Shown here piece by piece: positions 1 to 64,000 of a stretch of DNA of 64,000 bases (positions within the stretch are counted from its first letter, which is position 1; every line of letters starts with the position of its first letter). The translations under genes and the position numbers were made by a program. The notes under the pieces were generated by a model, which saw nothing but the letters and a program-made list of their open reading frames with translations, searched no databases and was not told where the DNA came from. The stretch spans positions 43,926,785 to 43,990,784 of the forward strand of contig CM028326.1 in the NCBI GenBank assembly GCA_016647705.1. Reading direction: 5' to 3'. The stretch comes from Eucommia ulmoides. Lineage: Eukaryota > Streptophyta > Magnoliopsida > Garryales > Eucommiaceae.

Positions 1-399
1 GTACAACATACAATTACCATACGTCAGTTGGGTTTTTCTCTAAACTTATAATGGCTACATTGGTATAAAAATAAATTAGTAATAGACCTTGGGGCCTATG
101 ATAAAATACCTTTTTTTTTTCTCTCTTGTCTTAAATGCCAAAATTGATAATGTTTATAATTATATATTACAAATAAGATAAATAATTATTTCTTTGAATT
201 GTCAATTGTGTTATTATCTTTACAAATATTACAAAATAATTATTCGTCCAAACTAAAAAGTTTTAGAATGCGACATTTTTTTTTAATTATTAATTTGTTA
301 TTTCCGTTGTTTTTCATAATTTTTATATATCTTTGTGTTTAATTGTTACAAAGTGATTTCAATTTCTCTATTGCTTTTTTTTTTTCTATATATCATTTC
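1..399. other. AT-rich DNA, no gene seen
   Basis: This stretch is AT-rich with several poly-T runs. I see no open frame, repeat boundary or motif that I can name. It may be the 5' untranslated part or LTR of the Copia element that starts to be readable near 400, but no LTR end or primer binding site is visible. Confidence 0.4.
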
Positions 400-1204
400 C
401 ATAGCTCGTTTAGATGAAGCTAATAGTTTAAACCTAAAAAATTTAGTGATGATTTTTTCTTAGATAGCAAAAACAACTTTATTATTGGCTTACCACACTA
501 GGCTTAATATCAACCATAGATAAATTCATATTCTAATCAAGAAGTATCTCATTCTTTATTGCATACTATGCCTAAACAAATAAATTAGTACTATCTTCAT
601 AGAATCCTTAGTACTTTATCTAATCATTTTTATGATATATATATATATCAAAATTCAACCTTTTTTGCTCAAGAATTTTGAAATATTTTAGAAGCTAAGT
701 ATGATATTGAGGATGTTGGAATTAAGAGTTTTGATATCTCAACATTCAATAATTATAAAATGTGATTTAATTCAAGTGTGGGGGCTATTAGAGGGAGAGG
801 TAGGCATAAGAGGACTTGAGATGAGACTATTAGCATTGATTTGATGATATTGAACATGACTAAGGGGATGACCCTTGATCGTTCATTATGTCGTAAATGG
901 ATTCATGTAGCCGATCCCACTTAAGTGAGACAAAGGCTTAGTTATTGTTGTTGTACCTTCAATAATTATAAAATATTGGACAACGAGTCCATAGGAAAAC
1001 AAATCCAAGTGTTTAAAGAATATTTAAAAGGAGTGGAAAAGAAAAGTATAGTTCTTAGGAAAAAATTTAAGCTTTCATGCCTTATAGATAAATTGCCACC
1101 TTATTGGTCTGACTTTGCCAAAACTCTTAGACATAAGTAGAATGATTTTTCTCTATCTCTATCCATCAACTATATTAAGGGCCAAGATACCGGCAAAGTC
1201 ATCA
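400..1204 (+). pseudogene. Copia retrotransposon gag remnant (UBN2-like), interrupted by a LINE
   Basis: Once the LINE at 762-957 is skipped, conceptual translation gives a degraded Ty1/copia gag of the UBN2 type. Recognisable pieces in order are a segment reading FYLTTLG-like (about 480-520), a LEAKYDIEDVG segment (about 690-720), and a long open stretch after the LINE ending in KLPPYWSDFAKTLRHK and a stop at 1138-1140. Several in-frame stops precede and follow it. In the family this protein forms the capsid of the retrotransposon particle. The copy is dead. Its coding sense fades near 1190, just before the Mutator-like insertion; the gag sequence on the other side of that insertion reads like another Copia subfamily. 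Confidence 0.75.
762..957 (+). mobile_element. 5'-truncated RTE-like LINE, nested in Copia gag
   Basis: About 196 bp matching the 3' end of the longer LINE at 49703-50620: the same run from a GTGATTTA(A/G)TTCAAG start, through a CATGGATTCATGTA-like segment, to a short (TTG)n tail. It is flanked by a perfect 17-bp direct repeat, TTCAATAATTATAAAAT, at 745-761 and 958-974. Removing the insert and one repeat restores continuous Copia gag reading, so the insertion is later than the Copia element. Heavy 5' truncation and a long TSD are typical of target-primed reverse transcription. Confidence 0.88.
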
Positions 1205-1214
1205 GTTGGAGACC
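1205..1214. repeat. Target-site duplication, left copy (10 bp)
   Basis: GTTGGAGACC occurs here and at 8398-8407, immediately outside the inverted-repeat ends of the 7.2-kb element. A 10-bp duplication lies in the 8-11 bp range known for Mutator-like elements. An 11-bp reading is possible if the terminal A is counted as target. Confidence 0.85.
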
Positions 1215-1350
1215 AAGTTGTTTACGTAATAAATATTTAAAAAAAATACTGAAAGAATTCATGTTTTAACTTATTTACCGGATAGATGCAATTCGTTGTA
1301 ACGAACACCGGGATCAGATAATTCGCGGTTTTTTATTTTTTTTTTATTTT

Positions 1351-1553
1351 TTTTTTCGGCCTTCTGTAGGCCGGGATAAAAAAAGCTAATTTTTTTTTTT
1401 GATTCATGTGATACCGGCCTTCACAAGGCCGGGATCATAATTTTTTTTTTTATATGTGATCTCGCCCTTGTGAAGGGCGGGATCATAAAAAATAATTTTA
1501 TTTTTTTAATTTTTTTTATGTGATCCCGCCCTTGTAAAGCGCGGGATCACACT
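1351..1553. repeat. Subterminal palindrome cluster, left arm
   Basis: Four near-perfect short palindromes of the form GATCCCG(G/C)CCTT-n-AAGG(C/G)CGGGATC, at about 1357-1377, 1403-1436, 1448-1478 and 1519-1550, are separated by T-rich spacers. Each can fold into a stem of about 12 bp with a very small loop. Mirror copies lie at 8094-8257 in the right arm. Clustered subterminal motifs in DNA transposons often serve as transposase binding sites; that role is inferred here. Confidence 0.75.
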
Positions 1554-1730
1554 TTATACAAACGGAAACCATTGCCATTTGGCTGGTCGTCGTTTGCTTT
1601 GGCCGGTCAAACGTGACCAACCAAAGGCTGCAAAAGAAGGCAGTCTTTTCTTGGCAGCCTTCTTTTGCACTTGAGCCAGGCTTTTTTTTTTAAAATTTTG
1701 AAGACTGTCAGAATAAATTTTGACCATTTT

Positions 1731-1884
1731 TGGCTATAAATCTCACTATCGAGTTCACTCCTAAATCACACTCTTGTGCTCCCTCTCTCATTTTTCTCAT
1801 TTTTGTCATTTTTGTTCTTCATTTTTTATTTTTCTCTTCTGTTCGCACTTCTTCTATTCAGACTTCTACTCCTCCATTCACAAG
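1731..1884 (+). promoter_or_regulatory. TIR-embedded promoter, leader exon and 5' splice site (plus strand)
   Basis: A TATA box, CTATAAATC, at 1734-1742 is followed by a CT-rich leader and a possible splice donor GTTAGTA at 1884. A fitting acceptor, a pyrimidine-rich run ending in GATAG, lies at 3251-3256, nine bases before the ATG at 3266. This suggests a leader exon, an intron of about 1.37 kb made of the tandem repeats, and a coding exon. The right arm has the mirror arrangement. Splicing is inferred from motifs only. Confidence 0.55.
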
Positions 1885-3020
1885 TTAGTATATTTTTAAC
1901 GTTTTTTTAATTTATATGTTAATTTAATTAATATATTTTTTACCTGTTATTTGTTAGTTAGTTGGTTAGTTTAATTTGTTAATTTAATTGTTAAATTAAA
2001 AATTATACTTTGGCCCTTTTCATATGTTTAGGAAAATATAAAATAATACATTATTTAAAAAAAAATGTTAGTTAGTTAGTTTAATTTTTTAATCTAGCTA
2101 TTTAATTAAAAGAATATGCACTTTGACCCCTAAAAGTTAACAATTAGAAAAATATAAATTTTTAATATATTATTTTAAAATAAATGATTAGTTTGTTTGT
2201 TTGTATTGTTAATTTAATTTGTTAGTTTAGTTGTTTAATTAGTTAGTTAGTTGGTTAGTTTAATTTGTTAATTTAGTTGTTAAATTAAAAATTACACTTT
2301 GTCCACTTTCACATGTGTAGGAAAATATAAATCAACATATTATTTAAAAAAAAATGTATGTTAATTAGTTTAATTTTCTAATTTAGCTATTTAATTAAAA
2401 ATATACACTTTGACCCCTGAAATTTTGACAATTAGAAAAATATAAAATTTTCAACCTATTGTTTTAAAATAAATTGTTAGTTAGTTTCATTTTTGAATTT
2501 CGTTATTTAATTTAAAATATATTTGTTTAATTTGTTAATTTAGTTGTTAAATTAGAAATTATACTTTCGCCTCCTTTCATATGTGTAGGAAAATGTAAAT
2601 CAACATATTAATTAAAAAAATGTATGTTAGTTAGTTTAATTTTTTAATTTAGCTATTTAATTAAAAATATACACTTTGGCCCTTGAAATTTTGACAATTA
2701 GAAAAATATAAAATTTTCAACCTATTGTTTTAAAATAAATTGTTAGTTAGTTTCATTTTTGAATTTTGTTATTTAATTTAAAATGTATTTGTTTAATTTA
2801 TTAATTTAGTTGTTAAATTAGAAATTACACTTTCTCCCCTTTCACATGTGTAGGAAAATATAAATCAATATATTATTTAAAAAATGTATGTTAGTTAGTT
2901 TAATTTTCTAATTTAGCTATTTAATTAAAAATATACACTTTGGCCCCTGAAATTTTGACAATTAGAAAAATATAAAATTTTCAACCTATTGTTTTAAAAT
3001 AAATTGTTAGTTACTTTCAT
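1885..3020 (+). repeat. Diverged tandem repeats filling the left intron
   Basis: Four or so units with a spacing of about 262-287 bp. Each has two related halves, one holding TTTCACATGTGTAGGAAAA and the other ACACTTTG(A/G)CCCCTGAAA, joined by TTAGTTAGTTTAATTT stretches. The key phrase recurs near 2117, 2404, 2666 and 2935. The same units appear inverted at about 6640-7400, so the repeats belong to the extended inverted arms. The remainder up to 3256 is AT-rich with no repeat. Confidence 0.75.
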
Positions 3021-3265
3021 TCCTCAAATTAATTGAATCTATTTACTAGATATTAACTTGACGTGGAATTTATATTCGATTTAGAGTTAAAGTTAAAATA
3101 ATTATTGAATAAATTCAAAATAAGTAAAATATTAAAGATTGAAAATAAATTACTCAAACCCATAAAAAATGAACACTATAAACCAACATACTTTTGTGAT
3201 TGAATTTTAGTTGACGATATTATTTTCTTGTTTTGTTTTGCTTTGTCAAATGATAGCCGCTTGAA

Positions 3266-4465
3266 ATGGATCACGTTCGGTTGTTATTGCATTGGGGTGA
3301 TAGAATATTGGAAGGTATGGAGTTCGGGGTTTGTTATAGTACATCAGTTGTAAAATCTTTGGTTGTCCGTAGGGGAACAACCTTAAATGAATTAATTGAG
3401 ACGCTAAAACCATGTGTTCTTGAAGATGGGGTTACTGGAATTTTGAAACTAAAGTGTAGGATGCCGATGGCTCTTTTCGGGTCGAACTATAAATATACCT
3501 TGTTTTCTATTGAGGATGACTCAGCATTAAATCAAGTGCTTGAGTTACCTCTTTATATACCCTCTCTTCTTACTGTTGAAGTCTATGTAGAGATAGAACG
3601 GACATTTGATGATGGTCCAAATTTTTTTCCCCTAAGTGGTCATTTTACCAACTTAATGACCCAGAATTTAAATCCGTACAGTACCCAATCTAACGGGCAA
3701 TTTTTTGGCACCGTTCCCCAAGTAGACCAGTCTAATTACACCATCCCACCCCCTTACAGTCTAGACCAATATCATTCCCACAATACTCTCATGCTGTACC
3801 CCCAATTACTTGAGTCTAATTACACCGTCCCACTCCCCTATATTCCAGAGCAAGATCATTCTCATAGTATGATTAACCGTGCTCATGGCACCAGTTCTGC
3901 TCTTCCACATCACTATTATTCACCGAGTAGTCCGCCGCACGATAACACAAGTAATTATAGTGGTGACTTTGATACAATTGATAGTCGCCATGATGTGTCA
4001 GAAGAAGAGTTAGATGCGGAACCTTCTACATCGTACGACATGGGCTCTTATGCCGGATCATCTAGTACGTACGGCATAGGCGCTCATGCCGAATCATCTA
4101 GTGCGTACGGCATGGGTGACGATGCTGGGCCATCCCACGTGTACCAGATGTATGACCCTTATTCGCATTACACATCGCAGCTAGGTACACACCCGTCATC
4201 GTCATTCGTTACTCCGGAGATGGACGAAATTATTTCAACTTCAGGCGTCATTCTTCCAGTGGAATTTGTCGAACCCACAAGATTGCCAAGACAAATGTCG
4301 CCGGTGCCGTGGTTCGAGGACGACGTCGATGCCATCCCGGGGAGTATGCATCAGGCGTTCACGAACTTTGGACAAGTTATACAAGTTCATTAGGAGGCTG
4401 AGGAACCTTCTATTGCACAACGACGAGGGCGGAGGAACGTCCGCCGTAGGCCTTGCGGTACATAA
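3266..4465 (+). pseudogene. PB1-like N-terminal domain protein of the Mutator-like element, with a premature stop
   Basis: The frame is open from ATG 3266 to a TAG at 4391-4393 (375 codons). It then continues for 23 more codons in the same frame to TAA 4463-4465, ending in an Arg-rich tail with ...RRRPCGT, so the ancestral product was about 399 residues and the TAG probably arose from CAG. Residues 1-112 (VRLLLHWGDRIL start, IEDDSALNQVL, LTVEVYVEIER end) resemble the PB1-like N-terminal segment of some plant Mutator-like transposases. Residues 115-310 are low-complexity, with two SNYT(I/V)P-PY units and three 12-residue units around SSS(T/A)YG(I/M)G, encoded by 36-bp DNA repeats (about 4032-4139). 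No catalytic core or zinc finger follows. A splice acceptor sits just before the start. Function unknown; a role in partner binding is a guess. Confidence 0.7.
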
Positions 4466-4584
4466 TTAGTTATGTAGTTGATAGTTTAGCTATAGGAATG
4501 TAAATATATTTTTTTTGTAAATATATAGTTATATAGTAATTTATGTAGTTAGTAAATACATTTTTTTGTAACGTTTGGAGATTT
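4466..4584. other. Short AT-rich spacer after the PB1-like gene
   Basis: AT-rich spacer with repeated TATAGTTA / TATGTAGTTA phrases, suitable for a 3' untranslated end of the plus-strand gene. No polyadenylation site can be fixed by eye. Confidence 0.35.
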
Positions 4585-4844
4585 AGAAAGTTATTGATCT
4601 ACCGTATATATTGCTTCGCAAATAGATACAGAATTTAAATAGGAGATCGAGCAATGTGTCTAACATTCCAGAAAGATTCTTAAAAAGGAAAATAGAGTAA
4701 AAAGTGGTTGAGTATACTCAACCACTTTTTACTCTGTTTAGCTTTTCAAGAATTTTTCAAGAATGTTTGACACATTGTTCTATCTCTCATTCAAATTCTG
4801 TATCTATTTCTTAAGCAATATACATGGTAGATCAACAGCTTTCT
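4585..4844. repeat. 260-bp gap-free palindrome between the convergent genes
   Basis: The two 130-bp arms are symmetric about the point between 4714 and 4715, with no gap and no loop. The innermost 20 bp of each arm pair perfectly (GAGTAAAAAGTGGTTGAGTA and its complement), and the outer parts pair with scattered mismatches. It lies between the ends of the plus-strand and minus-strand genes, so read-through from either side would give a long hairpin RNA. It could be a foldback MITE, a bidirectional terminator or a small-RNA source. No TSD is obvious. Confidence 0.88.
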
Positions 4845-5158
4845 ATTGTTTATTCTATCTTCGAGAGTTGTATATACATATTTATTCATCGTGATTTTGA
4901 AAGATTATTTTTCAAAGACAGACATGATATAGAAATGAAAGGCGAAACAACTCCTAACAATATAATATTAAAGGCGAAACAACTTAAAATAATCATAAAC
5001 ATTATATTAAAAAAATATTATATAAATTAGAAACACGTTTAACGATGTTTGTTACAAAACTCATAACAAAGACAGTACATAAGAAATACAGTACATAATA
5101 TCACGAAAATAGTGACAATAAAAACACTTAAAAAGAAAATACCACAGCCAAAAATTAA

Positions 5159-5665
5159 TTATTCTTCATTCGACAGGTACCCCTCAGACATATATCCATT
5201 GTTATTTATCACGTTATGGTATTCGTTTGGAGAGAGTGCTCTGTTGCTTGCGATAGCCATTTCATTGGCTAGTTGTAGTAGATAATATCTATTTCTGCGC
5301 AACAACATTCGATTATTCTCTAGGCGAATTCATGTAATAGCATCTTCAATCTCGGTTGTGTCATCAATTATACATCGTCAAGGCATCTGAAGACTTCGAT
5401 GATGCGGAACCGGTGCATTAAGATTTCTCAAATAAGATATAAGGTTGTTAGACTCATTCACCCTGTATTCCCACTCTTGGCGTAGACCGACGCGATACTC
5501 TATCGGGTTGGTCTCTTGATCAATCTAGTAATCATCATAATATGGTTTTAAAACCCAACATCTTTGTTGATCCCACGGTCCATGCTAACCCCAAACACCA
5601 TATGAGTTCTCCTCACTTGAAAAACCATATGAACTTTCTTCACTTGAATTAATATGTGAAGACAT
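5159..5665 (-). pseudogene. Paralogue of the 5951-6385 ORF, with four in-frame stops
   Basis: Reading from ATG 5665 to TAA 5159 gives 169 codons in one frame, with four internal stops (two TAG, two TGA), all explained by C-to-T change of CAG or CGA codons, as expected from cytosine methylation decay. The start is Ser/Glu/Tyr-rich. From the middle on it aligns without large gaps to the next ORF: R-W-L near the start, then E(W/Y)-YRVN(E/Q)S, then R-EN(N)-M-R-R-Y/H-L, then an acidic end. A possible splice acceptor TTAATTTGCAG lies about 50 bp upstream. The product family is unrecognised. Confidence 0.7.
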
Positions 5666-5950
5666 TATGAAAATTATAGGCTGAACAATTTCTTTACAAA
5701 TATTATACTGCAAATTAAGAGTTCACAAAAAAATTAGTTTTTTAAAAACATAATTAATGAAAAATAATGTTTTATAACTTATGTACACAAGCCTTAACAA
5801 AAAAAAAACTAACCCAACATCACCTATCAATTGAAAGAGAAAAAATCAGTTATTTGGTAGAAATAGTGTTATTATAATTTAACGTAGAAATGATACATTA
5901 GATTTCAAATGAAATACATAATTAAACTACAATTCACCAACGCGAAAACA

Positions 5951-6385
5951 TTAAACATTACTTTCATCATCAGACATTTCAATATCTGACTGATATTGAG
6001 GATTCTTTGCGTATCTCATGTAAGTACGCGCTTCGGTGAACAAACCTTGTTCAAGACGCTCACGTGCCGTCGTTTTAAGCTCATGTCGAAAAACTCGAAT
6101 TTGCATTTGGTTATTTTCTTCGCGGTAGCGATGCAACGCCATTTGAAGATTATGCGGCGTGTCTATTCGCATTGTTCTGGCTAATTGACGCACTATTGGA
6201 ATATTATATTGCCTGCATCCGTCCACCATAACCTCTGATTGGTTGACACGATAAGTGTATTCCTCCCGCATCCTTGCAACCGACCATGAAGAGTAACGAA
6301 CTCTTGGATCTAAAGAATATGAAAATTCGTCTTCCAAAAGCCAGTTACGTCTCATTGAACGATACAAATCTCTCACCGTGTACAT
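5951..6385 (-). CDS. Unrecognised basic/helical protein of the Mutator-like element
   Basis: Open from ATG 6385 to TAA 5951, 144 residues. An upstream in-frame TTG at 6391 is an unlikely start in a plant. The product has no Cys, no signal peptide and no membrane segment. It is rich in Arg, Glu, Met and Tyr, predicted mainly helical, with DPRVRYSSWSVARMREEY near residue 27 and an acidic tail (DIEMSDDESNV). It has no stop, unlike its downstream paralogue at 5159-5665. Both are convergent with the PB1-like gene, the position of mudrB relative to mudrA in MuDR, but I see no similarity I could claim to MURB. It is probably expressed from the right TIR promoter through a long intron. Function unknown; a coat or DNA-binding partner is possible. 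Confidence 0.6.
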   Translation of the reverse strand: MYTVRDLYRSMRRNWLLEDEFSYSLDPRVRYSSWSVARMREEYTYRVNQSEVMVDGCRQYNIPIVRQLARTMRIDTPHNLQMALHRYREENNQMQIRVFRHELKTTARERLEQGLFTEARTYMRYAKNPQYQSDIEMSDDESNV

Positions 6386-6429
6386 TTTCAATCCTTTTCA
6401 TTTTATTTGTTTTTAAATTAGTCAACAAT

Positions 6430-7703
6430 TTAATTTTTTCAAACACATTAAAAAATAAACTAATTAAGTAACTAACATTTTTTTTTTTAAAAAAATAATC
6501 TATTATAATTTCTATTTCAGTTTTTATTTTTCCACACATGTAATTTATCAATTTTGAGGCGCCAAAGTACATTTTTAAAAATTAAACAACTAAATTAAAA
6601 TTTTAAACTAATTCACTAAATATTTTTTTTAAAAACAATATATTATACTTTATATTTCAATTTATATTTTTCTCACACATGTATAATTTACTCAAATTGT
6701 TAGGGCCCAAAGTGCATAATTTTCAATTAAACAACTAAAGTAACAAATTAAACTAACAAACTAACTAAGAAATTAAACAACTAAACTAACAAATTAAATT
6801 AACCAATGAATTAACAAATTAAATAAAATAAATAAATTAACTAACAAACAGATTAACTAAATAATTAAACACGTACAAAATATAGTAATCAAATTAAGAA
6901 ATAAATTAAACTTACTAACAATTTATTTTAAATTTATATTTTTATAATTGTCAAAATTTCAGGGGCGAAAGTGTATATTTTTTAATTAAATAGCTAAATT
7001 AAAAAATTAAACTAACATACATTTTAAAAATAATATATTGATTTATATTTTTCTACACATGTGAAAATGGGCCAAAATGTAATTTTTAATTTAACAACTA
7101 AATTAACAAATAAAATAAATATATTTTAAATTAAATAACTAAATTAAAAAATCAAACTAACTAACCATTTATTTTAAAACAATAGGTTGAAAATTTTATA
7201 TTTTTGTAATTGTCAAAATTTCAGGGGCCAAAGTGTATATTTTTAATTAAATAGTTAAATTAGAAAATTAAACTAACTAACATACATTTTTTTTTAAATA
7301 ATATATTGATTTATATTTTCCTACACATGTGAAAGGGGACAAAGTGTAATTTTTAATTTAACAACTAAATTAACAAATTAAACTAACCAACTAACTAACT
7401 AACTAATTAAACAACTAAACCAACAAATTAAATTAACAAAACAAACAAACTAACTAATAAATGTGTTGAATAACAAATTAAAATTAAACTATCCTCTAAT
7501 ATTTTTTAAAAAAAAATAAATAAATTAACTAGTAAATTAATTAACTAACTAATTATTTTTTAAAACAATATATTATAATGTGTAAAAAATAAGTTATCAA
7601 TCAAACTAACAAACAGTAAATTAATCAAATTAACAAATAACAAGTAAAAAATTATACTAATCAAACTAATAAATAAATTAAACAAAAAAAAAAAAAAAAC
7701 ACT
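6430..7703 (-). repeat. Diverged tandem repeats filling the right intron
   Basis: Inverted counterpart of 1885-3020: the same half-units (complement of CACATGTGTAGGAAAA and of CCCCTGAAATTTTGACAA) recur, most clearly at about 6960, 7050, 7215 and 7325. Between and after these are AT-rich runs of AACTAACTAA type and a poly-A tract at 7684-7699. On the minus strand this lies between a splice donor at 7706 and the ORF at 6385. Confidence 0.7.
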
Positions 7704-7705
7704 TA

Positions 7706-7885
7706 CCTTTGTAGTAGGAGGGATGAATTGTGAAATTGTAAATTTGTTAAATTTTGATGAAGAAAATTGTCCACATAAATAATGAACACTCTGATTAAAA
7801 TAAAGAAAAATTTTGAATGAAGAAGAGGAAAACAATTTGATAGATAATGAGCAAGATTGAAATAGAATGGAGTATATTTATACAC
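7706..7885 (-). promoter_or_regulatory. TIR-embedded promoter, leader exon and 5' splice site (minus strand)
   Basis: On the minus strand a TATA box GTATAAATATACT (7871-7883) is followed by a CT-rich leader and then CAAAG|GTAAGT, a consensus plant splice donor with the cut after 7707. This is a better donor than its left-arm counterpart. It would start transcripts toward the minus-strand ORFs. Confidence 0.55.
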
Positions 7886-8397
7886 CCGAGTCCAGCTGGC
7901 TGCCTGCTAAAGTATCGGCCTTTTTCAAATTGGTCAAAAATTATACTGACATTGGCCAAAAAATCGGACTTCAAAAAATTAAAGAGGGCTGCCAAGAAAA
8001 GGCTGCTTTCTTTTGCAGCCTTTGGCCGGTCACGTTTAACTGACCAAAGCAAATGGCGACCATCCAAATGGCGATAGTCGCCGTCTGTATAAAGTGTGAT
8101 CCTGCCCTTCACAAGGGCGGGATCACATAAAAATAAATAAATAAATAAAATAAATAAATAAATAAATAAATTATGATCCTGGCCTTGTGAAGGCCGGGAT
8201 CACATGAATCAAATTATTTTTAGCTTTTTTGATCCTGGCCTTCAAAAGACCGGGATAAAAAAAAAAAGAAAAAAAGAAAGAACGCGAAATATCTGATCCC
8301 GTCGTTCGTAACAACAAAATGCGTCTATTCGGTAAATAAGTTAAAACATGAATTCTTTCAGTAAATTTTTTTAAAATATTTATTACATAAACAACTC
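7706..8397 (-). repeat. Right terminal inverted repeat (outer part)
   Basis: Reverse-complement partner of 1215-1884. It shares the end, the palindromes (about 8094-8127, 8172-8206, 8229-8257), the GCCATTTGG block and the GGCTGCAAAAGAAAGC hairpin region, with small differences such as (AAAT)n spacers at 8129-8171 in place of T-runs. Confidence 0.85.
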
Positions 8398-8407
8398 GTT
8401 GGAGACC
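8398..8407. repeat. Target-site duplication, right copy (10 bp)
   Basis: GTTGGAGACC, identical to 1205-1214, directly after the right end of the Mutator-like element. Confidence 0.85.
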
Positions 8408-9835
8408 ATGTCTTAGGATAACTCGATAGGTTGATCACTTAGAAAGGTTAGTGTTAGGTCTAGATCACAACCTGGTTGTGAATCTAGTTTTACAATCAAC
8501 GTTTGATGCGTACGATTAATACGTGGTGAACTTCAACATGAAAAACCTAGAAGTTGCTCTTTTGGGATTTTCGACATGTTGGAGATCACCGAGAGGACCT
8601 TCAAAAAGTCTAATAGTTCGTTACTCATCGTTGGTGGGCCTTCGACCTCAAAAGGGACTTTTAGAGGAAGAAGAGCAAAACCAAATCTTCTTTGGAAGTG
8701 AAAAGTACGCCAAGGAAAAAGATGAGGCCCAAGAAATGGAAATTCTTTCATTGCGATCAACAAGGCAAATAGAAAAGAAAATGTCCCTAGTTTCTAAGTT
8801 CTAAGATAAACCTTCGGCAGGTATAAGGGATTTTGTTGTTGTTAGTGCCTATTCGATAACCTGTTCTATTTCACATTGGATTTTAGACTCTAGCGCTTGT
8901 TCATATTTATGTAATACTACACAGGGTCTAAAGAGAAGTAAAAGGCCAAATAAAGAGGACATCTATCTACGTATAGGAAATAGAGCAAGAGTTGCTTCAT
9001 TAGTCCTAGGTGAACTTTATTTGGACCTGTTGTCGTTGCATGTTTTAAAATTGAGCCATTTTTATTTATGCCTACTATATTTAGAAAATTTATTTCAATT
9101 TCCTTTTTAATAAAGGATGGTTTTACAATTATTTTTTAGAATAATACTTGTATTATTCATTTCAATTCAGAATTGATTGGTGCGGGCATGTGTTTTTATC
9201 TATTATTAAAGTATAACAAATAAAATATTAAGAGATGAAAATCCAACCAACCTATGGAATCTCAAACTAGGTTATATTAGTGAGAAGATGATTAACAAAA
9301 TGGTCAAATATGGACTTTGGGCCCACTTGGGTTGGAGCTATTGCCAACTTGTGAACCTTGTCTAATGAGTAAGTTGTCTAAGTCACCAATTGTTGGAAAT
9401 TGGAAAAGGTCTGCTAGCATAATGGTCCTGGTACATAGTGACGTACGTAGACCCCATACGCTTGAAAGATCGATGAATATTTTCATACTTTATGACCTTT
9501 ACCGAAGTTCATTATAGGTATAGTTTAGTGCATTTTATAAACCAAAAGTTTGACTCATTTGAAATGTTCAATGAATTAAGAAATAAAGTGAAGAAACGTA
9601 TACGAAAAATTATTAAGAATTTTGTATCAAATCGAGACAAGAATTACTAATCAATGGAGTTTTTAGACCATCTCAAACCAAATGATATACTTTAATAGTG
9701 GACTCCTAATGCTACCCGACAATTAGATAATGTATTGAAAAAGAAAAAATGGTTTATGTTAGTTATGGTCAGATCAATGTTGAATCGTATTGACTTTACC
9801 TATTTCATTTTTGGGATGGTCTTTAATAGATTATG
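8408..9835 (+). pseudogene. Copia gag-protease-integrase remnant
   Basis: Frameshifted pieces occur in the canonical Copia order. First is a gag part with VNFNMKNLEVAL (about 8527-8562). Next is a decayed CCHC zinc knuckle, FHCDQQGK-stop-KRKC (about 8744-8784). A protease start follows, where the active-site DSG reads DSS (8886-8894), then a QGLKRSKRP-like segment. The pre-integrase and integrase come last: PTCEPCLMSKLSKSP (about 9345-9390), LVHSDV with the first catalytic Asp, then a broken second-Asp region and a degraded QLN-VSERRNRTL-like stretch (about 9720-9770). Stops and shifts make it non-functional. Reverse transcriptase and RNase H are not present in the window. The element continues from the left side of the Mutator-like insertion. 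Confidence 0.82.
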
Positions 9836-10049
9836 GTTTGAGGGGCTCATTGGGGATGAGGTATAACTTAACTGGGATGATGTACCAATAATCTTATGAT
9901 GCAAGGTATATTCAAACTAGAGACCAAATAAGAAATGGATCTTACCCACAAGGTAAGTAGTAAGAGTTACTTGTCCTCGAAAGATTGACAGGACAATAAG
10001 CTTATGATGCGACGTCCATTGACAATGTTTGGACTATCTAACTACCCCC
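9836..10049. other. Unclassified sequence between Copia and an LTR start
   Basis: I see no coding sense or repeat. It holds two similar CTTATGATGC(A/G) phrases about 110 bp apart (near 9892 and 10001) and ends in a run of six Cs just before GTAGACACCAC. Confidence 0.35.
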
Positions 10050-11340
10050 CGTAGACACCACATTTTGTCCAGCCCATTTTTGCTTTTAATAAAATTATCA
10101 AGTATAAGTGAAAATTTAGACAAACTTTAAACCACGTTTCAAGGGACGAATTCATTTCTTAGATTCTCATGTTTAATTTTTATATAATGTTTCGAAAAAG
10201 AAAATACCGAAAATTTGGGATTTGGAAGGAATTCCGGCAAGAAAAAAAGTTTTAGGCTAAAATTGAATTTTTTTAAAAGTTAGTTGGGGACCAAATTGAT
10301 TAAATTGAAATTGGATTTTCATAAAATATGATTTTTGGTATAGTTAATTTCAGATTCAACCCTTTAATTTTAAGAAATTTTACCAATTGCAGTTACTTTT
10401 TATTTTGACCCAAAACCTATATTTTTTTGTCAATTTCATCAAATTGATGACCAATTGAATGTTAATTTACGAAATTGAATAGTTATGCTGAGCATTTTAA
10501 TTTCATGAAAACCCTAAAAAAAAATTATATTTTATTGTTAAAAATTGCTCATATCACTAAATTTACCTCATATACACCACCTAGGAATAAGACAGAGTAA
10601 GATGTTATGAGAAAAGGAACTAAATCTAGAGAACTAAGAACCCAAATCTAAATTAATTAAATCACAAAGCATACCCGAGTGGGGTTTTAGAACAGAAATC
10701 GGTAAAGACCGAAATTGGAAGTAAATCTTACCTATTGGTCGCGAACATTGGAGAAGTGAAATCAATGAGGGCCCTGAGATCGAATTCAGCAGATTTATCA
10801 ATGGATTTATCCTCTGGCTTGGATTATAAAGCATACCCTAGTCGGCTTCAGAATGTGTTTCAGAATACATTCTCTAGCTTCTAGGAATAGAGAGATAGTA
10901 AGCAATGTAATGTTGGTGTGGCGAAAGAGAAAATGAAAGCTCGCGAGCATCAAGAAAAATGTTGGCCTGGATCTATGACGGTGTGTGGGTATCAATGGCA
11001 AGGCAATGGCAATGGCGGCAATGGCTTCGAGATAGTGGGTGGAGATGGCGACGGACGTCAATGGTAGTGTGATGCACGACGATGGAACGGCTGAGCGACG
11101 TGAGCTATGGCGATAGCAGGATGAGAGGGAGTGCATGTGTGAATGAACCCTTAATCATTACTCATTAGCGATGGGAAGAGAGAAGGAGGCATAAGATTAG
11201 GGAATGTTCGGGAATGAGAGAGAGGGTGAGAGACTTAGGAAGCAAAATGTTTGGGAAGGAAAATGATTAATTAAGGAAGGGTTAATTAACTAAATTAATT
11301 TTTTAATTAGAGAAAATTAGGGGAATTTTATCAAAAATAA
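10050..11340 (+). mobile_element. Diverged Tat-like LTR or solo LTR (right end not defined)
   Basis: The start (c)GTAGACACCACATTTTGTCC equals the 5' end of the Tat-like LTRs at 21480, 16514 and 60835. The following 150 bp keep AGTATAAGT and AGACAAACTTTAAAC-like phrases, then similarity is lost, so this is another family or an old copy. Further in, AAAGCATACCC recurs at about 10669 and 10829 in a near-duplicate context of about 158 bp. A purine-rich, more GC part (10900-11260) contains ATGGCGGCAATGGC-like runs but no convincing ORF. No CA end or TSD was found. Confidence 0.45.
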
Positions 11341-12443
11341 AATTGATTTGATCAATCTGTGCCTGAAAATATTTCTATAAAATGTCTCAGGAAAAATGTA
11401 ATCAGTCTTATTTTATATAATAGATATTTTTTTTAATTTAATTTTCAATATTTTAGTATTATTATTAAATTTAATATAAATATATTATTTCTATAAATTT
11501 GTTTTGAATTTAATGTGTGTGTATATATATATATATATATTTTATTTTCTCTTTTATATTATTTTTTAATTTTAATTTTTACAAATTTAATATTTTAGTA
11601 TTATTACTAAATTCAATTTTCATATATTATTTCTATAATTTTCATAAATTTAATATTTCTATAATTACTAAATTTAAAATCAATATATTTTTTTCTATAA
11701 TTTCCATAAATTTACTATACATAATTTAATATCCCATATATTTTTTCTAAAATTTTCGTAAATTTAATATTCATAATTTTTATATATTATATTTTTCTTT
11801 TATATTTTTTATTTAATTTAATTTTCATAAATTTAATATTTTAATATTATTACTAAATTTTACTGTCTATATATTATTTTTATATATAGAAAAAATATAT
11901 TCTCTCTTCTCAATTATACAAAAAGATATATTACTTCTCCTCAATTAGGTATAAGATATATAAAATTAGACAAAAATATACTTTTTTTATATAAGAATTA
12001 ATCTGAACTGCTCTTTATGTGGGAAATAAATAATGGCTAAGATTTTTTTGGAGGGTTTATATCCATCCTATTTTATTATACAAATATTTATATTAATTTT
12101 GTAGATCAATCTGGATAATTCTTCGATTAAGATTTATCGAAGAATTTATGTCCGTCCCCTTTTATTATAAATATTTTAAACATGTTTTTAAGTTCAAATT
12201 AGTAGTGCAACACTTGGATGGCCCCGTATTTGGTGGAGTTGCTTGTCATGTCTCTCGCCCAGAGTGCTTGATCCTTGTGCTGTGCGAGTTCTGACCACGA
12301 GTGGACTAAGGCACCCTCGCTCCCAGCGTGCGCTAGGATGATGAATCTTGGTGTAGAAAAGTTTTAAAGTCCAAGAACACTCAAGTTTGTCGTCGATCTG
12401 TAAGAAACTTGGCCCAATTTATGTGTTGCTCATTGAAAACATA
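11341..12443. repeat. AT-rich region with degenerate CATAAATTTAATATT repeats
   Basis: From about 11450 to 11890 the phrase (A/T)CATAAATTTAATATT(T/A) recurs at least five times at irregular spacing of about 75-110 bp, with a (TA)n tract at 11520-11540. It looks like a degenerate AT-rich tandem repeat. From 11900 to 12443 the sequence is AT-rich with a more GC-rich island (12200-12330) that I cannot assign. Confidence 0.5.
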
Positions 12444-12446
12444 TTA

Positions 12447-12852
12447 GATTGCGTTTGGGTAAGGAATTTGACAAACTCAAGTGATTTGTGAAATGAACAG
12501 ATTTCTATGAGGGAAAAAGACGATTTGACGACGACGAGAGCTACGATTGACGATGACAATTAACGACTCGACGACGGCGACGACTCGACGACAAAGAACG
12601 AAGAAGAAGAAGAAGAAGACGAATTGACCGTTCAGGTGCAAAGAGGAAGAGAGAAGATGGAAGAATGGAATTCACAAATTCAACCTCTTCCAAAAGAATT
12701 TCGCAATCCTTTATTTCATTCCCAAAAGGATTTGACAAATTCCTTATTCCTAAAATCCAAACAAATCCAAATAAGGGATTTGCCAAAAGATGATTTCAAA
12801 ATCCTCTAACCAAATGAAATCCCTCCTATAAATTCTCTACACAAACACAACC
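12447..12852. mobile_element. Tourist-like MITE (PIF/Harbinger type)
   Basis: A 406-bp element with ends GATTGCGTTTGGG and, in reverse complement, GGTTGTGTTTGTG, flanked by the trinucleotide TTA at 12444-12446 and 12853-12855. A TTA/TAA duplication and a GTTTGG-type terminus are characters of Tourist/PIF-Harbinger MITEs. The subterminal parts (AAGGAATTTGACAAA and its inverted relatives) also pair. The centre (12520-12630) is unusual, made of GACGA and GAA repeats. The two short ORFs across it are not genes. Confidence 0.7.
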
Positions 12853-12959
12853 TTAAAGTGTTAGACCAACAACACTGTCATTTTGACTAACGACGTGTTA
12901 CCAATTTATCCCAATATTAATGTGAATTAGAAATTAAAAATAAACAAATATCATGCATT

Positions 12960-13455
12960 AAATGATAAAAACAAATCATTTTGTTCCCAAATTTTAGCTT
13001 TTGTAACAAGAAAGAAAATAATTTGTTTTTGTTTTAAATTATTATATCTGTTCTGGAAGTTTCTATTTTTTGTTTCAGGAAAAAAATTTAGAAACTATGT
13101 TCCAAAATTTTTATTTCAAATAATATTTTTGTTCTCATATTTTTTTTCTGAGAACAAAAATATTTTTTTTGTTCCCAAATTTGTTTCAATTTCGCGAACA
13201 AAATTCTATTTTTAATTTGGAAAAATAAATAAATTTATTGTTCCTAAATTTTATTTTTATTTGAAAAACTGAAACATAACTTTTTGTTCTCAAATTTATA
13301 TTTTTGTTCTGGAAACAAAATTTTGCTCCAAGTTTTTATTTTTGTTCTATGAATAGAAAAATAAAATGTGCTCACAATTTTTGTTTTTGTTCTGAATATG
13401 AAGAACATTTTTTTCCCAAATTTTTTGTTCTTTGGATTCTCAATTTTTTTTCCCC
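12960..13455. repeat. Degenerate palindromic TTTTGTTC / GAACAAAA repeat tract
   Basis: TTTTTGTTC(T/C) alternates with its complement GAACAAAA about every 40-70 bp. Examples are near 13123-13156, where TTTTTGTTCTC and GAGAACAAAAA flank a T-rich core, and near 13303-13321 (TTTTTGTTCTGGAAACAAAA). It is a degenerate simple repeat with dyad character. The apparent ORF on the minus strand is low-complexity Lys/Phe and I do not treat it as coding. Confidence 0.6.
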
Positions 13456-15148
13456 TCAATTTATGTAAAGGTATAGTGAACAAGTATTAATGATGTCATC
13501 AATTTTAGTAACTATTGAATTTTTTTTATGCTATATTCAATATGAGAGGGGCGCGCCGTCGTTTCATTATCAAAATAAAGGGAGTGTTGGGAGTTGTAAT
13601 CCAAAATAAGAGGGGGCGTTTAAGTTATAAATTCAGTATCACTTATAAATATTTTAAAATTTTGTTGTGCGCCTCAATTATCATTTAAAATCATTAATTT
13701 TTCATTTTTAGGAATATCATTAAACTATAATCATTTGAAAATACATGCAAAATAAAATTGTGAAGAAAAAGTACTACTAAAAAAGTAAAATAATAAAATA
13801 ATAATAAGAAAATAAAATTTTAGAGATCAAATTGTAAGGAACTTGTAAAAGTAAAATAAAAATTATAGAGATACAAATTTATCAAGAATGAAAATATTTA
13901 AAGAAAAAAAATACTAATGGAAATATTTCAGGAAGCTCCGATTGAAACTACATACAAGGAATGAAAGCATGAGCACTGCAACAAATGGATTGCCTGAGCA
14001 TAACTCACCTAGACCCAATGACATAGTAGAGAAGACCGGACTAGTGATTGGCCTCGAGATTTACATATCGACCACGACATCGACTTACTAGAGGATCTAC
14101 CCGGGGTCATATAACATTGCTCATTCTCAAGATTATCGAGGTTGTCATTTCCCAACCTAGGCTTTTGACCCATTGCCTGGGAGTTGGTATCACCAAATTC
14201 CACTAAGTTTTATTGAGAAATCAGGGAAGATTTGTCAAAAAAGTCTTTCCATCTATAAATATAATGGGAAATTGTCAGGACAAGGTATACAATGTTTTCA
14301 TGAGTAAAACCTGTCAATTTTTTACTAGATAAAAATATTATTAATTTTGACACTGAAGATGTTACGTTGACAATTTCATCCGTGTATGCATTATTTTACA
14401 ACAACTCTAACCGAAAAAAATTGTGTTTTAAATTAGAAATGGTCTTATCAATTACTTAATCAATTCATCGTAATTAATTCTCAAACCTTACCCAACACCT
14501 ACTAGTATTCATGAGTCAATTTTATTAAGACACCCTAAATGTGGTGAGGGCCGAGGGGTAACCAAATGGTAATTACCTAATCGAAATTCAATTATTTTTT
14601 TTTTGGGGGAAAAAATGTGATTGTAAGGGGGAGGAAGGTTTACACTTGCACGCGATTATAACCCCTACACGTATTATTTTGTGTATACGATGATATTTCA
14701 AGTGACTAGAAGATTCGAACATTTAATAGCCGGTTGGGCCCAATAGATCCACTACTTCGACGCAACGAAAAGGTCTATTTTATTTGTTATGTTATGGGCC
14801 TGGCCCACAATGTATTTCGTTCTCATGAAAGCCCTTTCACAATTAAAGTTGGGCGTTGTTGTCTGTACAACGAGGCACATAAGTCGATTTCTTGGTTGAA
14901 CGCTTGCCACGTGTGATCTTTCCGTCGGTTGATGATTCAGTGCTCGTGTGAACATTGAGGTGTAGAGTATTGACTGCCATAGGCTGCCAAGTTTTAGGAT
15001 TGGATATACATTTATTTTCTTCCATTCAGAATTCATGCCAGTTACTTGTTATATCAAGGTATCACAAGTCAAACCACTTCGAGGATTTCATTAGTCGACC
15101 GAAAATAATGTTAGCTTTGAGGTGCTGTCATTTGGCATTTGTTAATGA
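13456..15148. other. Low-copy stretch, no gene recognised
   Basis: Base composition is closer to plant unique DNA than the flanks, and no repeat shared with the rest of the window is evident. A perfect G-box core CACGTG lies at 14908-14913. The small open frames here (for example 14009-14203 minus and 14752-15036 minus) have no recognisable product. It may include a remnant of the element whose LTR follows, or host intergenic DNA. Confidence 0.4.
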
Positions 15149-15764
15149 TGTTGCATGACGGTGAATTTATTAGTATGCTCTCAATAGCCTTTGTCCGGCT
15201 ATCTCCAGAGAGGTCACTGCACAAATTCTTAACATCGAAGTAGATCCCGACGAAAAACCTCCGACGTAAGAGTAAGTATCCGATGGAGAGAGAGATAAGG
15301 AATCAAATATAAAGAAATGAATATGGAGAGAATGTAATGGCCTAGCACAGTATAGCATTGCGTGTGATAGCATCACATACCTGGGCACATAATTTACTTA
15401 GGTATTTATACGGTTCTTTGTCTAGGATGGAGCGAGAATGGAGAGCCTAGTCACCAAATCAGATATGGTCTCATGATTGCTCTGTTAATTGCGTGTCTTA
15501 CACGCCAAGCGAATATTCTCTACCAATTTAGAGGTGACTCGCTGTGTGATAGTAAGCGCCGCACTTCGATTAGACCCCCAGACCTGATCTCCGTTGTGGA
15601 TAGATCTTGAGCTTTTCCAAAAGTATCGCTCTTTCCTGAGAGTTTGGCCCACTAATAGTGATGGGTCTAGGCCCAAGAGATTTTGGGTGCAATACATGTC
15701 CCTTTTCTAATAGGTTTCCTGGGCTTTTTCAATGGATGGCCCCGGACCAAATTTACCACCATCA
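15149..15764 (-). mobile_element. Probable Ty3-type LTR, minus orientation
   Basis: On the minus strand the sequence starts TGATGGTGGTAAATTTGG at 15764. It has a TATA box, TATAAATACC, at about 15410, then a CT-rich stretch (CTCTCTCTCC), then a GTCGGAGG-TTTTTCGTCGGG motif. It ends near CACCGTCATGCAACA at about 15149. The TATA, CT tract and GTCGGAGG-type motif are a combination I know from Ty3 (Tat or related) LTRs in dicots. A purine-rich tract sits right before its start. The 3' boundary is uncertain by a few bases and no TSD was matched. Confidence 0.55.
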
Positions 15765-15780
15765 ATAGCTCCTCAGACTC
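15765..15780 (-). other. Polypurine-tract-like sequence
   Basis: Minus strand GAGTCTGAGGAGCTAT directly precedes the TG of the LTR at 15764. It is purine-rich and correctly placed for second-strand priming, so the LTR would be the 3' LTR of an element extending to the right. Confidence 0.5.
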
Positions 15781-15956
15781 CTAGGCCAGGTGGTATTGTC
15801 TTGGGAGTCTTTTGGCACAAGCTTTCTCATGGTGGCAACTGTCCTTAGCTTTGTATTGTCCATCTTTTACCTTGGGGTGACTTTCGAGGGCTCTTTCCTT
15901 TCTCAAAAGTAAATTTGTGGACTTCTTAAATTCATTCCCTTTCTAAAAAAGATAGC

Positions 15957-16514
15957 ATGGGGAAACCAAAGATAAGAGCTTTGGGTGCACTGTCTGCGCA
16001 CGCCGAAAGTAGACGAACCGATCGTCGTGGGAGCAGTAACTCATTGAGTTTGTCGCCTCCTGTGGCTCCTTAGTTGGGAATACCCCCTGTATAGGAGATG
16101 CGGAACATTGGCTTGACACTGGACTCTACCGTCTGCGAAGATTTTTGCAATGCCCTGGGCTTCTGTCGTTCAATTCTTAAGCCTCGCGACATAGAGTCTT
16201 TGCGGAGAACTGACCCACACTTGTTAAACTGGTTCGCCATCTCCCTTGCCGTGCAAATTCTCCATGAGGTGGCCTTTATGTGCTTTTGTTGTGACAAGGA
16301 GGAGAAGTCGAGGAGACAAATAGAGGTTTGTGTGAGAGAGATGGAGACTCAAGCGCGCCTTATGCAAGAGGAGCTTCAAGGCTTATGTGCCTCCGGTGCC
16401 AGCAAGTTCCTCATCTTCCGTGAATGGCAGAAAGATTGCGTGGAGCTTCTGTCGGTTCGAGAGGAGCTACGTCAGATTCGTCGCGCCTACCAGGGGGCTC
16501 AAGAAGACCCTACC
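15957..16514 (+). pseudogene. Broken ORF antisense to the neighbouring LTR element (possible Tat-type additional ORF)
   Basis: One frame runs from ATG 15957 (MGKPKIRALG start, then a Ser/Arg-rich stretch) through two TAG stops near 16072 and 16093. It then stays open from ATG 16098 for 148 codons. The open part has a hydrophobic middle (LLNWFAISLAVQILHEVAFM) followed by a Glu/Arg/Gln-rich likely coiled coil (EMETQARLMQEELQ). Its last ten codons are Tat-like LTR sequence, so the true C-terminus was lost when that LTR inserted at 16514. It lies about 190 bp from an LTR on the other strand and reads away from it. Some Tat-lineage elements carry an extra antisense ORF in this place; I infer that identity and do not recognise the family directly. 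Confidence 0.5.
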
Positions 16515-17311
16515 GTAGACATCGTATTTTTCCCGCCGAGTTAGTGTCAAATTAAGTATAAGTTTAGATAAACTTTAAACTTAGGTTTAAAGAGAATGAA
16601 TTTATACATGAGATCATAGTGTATAATATACAAAACTATCCAAAAACATGAGAAAAACACAAAAATGTTAAATTTGACAAAATGTAGTTAAGTAAACGTT
16701 TTGGGTCAACCTCGAAAATCCCATAATTTGAGGGGGTCTAAAATGACTTTATGAAAATTTGATTTTCACTAAATCATCTTTAGTATAGATAAAAATTAGC
16801 CATTAACCTTAAATTATAGGTTATTTCAAACAATTACCTTGGTTACCTACCCTAACCCTCAAACATTTACCATTATTGAATTTTGTTGATTTAACACCAA
16901 AAATAATTGTTTCAATTATGCATATTATATCAAATACCACCAAGAAACAATCTAAAATACCTTAATCAAGTTTTTAAAAGGTCATTAAAAGCCCTAAATC
17001 ACCAAGGTGATTAAGGACTTAGGGCTTGGTTTGAATTCACACCAAAACCAAGTTGTCTTGGCAAACTACTCTAGGACCAATGAATTAAGGGCCTAGCCAT
17101 CATTAAAGTCCCACAAAAGAGGCCTATAAATGACCAAGGAACCTTCCTAGAAGTTGCCTACAAAATATCTAGGAAGGGAACCAAGACACTTAGGATGTGA
17201 CAAACCGTTATCGAAATTAAACCAATTCAGTTCACCACCTAAGTTAGGTATTTAATGAGCATTGAATTCCCATCCATAAAGAATTAAATTCTTAGATGAA
17301 ATGGATAGGCC

Positions 17312-17946
17312 CATTCAAGTAGGGATGGTCATGGGCCTGGGGGCTCGCCAAGCCCGCCCACTCTTTTTTAGGGTTTGGGTTTGTTTTTGAGCCTGTGGGC
17401 TGGGCTTGGACTTGAAAATAAAGGTCCGATAAATTTTAGTACCGGGCTTGGGCTTGGCTATTTTCTTTTAGGGCTGGCTCGGCCCGGCCCGGTCATTAAA
17501 AAAATTAATAAATTATATATATATTAATTTACATATGAAAGTATTGTGATTTACATATTAGATTCTTGATTTATTTGATATTATTATACTATATGTTAAT
17601 TAATTATAAAAAAAAATATAGTTTGGATTGCAGTGTTTAACTATAAAGTTTTATCAGAATCCTAAATCTATGTTTAATAAATGTATTTTATTTTGAATTG
17701 GATTGTAGTTTTTTTTTTTTGGTTAATTATAAAAAAAAATATATTTTTCAATTCTATTGTATTTTTTTTAAATTAAAAAAAACATTATAGGGCCGGGTTG
17801 TGGGCTTAGATTATTTTTATAGGGCCGGGCTTGAGTATGGAATTAAGGCCGGACTGGGTTCAAGCCTAGCAATTTTTCATAATACTCTAGTCTAAGCCTG
17901 GCCCAAACCTGGACCAACCCGGCCCATGACCATTCCTATATTCAAG
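17312..17946. mobile_element. hAT-like non-autonomous element (17320-17938) with 8-bp TSD
   Basis: The 619-bp element has ends TAGGGATGGTCATGGGCC and GGCCCATGACCATTCCTA, forming an 18-bp TIR with one mismatch. It is flanked by CATTCAAG (17312-17319) and TATTCAAG (17939-17946), an 8-bp duplication with one difference. The subterminal parts are rich in GGGCTTGGGC / GGCCCGGCCC. No transposase is present. The uninterrupted LTR F at about 61594-61602 (CATTCAAGG) shows the pre-insertion site. Confidence 0.85.
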
Positions 17947-18228
17947 GGATCTAGATATTTTGAGCAAAATATCTTAGGTTTAACCGAAAACCTTGAATTT
18001 TGACTACCCATTACCGAAACCAAATCAAATTAACTTGTGTCCTAGCCAATGCATTAAATGCATATCCTATCAAGTAATAAATTCTTGGAATGAAATGGAA
18101 GGGCTAGGTTAAAAGTGTCAAGATATTTTCACCAAAATATCTTAGGGTAACTAAGGAACTTGAAAAACCAATAATCGGTTACAAGGCAAGTTAACCCGAT
18201 TCAATCTGAAACCATCTGGATGAGTGCT

Positions 18229-18319
18229 TGATAGGTGAAATTTATCCATTTCTTTCCAAATCGAATTTGGTAGTTTTTGAGTATTTCTATAGTGTTTTAA
18301 TTTGTTTTAATTAGTTTTG

Positions 18320-18353
<34 letters not shown>

Positions 18354-19620
18354 GTATAAATCAGGTATTTGGAACGAAAAAGAGCTAAAACGGTTGAAAA
18401 TCAAGCTAATCAGTGGAACGGAAGTGGAAGAACGGTGGAGAAAAAGAGCAAAAAGATCAATATTCATAGCCTACATCCACTGCTGCAGCGGTCAAAATAC
18501 AGAGAGTTGTTGAATTCTCCACCGCTGCAGCAGTGAAACCATCGCTGCAATAGTCATCTAGTAGAAAGCTGCTGACTTTCCCACAGCTGCAGCAACGAAA
18601 CCACCGCTGTAGCGGTCCGGTACCAGATCTTTTAGGATATTTTGGAATATTTTGAGATATTTTGCATTATATATATATCCCATCTTCTCCCCCAAACACT
18701 TAAGGACATTTTTGTGAGTGTCTTGAGAGCTCCAAGACCTATCAACCAAGAGAAGATCACAAAGCCAAGAAGAGGAGACATTATCGGAGCGGTTTTAGTA
18801 TTGGTTCTTCGGATAACGACTAGTCTCCATGTTTCTCTCTTTATTTCTTAGTTTTGGTGGATAGTTTTGTATATGTTTATCTTGTATTTTGTTGTATATG
18901 TGGTTATGGCTATGAGAAACTAAACATATATTGTCTAGGGAGTGATTCGTTTATAAAAACGTTGTTTGGTTGAATCTTTGTTTCGTTATCGGTTGTTTAT
19001 CTTTATCTGATTGTATTTACCATTTTATTACAATCTTGATATGCTTGTTATAATATTAGGGTTGAATTTGAGAATACGGAGTTTAACACTTGAGAGAGGT
19101 AACCCCGGATTCGGACTAGGGTTTAAACATAACGTGACGATTTAATGACCCGGGAGGGAGTTAGAAAGTATACAATCCGTGAGGTTGGGGCGAGACTCAT
19201 GTAATCAAGTGTCATATAGATGCTCGAGGGGGACTTCGTCATTGACGCGAAGTCACATATTCATTCACTTTACACTCGGGAGAGGTAGTGAGTGAGATTT
19301 TGATACCTAGATTGTCGGATAAATTTGAATGTCGTAAACTAGATTGAAACAGACACGTTTAAGTAAATGAAATTAATCCCTAGACAATTTACTCCCTTAA
19401 ACATCAATATTAGTATATTAGGTTAATTAGTTTAGTATATTAATTATATTAACGAAAATATAAATTGAGTCGCCTAGATAAAGTTAGGTTATGATAATCG
19501 CAGTACTTAGCGATGATCTAATCAAATCTCTGTGGATACGACAACCCTTACTATTTCCACTCTACTAAAAGTTGACCCGTACACTTGTGGTGAAAGTAGT
19601 GACGTAATTTCAGGCTACCA
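18229..19620 (+). mobile_element. Solo LTR with perfect TSD GTGCT
   Basis: A 1392-bp block begins TGATAGGTG and ends GGCTACCA. The 5-bp GTGCT lies at 18224-18228 and 19621-19625, and the Tat-like LTR reads on across the site. It contains a 32-nt poly-T (about 18321-18352), a CCGCTGCAGC(A/G) palindromic phrase repeated five or so times (18477-18620), a TATA-like TATATATATCCC (18670), and TCTGTGGATACGACAACC and CCGTACACTTGTGG near the 3' end. These last motifs recall Athila or related Ty3 LTRs. The minus-strand solo LTR at 54742-56614 shares the TGATAGGTG start and 3' motifs. Confidence 0.85.
18477..18622. repeat. CCGCTGCAGCGG-type palindrome cluster inside the solo LTR
   Basis: Short palindromes built on GCTGCAGC recur about every 30-40 bp (near 18480, 18520, 18543, 18583 and 18603), alternating with GTCAAAA- or GAAACCA-like spacers. 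GC content is higher than around it. They are possible protein-binding sites in the U3 part. Confidence 0.6.
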
Positions 19621-21479
19621 GTGCTCACCAAGTCATGACTCATCATGGAGAATTAAATACTATGGTGACACATCAAGACCATGTTCAGTGCATTTGAAAA
19701 ACATTAATGGAAACTAAACAAAAATAGTAAAACCAACCGGTACTTAGCCCCTAAATCAAATCAGATGTGTCACATCGAGCCATAAATGTACTTATGTGCA
19801 ACCTATATAATTGGAGGAGAGGTAATGATTGGTAGTAATTGCTAATAATTGCCAAATCTAAGAAACGATTTGGTAATGATTACCAAATCTTTGAAGATAT
19901 TTCCTTCCACCCAAAATTCGTTCAACATAAAACAAGATCAAACCAAGATAGCATGTCCTTTAGGCCAAATACTCCCCAAGGAAGAGGTTGAGATGGGCTT
20001 CTCTCTTTAAAACTTGAGCCATGTCTTGGGCGCTAGGCTTTTTGAGAAAATGTCTTAAATAACATGCCGTCATTCTATTGAAATCCACTCCCGGAGGTTT
20101 ATCTTGAGGTTCTTGGAGCAAGAATTCAAGAGGAAGGCGATCACCAATCAAAGCTAAGTCAAGAGGATCAAGGAGGAAAATGAGATAGCTACTTAGGGCA
20201 GACCACTTCCCCTAAGTAGGGTATTCTTGAGGTTCTTGGAGAAAGAACCAAGAAGATCGATGATCATCGATCGAGGATCAATTGAGAAGATCAAGAAGAA
20301 AAATGAGGTAATCACTTAGGGAAGACTACACCCCCTAAGTAGGTAAGTTTTCTTTAAAAACCCCTTTCATCTTGGTTTAATCTTGTGTATGTTACTTGTA
20401 TATAGCATAATCAAGTAGTTCATACACTTTAAATTCATGTTCATAGCACATAAAACCCATCAAAAAACAAATAAACACTTAATTTTTGTTATAACAACCA
20501 AAGTATGTTCAAATCATACTAAATCATTTCAAGCATCTCAAGAATGTCTGAGACATGTTAAGAACATGTGAGGACCCACATCATCTGAGAAAATGTTAAG
20601 AACATGTGAGGATTCAAACAAAACAACAATCACACCATGAGTTATGCATACTTGCGCATACTGAAAGGTCAAAAGCAGGCCAGTCCGATTATCGCATCTT
20701 CCAAATCCAAAAAGAAACAAAAAATAAATAGGTATGGAAGACTTGACGGCCGTTATGTGAGCTCGCAAAATCGTAAGTCTCTCAGCGCAACTCAACTCAC
20801 TCTCTACGATCCTCTCAAGAACTTTAAACTGACTCTTTACTAACTGTTAATACTAACTATAACTACTAATAACCAGATTAACTTTCTGCTAAACATCATG
20901 ATCATAGCTAGGTTGGCTTGTGGACTGGCACCTACATATATATATACACACACACACGCAATATATGTATATATATATATATGCTACACCCACAAACCTT
21001 TGTGGCTAAGAACTCGGGATAATGGGAGGGCCTCTATTCCTTCTGGGATATGTGTGATTCTTCTTCAAAAACCTTTCTGTTTTCCTTAGTTACAAGTAGA
21101 ACTGACATAAATATATGGTATTCCTTTTCATTTTAACTCACAACTCACACACTAACACTAACTAACCACAAAAAAAGAGTTTGGTTAAGGTGTTCTTGAC
21201 AAAATCAAAGAGGTTATGTGTATGTCATGTTGTGATTTAGGTTGTTCACAACTTAAAAACGATCAATAAATAACTAATTAAGGTTGTGATTTAGGTTGTT
21301 CACAATTTAAATACAATTAATAATAACTAACTAAGGTTGTGATTTAGGTTGCTCACAACTAGAACCACTAATAACCAAACCAGTCTTTAACTAAAAATAG
21401 ACCAGTTTTCAATTAAACCAACCTACCCTAACAGTTTTCAACTTAAACATGAATAAACTACGTTTGACCTGATATTTGG

Positions 21480-23688
21480 TGTAGATACCACATTTTGTCC
21501 TACTCTGTCAGTGTCGAATCGAGTATAAGTTCAGATAAACTTTAAACTTGGGTTTAAAGGGAATGAATTTCTATCTAAGATCACATTAAATACTATACAA
21601 TAAACAACCAAAAAATATGACAAAAAATATTGAATTTGACAAAATACACCTAACTAAAAGTTTCGGGTCAACCTCGAAACTCTCATGATTTAAGGGGTCT
21701 AAAATGACTTTACTAAAGTTTGATTTTCATTAAATCATCTTTAGTATAGATAAATCTTATTTACTACCCTTAAATTATAGGACATTTCAAACAATTAACT
21801 CAATTACCCACCTCGACTTTGAAATATTTACAACCCCTGAATCTTGTCAAATTTAACACAAAAAAATCCATTTCATTTATGCATATCACGTCAAACACTA
21901 CTAAGGAAAAATCCAAGACACCTTAATCAAGGCTTGGAAGGGTCATGACAAATCCCTAAATCACAAGGTGATTTAAGGATTGGGCTTGACTGGGATTTTC
22001 ACCAAATCCAACTAGTCTTGACAAATCACACTAGGCCTCAGAAATCAAGGTCCTAGCCATCATTTAAGGCCACAAATGAATACTTATAATGGCCAAGGAT
22101 CCTTCCTAGAAGGTTCCTACGAAATGGAAAAGGAAGGGAACCAAGATACTTAGGGTACAACCAACCGTTATCGAAACTAAACCGATTTGCTTCACCACCT
22201 AAGTAAGGCATTCAATGGGCATTGAATGCCCATATCATCAAGCATTAAATACTTGGGATGACCTGTTATTGAAACCAAACTGGATGAGTATCCTCCAAGC
22301 AATGCATTAAATGCAAATCCCACAAAGTATTAAATTATTGGGATGACATGGCATGTCTAGGTTCAAAGGATCTAGAAATTTTCACAAAAAAATCTAACAG
22401 TACTAGGAAACTTGGAAACCAATTGACGGTTATAAGGAAAGTTCACCTGATTCCGTTCGAAATGAACTGAATGTGTGGCCTCCAAGTCATGACTCATCAC
22501 TTTGTATTAAATATAAAGTAACGCCTAAGGACTAGATACAATGCAACTTGGATGAATTTATGATGCCCAAACTGAAATAGTAGATCTAACCGGTATTTAG
22601 CCTCTAAACCAAACTGGATCCATCCCATCAATTCATTAATGCACCCATGTGTAAGGACTTTTATTGGTGGTGAGGTAATGATTGCCAATGATTACCAAAT
22701 CTTTGATAATATTTGGTAATCATTACCAAATCTTTGAGAATCCAATATTCTCTCCAAAATTGGTTCCAAGACAAACCAAACCAAGACAAGACAACAAGTC
22801 CCCAAGCCCAAAAACTGCCCAGGGAACACCCTAGTGTTGCTTGCACATTGGCCAATGCGCAGGTCCAGGGCCTATAAATAAAAGGGCCCCATTCTTATTT
22901 TTTCAAGTCTTGAAGGCCAAGTTTCTCTTTTTAAACTCGAGTAACTCTCTTAGGACTTAGGCCTTGTAAGAGGATTTCTCAAATAACACATCGTTATTCT
23001 GCCAAAATCTAGTTGCGGAAGGTGTTCTTGGAGCTTTTAGAACAAGAACTTCAAGGATTAACAATCACCGATCAACACCAAGCTAAGAAGAACAATGAGG
23101 GAAATGAGGTTAGGTACTCAGGGACGACCACATCGGTTGTTCTTGGGTTCTTGGCCAAGAACTTGAGGAACTGACAATTTCCAATCAACCACCGACTAAG
23201 AAGATCAAGGAGGAGAAGGAGGTAAACACTTAGGGAAGGCCACATCCCCTAAGTAGGTATGTTCCTATTAAACCCCCTATGATTCTTGGTTGATTTTGTG
23301 TATATTGCTTTGTATATAATAAGTTCATGTAGATAATACAGTTACGTTCATGTTCATAACACATAAAATCCATAAAAGAATCAAATAAACATTAAACCAA
23401 TCTAACAATCTTTTGATTTTGTCAAGAACATCAAACAAACATCTAATCTTAACAATAACAACGAAATTATAGTTAAATCATACAAAAATCATTCCAAGCA
23501 TCTGAAGAACATTCAAAAACATTCAAGAGCATTCAAGAACACTTGAAGACATTAAAACATGTCAAATTATCCAACAATGTGTTAAGAACATGTGAGGATT
23601 CGAACAAAACAACTATTCACACCATGAGTTGTACACAACACATACGACACCCCTAAGAACATTGTGTTTCTTTTATTGTTTTAGCTAA

Positions 23689-23727
<39 letters not shown>

Positions 23728-24692
23728 ACTACTCCAACAGACCCTTGTGGCTAAGAACTTAGGATAAAGGGAGAGCCTTTATTCCTTCGGCGATATGTGT
23801 GATTCTTCTTCTGAAACCTTCCCATTTTCCTTAGTTACGAGTAGGACTGACATAAATATATGGTATTTATCTAACTTTTAACAAACGAATCACACACAAA
23901 CACTAAACTAACCAGAGCCAAGTATTTTATTTAAGGTTTTTGACAAAATCAAAGGGTTGTTACTTAGGTTTGTTCACAACCAAAACTAATTGATAATCAA
24001 CCAAAACAAACTGAGCAAACCAGTACTTAACTAAACTAACTTAGATTTAACGAAAACCAACCTAGATTTTCAAATAAAACAAGATTGAACTAAGTTTGAT
24101 CTGATCTTTGGTAACCACCCAACGTATATAGGCAACCCATAAGGGTTCGGTTACACCGCTAATAATGAATCTAGTTTTCAATGAGACAAGATTGAACTAC
24201 GTTTGACACTCTTTGGTAACAACTCAAAGTATGTAGGCAACCAATAAGGGTTTGATCACACCTCTAATAATAAACCATATCCTTTACTCTAACTAAGACA
24301 AACTACGTGATGAGCTGATTCTCATTCGAGATACGTAGGCAACCCACGTGCGAGTTCGGTCGCATATCCAACTAACTTAGTTTAGTTTGCATTTCATTTG
24401 GTATAGCTTGCATATTTACATATATGTATAGATATAAACTATTATTGGGTGTCGTTGGCTAGTAGTAGCTATAGTATTTACTTTCCATTAAATCATGTAA
24501 AAAATATGTAAAAAGGACAAAAACTTTAAAAAGGCAAATGATTTATGTTTAAGTAAATAAATGAAACTCTCTTGGATAGTGTTTAAAAGTGAATATCTAT
24601 TTAGACTGAGGTACTATCTTTGGACGGGTGTCTTGGGGTGTCTAACACCTTCCCCGAGCATAACTGACTTTTGAACTTAAAGAATATCTATG
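21480..24692 (+). mobile_element. Tat-like LTR D (plus), truncated at its 3' end
   Basis: Starts TGTAGATACCACATTTTGTCC, right against the cut end of LTR C. Landmarks in order are the dyad GGTAAT-ATTACC block (22676-22736), a TATA box (22871-22880), CCCCTAAGTAGGT (23248-23260), a (CA)n tract (23692-23720), two or three AGGCAACCCATAAGGGTTCGGT units (24131-24360, about 107 bp apart), and CTAACACCTTCCCCGAG (24640). It stops at about 24692, some 300 bp short of the family 3' end, where the same family continues in reverse orientation. Confidence 0.75.
22676..22880 (+). promoter_or_regulatory. LTR core promoter: dyad GGTAAT/ATTACC block and TATA box
   Basis: TTTGGTAATCATTACCAAA (22710-22728) and nearby half copies stand about 140 bp upstream of CCTATAAATA (22871-22880). 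The same pair occurs in the other LTRs: minus-strand TATA boxes near 31959, 46349, 52778 and 60225, and plus-strand 63697-63706, each preceded in its own orientation by one or more of these dyads. The dyad is probably an enhancer element of the U3; that role is inferred. Confidence 0.6.
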
Positions 24693-24987
24693 GTGCATAG
24701 ACCTAGGAAGGCTCCTTAGTCATTATAAGGCTTTATTTTTGGGTCTTAAATGATGGCTAAGCCTTTGATTGCTTGGGCCTAGGGTGATTTGTCAAGACTA
24801 CTTGGATTTGGTGAAAATCCAAGTCAAGCCCAATCCTGAAACAGCCTTATGATTTAGGGCTTTATCATGACCCTTCCAAGCATTGATTAAGGTGTCTTGT
24901 ATTTTTCTTGGTAGTGGTTGATGTAATATGCATAAAGAAAATGGATGTTTTTGGTGATTAATTTGACAAGATTCAGGGGTTGTAAAT

Positions 24988-27900
24988 TGTTGATCCCTAG
25001 GTTTTGATAAACAATTAAGTGTTGATATTTTTGGTGAAACTAATGTGTTTGTTGAGTATTTTAGAAAAGAGTTCCAAGTAGTTGACTAAGTTGAAGACTT
25101 CATGAAGAAAATATAAAGGGTGCAAAGATGGACGCAATGAAAAAATGAAGAGTATTGAAGACCTTAAAGAAAATTAGGTGAAAATAACTCTCTACTCATA
25201 TACTCTTAAATCAACTCGAATTAGGATCACACACGACACTATTAAATGAGTTATCTTTATGTGTGTTTTGATATTGATATAATAGAATTTAAGATCCTAA
25301 TTATTGATTTTATATGTTCTTTTTATGTGAATTGAAAATGATAATTGACATAATTGGAAAATAAAGTTTCAAGTACAAAAAAGTTGTATTTAGGGTCAAT
25401 TCAGTTAACCGAGAAAAGTAATCGATTAACTGAATCAAACAGTGTGTTTTGGAGCAGAATTAGTGAAGGAATTAACCACCCTAAACCAATCGATCAACTG
25501 ATTAGGAATAATCAGTCAACTGATTGAGTCAGTGAGTTTGGCAAAGCAGAAATAGACCACCCTAAAGCAATCGGTCAACCGAATGGAGGATTTCGGTCAA
25601 CCGATTGGGCTTAAGGTTTTGGTAGGATGAGGCTCTGTAGCATTTGATCAACTAAATGGGGTATTTCAGTCAACTGTTTGGCCTTTAATCTTTGGCTTGG
25701 TTTCGGTTTCGATCAATCGAATCCTAGGGGTTAGTCAACTGACTGTTTCAGTTGTGATTTCGAGGAACTTCGTCTCTTGGTGAAAAAGCTATCATTTTTT
25801 TATGATTCCAATGGAGATATATAGGAGATTTAAACTTATTGAAGATATGGTATATGTATTTGTATATTCCTATTGATTTGGTCCACATAATTTATGTTTC
25901 TCTTAATTTAAGTAGATGAATACTTCCGATCTTTGTGATCGAAAATTGAGAACTATTTTATGGCCTTACTTGAAAGATTTAAATATTATTTTTTTAAGTG
26001 GATTACCCTAGAAATAGAAGATATTAATATATGGGGTCTAAGAGTGTCTTTTATAGGCATATCTTTTGAAAATTAGCTGTTGGAGGGCTTGTTATCAGTC
26101 TATAAATATAGACATGCGGGATTAAGAGAAATTACATCAAGAACAATCCGTACCAAGCTCTTCTAAGAGTAATTATTACGCAGAGATTTCTGTGAGATAT
26201 TTGTACAAAGTTCTTTATCTAAAGCGCTGTTGATTTAGCGTCACCGATTTGTGTAATATTGAGATTTTGTTTCAATCTTCAATGTTTTCTCAGTGAGATC
26301 TTTCCAAGCTATTGTTCTTTCTTTAGATTTTATATTATTATTGATTGCATGTGTTGATCCTGAGATTTTGATGGACAATTAAGTGTTGATATTTTTGGTA
26401 AAACTAACGTGTTTATTGACTATTTCAGTTTAAAGATTTCCATTCAAGATAATATCATGAAGTACTTGTGAAGGATGTAGAGATTGGAGATTCTGAAGAA
26501 TCTAGGTGAAAACAACTCAAATCATTTTTACTCTTATTGAATCCTAATTAGGATCATACACGACACAAATGAAATGATTTATATTTATGTGTATTTAAAT
26601 TATGGTCCTAATTATAGTTTGAATATTTTCTCCAATGTGAAATTAAAAAAGAAAAATTGACCTAAGCAAGATTAGTGTTTAAAATTTATTATTAGTGTCA
26701 ATTTAGTTAATAGAGAAAAGATATTAATTAAAGGGTTAAAAATGTCGAAGATTGGAGTTGAAATAAATTGAGAAAAAAGTGTTCCAGCAACAATTAGTCA
26801 ACTGACCAAGGAGGTTCGGTCAACCGATGGGTAATGACTAGAAAAATAATGTCTCTGAATTGATCAGTCAATTAGACCAAGAGAGATCAGTCAACCGATG
26901 GCCGAAAGCTAAACTCCCTTTATCGTTCGGTCAACCGACCAGGGTCAAAATTAGACCTTATAATGCATCCTGTATCGATTGGTCAACCGAACCATGGGGG
27001 ATCAGTTAACTAACCTGTGTTTGAGCAAAGGCTGGGATACATCCTGTATCCATTGGTCGACTGATGGGCATAGGTCGATCAACTGACTGGGCTATTTTAG
27101 ATTTAGAGGATTTTTGGTATTTGATCAAAACTAGCCGTTATTTGCTTACCTGAAAGAAATATCTTAGGGATTTAGATATATTGATGATACATTACTCATA
27201 TTTGGATATCCCTATAGATATGGTACATAAAATATTGGTGTTTCTCAATTAAGTACATTTAATACTTTCTATCTATTTCATTTGAGATTGAGAATTAATT
27301 TAGGGACTTAATTTAATATTTAAAAGCCATATTTAAGTGAATTGGACCAGGATTAAATTGTATTTATATATGGGGTCTATATGTGTATTTAATTGTTATA
27401 TCTTGAGGGAATTAGCTGTTAGAGGGCCTATTTCAAATCAGCTTAAATAGACTTGCGAATTTCGCAAATTAGTATATCACTTCCAACAAGAACTAGTTGT
27501 TCCTGAGCTTTCTAAGAGTCGTTATTTTGATATTTTCTTGAGAGATCATTGTGAGATCATTTTGTGAAAAAATTTCTTGAGTTAAAGCGCCAAGTGTTTT
27601 GGCGTTACCGATCTAATCTATCTTACGATTCATATTCAATCTTTCGGTGTTATCCTGGTGAGATCGTTCCAAGCTTTTGTTCTTAATTGTGATTTTATAT
27701 TACTATTGCTTGCTTGGATATAAGATCTCTTCGAATTCGTTTTTTGAACATTAAAGAGCATGAAGGTTCTTGTAAAACGATTTTTGTGATAATCTGATTA
27801 TGTACTTATTTTTGTGCTACCCATACTTTATATAATCAAATATCGAATTCTTCACGTAAGTTCTTTCACTAGTAAATTCGGGACATTAATTGAGTTAAAT

Positions 27901-29597
27901 TGATTTGAGGTGATAGAAACTCTAAGTGGGAAGAAATTCATTAATTCTTGTAATTGGTGAGTTTGTATGGATTAAATACTATTGGGAGTATCTAGTTAAG
28001 GGTAGCTTGGGTTTCGATCTCTTCCGGTAAAGAGATTGAGGTTTAATTTTTACCCATTGCATAAAAATGTTAAGTTACTCTTTTCCCTTGAAAAGAGTTA
28101 GGCTTGATTCTTCCTGATTAGAATTAATTGTGTGTGAATTTTAACGATTCCATCCTTACCGGTGAAAAGGATACTTGGAGTGTTTTTTGGTGAGGTTTGA
28201 TTCTTAGCCTAAGGTATAAAAGGATTAGGTTGTCATTCTTCCTGTAATAGAATTAGGTTAGTCTTTAGTCTGGTAAAAAAATAGAGGCTCTTCCTTAACC
28301 TGTGAAAAAAGAGTTGTAAAGGTTGATTCTAAGCCTATGAAAAGAATCATTGTGTAAATGTTTGGTTCCTACCTATTAAAAAGATCAAGTGATTTAGTGG
28401 ATGCGAATTTCTATGGGGCTCGGAGGACTGAATTTACCAAGAGTAGCTTGGTGAATCAGTATATATCCTTGTGTGCTGCATTTTTTTTTTTACTTTTTCT
28501 ACTTTTTGTTATTTGGGTGTGCTCCTAGATTCAATAACACTTATCCACTACATTATAAAGATAAAAATTGATTTAGGATAAATTAATTGTTTGATTATTT
28601 AAATGTTGAAAAGATTAAAATTTGTTTAAATTTTTAGAACTACCTAATTCACCCCCCTCTTGGGTAGCTCATTGGGCCAATAACTTGGTTATAAGATCGT
28701 TATAAAATCGTTTTCAAACTTAAAAGCTTGAGAAGTCTTTTTAAAATAATTTTTTTTGATTATTTGATTACGTGCTCTAAATTGTGCTACCCAAAGTGTT
28801 TATTAATCGGATATTATTTACCTCACATTATATCTATCATGTAGTAAATTTTGAGACATTAATCAATTATATTTGTATCGAGGTGGTAGAAACTCCTTGT
28901 GGGAAGAAACTCGTATTTTTCTGTATTTGTGAGTTTAAGTGGATTAGATACGGTTGGGATGGTGTCTAATTAGGGTAGCGAGGTTTCGATCTTTTTCCAA
29001 TGAAAAAGATTAGGGTCTAATCTTTGTCCTGCAAAAAGATTAGGTTATTATTTTCTCCTGAAAAGAACTAGATTTTGATTTTTCCTGCAATTGAATTAAT
29101 TTTTGAGTGAATTGTAAATGTTCAATCCTTACCTGTGAAAAGGATATTTGAGAGTATGGTGAGGTTTTGATTATTCTCATAATAAAATTTGGTTAGTCTT
29201 AAGCCTGGTAAAAAGATAGGGTTCATCATTGAACTGGGAAAATGCTAAATTTGTAAATGTTGATTCTGAGCCTGGAAAAAGAATCATTGTAAGGGTTTAG
29301 TTCCTGCCAATAAAAGAATCAGGGGTTTAGAGGTTGTGAATCTCCATGGAGCTTGGAGGACTGGATAAGGCAATGCTAGCTTGCTGAACCAGGATATATA
29401 TTTATGTGATGCATTCTTTATTTTCATTATATTATGTTTTGATGTGCACCTAATTAAACATTTATCCGCTGTGTAACTAAGATAATAATTAATTTAGGAA
29501 AATAAAATATTTCATAATTAAGTGTTGAAATATTTATTTATTTAAATTTTCTAACTACCCAATTCCCACCCCTCTTGGGTAGCTCTTTGGGCTAACA
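24988..29597 (+). mobile_element. Copia-type solo LTR 1, with LTR 2 nested inside
   Basis: Starts TGTTGATCCC and ends CTCTTTGGGCTAACA. The perfect TSD TAAAT lies at 24983-24987 and 29598-29602, and Tat-like LTR sequence is continuous across it. LTR 2 (26352-28682) interrupts it, leaving about 2.28 kb of its own. The TGTTG...CAACA termini and the ACCCCCCTCTTGGGTAGCTCATTGGG end are typical of long-LTR Copia elements of the SIRE/Maximus kind; that lineage is my inference. It has many GTCAAC-centred motifs (25390-25760). Confidence 0.85.
26352..28682 (+). mobile_element. Copia-type solo LTR 2, inserted into LTR 1
   Basis: A full 2331-bp LTR from TGTTGATCCTGAG to TTGGGCCAATA (the last CAACA is mutated). 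Left of it LTR 1 stops at ATTGATTGCATG, and to the right LTR 1 resumes at ACTTGGTTATAAG; in LTR 4 these join as ATTGCTTGGTTG. The TSD is therefore GCATG / ACTTG, both one change from GCTTG. Later half: repeated CCTG(T/C)GAAAA(A/G)GA phrases with TTGATTC(T/C), a degenerate 35-60 bp repeat (28100-28420). Confidence 0.8.
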
Positions 29598-29861
29598 TAA
29601 ATCTTTTAAGGTTAAGGTGGGTAACTAAGTTAATTATTTGAAATGTCCTATAATTTAAGATAACGTGATTTACCTAATTTCTTTCGGGTGATGACGTAGT
29701 GTTTTTAAAACTTTCTGAGATCGGTCTTGATTTTATTTATTTTACTTAAAATACTCAGATTCTATAGATAATGTGATTCACCTAATTGTTTTCGTGTGAC
29801 CACTTAGTGTTTTAAAAACTTTATGACATCAGTCTTGATTTTATTTTCTTTCTCTTAAGAC
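29598..29861 (-). other. Element B fragment with a 105-bp tandem duplication
   Basis: After the TSD, 29603-29665 is mid-LTR sequence of B. From 29666 on it is internal DNA matching 38868-38960 of element A. GATAA(C/T)GTGATT(T/C)ACCTAATT occurs at about 29662 and 29767, a tandem duplication of about 105 bp that A does not have. Confidence 0.6.
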
Positions 29862-32800
29862 AAACGCACCCCGGATTTCGATAGCGGACGAAGTAGAGAA
29901 TCAGGAAGAGGATGAAAACAAGTTTCATCATTTCTTCTCTAAGTCGTCCAAATCTATTCATTTTGAAAATGGTTTTTCAAGGGTTTTTCTGGGTGTCAGT
30001 TTTGAAAAACTTCTTGGGCCGAGATTTTTTATAAAAATCGGAATCGCCACCTAGCATGGGCTTAAATAGTGTGCTAGGTCACCGAGATTTTGGAAATTCA
30101 TTTTCTTTTTGAAATGAATGGTGTTTTGACTTCCATTAGCCTATGCACCAGAGATATTGTTTAAGTTTGGGAGTCGGTTATACTCGGAGAAGGTGTTAGA
30201 CATCTCAAAAGACTCGTCCGAAGATGGTACCTCAGTCTAAATAAATATTCACAAACACTATCTAAGTAGTTTTCTTTGACCATTTGAACAAGAAAAATTC
30301 CCCCCACCCCCCCTTTTTTTTTAGAGTTTTTGTTCTTCTTATGTATTTTTTGATATGATTTAATAGAAAGCAGGTAAATTCTATAGCTACTACTAGTCCA
30401 CGACACCCAATAACAATTTATATACAAACATATATGTAAATATGCAAGCTATACTAAATGAAATGTAAACTAGACTAAGTTGTTTGGATATGCAACCGAA
30501 CCCTCACGTGGGTTGCCTACGTATCTCAAATGAGAATCAGGTCATCACGTAGTTCATTCTGGTTAGGGTAAAAAATATGGTTTATTATTAGAGGTATGAC
30601 CGAACCCTTATAGGTTGCCTACGACTTTGGGTGGTTACCAAATATCAGGTCAAACTTATTTCGGTCTTGTCTCATTGAAAACTGGATTCATTATTAGATG
30701 TGTGACCGAACCTTTATGGGCTGCCTACATACTTTGGGTGGCTACCAAAGATGAGATTGAACGTAGTTCAGTCTTGCTATGTTTGAAAATTTGGGTTGGT
30801 TTTGGTTAAATCTGAGTTAGTTTAGTTAAGTTTTGATTGATTATCAGTTAGTTTTGGTTGTGAACAACCTCAGTAATAACCCATCGATTTTGTCAAGAAT
30901 CTTAAACGACTCATTTTCTTTGGTTAGTTTCGTGTTTGTGTGTGAGGTGCAAGTTAAAAAGTGAAAAAAAATACCATATATAGTTATGGTTGTCATACTT
31001 GTAACTAAGGAAAACAAAAACGTTTATGAAGAAGAATCACACATATCCCCAAATGAATAGATGCCCTCCCTTTATCCCTAATTCTTAGCCACGAGGGTCT
31101 ATTGGTATAGTATATAAGTATATATGCATATATGTTTGTTTTGTTTAGCTAAAAAATAAAATAAATACGATGTTCTTGGGGGTATCATATAGACTATGTA
31201 CAACTCATGGTGTGGATAGTCGTTTTGTTCTAATCCTCAAGTGTTTTTACCACGCGGTAAGATGATTTGACATAATTGAATGTCTTGACATGTTTTTGAA
31301 TGCTCTTGAGATGCTTGATTTTTTTTTTTTTTTTTTTTGTATGATTTAACCCTAATTTTGTTGTTATAGTTAAGCTTAGATACCTGCTTGATGTTCTTGT
31401 CAAAATCAAAAGCTTGTTTGGTTGTTTTTAGGGTTTGTTTAATTCTTTTATGGATTTTAAGTGTTAATAACTTGAAAGTGAGTGTATTATTTACATGATC
31501 CTACTATATACAGAGCAATATACACAAAATCAACTAAGAATCATAGGGGGTTTGATAGGAACATACCTATTAAGGGGATGTGGTCTTCCCTAAGGGTTTA
31601 CCTTATTCTTCTTGATCTTCCTGGCCAGTGGTTAGCTGGTGGTTGATTGGTGGTTGTGGTTCTTTGAGTTCTTAGCCAAGAACCCAAGAACAACAACCTA
31701 CTTAGGGGATGTAGTCGTTCCTAAGTTGCTAAACTCCTTCCCTCATTTTTCCTCTTGGTTCGGTGTTGATCGGTGATTGTCGATCCTTGAAGTTCTTGTT
31801 CGAAGAACTTCAACACCTTCCATGACTAGATTTTGGCAAAATAACGATATATTTTTTGATAAATCCTTGTGAGAGGCCTAGGACTGGAGAGAGTTTCTCG
31901 AGTTTAGATAGAGAATCTAGGCCTCCAAGACTTGAAAAAATGAGAACCCCAACACCCCTATTTATAGGCTGGGGGTTGTTTGGTCTAGAGGACTTGCTAT
32001 CTTGTCTTGATTAGATTTAGCTTGGAACGAATTTAGGTGAGAAGGCTAGATTCTCAAAGATTTGGTAATAATTGGCAATCTTTACCAATGATTGCCAATC
32101 ATTACCTCTCCACCAATGAGATTCCTTGCACATGGGTTCAATTATAACTTGATGGGATGGATCCGGTTCAGTTTAGGGGCTAAATATCGGTTATATCTAC
32201 TATTTTGGTTTGGTTATCATAAATGCTCCCAAGGTGCATTGTATCTAGTCCTTAGGTGTCACTTTAAATTTAATTCAAAGCGATTAGTCATGATTTGGAG
32301 GCAACACATTTGGTTCATTTCGCTTGGAATCGGGTGAACCTTTCTTGTAATTGCTGGTTGGTTTCCAAGTTGTCTAGTTACCCTTTGATATTTTTGTGAA
32401 AATATCTTGATCCTTTGAACCAAGAAATTTTATGTCATCCCAGTAATTTAATGCTTTATGGGATTTGCATTAAGTTCATTGCTTGGAGGCTACTCATCAG
32501 GTCTGGTTTCGATAACGGGTTGTCACGATTTAAGACTTTAGGTTGGTTTCTAATATATTTTGCTTAAAATATCTAGATAACTTGAGTGTGGTCTTGGCAT
32601 GTCATCCCAAGAATTTAATGGTTTATGGTATGGGCATTTAATTCTCATTGAATGCCTTAATTAGGTGGCGAACCAAATCGGTTTAGTTTCGATAACGGAT
32701 GGTTGGACCATAAGTGTCTTGTCCTCTTCCATTGTCATTTGGTAGGCAACTTCTAGGAAGGTTCCTTAGTCATTATAAGGCTTGGTTTTTGGGCCTAAAA

Positions 32801-33392
32801 TTATAGCTAGGCCCCTTTATTTCTTGGGCATGGGCTGGTTTGTCAAGACTACTTAGATTTGGCAAAAATCTAAGTCAAGCCCAATCCTTAAATCATCTTG
32901 TGATTTAGGGCTTTGTCATAACCTTTCCAGGCCTTGATTCAGGTGTCTTGGATTGTTTCTTGGTAGTATGTGATGTCCTATGCATGAGAGAAATAATTGT
33001 TTTTGGTGTTAAATTTGACAAGATTCAATGAGAAGTAAATGTTTCAAAGTCGGGGTGAGGTAACCGAGTTAATTATTTGAAATGTCTTATGAAATAAGGG
33101 TAGTGACTAAGATTTATCTATAATGAATATGATTTTATGAAAATCAAACTTATTAAATTCATTTCAGACCTCCTTAAGTCATGGGAATTTAAATTTTAAC
33201 CCGAAACTTTTACTTAGATGTATTTTGTCAAATTCAATTTTATTGCGTTTTTGTCCTATTTTCAATTGTTTTTGTATAATGCATAGTATGATCTCAAGTA
33301 GAAATTCATTCCCTTCAAACCTGAGCTTAAAGTTTATTTGAACTTATACTTAATTCCACACAGATTAGGTGAGACAAAATACAGTGTCTACA
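29862..33392 (-). repeat. Element A 3' LTR
   Basis: 3531 bp. In plus-strand order: AACGCACCCCGG (U5 end, consensus TGACGCACC), GAATCGCCACCTAGCATGGG (30043-30062), a C-run of 14 with one A (30300-30313), GTGACCGAACC...TGCCTACATACTTTGGGTGG units (30480-30760), GAAGAATCACACATATCCCC (31030), CCCTAATTTTGTTGTTATAG (31350), TATA box on the minus strand (31959-31968), dyad block near 32060-32110, and AGTGTCTACA end at 33392. Confidence 0.82.
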
Positions 33393-33405
33393 ACTATCCC
33401 TCCTT
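33393..33405 (-). other. Polypurine tract of element A
   Basis: Minus strand AAGGAGGGATAGT directly precedes TGTAGACACTG, the start of the 3' LTR. Confidence 0.65.
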
Positions 33406-33544
33406 GTTATGCGGGTTTACACGTAATGACAAAGAAGGAGACACTAACATTTTATTCCGCTATACATAAATGTAAAACACAGGTATTTAAATGCTTATAG
33501 TGGTTTGGCAAGAAAGATTCTAGTCGACTCTCCTCGGTGTGAAG

Positions 33545-35300
33545 TTTTCATATCTATGAACAGAGGTGGGGATTCTTCGTATTTGTTGTCAAAGAGTCAT
33601 TTCTTCTGACACCAGAGACAGGAACATTTTGCTTCCATCAACAGAGATGGGACAATTTTGCTTCTGCCACTGGAGACAGGAATTTCTTCTATCATGGAAG
33701 AAAGAGATTACTTCTATAAATGAAGATAGGGATTACTTCTATCAACGAAGATAGTGATTGCTTCTATCATGCAAGATAGGGATTGTTCCTATCACCAAAG
33801 ATAGAGATTTCTTTGCCTTTATCATGGAGATAGGAATTGCTTTGCTTCTATCATGAAGATAGGGATTTCTTCTACCATTGAAGAAGGTAGGGATTGCTTT
33901 AATCACTAAAGATAGGGATTGCTTTCATCACGGAAGATAGGAATTGCTTCTATCAAGGGAGATATGGATTGCTTCTATCACAGAAGATAGGGATCACTTC
34001 TATTATAGGAGATAGGGATTATTTCTATCACAAAAGATAGGGATTGCTTCTATCACTAAAGATAGGGATTTCTTCTACCACGGGAGATAGAGATTGCTTC
34101 TGTCACTGAAGATAGGGATTGACTCTATCACTAAAGACAAAGTTTGATTCTATCACTAAAGACAATAATTACTTCTATGACTGAGGATAGGGATTGTTTA
34201 TATCATTGAAGATATGGATTTCTTCTATCACGGAAGATCAGGATTGCTTCTATCACTGAAGATAGGGATTGCTTTGCTTCTATCACGAAGATAGGGATTG
34301 CTTCCATCATAGAAGATATGGATTACTTCTATCAAGGGAGATATGGATCGCTTCTATCACAGAAGATAGGGATTGCTTCTATTATGGGAGATATGGATTG
34401 CTTCTATCACTGAAGATAAGGATTGCTTCTACCACGGGAGATAGGGATTACTTCTGTCATTGAAGATAGGGATTGACTCTATCACTAAAGACAAAGATTG
34501 ATTTTATCACTAAAGACAGTAATTGCTTCTATGACTCAGGATAAGGATTGTTTCTATCAATGAAGATATGGATTTCTTCTATCACAGAAGATCAGGATTG
34601 CTTCTATTACTGAAGATAGGGATTGATTTGTTTCTATTACAAAGATAGGGATTGCTTCTATCACTGAAGGTAAGGATTGTTTATGTCACTAAAGATAGGA
34701 ATTGCTTCTATCAAGGGAGATAGGGATTGCTTCTATCATGAGAGATATGGATTACTTCTATCATGGAAGATAAGGATTACTTCTATCATAGAAGATAGGA
34801 ATTTCTTCTATTATGGGAGATATGGGTTGCTTCTATCACAGGAGATAGGGATTGTTTCTACCACTAAAGATAAGGATTGTTTCTATCACTAAAGATAAGG
34901 TTTTCTTCTATCACTGAAGATAGGGATTACTTCTATTAGTGAAGATAGGGATTACTTCTATCATAAGAGATAGGGATTGCTTCTATCACTAGAGATAGGG
35001 ATTACATTTATCACTGGAGATAGGAATTGCTTCTATCAATGAAGATATGGATTACTTTTATCAATGAAGATAGGGACTTCTATCAAGGGAGATAGGGATT
35101 ACTTCTATCACTAAAGATATGGATTGCTTCTATTACTGATGATAGTGATTGCTTCTATCACTGAAGATATGAATTGCTATCACTGAAGATAAGGATTGCT
35201 TCTATCTCGGGAGATAGATATTTCTTCTATCACTGAATATAGGGATTACTTTTATCACTGAATATTGGGATTGCTTTTATCATTGAAGATAGGGATTGGT
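33545..35300. repeat. 25-bp minisatellite array in the 3' untranslated part of element A
   Basis: Roughly 70 units of about 25 bp. Each follows CTATC, six variable bases (CACTGAA-like), GATAG, and about nine bases (GGATTGCTT-like), so every unit carries a CTATC/GATAG dyad. Longer blocks repeat at about 354 bp: GACTCTATCACTAAAGACAA at 34121 and again at 34475, with matching neighbours for at least 300 bp on either side, and a partial third copy after 34630. The position next to the PPT is where Tat-lineage elements are known to hold variable tandem repeats that can seed satellites. Open frames here only reflect the periodicity (three units give 25 codons). Confidence 0.88.
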
Positions 35301-36049
35301 TGCTTTGAGAAATTTAGTTGGTTTGCTAATTGTAGATCGGTATTTTGTGGGAAAGGTTATTGGTTAGTAGGATACTCTGTTTAATCCCTACGGATGATTA
35401 TTATATTATATCCCTAAAAGATGACACGTAGTCTATCTTATAGGATGCGGGGAGGTCGACACTCAGTTAACCAACACCTAGTTGTGACTATACCCAAAGA
35501 GTTCTCCTACATATTTAAAACTAATGAGGATCAGGTCACATGTTGTTCTAACATGTAAAGTAAATCAAGATTGGGTAGAATGGTTCCGGGTTAGGGAAGC
35601 CCATTTCGGGGGTGTCTAGTCAGTGTGAGACTGAGGTCGACGATTGATCTTTGTGGTGGCTTGACCGAACCCCCAGGAGGGCGCCTACATATCTCAGATT
35701 TAATTGTGAATCAAGTTAAATGTAGTTCAAACACGTGATGTGGATCAATATTTGGGTGGAATAGGTCTTTGGTTAGGGAAACTAATTCCTGGATCGTCAT
35801 ATCAATACATGATTGAAAATGACTGAGGGAATTCACAAAGAGCGAAGACCCTCGGGTAACTCAACACTTAGTGGAGTTTCTTGGCTACATCCCACCTGGG
35901 ATTTCCTGACGAGGACTAAAAAACTTTATGGAGGAAATTTAACATTGGGTAAAATGTACCCCAATTGTAGACTGGGGTTTGACGATACTTGTTCATTTCC
36001 TGGGATTATAGTTTTTCATTTTTTTTTTTGAATTTTTGCATTGATTATG

Positions 36050-36320
36050 ATTGAGATTGGTGTGAGTCTTATATCAAGAAACTTTACAGGGGGAAGATCA
36101 GATATAATTTGCCCCAGCTCTAGTTAGGGTAACTCTTATCATAGAGTCTCAACAGAGAAACCAGATATAATGTGCCCCAACTGTAGATGGGGTGAGTCCC
36201 ATCACATATTCTTAACGGAGAAAGCGGATATAATGTTCCTCAACTCTAGTTGGGGCGAGTCCTGTCACAGATTCACAACGAAAAAATCGGATATAATGTG
36301 CCTGAGCTCTAGATGTAGTG
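36050..36320. repeat. 63-bp tandem repeat, about four units
   Basis: GATATAAT starts at 36101, 36164, 36227 and 36290, exactly 63 bp apart. Each unit has a CCCCAACTCTAGTTGGGG-like palindrome followed by (T/C)GAGTCCTATCACA and an A-rich part. 63 is a multiple of three and one frame is open on each strand; on the minus strand (element sense) it gives HYIRF(F/L)R units of 21 residues. It may be coding relic or chance. Confidence 0.75.
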
Positions 36321-39300
36321 TTTGTTTTAGTCTGGAAACCCCTGTTGGGTTGTTCATGTATTACTGGCATTACTAGTTCTAGATGGTAATCATCGGATGA
36401 CTGAAGCCCACCCGAGTTACCTACATACACTAAGTTCCTAAGTCAGTAATCTAGTCAAAATGTAGTTCGGCCCTCGTTGTACTATCTCAGATTGTCAACC
36501 ATACCCGTAAGGGCTTCCTGTGTACCTTGGTAATCTAACAAGGATCAGGTCAACAATTAGTTCGAGCATAGGTATCCTTTGTTGTCTGCTTAATGAAAGG
36601 ATTGGTAATCATCTTCTCAAGGAAGTCAGGGACTTCTCGAGAGATGCGCCCTGATATAGGGCTGAGAGAATGTCGTGATTGCTAACATCTATCGAATTTT
36701 GATCGGGCTAGCTTGGGTCTTCTATATACCTTGGTGGTTTATCGAGGATAGGTCGAAGCGCAGTTTTCTAGAGATGGAGGAATTTTGTTTAAGGTGACAG
36801 CCCAATGTGGAAAGGTTTCGCATATCCTGGTACTTACCAGGACTTAGGTTAACACTTAATTCTTTCTTGGATGGTTAAAATCTAGTATGGTTAGATCCAG
36901 AGTAGTGGGTCATTGTCATGTTTCGTATGGTTCAATCCCAATTGATTGGGGGATTCATTATTGAGTAGCCATGTGAGGATTCTATTATTTATATGTCTGA
37001 TGATGTGATTCAATCTTGATTGATGTGAGATTTTTGTTAATAGGGAATGGAGAAGGTTTCATATGTGTCTCAGGTTTTTTCAAGAGTAAGGTTTAGCATA
37101 GTTTTCCTGGTTAAGCATCGTCTATTATTTGGTAAGTAAGGAGAGTGCATATATCTTTTCTCAGGAGAGTGAAAGGACTATTCCTAGAGATGTTCCCTAG
37201 TCTATGGCTGAGACAGTGTCATAAAGATGATATATTTCTTTCTTTTTCATTTTGACCAAACCCTCTTGGGTTTCCTACGCACCTTAGTGATCTACCATGA
37301 ATCAAGTCGAATGTAGTTTCGGGCTTAGCTGATTCTAAGAATCATACCTATCACAAATACCTATATTTGTTGACAACAATCTTTTCCTACCCTGATTGAT
37401 AGAGTCTCTTGCTTAAGCATTAGCTAGTCTAAGATTTTGATTGTTATCTTTGATTGGTAGTTTATTCAAGTCTTTGCATTAGGTTGTTTTGATTTCTTTT
37501 ATCGGAGGATTGGAACTTGGACTATTTTGAATGATTCTAAGGTTTACTCAATTCTAGGAAGATCGCATTAGATCCTAGCAAGGTCAAACTTCTAGAGACA
37601 CTCTAATACACTCCGATATTTTGCAGTAATGGGCATGGTCTATCAAGACACACCATCGGTTAGATTGATTCCTTGTCTAACTTCTAAGTTAGTTGGACCC
37701 ATTATTAGATATGGACACTGGTACAGTGACTGACGAGGTAACTTAACCAAATTACATGTCTGAGGATTGCCTTCTTGCCTACTAGAGCTTCCTAGATAAA
37801 GTGTATGGGTGCAAGTGTCGTTTTGATGATGGCCTATTGATGTTAAATGATATGCGGGATGCCACAGGGTTTTGCGCTATATACCTTTTGCTATTAGCTT
37901 TCGCCCTTTTTTTTTCCATTTTGTTTCGAACACGGAAAGACTACCAGTGCTTCTGAGAGGCTTCCTATTCCATTGCTCCTTCTTGTGTTGCAATTGGAAT
38001 TCTGATTGGGATTTTTCTTTGAATAGTCTTTGGGTTTTGGTGGCAAGATGGGAAAGTTCAGACAGGAATAGCGAAAGGTTACTTCAGGTCTCGCTTGGTT
38101 GATATCGGGGTTTCCAAGAATGGGAACATCTGGCTCAGAATTGAGATCACTGTTGATTTGGCTCGAGTTTTGAATCATTTTTTGGATGAGTTTTGGGAGA
38201 GGGTTTTAATGAATGACTTATTTAACATTGCTTCTTTTATTTCTTTCCCGTATTTTCCAAAGTTCATTTCTAATGCTTTGAGTATTAGCCAATACACCAT
38301 GTATATTTCCCTTTTCACTTTATGTAAGATTATTTTGTTTAGAGTATACTCAGGTAATCATATTCAAACGTTCAGTCATCTTAATAATTGTCTCGATATT
38401 TACACTGAATTAATCCAAATTATGATGAATATAAGTTCAATAGTAATTTAGACCAAATATCCGTAGTTATTAGTTAATGAGGTTGTCTAGTTTCAATTCC
38501 ATCAAGTTCTGATATTGTTATTTTCTGAGATTGTTATTGAGGTTACCTAGGCCTATATGTTACCCGAGACTTCATCGATGTCTCTGTTTCACTTCTTCTA
38601 TCTTGGACTGAGGGCAGACAATATAAGCCTTCCCAAGATAACTCAGAGGAGGGAGAATAGAAATGACGCAGAAACAAGTGTTAGTTTCTGACTACAAACA
38701 AATGTTATTTTGTCCTGGTAGTGTTAAGAGAATTTTCTGTTATTTTCTTTACTCTAGAAAGTAGGGAGTCGTACTTCCTATATAATCCATGTAGCGAGCT
38801 TTGGATAATGATTCCGATCCAGTTGGCCCAAGTCACTAGTTGTTGACACACCCCTACGACTTAATACTCGAACTGTATAGAGAACGTGATTCATCTAATG
38901 GCTTTTGTGTGACCACTTAGTGTTTCGAAACTTTCTGATACCTATTCTTATTTCTATTAATACTTACTTTCTGAATTTTACATTTTCAGAGGATTAGGGT
39001 AATTTGAGTTGATCTTGAGGTCTTTGTTGGTTTTTCTCCTATCCTAACTACTTCGTCTATTTATCCGACACGGCTTATTGTTCTCTTCTAGCCTTAAACG
39101 TCTTTAGTTATGTAAGATTATTCTGGTTTTTGTTTTTAAGTAGATTTTTCATGGCGTCTCAGAATTGGTTTTGTTTGGATAAAGTCTTAGCTTATGTTAG
39201 TTACTCTTCATTTATTCAGCTACCCAATCTTTCAAGAATTTTTCACGGACGGGCCTAGGATCTGAGACTTCATCTATTATTCTTCATGTCATAAGTCTTC

Positions 39301-40229
39301 GAGATATTTCTTCCTTCGTTCCAATTTGAGGAAGTCTTCTATATTTCTTCAAGGTTAATTGGACACACTCAAGTCGGAACATGTGTAGCGATTCCACAAT
39401 CAGGGTTCCTAGGTTTTCTTTCTAATGTTCTCAATTTTTTTGTCAATATCTCACCATCGTTTGGTTGAAACAGGACATTTCTTCTAACTTTTTTCCTTTA
39501 GATAATGGTCTAATTTAGTATTGAAAGTATATCATTATTATTTTGATAGTTTGTGGTATGTTAATTACGATAAGCAGATTAATTTATGAAAGTTAGAGAA
39601 TAACGAACTTGAGTCGACCTTAGATAAAATAAGATTGCATTTGGTGATTTGTAGATCAAGTATGTAGGTGTACAAGATAATATCTAATTCACTAGAAAGA
39701 ACTTTAAGAAATCAAGGGAAAGGTCGAGATAAACATGTTTTTTTTTTCTTGGAATAGTAAGGTTGATTTCATCTCGCTCAATATTTATTTCAGGGAGGTA
39801 ATGTCTTCTTGCATCGGCAGGATTTTGGAGTTGTTCTGAATATTTCCGATAGAGAGAGGGATCGGGTTCATCTTACGATTTTACAAGCAGCTTCTGAAGG
39901 GCTTTTAGCAAAGGTTACTTAAAGAAGATTCCCAAGGTTTGTTAAGTGACTAACCAGCCTAGACCTCCACTAATGAACTTTTATAGGACGTAAATGACCA
40001 TACCTTTATGCGTGGTTGTATTATTGACTATACGTGAGTTTGTCTATATAGATGATGATGTTCGTGTTGTGCATATTCAATCTTAGGAAGATGTAGCTGT
40101 ACCAGGAAATTCTCAGATATGTTCCAGATGGACCTCAACTTGGACTGGGATTCATAGGACCAGGGTAACTTTCGACTTTCGGTTCATCCTCAAGCTTAAA
40201 GTTACAATCATCCTAAGACCGTGACATGA

Positions 40230-40640
40230 TTGACCTTTTATCCTTAAGGCATATATCATTATTCTTAGGACTCTAGGGCACAATTATTATTTTTTTCCTC
40301 AACACATGGACTAGGATTCCTAGGAATTAATAACTGAAATATCTTTTTTGTTCTCCTTCAAAGTAGGGATATTTTGCTCTTAGAACTTGGTCATAGACTC
40401 ATCATTTTCTTTTAATTTGATTACTGTTCAAAGGTCCTAGTGAAAGAATTATCCTCCTATGGATTACTTTCCTTAGGACCTAGTAGTAGGATTATCCTAT
40501 TTTGCCTAAAAAACAAGGATCATTTTCCCTAGGACCTAACGAAAGCTCTATCATTTTTTTCCTCTAGAGACGGATTATTATTCTCAGGGCTTGAGGAAGA
40601 GTCTAAGATGCCTTTGATTTCATGATGTCTAGTGAGGATG
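40230..40640. repeat. Degenerate tandem repeat, CCTTAGGACCTA type
   Basis: (C/T)TTAGGACCTA(A/G)-(A/G)A, then (A/T)TTATC(A/C)T, then TTTTCCTC and (A/T)GGAT(C/T)ATT recur about every 55-70 bp. Element E has the corresponding series at 54560-54741 and 56615-56880. It is an internal-region repeat of the family. Confidence 0.55.
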
Positions 40641-40802
40641 AATTTATTTTGACGGTCTGACTGGTAAACACTGGGTGGCCTCTTATCAGGGTAGATTTTG
40701 ACTAGCTTGAGGCACTTTGAACCTAAACAAAATGTCTTCCTAATGGTGTGAAATTCCTTCTCTATAGGGTTTATGAGAAATGACAATTTTCTTAGAACAA
40801 TA

Positions 40803-43018
40803 TGTTGATCTTAAAATTTTGATGGACAATTAAATGTTAATTCTTTTGGTGAAACTAATGATTTTATTGAGTGTTTCAATATTAAAGTTCCATTGATAAT
40901 TTATCATGAAGAATTGAGTAAAGAGAGTTATGCATGCTAAAGAGACTGATAAAGACGATAGACATTAGGAGACTGAACATTTTAAAGAATCTAGGAAAAA
41001 ACAACTCAGGTTAATTTTTACTCTTAATGTATCTCAATTAGGATCACACACGACACAAAAAGATTTTTAAATGATTTTTATTAATATGTGTGTGTTTTCA
41101 TAGGATCCTAATTAGCTACATTATTTGCTCCTATGTGTAATTGAAAAAGAAATATTTATAATTGATTAAAATTTAATTTAAGTATTTAGTGGAGCTAACC
41201 GAGAAAAAAAATCGGTTAAAGGGGCCAAAACGTCAATAAAAATGGATTAAAAACGAATTGAGAGAAGTGTTCCAGCATCTATAAGTTGACAGGTAAGTCG
41301 ACCGGAGCATAGAAGGAAAAGTCTCTGTATTTCTTGGTCGACAGGTAGGTTGACCTATACTTAAATATGAACTCTCTGTATCTATAAGTTGACAGAACGA
41401 TCGATTTGTGATAAGAAATAGAACTATCTGAATCTCCAGGTCGACAGATAGGTCGACCGATGGGCATATAATTTTTAGCTTGGCTACATCCTGAATCAAT
41501 CGGTCGACAACTGATTTTAGTTGGTCGACTTATGGGACTGTTTCAGGATATTATGGAATTCCAGATTTTATTTTGAAAGTACCCGTTACTAGCCATTTTT
41601 TGGTTAGGATTCACAAGATATATTAGGGATTTAATATTATTTGAGATATGCAACACATATTATGGTATCCCTATAGATTTGGTTCATTAAGTTTGAATAT
41701 TTCTCAATTTGGTATATGTAATTCTTTCTATCCTATTTAATTGTGATTGAGAAATATTTGGGGGACTTAATTGAGAAGTTTAAAAGCTATAATTAAGTTA
41801 TTTGAACCAGGATGAAGTCTTAATGATATAAGGGGTCTATAAGAGCAATTAAATATCATAACAAGTGGGAACTAGCGGTTAGAGAGCTTATTTTATTCCC
41901 TTTTATATAGACCTGCGTTTTCATATTAGAATGAGAGATCAAGAGAATTATACTGAGCTTTTCTAAGAGAAATCATATTGAGAGAATTGTGAGAGCTTTC
42001 TAAGAGTTATTATTGAGAAATATTTGTTGTGGATTGTTGTTACTACCGAATCTGAAGATTTATTGCTATTATTATTCTTTTGGTGGAATTCGAGTGAGAT
42101 CTTTCCAAATTACTTTCTATTTGGTATTGATTGATTATATTTGGAATTTGATCTTTGAAATTGTTTTCTGATTTTTTATTGAAAAATATTTTTGAAATAA
42201 TTTCTTGAAGAAATCTGATTACGTGCTACCTAATTTTTGTTTAAAATTAGATTTTGAATATCTCATTTTTCTATCACTAATTTTGAGATATTAATTTAGC
42301 TCTAATTTATCTGGGGTAGTAGAAGTTTCGAGTGGGAAAATCACTTATCAATTATTTGTAATTGGTGAGTTGAATGTCAGATCAGATACTACTGGGAGTG
42401 TCTAATCAAGGGTAGCTGGTTTCAATCTCTTCCGGTAAAGAAATTGAGGTTTTAATATTTTCCTATGATATAAAAAGATTAGGTGTTAATTATTCCTTGA
42501 TTGACTTTGTGAGTAATTTTGTAACGGTTCAATCCTTACCGGATAAAAGGATATTTGGAGTGTTTTGTGAGGTTTTGATTGTTTAGCCTAAGGTATAAAA
42601 CGAATTAGGATATTTTTGAGCCTGTAAAAGTAGAGGTTATTCCTAGGCCTGTGAAAAAGAATGTGTATAGGTTGATTCTGAGCCTGCGAAAAGAATCATT
42701 GTAAGAGTTTGGTTCCTACCTTTAAACGAATCTTGAGTTTAGTGGGTGTGAATCTCCTTGGGGCTCGGAGGACCGGATTGACCAAGAGTAGCTTGGTGAA
42801 CCAGGATATATCGGTATGTACTGCATTGTTTATTTCTTTTATTTTATCTTGTGTTGTTTGGGTGTGCACCTAGAGCTTATTACACTTATCTGATGCTATA
42901 AAGATAATAATTAATTTTAGGATAACATTAATTATTTGATTTTTGAAGTGTTATTATTTGGATTAATTTTTAATACTGCCCAATTCACCCCCCTCTTGGG
43001 TAGCTCATTGGGCCAACA
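40803..43018 (+). mobile_element. Copia-type solo LTR 3 in element A
   Basis: 2216 bp from TGTTGATCTTAAAATTTTG to TCATTGGGCCAACA. TSD CAATA (40798-40802) / CATTA (43019-43023). Element E has the empty site, GGACATGATATGTGTC at 57023-57038, which shows CATGA as the target, each copy having one change. Its short motifs (41280-41540) are GTCGAC-centred, whereas LTRs 1 and 2 have mostly GTCAAC at the same kind of sites. Confidence 0.88.
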
Positions 43019-43023
43019 CATTA

Positions 43024-44240
43024 TATGTTTCTCCTAGGGAACTATGACCCACGATACGTTTATGATTTGGATCACACAGTTCTAACTTGACTGAGTGACT
43101 ACACTTTCTCGTGTTTTATTAGTTTAATGTGATTTCGCACGATCGATTTAGATTTTTTCACGTTGTCTTTAGGAGCCAAACTTTAGACAGGCTTGTTTAG
43201 CAAAGCTATGATTATTTACTTATTTTGAGATGGACTTTTTTTTTTTTTTACTTAAAAAGCGATAATACTGGTGATTTTGTTAAGGTGTGTTTTAAGTGAA
43301 TTATTATGGAGGCAATGGGCTTTATTAATTTAATGTTTTATGCTTGATAGTTTATTGGGTTAAGTGAAGTAAGGATTCTTATTCTTTCCTACAACTTGTA
43401 ACGTATTCAAATATTTGCAGAAGTTTTCGGTGCTGAGCAGGCTAGTAATGTTTGGGATAGAACAAGAATTCTTACACGGATTATTATACCCCTACTTATC
43501 CTAGAAGATTATTCTATTTTCTTAATATGACAACAATGTAAATAATATTATGAAAAATAAAAATAATGTCTCTCTCCAAGGTAAGTGTCCTATGTAGAAT
43601 AGGATTTTGGTTATTCCTCTATCCTAGGTTCACTCTATGTGGTTATGGTTTTTCTTCTAGCTATCCTAAAAATAGCTCGGTTCCCAGACCTTCAAACCTC
43701 TAACATCCTCCCCATGGGAACATTTATCTTTGGTTGGTGGTCCGAGAGAGAAGAGGTTCGTAGCTGGATCTTAGGCGATGCAACCCCGGACATTGCTTCT
43801 ACTAACTTCTCTTTCTAAACTAAGGGTTTTGAGGGCTTAGATCAGTGTGATGAAACCACTGATGAAAGCCCCTTCTACCGGTCGCTTTATCCCTAAGAGG
43901 GTTACGACTTAGGTTTTCATCATGATATGTAATGCAAAGTGAGTGTTCAAGCATTGAAGAGAGTATACTGTAATGTAAAGACAATATTTAAATGCGTTAA
44001 TCCAAAGACAGTAAATGTAAATGCATTAAATAAAGACAGTAGATATGTATGCATGCTGACATATATGCATGAAATGATATGCTTTGTATTATTTTGTTAC
44101 TATTGTTATTGTTATTGTTATTGTTATTGTTATGTTCCTGGTAGGGAATTATTTATGTTTGAAATTAACGACGTAATGAATGGATTTTATGAAACAGTGA
44201 ATATGGATTGAGGCTCCAACTAGGCTTGAATCTCTTAAAA
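43024..44240 (-). other. Element A 5' untranslated region
   Basis: Lies between the PBS and solo LTR 3 and aligns with 57030-58312 of element E (for example GGGTTTTGAGGGCTTAGATC and TTTTCATCATGATATG in both). A TTATTG hexamer run is at 44098-44133, where E has a long (TTA)n. No ORF of note in element sense. Confidence 0.6.
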
Positions 44241-44262
44241 AGTCCCCAGCAGAGTTGCTAGT
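44241..44262 (-). other. Primer binding site of element A
   Basis: Minus strand ACTAGCAACTCTGCTGGGGA directly follows the LTR end. Elements B (49073-49094) and E (58313-58334) have GTTGGTGACTCTACTAGGG and ATTAGTAACTCTACTAGGGA at the same place, so the shared core is TGGCGACTCTGCTGGGGA. To my knowledge this matches the PBS of Ogre/Tat elements, attributed to tRNA-Arg. Confidence 0.7.
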
Positions 44263-47200
44263 TGACGCACCCCAGATTTTGATAGCAGAAGAAGTAGAGA
44301 ATCGAGAAAAAAAGATGAAAACAAGTTTTATCCCTTCCTCTTTGAGTTATCCAAATTCGTTCATTTTGAAAACGGATTTTCAATGACTTTTCTAGGTGTC
44401 GATTTTGAACAACTTCTTGGGCCAAGATGTTTTGTTAAAAATGGTGTTGCAACCTAACATGGGGTTAAGTGGTGTGCTAAGTCACTAGGATTTTGGAAAT
44501 TCATTTTTCCTTTTGAAATGGTCTATATTTTGACTTCCATTGGTCTATGTAGCAAATATATTATTTAAGTTTGGGAGTCGGTTATACTCGAGGAAGGTGT
44601 TAGACAGCCCAAGATAATTGTCCGAAGATGGTACTTCAGTCTAAAAAGATATTCACTGTTAAATGCTATCCAAGTAGTTTTCATTGATTTCTTAAACAAG
44701 AATAATTCCCATTTTCTAATTTTTTTTTTGTTTTTTTTATGTACTTTTGACATGATTTAATGGAAAGCAGGTAAATACAATAGCTACTACTAGTCACCGA
44801 CACCCAATAATAATTTATCATATATGTAAATATGCAGCTATACTAAATGAAACACAAACTAGACTAAGTTGGTTGGATATTCAACCGAACCCGCATGTGG
44901 GTTGCCAACGTATCTCGAATGAGAATCAGGTTATCACGTAGTTCGGTGTGATTAGGGTAAAGGATATGGTTTATTATTAGAGGCATGACCGAACCCTTAT
45001 GGGTGGCCTACATACTTTGGGTGGTTACCAAATATTAGGTCAAATGTAGTTTAGTCTTATCTCATTGAAAACTAGATTCATTATTAGAGGTGTGACCGAA
45101 CCCTTATAGGCTGCCTACCTACTTTGGGTGGCTACTAAAGATTAGGTTGAACGTATTTTAGTCTTGTTATGTTTGAAAAACTAGGTTGGTTTTGGTTAAA
45201 TTTGAGTTAGTTGAGTTAAGTTTTGGTTGATTATCAGTTAGTTTTGGTTGTGAACAACCTAAGTAACAAACCTTTGATTTTGTCAAGAATTTTAAACGAA
45301 CTCCTTTGCTTTTGTTAGTTTAGTGTTTGTGTGTGAGGTGTGAGTTAAAACTAAAAAATAAATACCATATATTTATGCCAGTACTACTTGTAACTAAGGA
45401 AAACAGGAAGGTTTCTGAAGAAGAATCACACATATCCCCGAAGGAATAAAGGCCCTTCTTTTATCCCGAGTTCTTAGCCACGAGAGTCTGTCTGTGTAGT
45501 ATATAAGTGTATAAGTTTATAATTATGTTTTATTTATCTAAAAAATAAAAGATATACGATGCTCTTGGGGGGTATCGTATTGACTATGTACAACTCATGC
45601 TGTGAATAGTCGTTTTGTTCAAATTCTCATGTGGTTTTACTACGTGGTTTGATGATTTGACATTTTTGAATGTCTTGGAATGTTTTTGAATGCTCTTGAG
45701 ATGCTTGAATTTTTTATTTTTATTTTTATGATTTAACCCTAATTTGGTTGTTATAGTTAAGATTATGTGTCTGCTTGATGTTCTTGACAAAATCAAAAGC
45801 TTATTAGATTGTTTTTAGGGTTTGTTTGATACTTTTATAGATTTTATGTTTTAAGAACATGAAAAAAAGTTTATTATTTACATTATCCTACTATATACGA
45901 AGCAATATACACAAAATCAAGCAAGAATCAAAGGGGGTTTGATAGAAACGTGGCTATTTAGGGGATGTGGTCTTCCCTAAGTGTTTACCTTCTTCTCCTT
46001 GAACTTCTTGGTCGGTGGTTGGACGGTGCTTCATCGATGGTTGTGGTTCTTTGAGTTTCTATCCAAGAACCCAAGAACAACAACCTACATAGAGGATGCA
46101 GTCGTCCCTAAGTAGCTAACTCCTTCCCTTCTTGCTCCTCTTGGATTGGTGTTGATCGGTGATCGTTGATCCTTGAAGTTCTTGTTCTAAGAACGTTAAG
46201 AACACTTCCACGACCATATTTTGAAAAAAATATTGATGTGTGTTTTGCAAAATTCGCTTGAGAGGCCTAGGACCTAAGAGTGTTGCTCGAGTTTAGAGAG
46301 AGAAGCTAGTCATTCAAGACTTGAAAAAATGTGAACCCCAATACCCTTATTTATAGGCTGGGGGCTTGTGCATTGGGTAATTCACAAGCCAATCCAGCTT
46401 CTTCCTTGGGGGTTTGTTTGGCCTTAGGGACTTGATATCTTATCTTAGTTAGATTTGGCTTAGAAGGAATTTAGAGGAGAAGGCTAGATTCTCAAAGATT
46501 TGGGTATGATTACCAAATCTTTTTAAATATTTGGTAATCATTGGAAATCATTACCAATTATTGCCAATGATTTCCAATCATTACCTCTCCACCAATGAGA
46601 TTTCTTGCACATGGATGCATTTATGACTTCATTGGATGGATCCGATTTGGTTTAGGGGCTAAATACTAGTTAAATCCACTATTTTAGTTTGGTTGTCATA
46701 AATGCTCCCAAGGTTCTAGTATCTAGTCCTTATATATCACTTGGCATTTAATTCAAAGTAATGATTCATGACTTGGAGGCCACACATTTGGTTCATTACG
46801 GATGGAATTGGGTGAACTTTTCTTTTAACCGCCAGTTGATTTCCAAGTTGCCTAGTTACCCTTAGATATTTTTGTAAAAATATCTATATCCTTTGAATCT
46901 ATCCATTCCATTTCATCCCAAGAATTTAATTCTTGATGGAATGTGTATTAAATGCATTGTTTGGAGGCTACTCATCCGGTTTAGTTTTGATAACGGGTCG
47001 TCACGATTCAAGGCTTTTGGTTGGTTTCTAAGATATTTTGATTGAAATATATAGATACCTTGAATGTGGTATTGAAATGTCATCCCAAGTTTTTAATTCT
47101 TTATGGAATGGACATTCAATTCTTATTGAATGCCTTAATTATGTGGCGAACCGAATTGGTTTAGTTTCGATAACAGTTGGTTGCACTGTAAGTGTCATGT

Positions 47201-47870
47201 CCCATTTCTTTGCCATTTGGTAGGCAACTTCTAGGAAATTTCCTTGGTCATTATAAGTCTTGGTTTTTGGGACTTAAATGATGGCTAGGCCCCTGTATTG
47301 CTGGGGCCTAGGGTGGTTTTTCAAGATTACTTGGATTTGGTAAAAATCCAAGCCAAGCCCAATCCTTAAATCACCTTGTCATGTAGAGTTTTGTAATGAC
47401 CTTTCCAAGCCTTGATTAATTTGTCTTGGATTATTTTTGGTAGTGTGTGATGTGGTATGCATGAGAGAAAGAATTGTTTTTAGTGTTAAATTTGACAAGA
47501 TTTAGTGAGAGGTAAATGCTTCAAAGTTGGGGTGGGGTAACCAAGTTAATTGTTTGAAATGTCCTATGACTTAAGGGTAGTGACTAAGATTTATCTATAC
47601 TAAAGATTATTTGATGAAAATCAAACCTTATTAAAGTCATTTTAGACCTCCTTAAGTCATGGGAATTTAGATTTTGACCCGAAACGTTTACTTAGTTGTA
47701 TTTCATCAAATTCAACATTTTTACGTTTTTGTTATGTTTTTGGTTGTTTTCGTATATTTTATACTGTGATGTCAGGTAGAAATCCGTTCCCTTTAAACTT
47801 GAGTTTAATATTTATCTGAACTTATACTTGATTCAACACTAACTGGGCGAACCAAAATGCAGTGTCTACA
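44263..47870 (-). repeat. Element A 5' LTR
   Basis: 3608 bp, TGACGCACCCCAG to CAGTGTCTACA in plus-strand order, collinear with 29862-33392. Minus-strand TATA box near 46349-46357 and GGTAATCATTGG / TTACCAATTATTGCC dyads at 46530-46580. It lacks the C-run expansion seen in the 3' LTR and in element E. Confidence 0.82.
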
Positions 47871-49072
47871 AACACCTACTTTCAGGAATTTACATTTTAT
47901 AGAATTAGAGTGATTTGAGTCAGTCTTGAGGTCGTCATTGATTTCGCCCCTTTCCCGAAAACTTTCCCCATTATTAGGTATTATCTTGGTAAAGGCTCAT
48001 TATCTTCTTCCAATCTTAATTATCTTCTATTTTATAGGGTTCCTCCTACTTAAATTTTAAGTAGGTTTCCTTGTGTTTTTTAATTTGTTATATCTAAATA
48101 AAATCCAAGTTAATATTAGTTGATCATTCTCTGTTCAATTACCCGATTTCTATATTTTGGGGTCAAGTTCTAAGACTTTATCTATCATTCCTCATATAAA
48201 TTTGTTTTCAGATATTTCTTCCTCCTGTTCCAGTTGAGGAGTTCTTATATACTTCTTCAGGGTTACTTGGACAATCCTGGGTTGAAACATATGTAACAAT
48301 TCCATATCAGGGTTCCTAGGTTTTCTTTCTAACGTTCCCAGATTTAAGACATTTATTTTAACCTTTTCCTTTGGAAAATGGTCTAATTTAGTATTAAAAT
48401 TATGTTATCATTACTTTGATTATTTGCGGTGTATGAATTATGATAAGCAAATTAATTTATGAAAGTTAGAGTATGAAGACCTGAGTTGACCTTAGATAAA
48501 ATAAAATTTCATTTAGTGATTTATAGATCTAGTACATAGGCATATAAGGTAATACCCAGTTTATTAGAAAGTACTTAGAAACTAAACGAAATGGAGATAA
48601 ATATGATTCTTTTCCTTTTCATTAATGGTCAAATTTTCTCCTGAGATACTTAAGATCCCTATCTAGATGAGATCCTCGATATGGTTTTTGATGTCCTGAC
48701 ATTGATCAGTGTGGTGACTAGTCATTCCAGAGTGATACTGATAGAAAGTGCGACGGTTAAACCTTGGATCCTAGGGGTTTCCCAAGTTGGAAAAGAATAG
48801 GTGCTAATGGCTTATTCTTGAAGTAGTAGCGGTATATTTGAGAGAGTGGAATGGAGAATGAGGTGAATCATGTCCTCTCTTCTGGTGCATGGGTAGGCTT
48901 GAAGATTTATTGAGGCAGTTATATTGAAGTTAGTAATTGACTGTGGTTTTGAGGAGAACTGTTGGGATATGGAGTAAAAATGAAAGGTTGGTATTCTGGG
49001 TGGATAATTGTCTAGATGACCTATTTGATCTCATCAATAGATTGGCTTATGTAGCTTAACCCTCTTATATGA
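47871..49072 (-). other. Element B internal region
   Basis: Continues the sequence interrupted at 29861. 47876-48620 parallels A 38960-39740. The part 48620-49072, next to the PBS, has gag-like coding sense on the minus strand. The distance from PBS to gag end (about 400 bp) is far too short for a whole gag, so most of gag and the leader were deleted. Confidence 0.55.
48620..48900 (-). pseudogene. Ty3/Tat gag C-terminal fragment in element B
   Basis: The minus-strand frame over 48667-48758 gives FYQYHSGMTSHHTDQCQ, then IKNHIEDLI. This fits the gag C-terminal zinc-binding pattern C-x-YH-x-GH-x-T-x-C of Tat/Ogre elements, with the first Cys replaced by Tyr. It ends at a stop after IEDLI. The stretch further upstream is frameshifted. 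Confidence 0.6.
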
Positions 49073-49702
49073 GGGCCCTAGTAGAGTCACCAACTGATGT
49101 ACTCTGGATTTTGATAGCGAAAAAAGTAGAGAATCGGGAAGAAAAGAAAACAAGTTTCATTCTTCCCTTTTTAAGTATTTCAAATCCATTTATTTAGAAA
49201 ATAGTTTTTCAAGGGATTTTCTAGGCGTCGATTTCGAAAAACTTCTTGGGCTAAGATTTTATGTTAAAAACAGAGTCGCCACCTAGAATTGGGTTAAACG
49301 GTGTGCTAGGTCACCGGGAGTTTTAGAAATTCATTTTTACATTGAAATGGCTCGTGTTTTGACTTTGAAAGGTCTGTATACTAGAGATATTCTTAAAGTT
49401 TGAGGGTCGGTTATACTCACGATAGGTTTTACGTACCCCAAGACACTTGTCTGTAAATAGTACCTTAGTCTAAATGAATACTCATTGTTAAACAATACTC
49501 GAGCAACTTTCTTTGATTTCATCAAACAAAATAATTCCATTTTTTCTTTCTCTTTTATGATGTAGGTAGTGAAGGTTATCTATTATGCAACTAAAACTAG
49601 AAATAAAAATATATTTGTGTTTTTAACATAATGAAAGTAGTAAATACTATACTATACTATACTATTCTAGGCAGGGACAACCCAATAGCAATTTAAAATA
49701 TG

Positions 49703-50620
49703 CTTATATCAAGGATCATCTTTAAGTTCTTACCTCTTCGTTCTAGTAATGGATGAGCTCACAAAACATATTCAAGATGGAGTACCTTGGAGTATGTTGT
49801 TTGCAGATGACATCATATTAGTGGACGAAAATAGAATAGGTTTTAATACTAAGTTAGAAATATAAAAAGAAGCGTTAGAATCTAAAGGTTTAAATATTAG
49901 AAAAAGCAAGACGGAACACATGCATTACAATCTTAGTAATACCCGAAGAGACGGTGGTACGGTCAAAATTAGAGATAAGGAGGTGCCAAAGATTGATCGT
50001 TTTAGATATTTAGGTTCAATGATTCAGAGCAATGGTGAAATCAAGGAGGATATTACGCATAGAATCAAGGCAGGATGGTTAAAGTAGAAAAGTGGAGTTA
50101 GGGTGATTTGTGATCATAGGATTCCGTTGAAACTTAAAGGAAAATTCTACAAAATTGCTATAAGACTAGCACTTCTTTCTGGTTTAGAATGTTGGGCGGT
50201 AAAAATGAATTATGTCTAGAAAATTTGGGTAACAGAAATGCGGATGTTGCGGTGGATGAGTGAGAAGACAAGAATAGATAAAATTAGGAATGAAACTATT
50301 AGAGAAAATTTAAGAATAGCACCCATTGAAGAGAAAATTAGAAAAAATAATTTACGATGGTTTGGGCATGTGCATAAAAGACCCATAGAAGCACCAGTGA
50401 GAAAATGTGATTTAGTTCAAGTTTAGGGGACTACTAGAGAGAGAGTTAGACCTAAGACGACATTGGACAATACTATTAGAAATATTTTGGCGATATTAAA
50501 CCTGACGGAGAAGATAATCCTTGATCAATCTCTATGGCGTACATGGATTCATGTATACATAAGTGGGACAAAAGCTTAGTTTTTGTTGTTGTTGTTGTTG
50601 TTGTTGTTATTGTTGTTGTA
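49703..50620 (+). mobile_element. 5'-truncated RTE-like LINE with reverse transcriptase remnant
   Basis: Conceptual translation gives a LYQGSSLSSYLF start and then VPWSMLFADDIILVDE, holding the FADD form of the catalytic motif (about 49800-49811). FRYLGSMIQSNGEI and LRWFGHVHKRPIEAPVRK follow, a 3' end characteristic of plant RTE-type LINEs. There are stops at 49863, 50086 and 50217 and others. The tail is (TTG)n at 50583-50620. The last part is open from 50238 to 50426. No TSD is evident because the two sides belong to different elements. Confidence 0.82.
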
Positions 50621-51920
50621 TTTAAGTGAATTATACTAGGATTGAATGGTTATGATATATGGGGTCTATAGGTGTACTTTAATGTCATACCTTGTGGAAA
50701 CTAGCCGTTGAGGGCTTATTTCAAATCAGCTTAAATAGACCTTCAAATTTCATATCATAATATACCACATCATCAAGAACTATCAAGTTCCTGAGGTTTT
50801 CTAAGAGAAATTATTCCGAGATATATTCGAGAGATCAATTGTGAGATTATTGTGTGAGAAGTTCTTGAGATAAAGCGCTGATTGTTTTGGCGTCACCGAT
50901 TTATGTTGTCTAGCGATTCAATCTACAATTTTTCGGTGGTTTTTCTGATGAGATCTTTCCAAGTTGTCGAACTTATTTTTGATTGCATATTATTATTGAT
51001 TGCTTGGTTGAAATATCATAGTAAAGTCGTTTTCAAACTTTAAGAGCATAAAAATTATTTTTTAAAACGATTTTTGTGATTATCTAATTACGTGCTTAAT
51101 TTATGCTATCCACACATATTATAATGAAATATTGAATTCGTCACTTAAATTCTATCACTAGTAAATTTCGAGACATTAATCGAGTTTAATTGTGTTGAGG
51201 TAGTAGAAGCTTCGAGTAGGAAGAAACTCATTATTTTTGCAATTGGTGAGTTTGTGCGGATAAGATACAGTTGGGTTGTATCTATTCAGGGTAGCTTGGG
51301 TTTCAATCTTTTTCAGGAAAAATATTGAGGTTTGATCTTTACATAGAGTATAAAAAAGTTAGGTTATTATTTTCCTTTAAAAAGAATTAGGTGTGAATTC
51401 TTCCTGAATGGAGTTCATCTTTGAGTGAATTGTAAAGGTTCAATCCTTACCTGCGAAAATGATACTTGGAGTATTTGTGAGGTTTGATTCTTAGCCTGGT
51501 AAAAAATTTAGGTAAGTTAGTCTTAAGCCTGCAAAAACATAGGGTTCTTCATTCGCCTATGAAAAGAAAATTGTAAAGGTTGATTCTAAGCCTATGAAAA
51601 GAATCTTTGTGAGGGTTTGGTTCCTACCTTTAAAGAAATCTAGGTTTTTACTGGGTGCGAATCTCCGTGGAGCTCAAGGGACTAGATTAGGCAAGGCTAG
51701 CTTGCTGAATCAGGATATATCGTAGTTTTTAGCCTTATTTATTTTATTTATTTTGGTTTGGGTGTGCACTTAGTTTAAACACTTATCCACTGCATAACAA
51801 GATAATAATTTATTTATGATAAAATTGATTATTTGATTAATTAATTGTTTAAGAGTTAAATTATTCAAATTTTGATAACTACCCAATTCACCCCCTCTTG
51901 GGTAGCTCACCAGGCCAACA
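50621..51920 (+). mobile_element. Copia-type LTR 4, 5'-truncated
   Basis: Matches the last 1.3 kb of LTRs 1-3, from TTTAAGTGAATTATACTAGG to CTCACCAGGCCAACA. Its first part is missing; the LINE tail abuts it. It gives the uninterrupted reference for the LTR 2 insertion site (ATTGCTTGGTTG near 50999). Confidence 0.75.

Positions 51921-51970
<50 letters not shown>
51921..51970. repeat. (TA)n(TG)n microsatellite
   Basis: About 8 TA followed by about 17 TG units, directly after LTR 4 and before Tat-like LTR sequence resumes. Confidence 0.9.
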
Positions 51971-51972
<2 letters not shown>

Positions 51973-53470
51973 CCGCGCTATTCTACAAGCCAACTTGGCA
52001 ATGATCATGGTGTTTAGTTGAAAGTAAATCTAGTTATTAATAGTATATAGTTAGATTAATAGTTAGTAAAAAGTTAGCTTGAAATGTTCTTGAGAGAATC
52101 ATAGAGATGATGCACAACTCATGGTGTGATAGATGTTTTGTTTGAATCATCACATGTTCTTAACAAGTTCTCGAATAGTTTGGGTTGTCACATGTTCTCG
52201 GATGTTCTTGATATTTTTGAGATAGTTTTGTATGATTTAGACATACTTTAGTTATTATTACATGAAATAAGTGTTATTTGGTTGATTGTGGCTTGTGTAA
52301 TTTATATACTTGAAATTTAAGTGAATGAACTACATGATTATGATATGTACAAGCATAATATATAAAATTTAAGACAAGATCAAGAAACCTCAAGGCATAT
52401 ACCTAGTTTAGGAGAGTGGTCTTTCCCTAAACAAGAACCTTTTTCTTCTTCTTGGTTGGAACTCGATCAATCACCGTCGCTCTCTTGAGTTCTTGCTCCA
52501 AGAACTTTAATAACACCTTACTTAGCAAAAGTGGTCATCCCTAAGTAGTTATCTTCCTTTCCACCTTAATCATCTTGGCTTGGCTTCGATCAGTGACCGT
52601 CTTTCTCTTGAGTTCTTGGTTTCAAAACCTCAATAACATCTTCTCGGGCTGGATTTTGGTACAATAACGGCTTCTTATTCAAGAAATTTGCTTGGGAATC
52701 CTAGTACCTGAGACTTGGCTTGAGTTTTAGAGAGAGAAGTTAGGACTTCAAGTGCAGAAAAATGACAACCCCAGCACATCTATTTATACGTTGGGAGCTT
52801 TCTCATCCATACGTAGGCTATCCCAACCTCTTCATTGAGGTGTGTTTGTCTTAGGGGACTTGCTATCTTGTTTTGGTTTTGTTTAGCTTTGAACAAATTT
52901 TTGGTGCAAGGAAAGATCTCAAAAGATTTGGTAGTCATTACCAAATCTTTTCCTAGATTTGGTAATGATTGGAGATCATTACCAATCATTACCTCTACTC
53001 TAATCATATTGATTACACATGGGTGCATTAATGGCTTGATGTGACACTTTCGGTTTAGTTTAGGGGCTAAGTACCAGTTAGTTTCACTATTTTAGTTTAG
53101 TTACCATTAATGCTTTTAAGGTGCATTGAACGTGGTCATGATGTTTCACTTGGAATTTAATGCCCTATGATGAGTCATGATTTGGTGATCACTCATCCGG
53201 TTGGTTTTAGATCGAATCGGGTTAACTTTCCTTGTAACTGATAGTTGGTTTTCAAGTTTCTTAGTTACCCCTAGATATTTTGGTGAAAATATACAGATTT
53301 AATGCATCCACCAATTCCATGTCATCCCTAAGAATTTAATGCTTGATGGGATGTGCATTTAATGCATTGTCTAGGTGGCAAACCAATTTGGTTTGGATTC
53401 GGTAATGGGCAGTCACATTTCAAGATTTTCAGTTAACTCTAAGATATTTTGATCAAAATATTTAAATCCT

Positions 53471-53990
53471 TGATATGGTTCTTGATGTCTTGGCACTGAT
53501 TAGTGTGATGACCAGTCCCTCTAAAGTAGTACTGATAGAAAGTGTTGGGGTTAAACCTCATATCCTAAGGTTTTCCTTGGTTGAGGATAATAGGTGCTAA
53601 CATCTTATTTTTGAAATAGTAGCAGTAGATTTGAGAGTGTGGAAAGTGGAATGAGGTGAACCATCTCCTCTCTTTAGTTGTTTGGGTGGGCTAGAATATT
53701 TGATTAGGCAATTGAATTTGAGTTTGTAGTTAACTGCGGTTTCGAGGAGAGCTATTTGGATATGGAGAGGAGATGAAAGGTTGGTGCTCTAGGTGGATAA
53801 AGATCCTGATGACCTATTTGATCTCATTAGTAGATTGGTTCATGTAGTCCATCTGCTTGCATATCTTAAAAATATCTCCTTGGAATGAGTTTTCCTTAGG
53901 TTCAAGGTTCTTCTCCCAGTTAGGTAGGTCTTGACTTGTGGTGGTGGCACAAATGGCGTCTTCCTATTTGGCGAGGCCATTGTGATTTTC
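53471..53990 (-). pseudogene. Ty3/Tat gag C-terminal fragment in element E
   Basis: The minus strand near 53478-53560 gives FYQYYFRGTGHHTNQCQ then IKNHI, the same gag zinc-binding segment as in element B but keeping GHHT. It is cut at 53471 by the junction with the B LTR. Upstream the frame is interrupted. Confidence 0.6.
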
Positions 53991-54741
53991 AATAGCAATC
54001 CATTTTCAATGAGGGAGCCTCTCGATTCATAATTCGTCCCAATATTTTATCTCGCTAAAGGTATGTCCAGGTGATGGTAATTAGTCCTCATCTTGGAATA
54101 GCCACATTGGGTTTATATAGATCACCATCTGCTTCTGGGAGGTAATGTCATCTTTGTATTGTGGAAATTTTGGAGTCGTTCTGAGTACTTCCAATAGAGG
54201 GAGGGATCAAGTCTATCTAGCGAACTGACCTCGGATGGCTTTTAGCAAAAAGTCACCTAAAGCAGATTTTCTAAATTTATTAAGTGATTAACAACCTAGA
54301 CTTCTACTATGAACTTTTGAGGATGCAAAATATCCTATCTTTATGTATGGTTATATTCTTGATTATGCGTGAGCGCGTCTACCTGGATGATTATGTTCAT
54401 GCTCTATGTATGCAATCCTAGGGAGATGTAGCTCTAGCAGGTAATTCTCAGATATGTTATGGTCAAACCTTAGCTTGGACATGGTTTTGTAGGACCATGG
54501 ATAACTTGAAAGTTTTGGTTTGACCTAAACTTAAAAGATACACTCTTCTAGGCTTTTGGGACAATTAACCCTTTATCCTCAAAATATAGATTATTTTCTC
54601 TTAGGATTAAATGACATGTTTCTAAAAATCTATCATTACTCCTAGAACTAAATAACAGACTTGTCCCTTTCTTCCTCAAAACATAGATAGTTGTCCTAAT
54701 GATAGAATTCTATTTGTTTTCCTCAAAACATAGATCATATC

Positions 54742-56614
54742 TGTACGATGAAGGATTCTACTCTCCTTCGCGTATATGACTACTCGCAAGTGTACGAGAT
54801 CAAAGTTTTAGTATATTGTGATCGTTAAGATCAGGCTATCGTATCCACAGGGATTGGTGTCGTTACTATCGAATACCGCGTTTGTCATGACCTAATTTTA
54901 TCTAGGCGAAAAATAAATATATTTAATTAATTAAATTAATACTAATATAACCTAAATTAACTACACTAATATGCTAATATGTTTTAGGGTGAAGAATTGC
55001 CTAGGGATTAACGTGTTTACAAATACGTGTTCGATTCCGATTTTCTCACGTTTACGTTGTTCGACCTATTTGACAACCTCGGTACATAAACTCCACCGCC
55101 ACCTCTCCCGAGTATAAGACAAGAAATACATGACTTCGAGTCAACAAAGAATTACCCATCAACATCTTAATGACCCTATGTCACATGAGTCTCACCTAGC
55201 GTCATTGATTACACACAATCCAACTCTCTCCAGGTTATTGGATTGTCGTGTTGTATTTACCCTATCAACAATCTCCGTTCCGAAACTCCCTCGCCACCTC
55301 TCCCGAGTGTAAGACAAAGGATATAATGCAACTTCCTGTCAAAGAAGAAGTCCCCTTCAACGTCTTAACGACCCTAGATTGCATGAGTCTTGCCCCCAAC
55401 GTCATTGATTGTCCACGATTCAAACCCTGACCGGGTTATGGAATTGTGGCGTTTGTTTACCCTAATCTGAATCCAAGGTTTGTCAAAACCCCGTATTCTC
55501 CATTTACCATTCTATGCATAATAAACAAACAATACGATAAACACAATCAAACTACGAAGAATAAACATAAACGCAACACCGAAATCATCCAAACGAACAT
55601 ATTTATAAATATACCGTTAATCCCTACTACAATCCATATTTAACTCGTGGATATAGATGCATAAACATATAAATCAAGCTAAACATGCTCACATGATCCT
55701 AAGATAAAAAAATAAGGAAAAACAATCGAAGAACTTAGCCTCATCCGATGATAAACCGCTAAGAATGCTCAACAATCGATTCGCCGTCTTCTCCACTTTG
55801 GGATGTGAGCTCCACCCCTAAAACACCTAAATATACCCTTAGATATATTCTAAGGGGCTCCAAAAATCAAGAGAGGACGGAGAAAGGGGAGGAGAGGGGT
55901 ATTTATAGGCAAAAGATATCAAAAGATCTAATAAATATCAAGGCTATGCTGCCATATTTTCTCCTAGGTGAAGAAAACTTTGCCTAGGCGAAGTTAGGTC
56001 GGTTAACTTTCTGCCGAAACTTCACCTCGGCGAAGTTATTGCAGGTTTGTAATTTTGTTTTGACTGTAACTTCTTCATCCGAAATCCGATTGAGGTGATT
56101 CAAAAACCTATGGAAATATAATAAAAATATATACAAATTCCATGTTTTGAGTGTTTCCAAAATCGGATTTTATAGTAGTCCAAAATATCCTTGAAGTTAC
56201 AGCACCTATACCGGCTTTGCAGGTTTGGTGATCGCCTAGGCGAAGAAGTAGGCGGTGGACTTGGAAATGTTTCTACTGGGGTTTCCACCTAGGCAGAGGA
56301 ATTTCCTGCCTAGGCGGTGGGCTGTTAGTAGCCTTTTGTCATTCTTAGCATCTTCACTACCTAGGCGAAGGTCTGGACGCCTAGGCGGTGGGCTTCCTTC
56401 ATATTTTTGCGTCCTTGTTTGTTTATCCACCGTAACTTCGACTCACCTTAGGTTCGATCATATTGTTTTTGCTCTAGTTTCCTATCTTTTTGCTCCACAC
56501 ACCTGATTTATACAAAGAGTATGAAAACTAATTAAAACATAATAAAATATTATATAAACGCTCGAAAACCAACTTAATTGGGTTTGGAAATACGTAGCTA
56601 GATCACACCTATCA
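54742..56614 (-). mobile_element. Solo LTR with perfect TSD ATATC (minus)
   Basis: 1873 bp. On the minus strand it runs TGATAGGTGTGATCTAGC to CATCGTACA. ATATC lies at 54737-54741 and 56615-56619, and element E reads on across it. It shares start and 3' motifs (TGTGGATACGATAGCC, GTACACTTGCGAGTAG) with the solo LTR at 18229-19620 but is longer. It has CGCCTAGGCG / CTTCGCCTAGG phrases repeated about ten times (55955-56390), occupying the place of the GCTGCAGC palindromes in the other copy. Confidence 0.88.
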
Positions 56615-58020
56615 ATATCTCTTAGGACCTAAGAACATAGTGTTATTCCTAAAAATGGAACATTGATCCGAGGACTAATGACATGCTTGTATTTTTCATC
56701 CTCAGAAATGGATTATTGTTCTTAGGACCTAATGATAGAATTGGATCATTTCCCTTAAGTTTTAATGACAGGGTTATCATATTTTCTCCTCAAATATGGA
56801 TCATTTTTCTAGGATCAAATGGCAGAATTATCATTTTTCTTCCTCAAAAAATGGATCATCATTCTTAGGACTTGAGGAAGGGTCTAAGACACTTTTGATC
56901 TCATGATATCTACAGAGGGTGAATTTGACTTGCCTAAAGCGTTTTGATCCCAAACCAAAATGTCTTCCTTATGGTTCATAATTCCTATTATATACGCTTT
57001 ATGAGAAAGGACACTATTCTTAGGACATGATATGTGTCTCTTAGGGAAATATGACCCAATGTTTAGTTATTATTGGATCGCACAGTCTTGATTCGACTAG
57101 GTGATGAAATGTTATTATGTCTTAATAAGATTGGCATGATTTTTGTACAATCAAAGTATATTCACTCACGCTGTCTTAACTTGTGAATGTTTGACAACTT
57201 TGTTTGGCAAAGGCTTTATTATTTCAGACTTATTGAAGTGGGATTTTCATGCCTTATTTAAAGGCAAAGGTATTTGTGATTTTATTAGAATAAGTTTGGA
57301 GTACGTTATCACGGATGAAATGGACACTTATGATTTAATGTTTGTATATTGAGGTTATGGTATTAATTTAAAGAAGGATTCTTGTTCTTTCCAGCGGCTT
57401 GCTCTCTATTTTGATTTTGAAAATGTTTTTTGACATTGAGTAAGCTCGCAATGCGTGGGATAGAACAAGAACTGTTATGCTAATTATTACGCCCCTTCTT
57501 GTCCTAGAAGTTTTACTCTGTCTGCCCAATATAACAATTATATAAATAACTATACAGAAGATAAAAACAAAATCGCTCTCCAAGATAAGTGTCCTAAGTA
57601 GAACATGGTTTTGGTTATTGCTCTATCCTAGGCTCACTATATGTGGTTCATGGCTTTTCTTCCAGCTCATCCTAGAAAGATTTGGTTCTTATACCTTCAA
57701 ACCTCCAGTGTCTTACCCGCGGGAACATCCATCGTTGGTTGGTGGTCTGAGTAAGTCGAGTTTCATAGCCGGATCCTAGGGGCGAGACCCACCTGGCCTT
57801 GCTTCTACTAATGCCTTTTTTTTTATCCTAAGGGTTTTCAAGGCTTAGATCTGTGTGATGAAATCACCAACGTCAAACCCTACTACCAGGTTTTCATCAT
57901 GATATGCAATGTAAAGTGAGTGCTTGTGCGTTGGAGAGAGTATATGGAAATGAAATGCGGGAATTTAAAGAACGAAATTGAAATGCAGTATTGAAAGACA
58001 GTAAATATGCATGCATGCAT

Positions 58021-58137
58021 GCTATTATTATTGACATCATCCTCATCATTATTATTATTTATTATTTTATTATTATCATCTTATTATTTTGTTTTATTTT
58101 TATTTTTATTATTTTATACATTTATTTATTTATCTAC

Positions 58138-58193
<56 letters not shown>

Positions 58194-58210
58194 TATTACT
58201 ATTTATTACT
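58021..58210. repeat. (TTA)n microsatellite
   Basis: Imperfect TTA/TTAT runs from 58021 and a clean (TTA) run of about 18 units at 58138-58192. Element A has TTATTG units at the same place. Open frames coding poly-Ile, poly-Tyr or poly-Leu here are artefacts. Confidence 0.9.
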
Positions 58211-58312
58211 TTTGGAAGAGAATGAATTGTGTTTAAAAATCAAAGACAAATTCTTCGGGTTTTATTTAACTATAAATATAAATTTAGACTTTGACGAGGC
58301 TTGACCCTCTAA

Positions 58313-58334
58313 AGTCCCTAGTAGAGTTACTAAT
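58313..58334 (-). other. Primer binding site of element E
   Basis: Minus strand ATTAGTAACTCTACTAGGGA directly follows the LTR end at 58335; it corresponds to the sites at 44241-44262 and 49073-49094. Confidence 0.65.
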
Positions 58335-60834
58335 TGTCGCACCTCTGATTTTGATAACAGACGAAGTAAAGATTGGGAAGAAGAGAAAACAAGTTTCAGT
58401 ACTCCCTCTCTAAGTCGTCCAAATCTGTTCATTTTGAAAATAGTTTTTCTAGGTGTTGGTTTTAAAAAACTTCTTGGGCTGGGATTTTATGTTGAAAACA
58501 GAGTCGCCACCTAACATAGGGTTAAATAGTGTGCTAGGTCACTGAGATTTTTAGAAATTCATTTTTTCTTTGAAATGGCTCATGTTTCGACTTCATAAAG
58601 GTCAATGCACCGGAGATATTCTGGAAGTTTAGGGGACAATTATGCTCTGGGAAGGTTTTATGCACCTCAAGACACCTGTCTGTAAACGATACCTTAGTCT
58701 AAATGAATATTCATTGCTAAATAATATCCGAGTAATTTTCTTTGATTTTATTAACAAAGCAATTCCCTTTTTTAAAGTCCCCCCCCCCCCCCCCCCCCTT
58801 TTATGTATTTTGACATGATTAAAGCTGGTAAATGGTTTAACTATCCATAGGCAACTACAACTAAAACAAGTTGAAATAATAAAAAAAAAAATTGACATAA
58901 TGAAAGTAGTAAACTACATTAATCTACACTATTCTAGGCAGTGACAACCCAATAGCAGTTTATAAGAAACAAAAATATAATTGTCCGAACCTTATATAGG
59001 GTTTTCTATATATCCCTGTTTGCATAGGAAATCAAGTCAACATATAGTTCCAACATGCAAGCTATACTAAATTAAATGCTTTTGGTATTTTTAAGAGACT
59101 GAACCTTTTATAGGTTGCCCACATATCCTTGTTTTCACAAGGAATCAGATCGACATGTAGTTCTAGCATGCAAACTAAGCTAAATTAATTAGATATGTGA
59201 CTGAACCCATACGTGGGTTGCCTACGTATCTCAGATTAATGAGAATTAAGTCTTCATGTAGTTCGTTTATGTTAAGGTGATTACTAGTTGATTGGGTTTT
59301 AGTTGATTTTAATCAATTTTAGTTATTAAATAATACATGAGTAACAACATGCAAACTCTTTTATTTAGACAAGTTAATGTTAGTATGTGAGTTGTTAGTT
59401 GAAAATGAAAAGAAATACCATATATATATATATACTAGTCCTACTCGTAACTAAGAAAAATAGAAAGGTTTCTGAAGAAGAATCACCTATATCCCTGAAG
59501 GAATGGAGGCCCTTCCTTTATCCCTAATTTTTAGCCACAAGGGTCTATTGGTGTAGTATATAGATATGTATATATATATAGGTGCCAGTCTACTAGCCTG
59601 AAGACTTAGTGTCAGGCTATGATCATGACTTTTGGCAGAAAGTAAATCAGTTATTAACAATTATATAAGTTAGTAAAGAATTGGTTTGAAGTGTTCTCGA
59701 GCAAATCGTAGAGACTATGCACAACTCACGATGTGATAGTTGTTTTGTTTGAATCCTTACATGTTCTTAACATGTTCTCAGATGATTTGGGTGATCACAT
59801 GTTCTTGGATGTTCTTAATATGATTTTTGTATGCTATGGACATGGTTTGATGATTACAACAAAAATTAAACATTATTTGGTTGATTATGGATTATATGTG
59901 TTATATACATAAAATTGATGGATAGATACTACATGATTCTACTATGTACAAGCATAATACGCGAAATTAAGACAAGATGGAAGGATGTTCAAGACACATA
60001 CCTAGTTTAGGGGAGTAGTCTTTTCCTAAACATATACATTCTTATCATTCTTTGATCTTCTTGCTCCAAGAACCTCAAGAACACCCTCCAGGACCAAATT
60101 TTAGTAGAATAACGATGTATTACTCAAGAGGAATGATTTATAATCCTTGCACCCAAGAGAACTTCTCAAGCATAAAGAGAGAAGCTGGGGTTTCAAGTCT
60201 TGTATATTATGAAAACATGCAATTCCTATTTATAGGCCAAGGGCCTACACACTTAGCCAAGTGTAGGCCATTCCAATCCCTTCCTTAGGGACTATTTTTC
60301 CTAGGGGACATGCTCTTTTTTCTTTTTTTTTTGGGGTTTTAATCACATTTGGATGAACTTTAAGGATAATGTAGGATTCTCAAAGATTTGGTAATGACTC
60401 CCAAATCGTTTCCTAGTTTTTGTGATGATTGAAAATCATTAGCAATCATTTTAGTCCCTTGAAAATGATTGGTTGCACATGGGTGCATTAATGGAATGAA
60501 GTGACACTTCCGGTTCGGTTTAGGAGCTAAGTACCATTTAGTTTCATTATTTTGGTTTGGTTTCCATTAATGTTTCCAAGGTTCAATGTATATGGTCTCA
60601 ATAAATATTTTTGCATTTAATGCCTAATGATGACTCATAACTTAGTGGACACTCATCCTGTTTGTTTTGGATTGAATCGGGTTAGCTTGCCTTGTAACTA
60701 ATAGTTGGATTTCAAGGGTTTTAGTTAGCCCTAAGATATTTTCATGAAAATATATTGATTCAATGCATCCACCCCTTCCATGTCATCCTAATCAATAAAT
60801 TCTGATTGGGAAGTGCATTAAATGCCTTAGCTAG
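58335..60834 (-). repeat. Element E 5' LTR, right part missing
   Basis: Plus-strand view: TGTCGCACCTCTG start, GAGTCGCCACCTAACATAGG (58501), a pure C-run of 20 (58779-58798), GAACC-TATAGGTTGCCCACAT units (58985-59225), GAAGAATCACCTATATCCC (59476), minus-strand TATA near 60225, and the TTTGGTAATGA block (60387). It stops at 60834, where plus-oriented LTR F begins. Confidence 0.72.
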
Positions 60835-60949
60835 TGTAGACACCGCATGTTATCCTGCCTAATCAGTATCGAATCGAAAGTACGAGTTCATATAAATTTT
60901 AAAATTCGGTTTAAAGGGAATGGAGTTACACTTTGGATCATACTAGATA

Positions 60950-61010
<61 letters not shown>

Positions 61011-62275
61011 AAAACATAAAAACTGTTAAATTTGACTAAATTCAGCGAAGTAAAAGTTTCTGGTCAACCTCAAAAATCCTATAATTTAAGGGGGTCTAAA
61101 ATGACTTTATTAAATATTGATTTTCATTAAATCATCTTTAGTATAAATAAAACATTTACTATCACTGAATTTTGTTAGTTTAACACCAAAAACAATTATT
61201 TCATTAATACATATTACATCAAATCCCAACAAGAAACAATCCAAGAGACCTTGATAAAGGCTTGGAAAGGTCATGACAGGCCCTAAATCACAAGGTGATT
61301 AAGGACTTGGGCTTTGTATGGATTTACACCTCCAAGTTTGTCTTGACAAACCACCCTAGGCCCAATGAATCAATGGCCCAACCCTCATTAAAAGGCCCAC
61401 AAAGGATTCTTGAAATAACCAATTAACCCTTAGATATTCCCTACACAAGTATCTAAGGAAAGAAACCAGGACACTTAGGATGTGACCAACCGTTATTAAA
61501 ACTAAACCGATTCGGTTCACCACCTAATTTAGGCATTTAATGTGAATTAAATGCTTATCCCATCAAGCATTAAATGATTGGGATTATATGGATAGGACAC
61601 ATTCAAGGTTTCAAGATATTTTGATCAAAATATTTTAGAGTTAACAGAAAATCTTGAAATGTGACTACCCCTTTATCGAAACCAAATTATTTCGATTCGC
61701 CACCTAACCCATGCATTTAATGATAATTAAATGCATATACCATAAAGCATTAAATTCTTAGGGATGAAATAGAATGGATAGATGCAATGAATCTAGATAT
61801 TTTCACAAAATATCTTAGGGTTAACTAGAAACGTTGAAATCCAACTGTCAGTTACAAGGAAAACTAACTCGATTCAATACAAAAACAACCGGATGTGTTA
61901 TCACAAGTAATGAATCATCATAGAGAATTAATTTCCAATTAACACATCAAGACTACATACATTGCACCTTCAATGCATTAATGGAAACTAAATCGAAAGA
62001 GTAAAACTAGCTGGTACTTAACCTCTAAACCAAATCGAAAGTGTAACATCATGCCATTAATTCACCCATGTTAAACCAATAGGATTTGAGGAAGTGTAAT
62101 AATTGGTAATGACTGCCAATCATTAACAAATCTAGGATAAGATTTGGTAATGATTACCAAATCTTTAAGAATCTTTTGTTCCACCTAAAATTCATTTAAA
62201 TCTGAACAAAACCAAAATAAGAGACCAATTCCCCTAGGCCAAACACACCCTAACAAAGAGACTGAATTGGCCAGA
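60835..62275 (+). mobile_element. Tat-like LTR F (plus), cut by LTR G
   Basis: Starts TGTAGACACCGCATG inside LTR E. Family landmarks follow: CTAAAATGACTTTA (61096), CCGTTATTAAAACTAAACCG (61489), TTTGGTAATGATTACCAAAT (62143). A (TA)n tract of about 25 units is at 60953-61008. It ends where LTR G begins, before its own TATA region. Confidence 0.7.
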
Positions 62276-64000
62276 TGCAAACACCGTAGTTTTTCCCGCC
62301 TAATCAGTGTCGGATCAAGTACAAATTGAGATAAACTTTAAACTTAGGCTTGAAGGGAATGAATTTGTACCAGAGATCACACTGTATAATATACAAAAAT
62401 ACTCAAAAACATGAGAAAAACACAAAAAATGTTAAATTTGACAAAATACAGCTAAGTACAAGTTTCTAGTCAACCTCAAAAATCCCATAATTTAAGGGAG
62501 TCTAAAATGAATTTATTAAAGTTTGATTTTCATTATATCAACTTTATTAGAGATAAAAATTAGCCACTATCCTTAAATTATAGAATATTGCAAACAAATT
62601 ACTCTGGTTACCTACCCTGACCCTGAAAGATTTATAATCACTAATTCTTGTTGGTTTAGCACCAAAAACAATTGTCTCAATTATGCATATTATATCAAAT
62701 ACCACGAAGAAACAATACAAGATACATTAATAAAGACTTGTAAAGGTCATGAAAATCCCTAAATCACCAAGGTGATTAAGGACTTGGACTTGGGCTTGGT
62801 TTGGATTTACACCGAAACCAAGTTGTCTTGACAAACCACCCTAGGCCCAATGAATTAAAGGACTAACAATAATTAATGGCCCACAAAATAGGAATTTAAA
62901 TGACCAAGGAACCTTCATATACGCTTTCTAAAAAATATCCAGGAAGGGAAGCAAGACACTTAGGATGTGATAAATCGTTATTGAAACTAAACGGATTCGG
63001 TTCGCCACCTATTTTAGGCATTTAATGAGCAATGAATACCCACCCCATCAAGAATTAAATATTCAAGATTACATGGATAGGACACATTCAATAGATTTAG
63101 ATATTTCAAGCAAAATATCTTAATTATAACTGAAAACTTTGAATTATGACTACCCGTTAACAAAACCAAATCAAATTGGTTTGGCACCTAGCCAATTCAT
63201 TAAATGAACATCACATCAAGAAATAAATACTTGGGATGAAATGTAAGGTCTAGGTTCAAAGTATAAATATATTTTCACCAAAATATCGTAAGGTAACTAA
63301 GGAACTTGAAAACCAACAGTTGGTTACAAGACAAGTTAACCCAATTTAATCCGAAACCAATCGGACGAGTGCTCAAATGTCATGACTCATCATGGTGCAT
63401 TAAATTCAATTGTGACACATCAAGACCAAGTTTAATTCATTTGGAAATCATTAATGGAAACTAAACAAAAATAGTGAAACTAACTAGTACTTAGCCCCTA
63501 AACAGAACCGGATGTGTCACATTGAGCCATAATGCACCCATGTGCAACCCATTTGATTGGAGGAGAGGTAATGAGTGGAAATGATTTCGTTCAACACAAA
63601 ACATGATCAAATCAAGATAGCATGTCAACTAGGCCGAGCACCCCCAAGGAAGAGGCTGGGATGGCCTCCATAGATATAAATATGCTAGCCCCCAGCCTAT
63701 AAATAGGGGTTCTTGGTTCTCATTTTTTTCACGCCTCAAATGCTTAGCTTCTCTTTCTAAAACTCGAGCCAAGTCACTGGTACTCGTCTTTTTGAGCAAA
63801 TCTATTGTATAACACTGTTATTCTGCTGAAATATAGTTATGGAGGGTGTTATTGATGTTCTTGGAGCAAGAACTCAAGAGAAAGACGATTACCGATCAAA
63901 GCCTAGCCTAGAGGATCAAAGTGGAAAAGGAGACAACAACTTAGGGAAGACCACTTCCCCTAAGTAAGGTTTTCTTGATGTTCTTGGAGCAAGAACTCAA
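62276..64000 (+). mobile_element. Tat-like LTR G (plus), continues beyond the window
   Basis: Starts TGCAAACACCGTAG-TTTTTCCCGCC, a mutated TGTAGACACCG, and keeps all early family landmarks. TATA box CTATAAATAG at 63697-63706, followed by leader sequence and CTTCCCCTAAGTAAGG at 63954. Compared with the other copies, the dyad block near 63570 is mostly deleted (GAAATGATTTCG left). Confidence 0.7.

Follow-up and report, generated by a model that had tools for sequence, protein, structure and literature searches.

The window analysed here, 64,000 nucleotides of Eucommia ulmoides contig CM028326.1, contains at 1215-8397 a single 7.2-kb Mutator-like (MULE) insertion with inverted ends and two convergent gene sets, as in MuDR of maize, and this copy holds no MULE transposase domain. 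How did such an element come to be without a transposase? The original prediction saw a MuDR-like layout with different genes, and proposed either a non-autonomous lineage that kept accessory genes or a group whose transposase lies elsewhere. The element very probably belongs to a MULE family of the autonomous type, as a decayed, non-autonomous copy whose transposase was lost in an internal deletion rather than replaced.

Boundaries and ends of the element

The element is flanked by a 10-bp target site duplication (TSD), GTTGGAGACC, at 1205-1214 on the left and 8398-8407 on the right, with 10 of 10 positions matching. Because the duplication is exact, the two ends belong to one insertion, and an origin from two different insertions is ruled out. 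TSDs of 8-11 bp together with terminal inverted repeats (TIRs) characterize the MULE (Mutator) superfamily, and the element has both. Eleven paired copies from the 947-Mb host genome were read end to end, and 7 to 10 of the 10 TSD positions match at all of them; these copies were the best TIR matches rather than a random sample, and TIR places number at least 40 (40 scored of 684 candidates). An Rfam search of the window at gathering score returned no match.

The outer part of the A-side TIR (1215-1665, plus strand) begins with AAGTTGTTTA, where other copies mostly have GAGTTGTTTA; that of the B-side TIR, placed by inverted-repeat alignment, covers 7981-8397 (minus strand). The outer alignment (1216-1665 against 8396-7981) has 79% identity, with 80-90% per 100 columns over the first 400 aligned columns and a drop in the leader; deeper inside the ends, the intron repeats reach an inverted-repeat identity of up to 96/97. 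Palindromic units of 29 bp, of the type TGATCCCGCCCTTnnnAAGGGCGGGATCA, lie in the A-side TIR (1351-1379, 1409-1437, 1457-1485 and 1521-1549), and three like them in the B-side TIR (8097-8125, 8174-8202 and 8230-8258); each of the 24 ends examined has 2-4. The idea that they are selected dimer sites was set aside as weak: only the position pair 8/20 lies above expectation (43/70 vs 28.9), among units chosen by a palindromic pattern with 7 changes allowed, a choice that itself favours pairing. When perfect GC-rich arms of at least 8 were scanned for, just two turned up within the element's ends.

Both ends carry a candidate promoter (TATA box), leader and splice donor. The sequence TATAAAT occurs at the same position in 12/12 A-side and 8/10 B-side aligned ends (copy C15b excluded), with a leader and GT donor downstream; the A-side candidate lies at 1735-1741 (plus strand). 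The leader on the window copy's B side is of a different type and comes with a TATA box and donor of its own, the candidates being TATAAATA at 7875-7882 and GTAAGT at 7701-7706 (both minus strand). Since this type occurs at no fewer than 39 other genomic places (40 scored of 237 candidates), it is no sign of mixed insertions. The exact TSD, long TIRs, candidate promoters and leaders, MuDR-like convergent layout and lack of a transposase in this copy are all as originally described.

Full-length copies and the deletion junction

Among the 11 paired copies, six are full (11.1-13.6 kb), with the same ends as the window element. Between these ends lie genes for a MULE transposase, in which a MuDR DNA-binding domain (DBD) precedes MULE and SWIM, and for a protein with a plant mobile domain (PMD; PF10536), together with the convergent small genes; all six agree in orientation and in the order PB1-like region, DBD, MULE, SWIM, PMD, tail, B2, B1. 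Pfam detected PF03108 (4e-8), PF10551 (1.1e-10), SWIM (3.2e-8) and PMD (1.9e-57) in copy C12a, and PF10551 (3.6e-17) and PMD (2.5e-60) in the copy representing subfamily Y; a stretch of the PMD matches DUF1985 below Pfam's cut-off. As full-length copies with the same ends have the transposase, the family is a MULE family and the window copy is a derivative. The predicted "different genes" therefore do not hold, as these copies carry the transposase within the same element. It does lie elsewhere, in other copies, but these share the family and its ends and are not another group.

In the window, an open frame of 375 aa (3266-4393, plus strand) exceeds chance, because the longest stop-free run in 1000 Markov-1 copies of 3100-6400 was 185 aa (99th percentile 159). 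Judged by its alignment to the family, this frame joins the transposase N-terminus, in frame, to the C-terminal tail of the PMD protein. The segment 3266-4012 (plus strand) corresponds to the N-terminal part ("PB1-like" region and linker) that is contiguous with DBD-MULE-SWIM in full-length copies; 4021-4465 (plus strand) corresponds to the tail behind the PMD, which is all that the window copy keeps of that protein, with an in-frame stop at 4391-4393 and then an open frame to a TAA at 4463-4465. For the predicted "PB1-like protein", PB1 identity found no support: Pfam gave no PB1 match in window or family proteins and nothing useful on the window's own proteins, and PDB sequence searches yielded chance matches alone (E 1.3 and 0.91), with none for the "PB1-like" region.

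The junction GATGCGGA lies at 4013-4020 (plus strand). Window positions 3201-4020 are collinear with the six full copies, and from 4013 the window matches a stretch ~4.2 kb downstream; the missing DNA amounts to ~4.2 kb relative to five full-length copies and 5.6 kb relative to C3a. The parent sites read GATGCGGA and mostly GATGCCGA, an imperfect homology of 7/8. A single deletion between these short imperfect repeats took out the transposase domains (DBD, MULE and SWIM) and almost the entire PMD gene, leaving the fused frame. Mu deletion derivatives form in repair following excision or replication, and the present deletion may have arisen likewise. As the window copy kept both ends and lost its own transposase, it would be mobile only through an outside one.

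A stable non-autonomous lineage, living on accessory genes with transposase from another element group, is highly improbable. It would account for a transposase-less copy in which B1 is open, and for the retention of B1 and B2 in three other deleted copies (C15a, C4b and C10b). However, the deleted copies lost differing internal parts, B2 is dead in the window copy, and the exact junction pattern occurs once in the host genome, in the window copy, in a search with a 20-base pattern that a sister junction with more than two changes would escape; a junction confined to this copy argues against the separate lineage originally proposed. A Pack-MULE, with TIRs enclosing captured host gene fragments, is more improbable still: although this is a transposase-less MULE holding coding pieces, and MULEs are considered to have acquired the PMD from host genes in the first place (PMC5418596, excerpt), the pieces are collinear with full-length family members at 89-95% DNA identity, the internal sequence being the family's own.

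The window copy is thus an ordinary deletion derivative. All six full copies of its group carry stops and frame shifts, and no intact parent of its exact group was found among the six read. In a younger subfamily the transposase is on the B side and the PMD is left antisense. When the lists of the 150 scored B1 places and 150 scored transposase places were paired, 66 pairs had a same-strand transposase immediately upstream of B1 and 10 were convergent; transposase places number at least 150 (150 scored of 1122, and 150 of 1166 candidates). For the first 58 Z-like transposase places and 50 B1 places, hand-picked from the 150 (nearly all Z-like plus 12 others), 23 were convergent and 0 same-strand. 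The host genome also holds intact-looking family members, in two natural gene orders.

A new variety of PMD-carrying MULEs

In the full family, each TIR would carry a promoter and a leader that is spliced over an intron full of repeats. Transcription from the A side would yield the transposase, then the PMD protein behind its own conserved splice acceptor, and the convergent B side would yield the paralogues B1 and B2, both small proteins. Like MuDR, the family has 9-10 bp TSDs, long TIRs, a promoter candidate per TIR, two convergent gene sets and, in full copies, a SWIM-type transposase. Unlike MuDR, its A side adds a PMD gene, its B side consists of two tandem paralogues without relatives in Pfam or PDB, its introns are large and filled with repeats, and the window copy has no transposase.

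The family belongs to the PMD-carrying MULEs, as a new variety. Plant MULEs of this kind are families 42-50 of Dupeyron et al. 2019, with the PMD in sense or antisense, and one is listed with "unknown ORF and PMD" (PMC6446971, excerpt). The present family likewise joins a MULE transposase to a PMD, but differs from that account in having both PMD orientations within one genome and an extra pair, B1/B2, as its slowest-changing protein part. PMD-C MULEs fuse the PMD to the transposase (PMC5418596, excerpt), whereas in 7/7 copies of the present family the two are divided by a stop codon. VANDAL/Hiun elements (vanA, vanB, vanC) are similar in combining a MULE transposase with additional genes and with noncoding tandem repeats that change quickly, and differ from this family, which has long TIRs. 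MUSTANG-B genes, with PB1 and MULE domains (PMC3435246, excerpt), share a domain ahead of the DNA-binding domain of the MULE transposase; Pfam, however, finds no PB1 in the window family.

The small genes B1 and B2 and the repeats around them

B1 (5951-6385, minus strand) is an open frame of 144 aa, and B2 (5159-5665, minus strand) has four in-frame stops in the window copy; Y, Z and further copies have B2 intact. B1 was judged by conservation, because its length alone is within chance (99th percentile 159). The two are tandem paralogues, with a local score of 111 against a best of 59 and 0/1000 shuffles reaching 111. Neither has a relative in Pfam or PDB, so the pair remains unrecognised as predicted, although one member is no longer an intact frame and the two are related. 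B1 occurs at 150 or more genomic places (150 scored of 1636 candidates).

Between subfamilies Y and Z (one copy each), dN/dS is 0.27 for B1, 0.18 for B2, 0.17 for DBD-MULE, 0.16 for SWIM and 0.28 for PMD, and 0.72-0.88 for off-frame controls of B1 and B2 (Fisher test, 1.8e-4 for B1 and 2.7e-8 for B2). These substitution patterns indicate purifying selection on B1 and B2 between the two subfamilies. Their dS is 0.21-0.27, vs 0.43-0.81 for the transposase. Within the window group no selection was detected (B1 0.78 vs off-frame 0.40 and 0.76; B2 0.84 vs 0.55 and 0.56), which is what copies inactive from insertion onwards would show, though it is no proof of that.

That B1/B2 act like mudrB, as a transposition factor needed for insertion, is a credible possibility that falls short of probable. 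They share mudrB's place and direction in a convergent mudrA/mudrB-type layout, have their own TIR promoter candidate, are kept in 10/11 paired copies and are constrained as strongly as the transposase. In MuDR, the role of mudrB is given either as unknown or as "apparently required for integration" (PMC6446971, excerpt), and integration is said to require it (PMC8224964 and PMC6446971, excerpts). The match to mudrB considered here is one of layout.

It is slightly less likely that B1/B2 (or the PMD) act like VANC, as anti-silencing factors binding the element's own intron repeats. The tandem unit is subfamily-specific (Y ~190 bp, window group 260-289, Z 316), which recalls the rapidly evolving repeats to which VANC binds (PMC5735166, excerpt), and anti-silencing by MULE PMDs has been speculated upon (PMC5418596, excerpt). 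However, Z's array is confined to the A side, TRF reporting none on the other side, and binding of intron arrays by B fits poorly because the Z unit looks unrelated to those of other subfamilies although B keeps 89-90% identity. We can suggest only tentatively that a PMD-MULE has in B1/B2 a second component, essential and not described before, that is constrained like the transposase and was exchanged between subfamilies more recently than it, and that shortly ahead of the latest burst the transposase moved out of the PMD unit into that of B, rewiring the regulation of excision and insertion between the two TIR promoters. An independent two-gene MULE outside maize would offer a chance to test the need for a mudrB-type partner.

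In the window, the A-side intron candidate spans 1884-3256 (plus strand), from a GTTAGT donor after the leader to an AG acceptor at 3255-3256 that is conserved ahead of gene A in 9/9 aligned copies. It contains tandem repeats of ~266-289 bp (1949-3021, plus strand); those of the B-side intron are ~145 and 262 bp (6483-7444, minus strand). A palindrome of 131+131 bp lies between the convergent genes (4584-4845). Its occurrence at a minimum of 40 scored places (511 candidates) rules out an insertion peculiar to the window copy; 15 of the 40, window copy counted, have a window-type leader less than 6 kb away, and most B1 loci read have a single palindrome arm.

Element structure and related copies

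The original prediction of a 7.2-kb Mutator-like element (MULE) at 1215-8397 was borne out: a 10-bp duplication, GTTGGAGACC, is exact on both flanks, and the element ends align as long terminal inverted repeats (TIRs). A profile search of the flanks identified the host site as a copia-like retrotransposon remnant, with gag and pol remnants at window 900-1200 and 8520-9110; the left flank matched Retrotran_gag_2 (E 4.9e-6, slightly below the Pfam cut-off), and the right flank weakly resembled a pol domain (E 0.21). A degenerate tandem array of period 25 (about 65 copies) lies at window 33658-35298.

A search of the host genome (947 Mb, 391 contigs) with the initial 301 bp of the TIR gave at least 76 matches (40 of 684 candidates scored). 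Twelve further places were read, ten with both ends and two with one side only; with the window copy this makes 11 paired copies. Six of these have exact duplications (10 of 10 bases), two copies match at 9 bases, two more at 8 and one at 7. TIR-paired copies with a MULE transposase, proposed as a check, were found: six of the eleven are full copies (11,091-13,592 bp) that carry on one strand, in order, the N-terminus of gene A, a MuDR DNA-binding domain, a MULE domain, a SWIM finger, a plant mobile domain (PMD) and a PMD tail, followed on the opposite strand by B2 and then B1. The named domains are supported by Pfam. The one-sided copy C16a also has both transposase and PMD. Deletions in the window copy, C15a, C4b and C10b differ from copy to copy, and the 2.5-kb C15b contains no coding match. 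On the best-supported reading, the window copy is a deleted remnant of an autonomous-type PMD-MULE family whose full members also carry a convergent B pair. PMD-carrying MULEs, with the PMD in either direction, are already known from passages in PMC6446971 and PMC5418596; searches of open-licence PMC papers found no report of a B-like gene pair.

Origin of the 375-aa frame

Window 3201-4020 is collinear with all six full copies (92-95% identity), and from 4013 the window matches sequence lying farther downstream, by about 4.2 kb in five of them and by 5.6 kb in C3a. The deletion join preserves the reading frame. Thus, the 375-aa "PB1-like" protein, previously taken for a different gene, consists of the transposase N-terminus joined to the PMD tail. 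The fusion has an early stop, beyond which the frame reopens for 23 residues. One parent site is GATGCGGA; the other, in the six full copies, reads GATG, then CC, CT, TC or TT, then GA. Because these sequences differ, breakpoint homology is 7/8 at best. The exact 20-base junction occurs once in the genome, at the window copy; with two mismatches allowed, it matches one site elsewhere versus nine for a backwards control.

The transposase stop codon is conserved in 7/7 copies, indicating that the PMD is a separate product, perhaps made by alternative splicing. Candidate splice acceptors lie upstream of gene A, PMD and B2, and that of B1 is, judged by eye, weaker; TATAAAT, a candidate promoter, and a candidate splice donor are conserved across the ends.

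The B1 and B2 pair

The two small ORFs had been described as lacking a recognised relative. This stands for Pfam and PDB, where neither has a convincing match (best E 0.02, for B1, below cut-offs); the two are, in addition, paralogues of each other (about 30% identity). B1 occurs at no fewer than 150 places in the genome (150 scored, 1636 candidates). It was stop-free in 26 of 30 places read, and eight loci, of the same type as a sister element at C5:544300-566000, encode an identical protein. This 14.2-kb sister carries its transposase, a 757-aa open frame, on the B side. In the window copy B1 is open and B2 is interrupted by four stops. Relative to copy Y, all four result from C-to-T or G-to-A changes, a pattern that fits the expectation for methylated DNA.

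When copies Y and Z, one from each of two other subfamilies, were compared, B1 (90% identical) and B2 (89%) were the most conserved element proteins, with dN/dS of 0.27 and 0.18; off-frame reading of the same stretches, as a control, gave 0.72-0.88. Their dS (0.21 and 0.27) is well below that of other element parts (0.43-0.81), so a younger common ancestor accounts for part of this identity; most simply, the B side may have been exchanged between subfamilies. Among copies of the window's group, dN/dS detected no selection on B1 or B2, as expected of dead copies. B has two alternative candidate roles, as a mudrB-like insertion factor or as a VANC-like anti-silencing factor; the array pattern of copy Z counts somewhat against the latter.

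Repeats and variants

Palindromic 29-mers, candidate protein-binding sites, number 2-4 in each of 24 ends examined, spaced about 56 bp apart (window 1351-1549 in the A-side TIR and 8097-8258 in the B-side TIR). Intron tandem arrays are unlike between subfamilies. Copy Z contains, in the interval between PMD tail and B2 (joined stretch 10340-11555), a 1.2-kb segment with inverted ends inside a GA repeat, which looks like a nested insertion. Equally scoring transposase matches at C6:19926873, C8:8185378, C12:490900 and other places have no nearby B1 among those scored, and may represent a subfamily that lacks B or whose B has diverged. Between the convergent genes, a 262-bp palindrome without spacer (window 4584-4845) recurs at a minimum of 40 scored places in the genome, with a single arm at most B1 loci read; it could serve as a source of hairpin RNA or as a two-way terminator.
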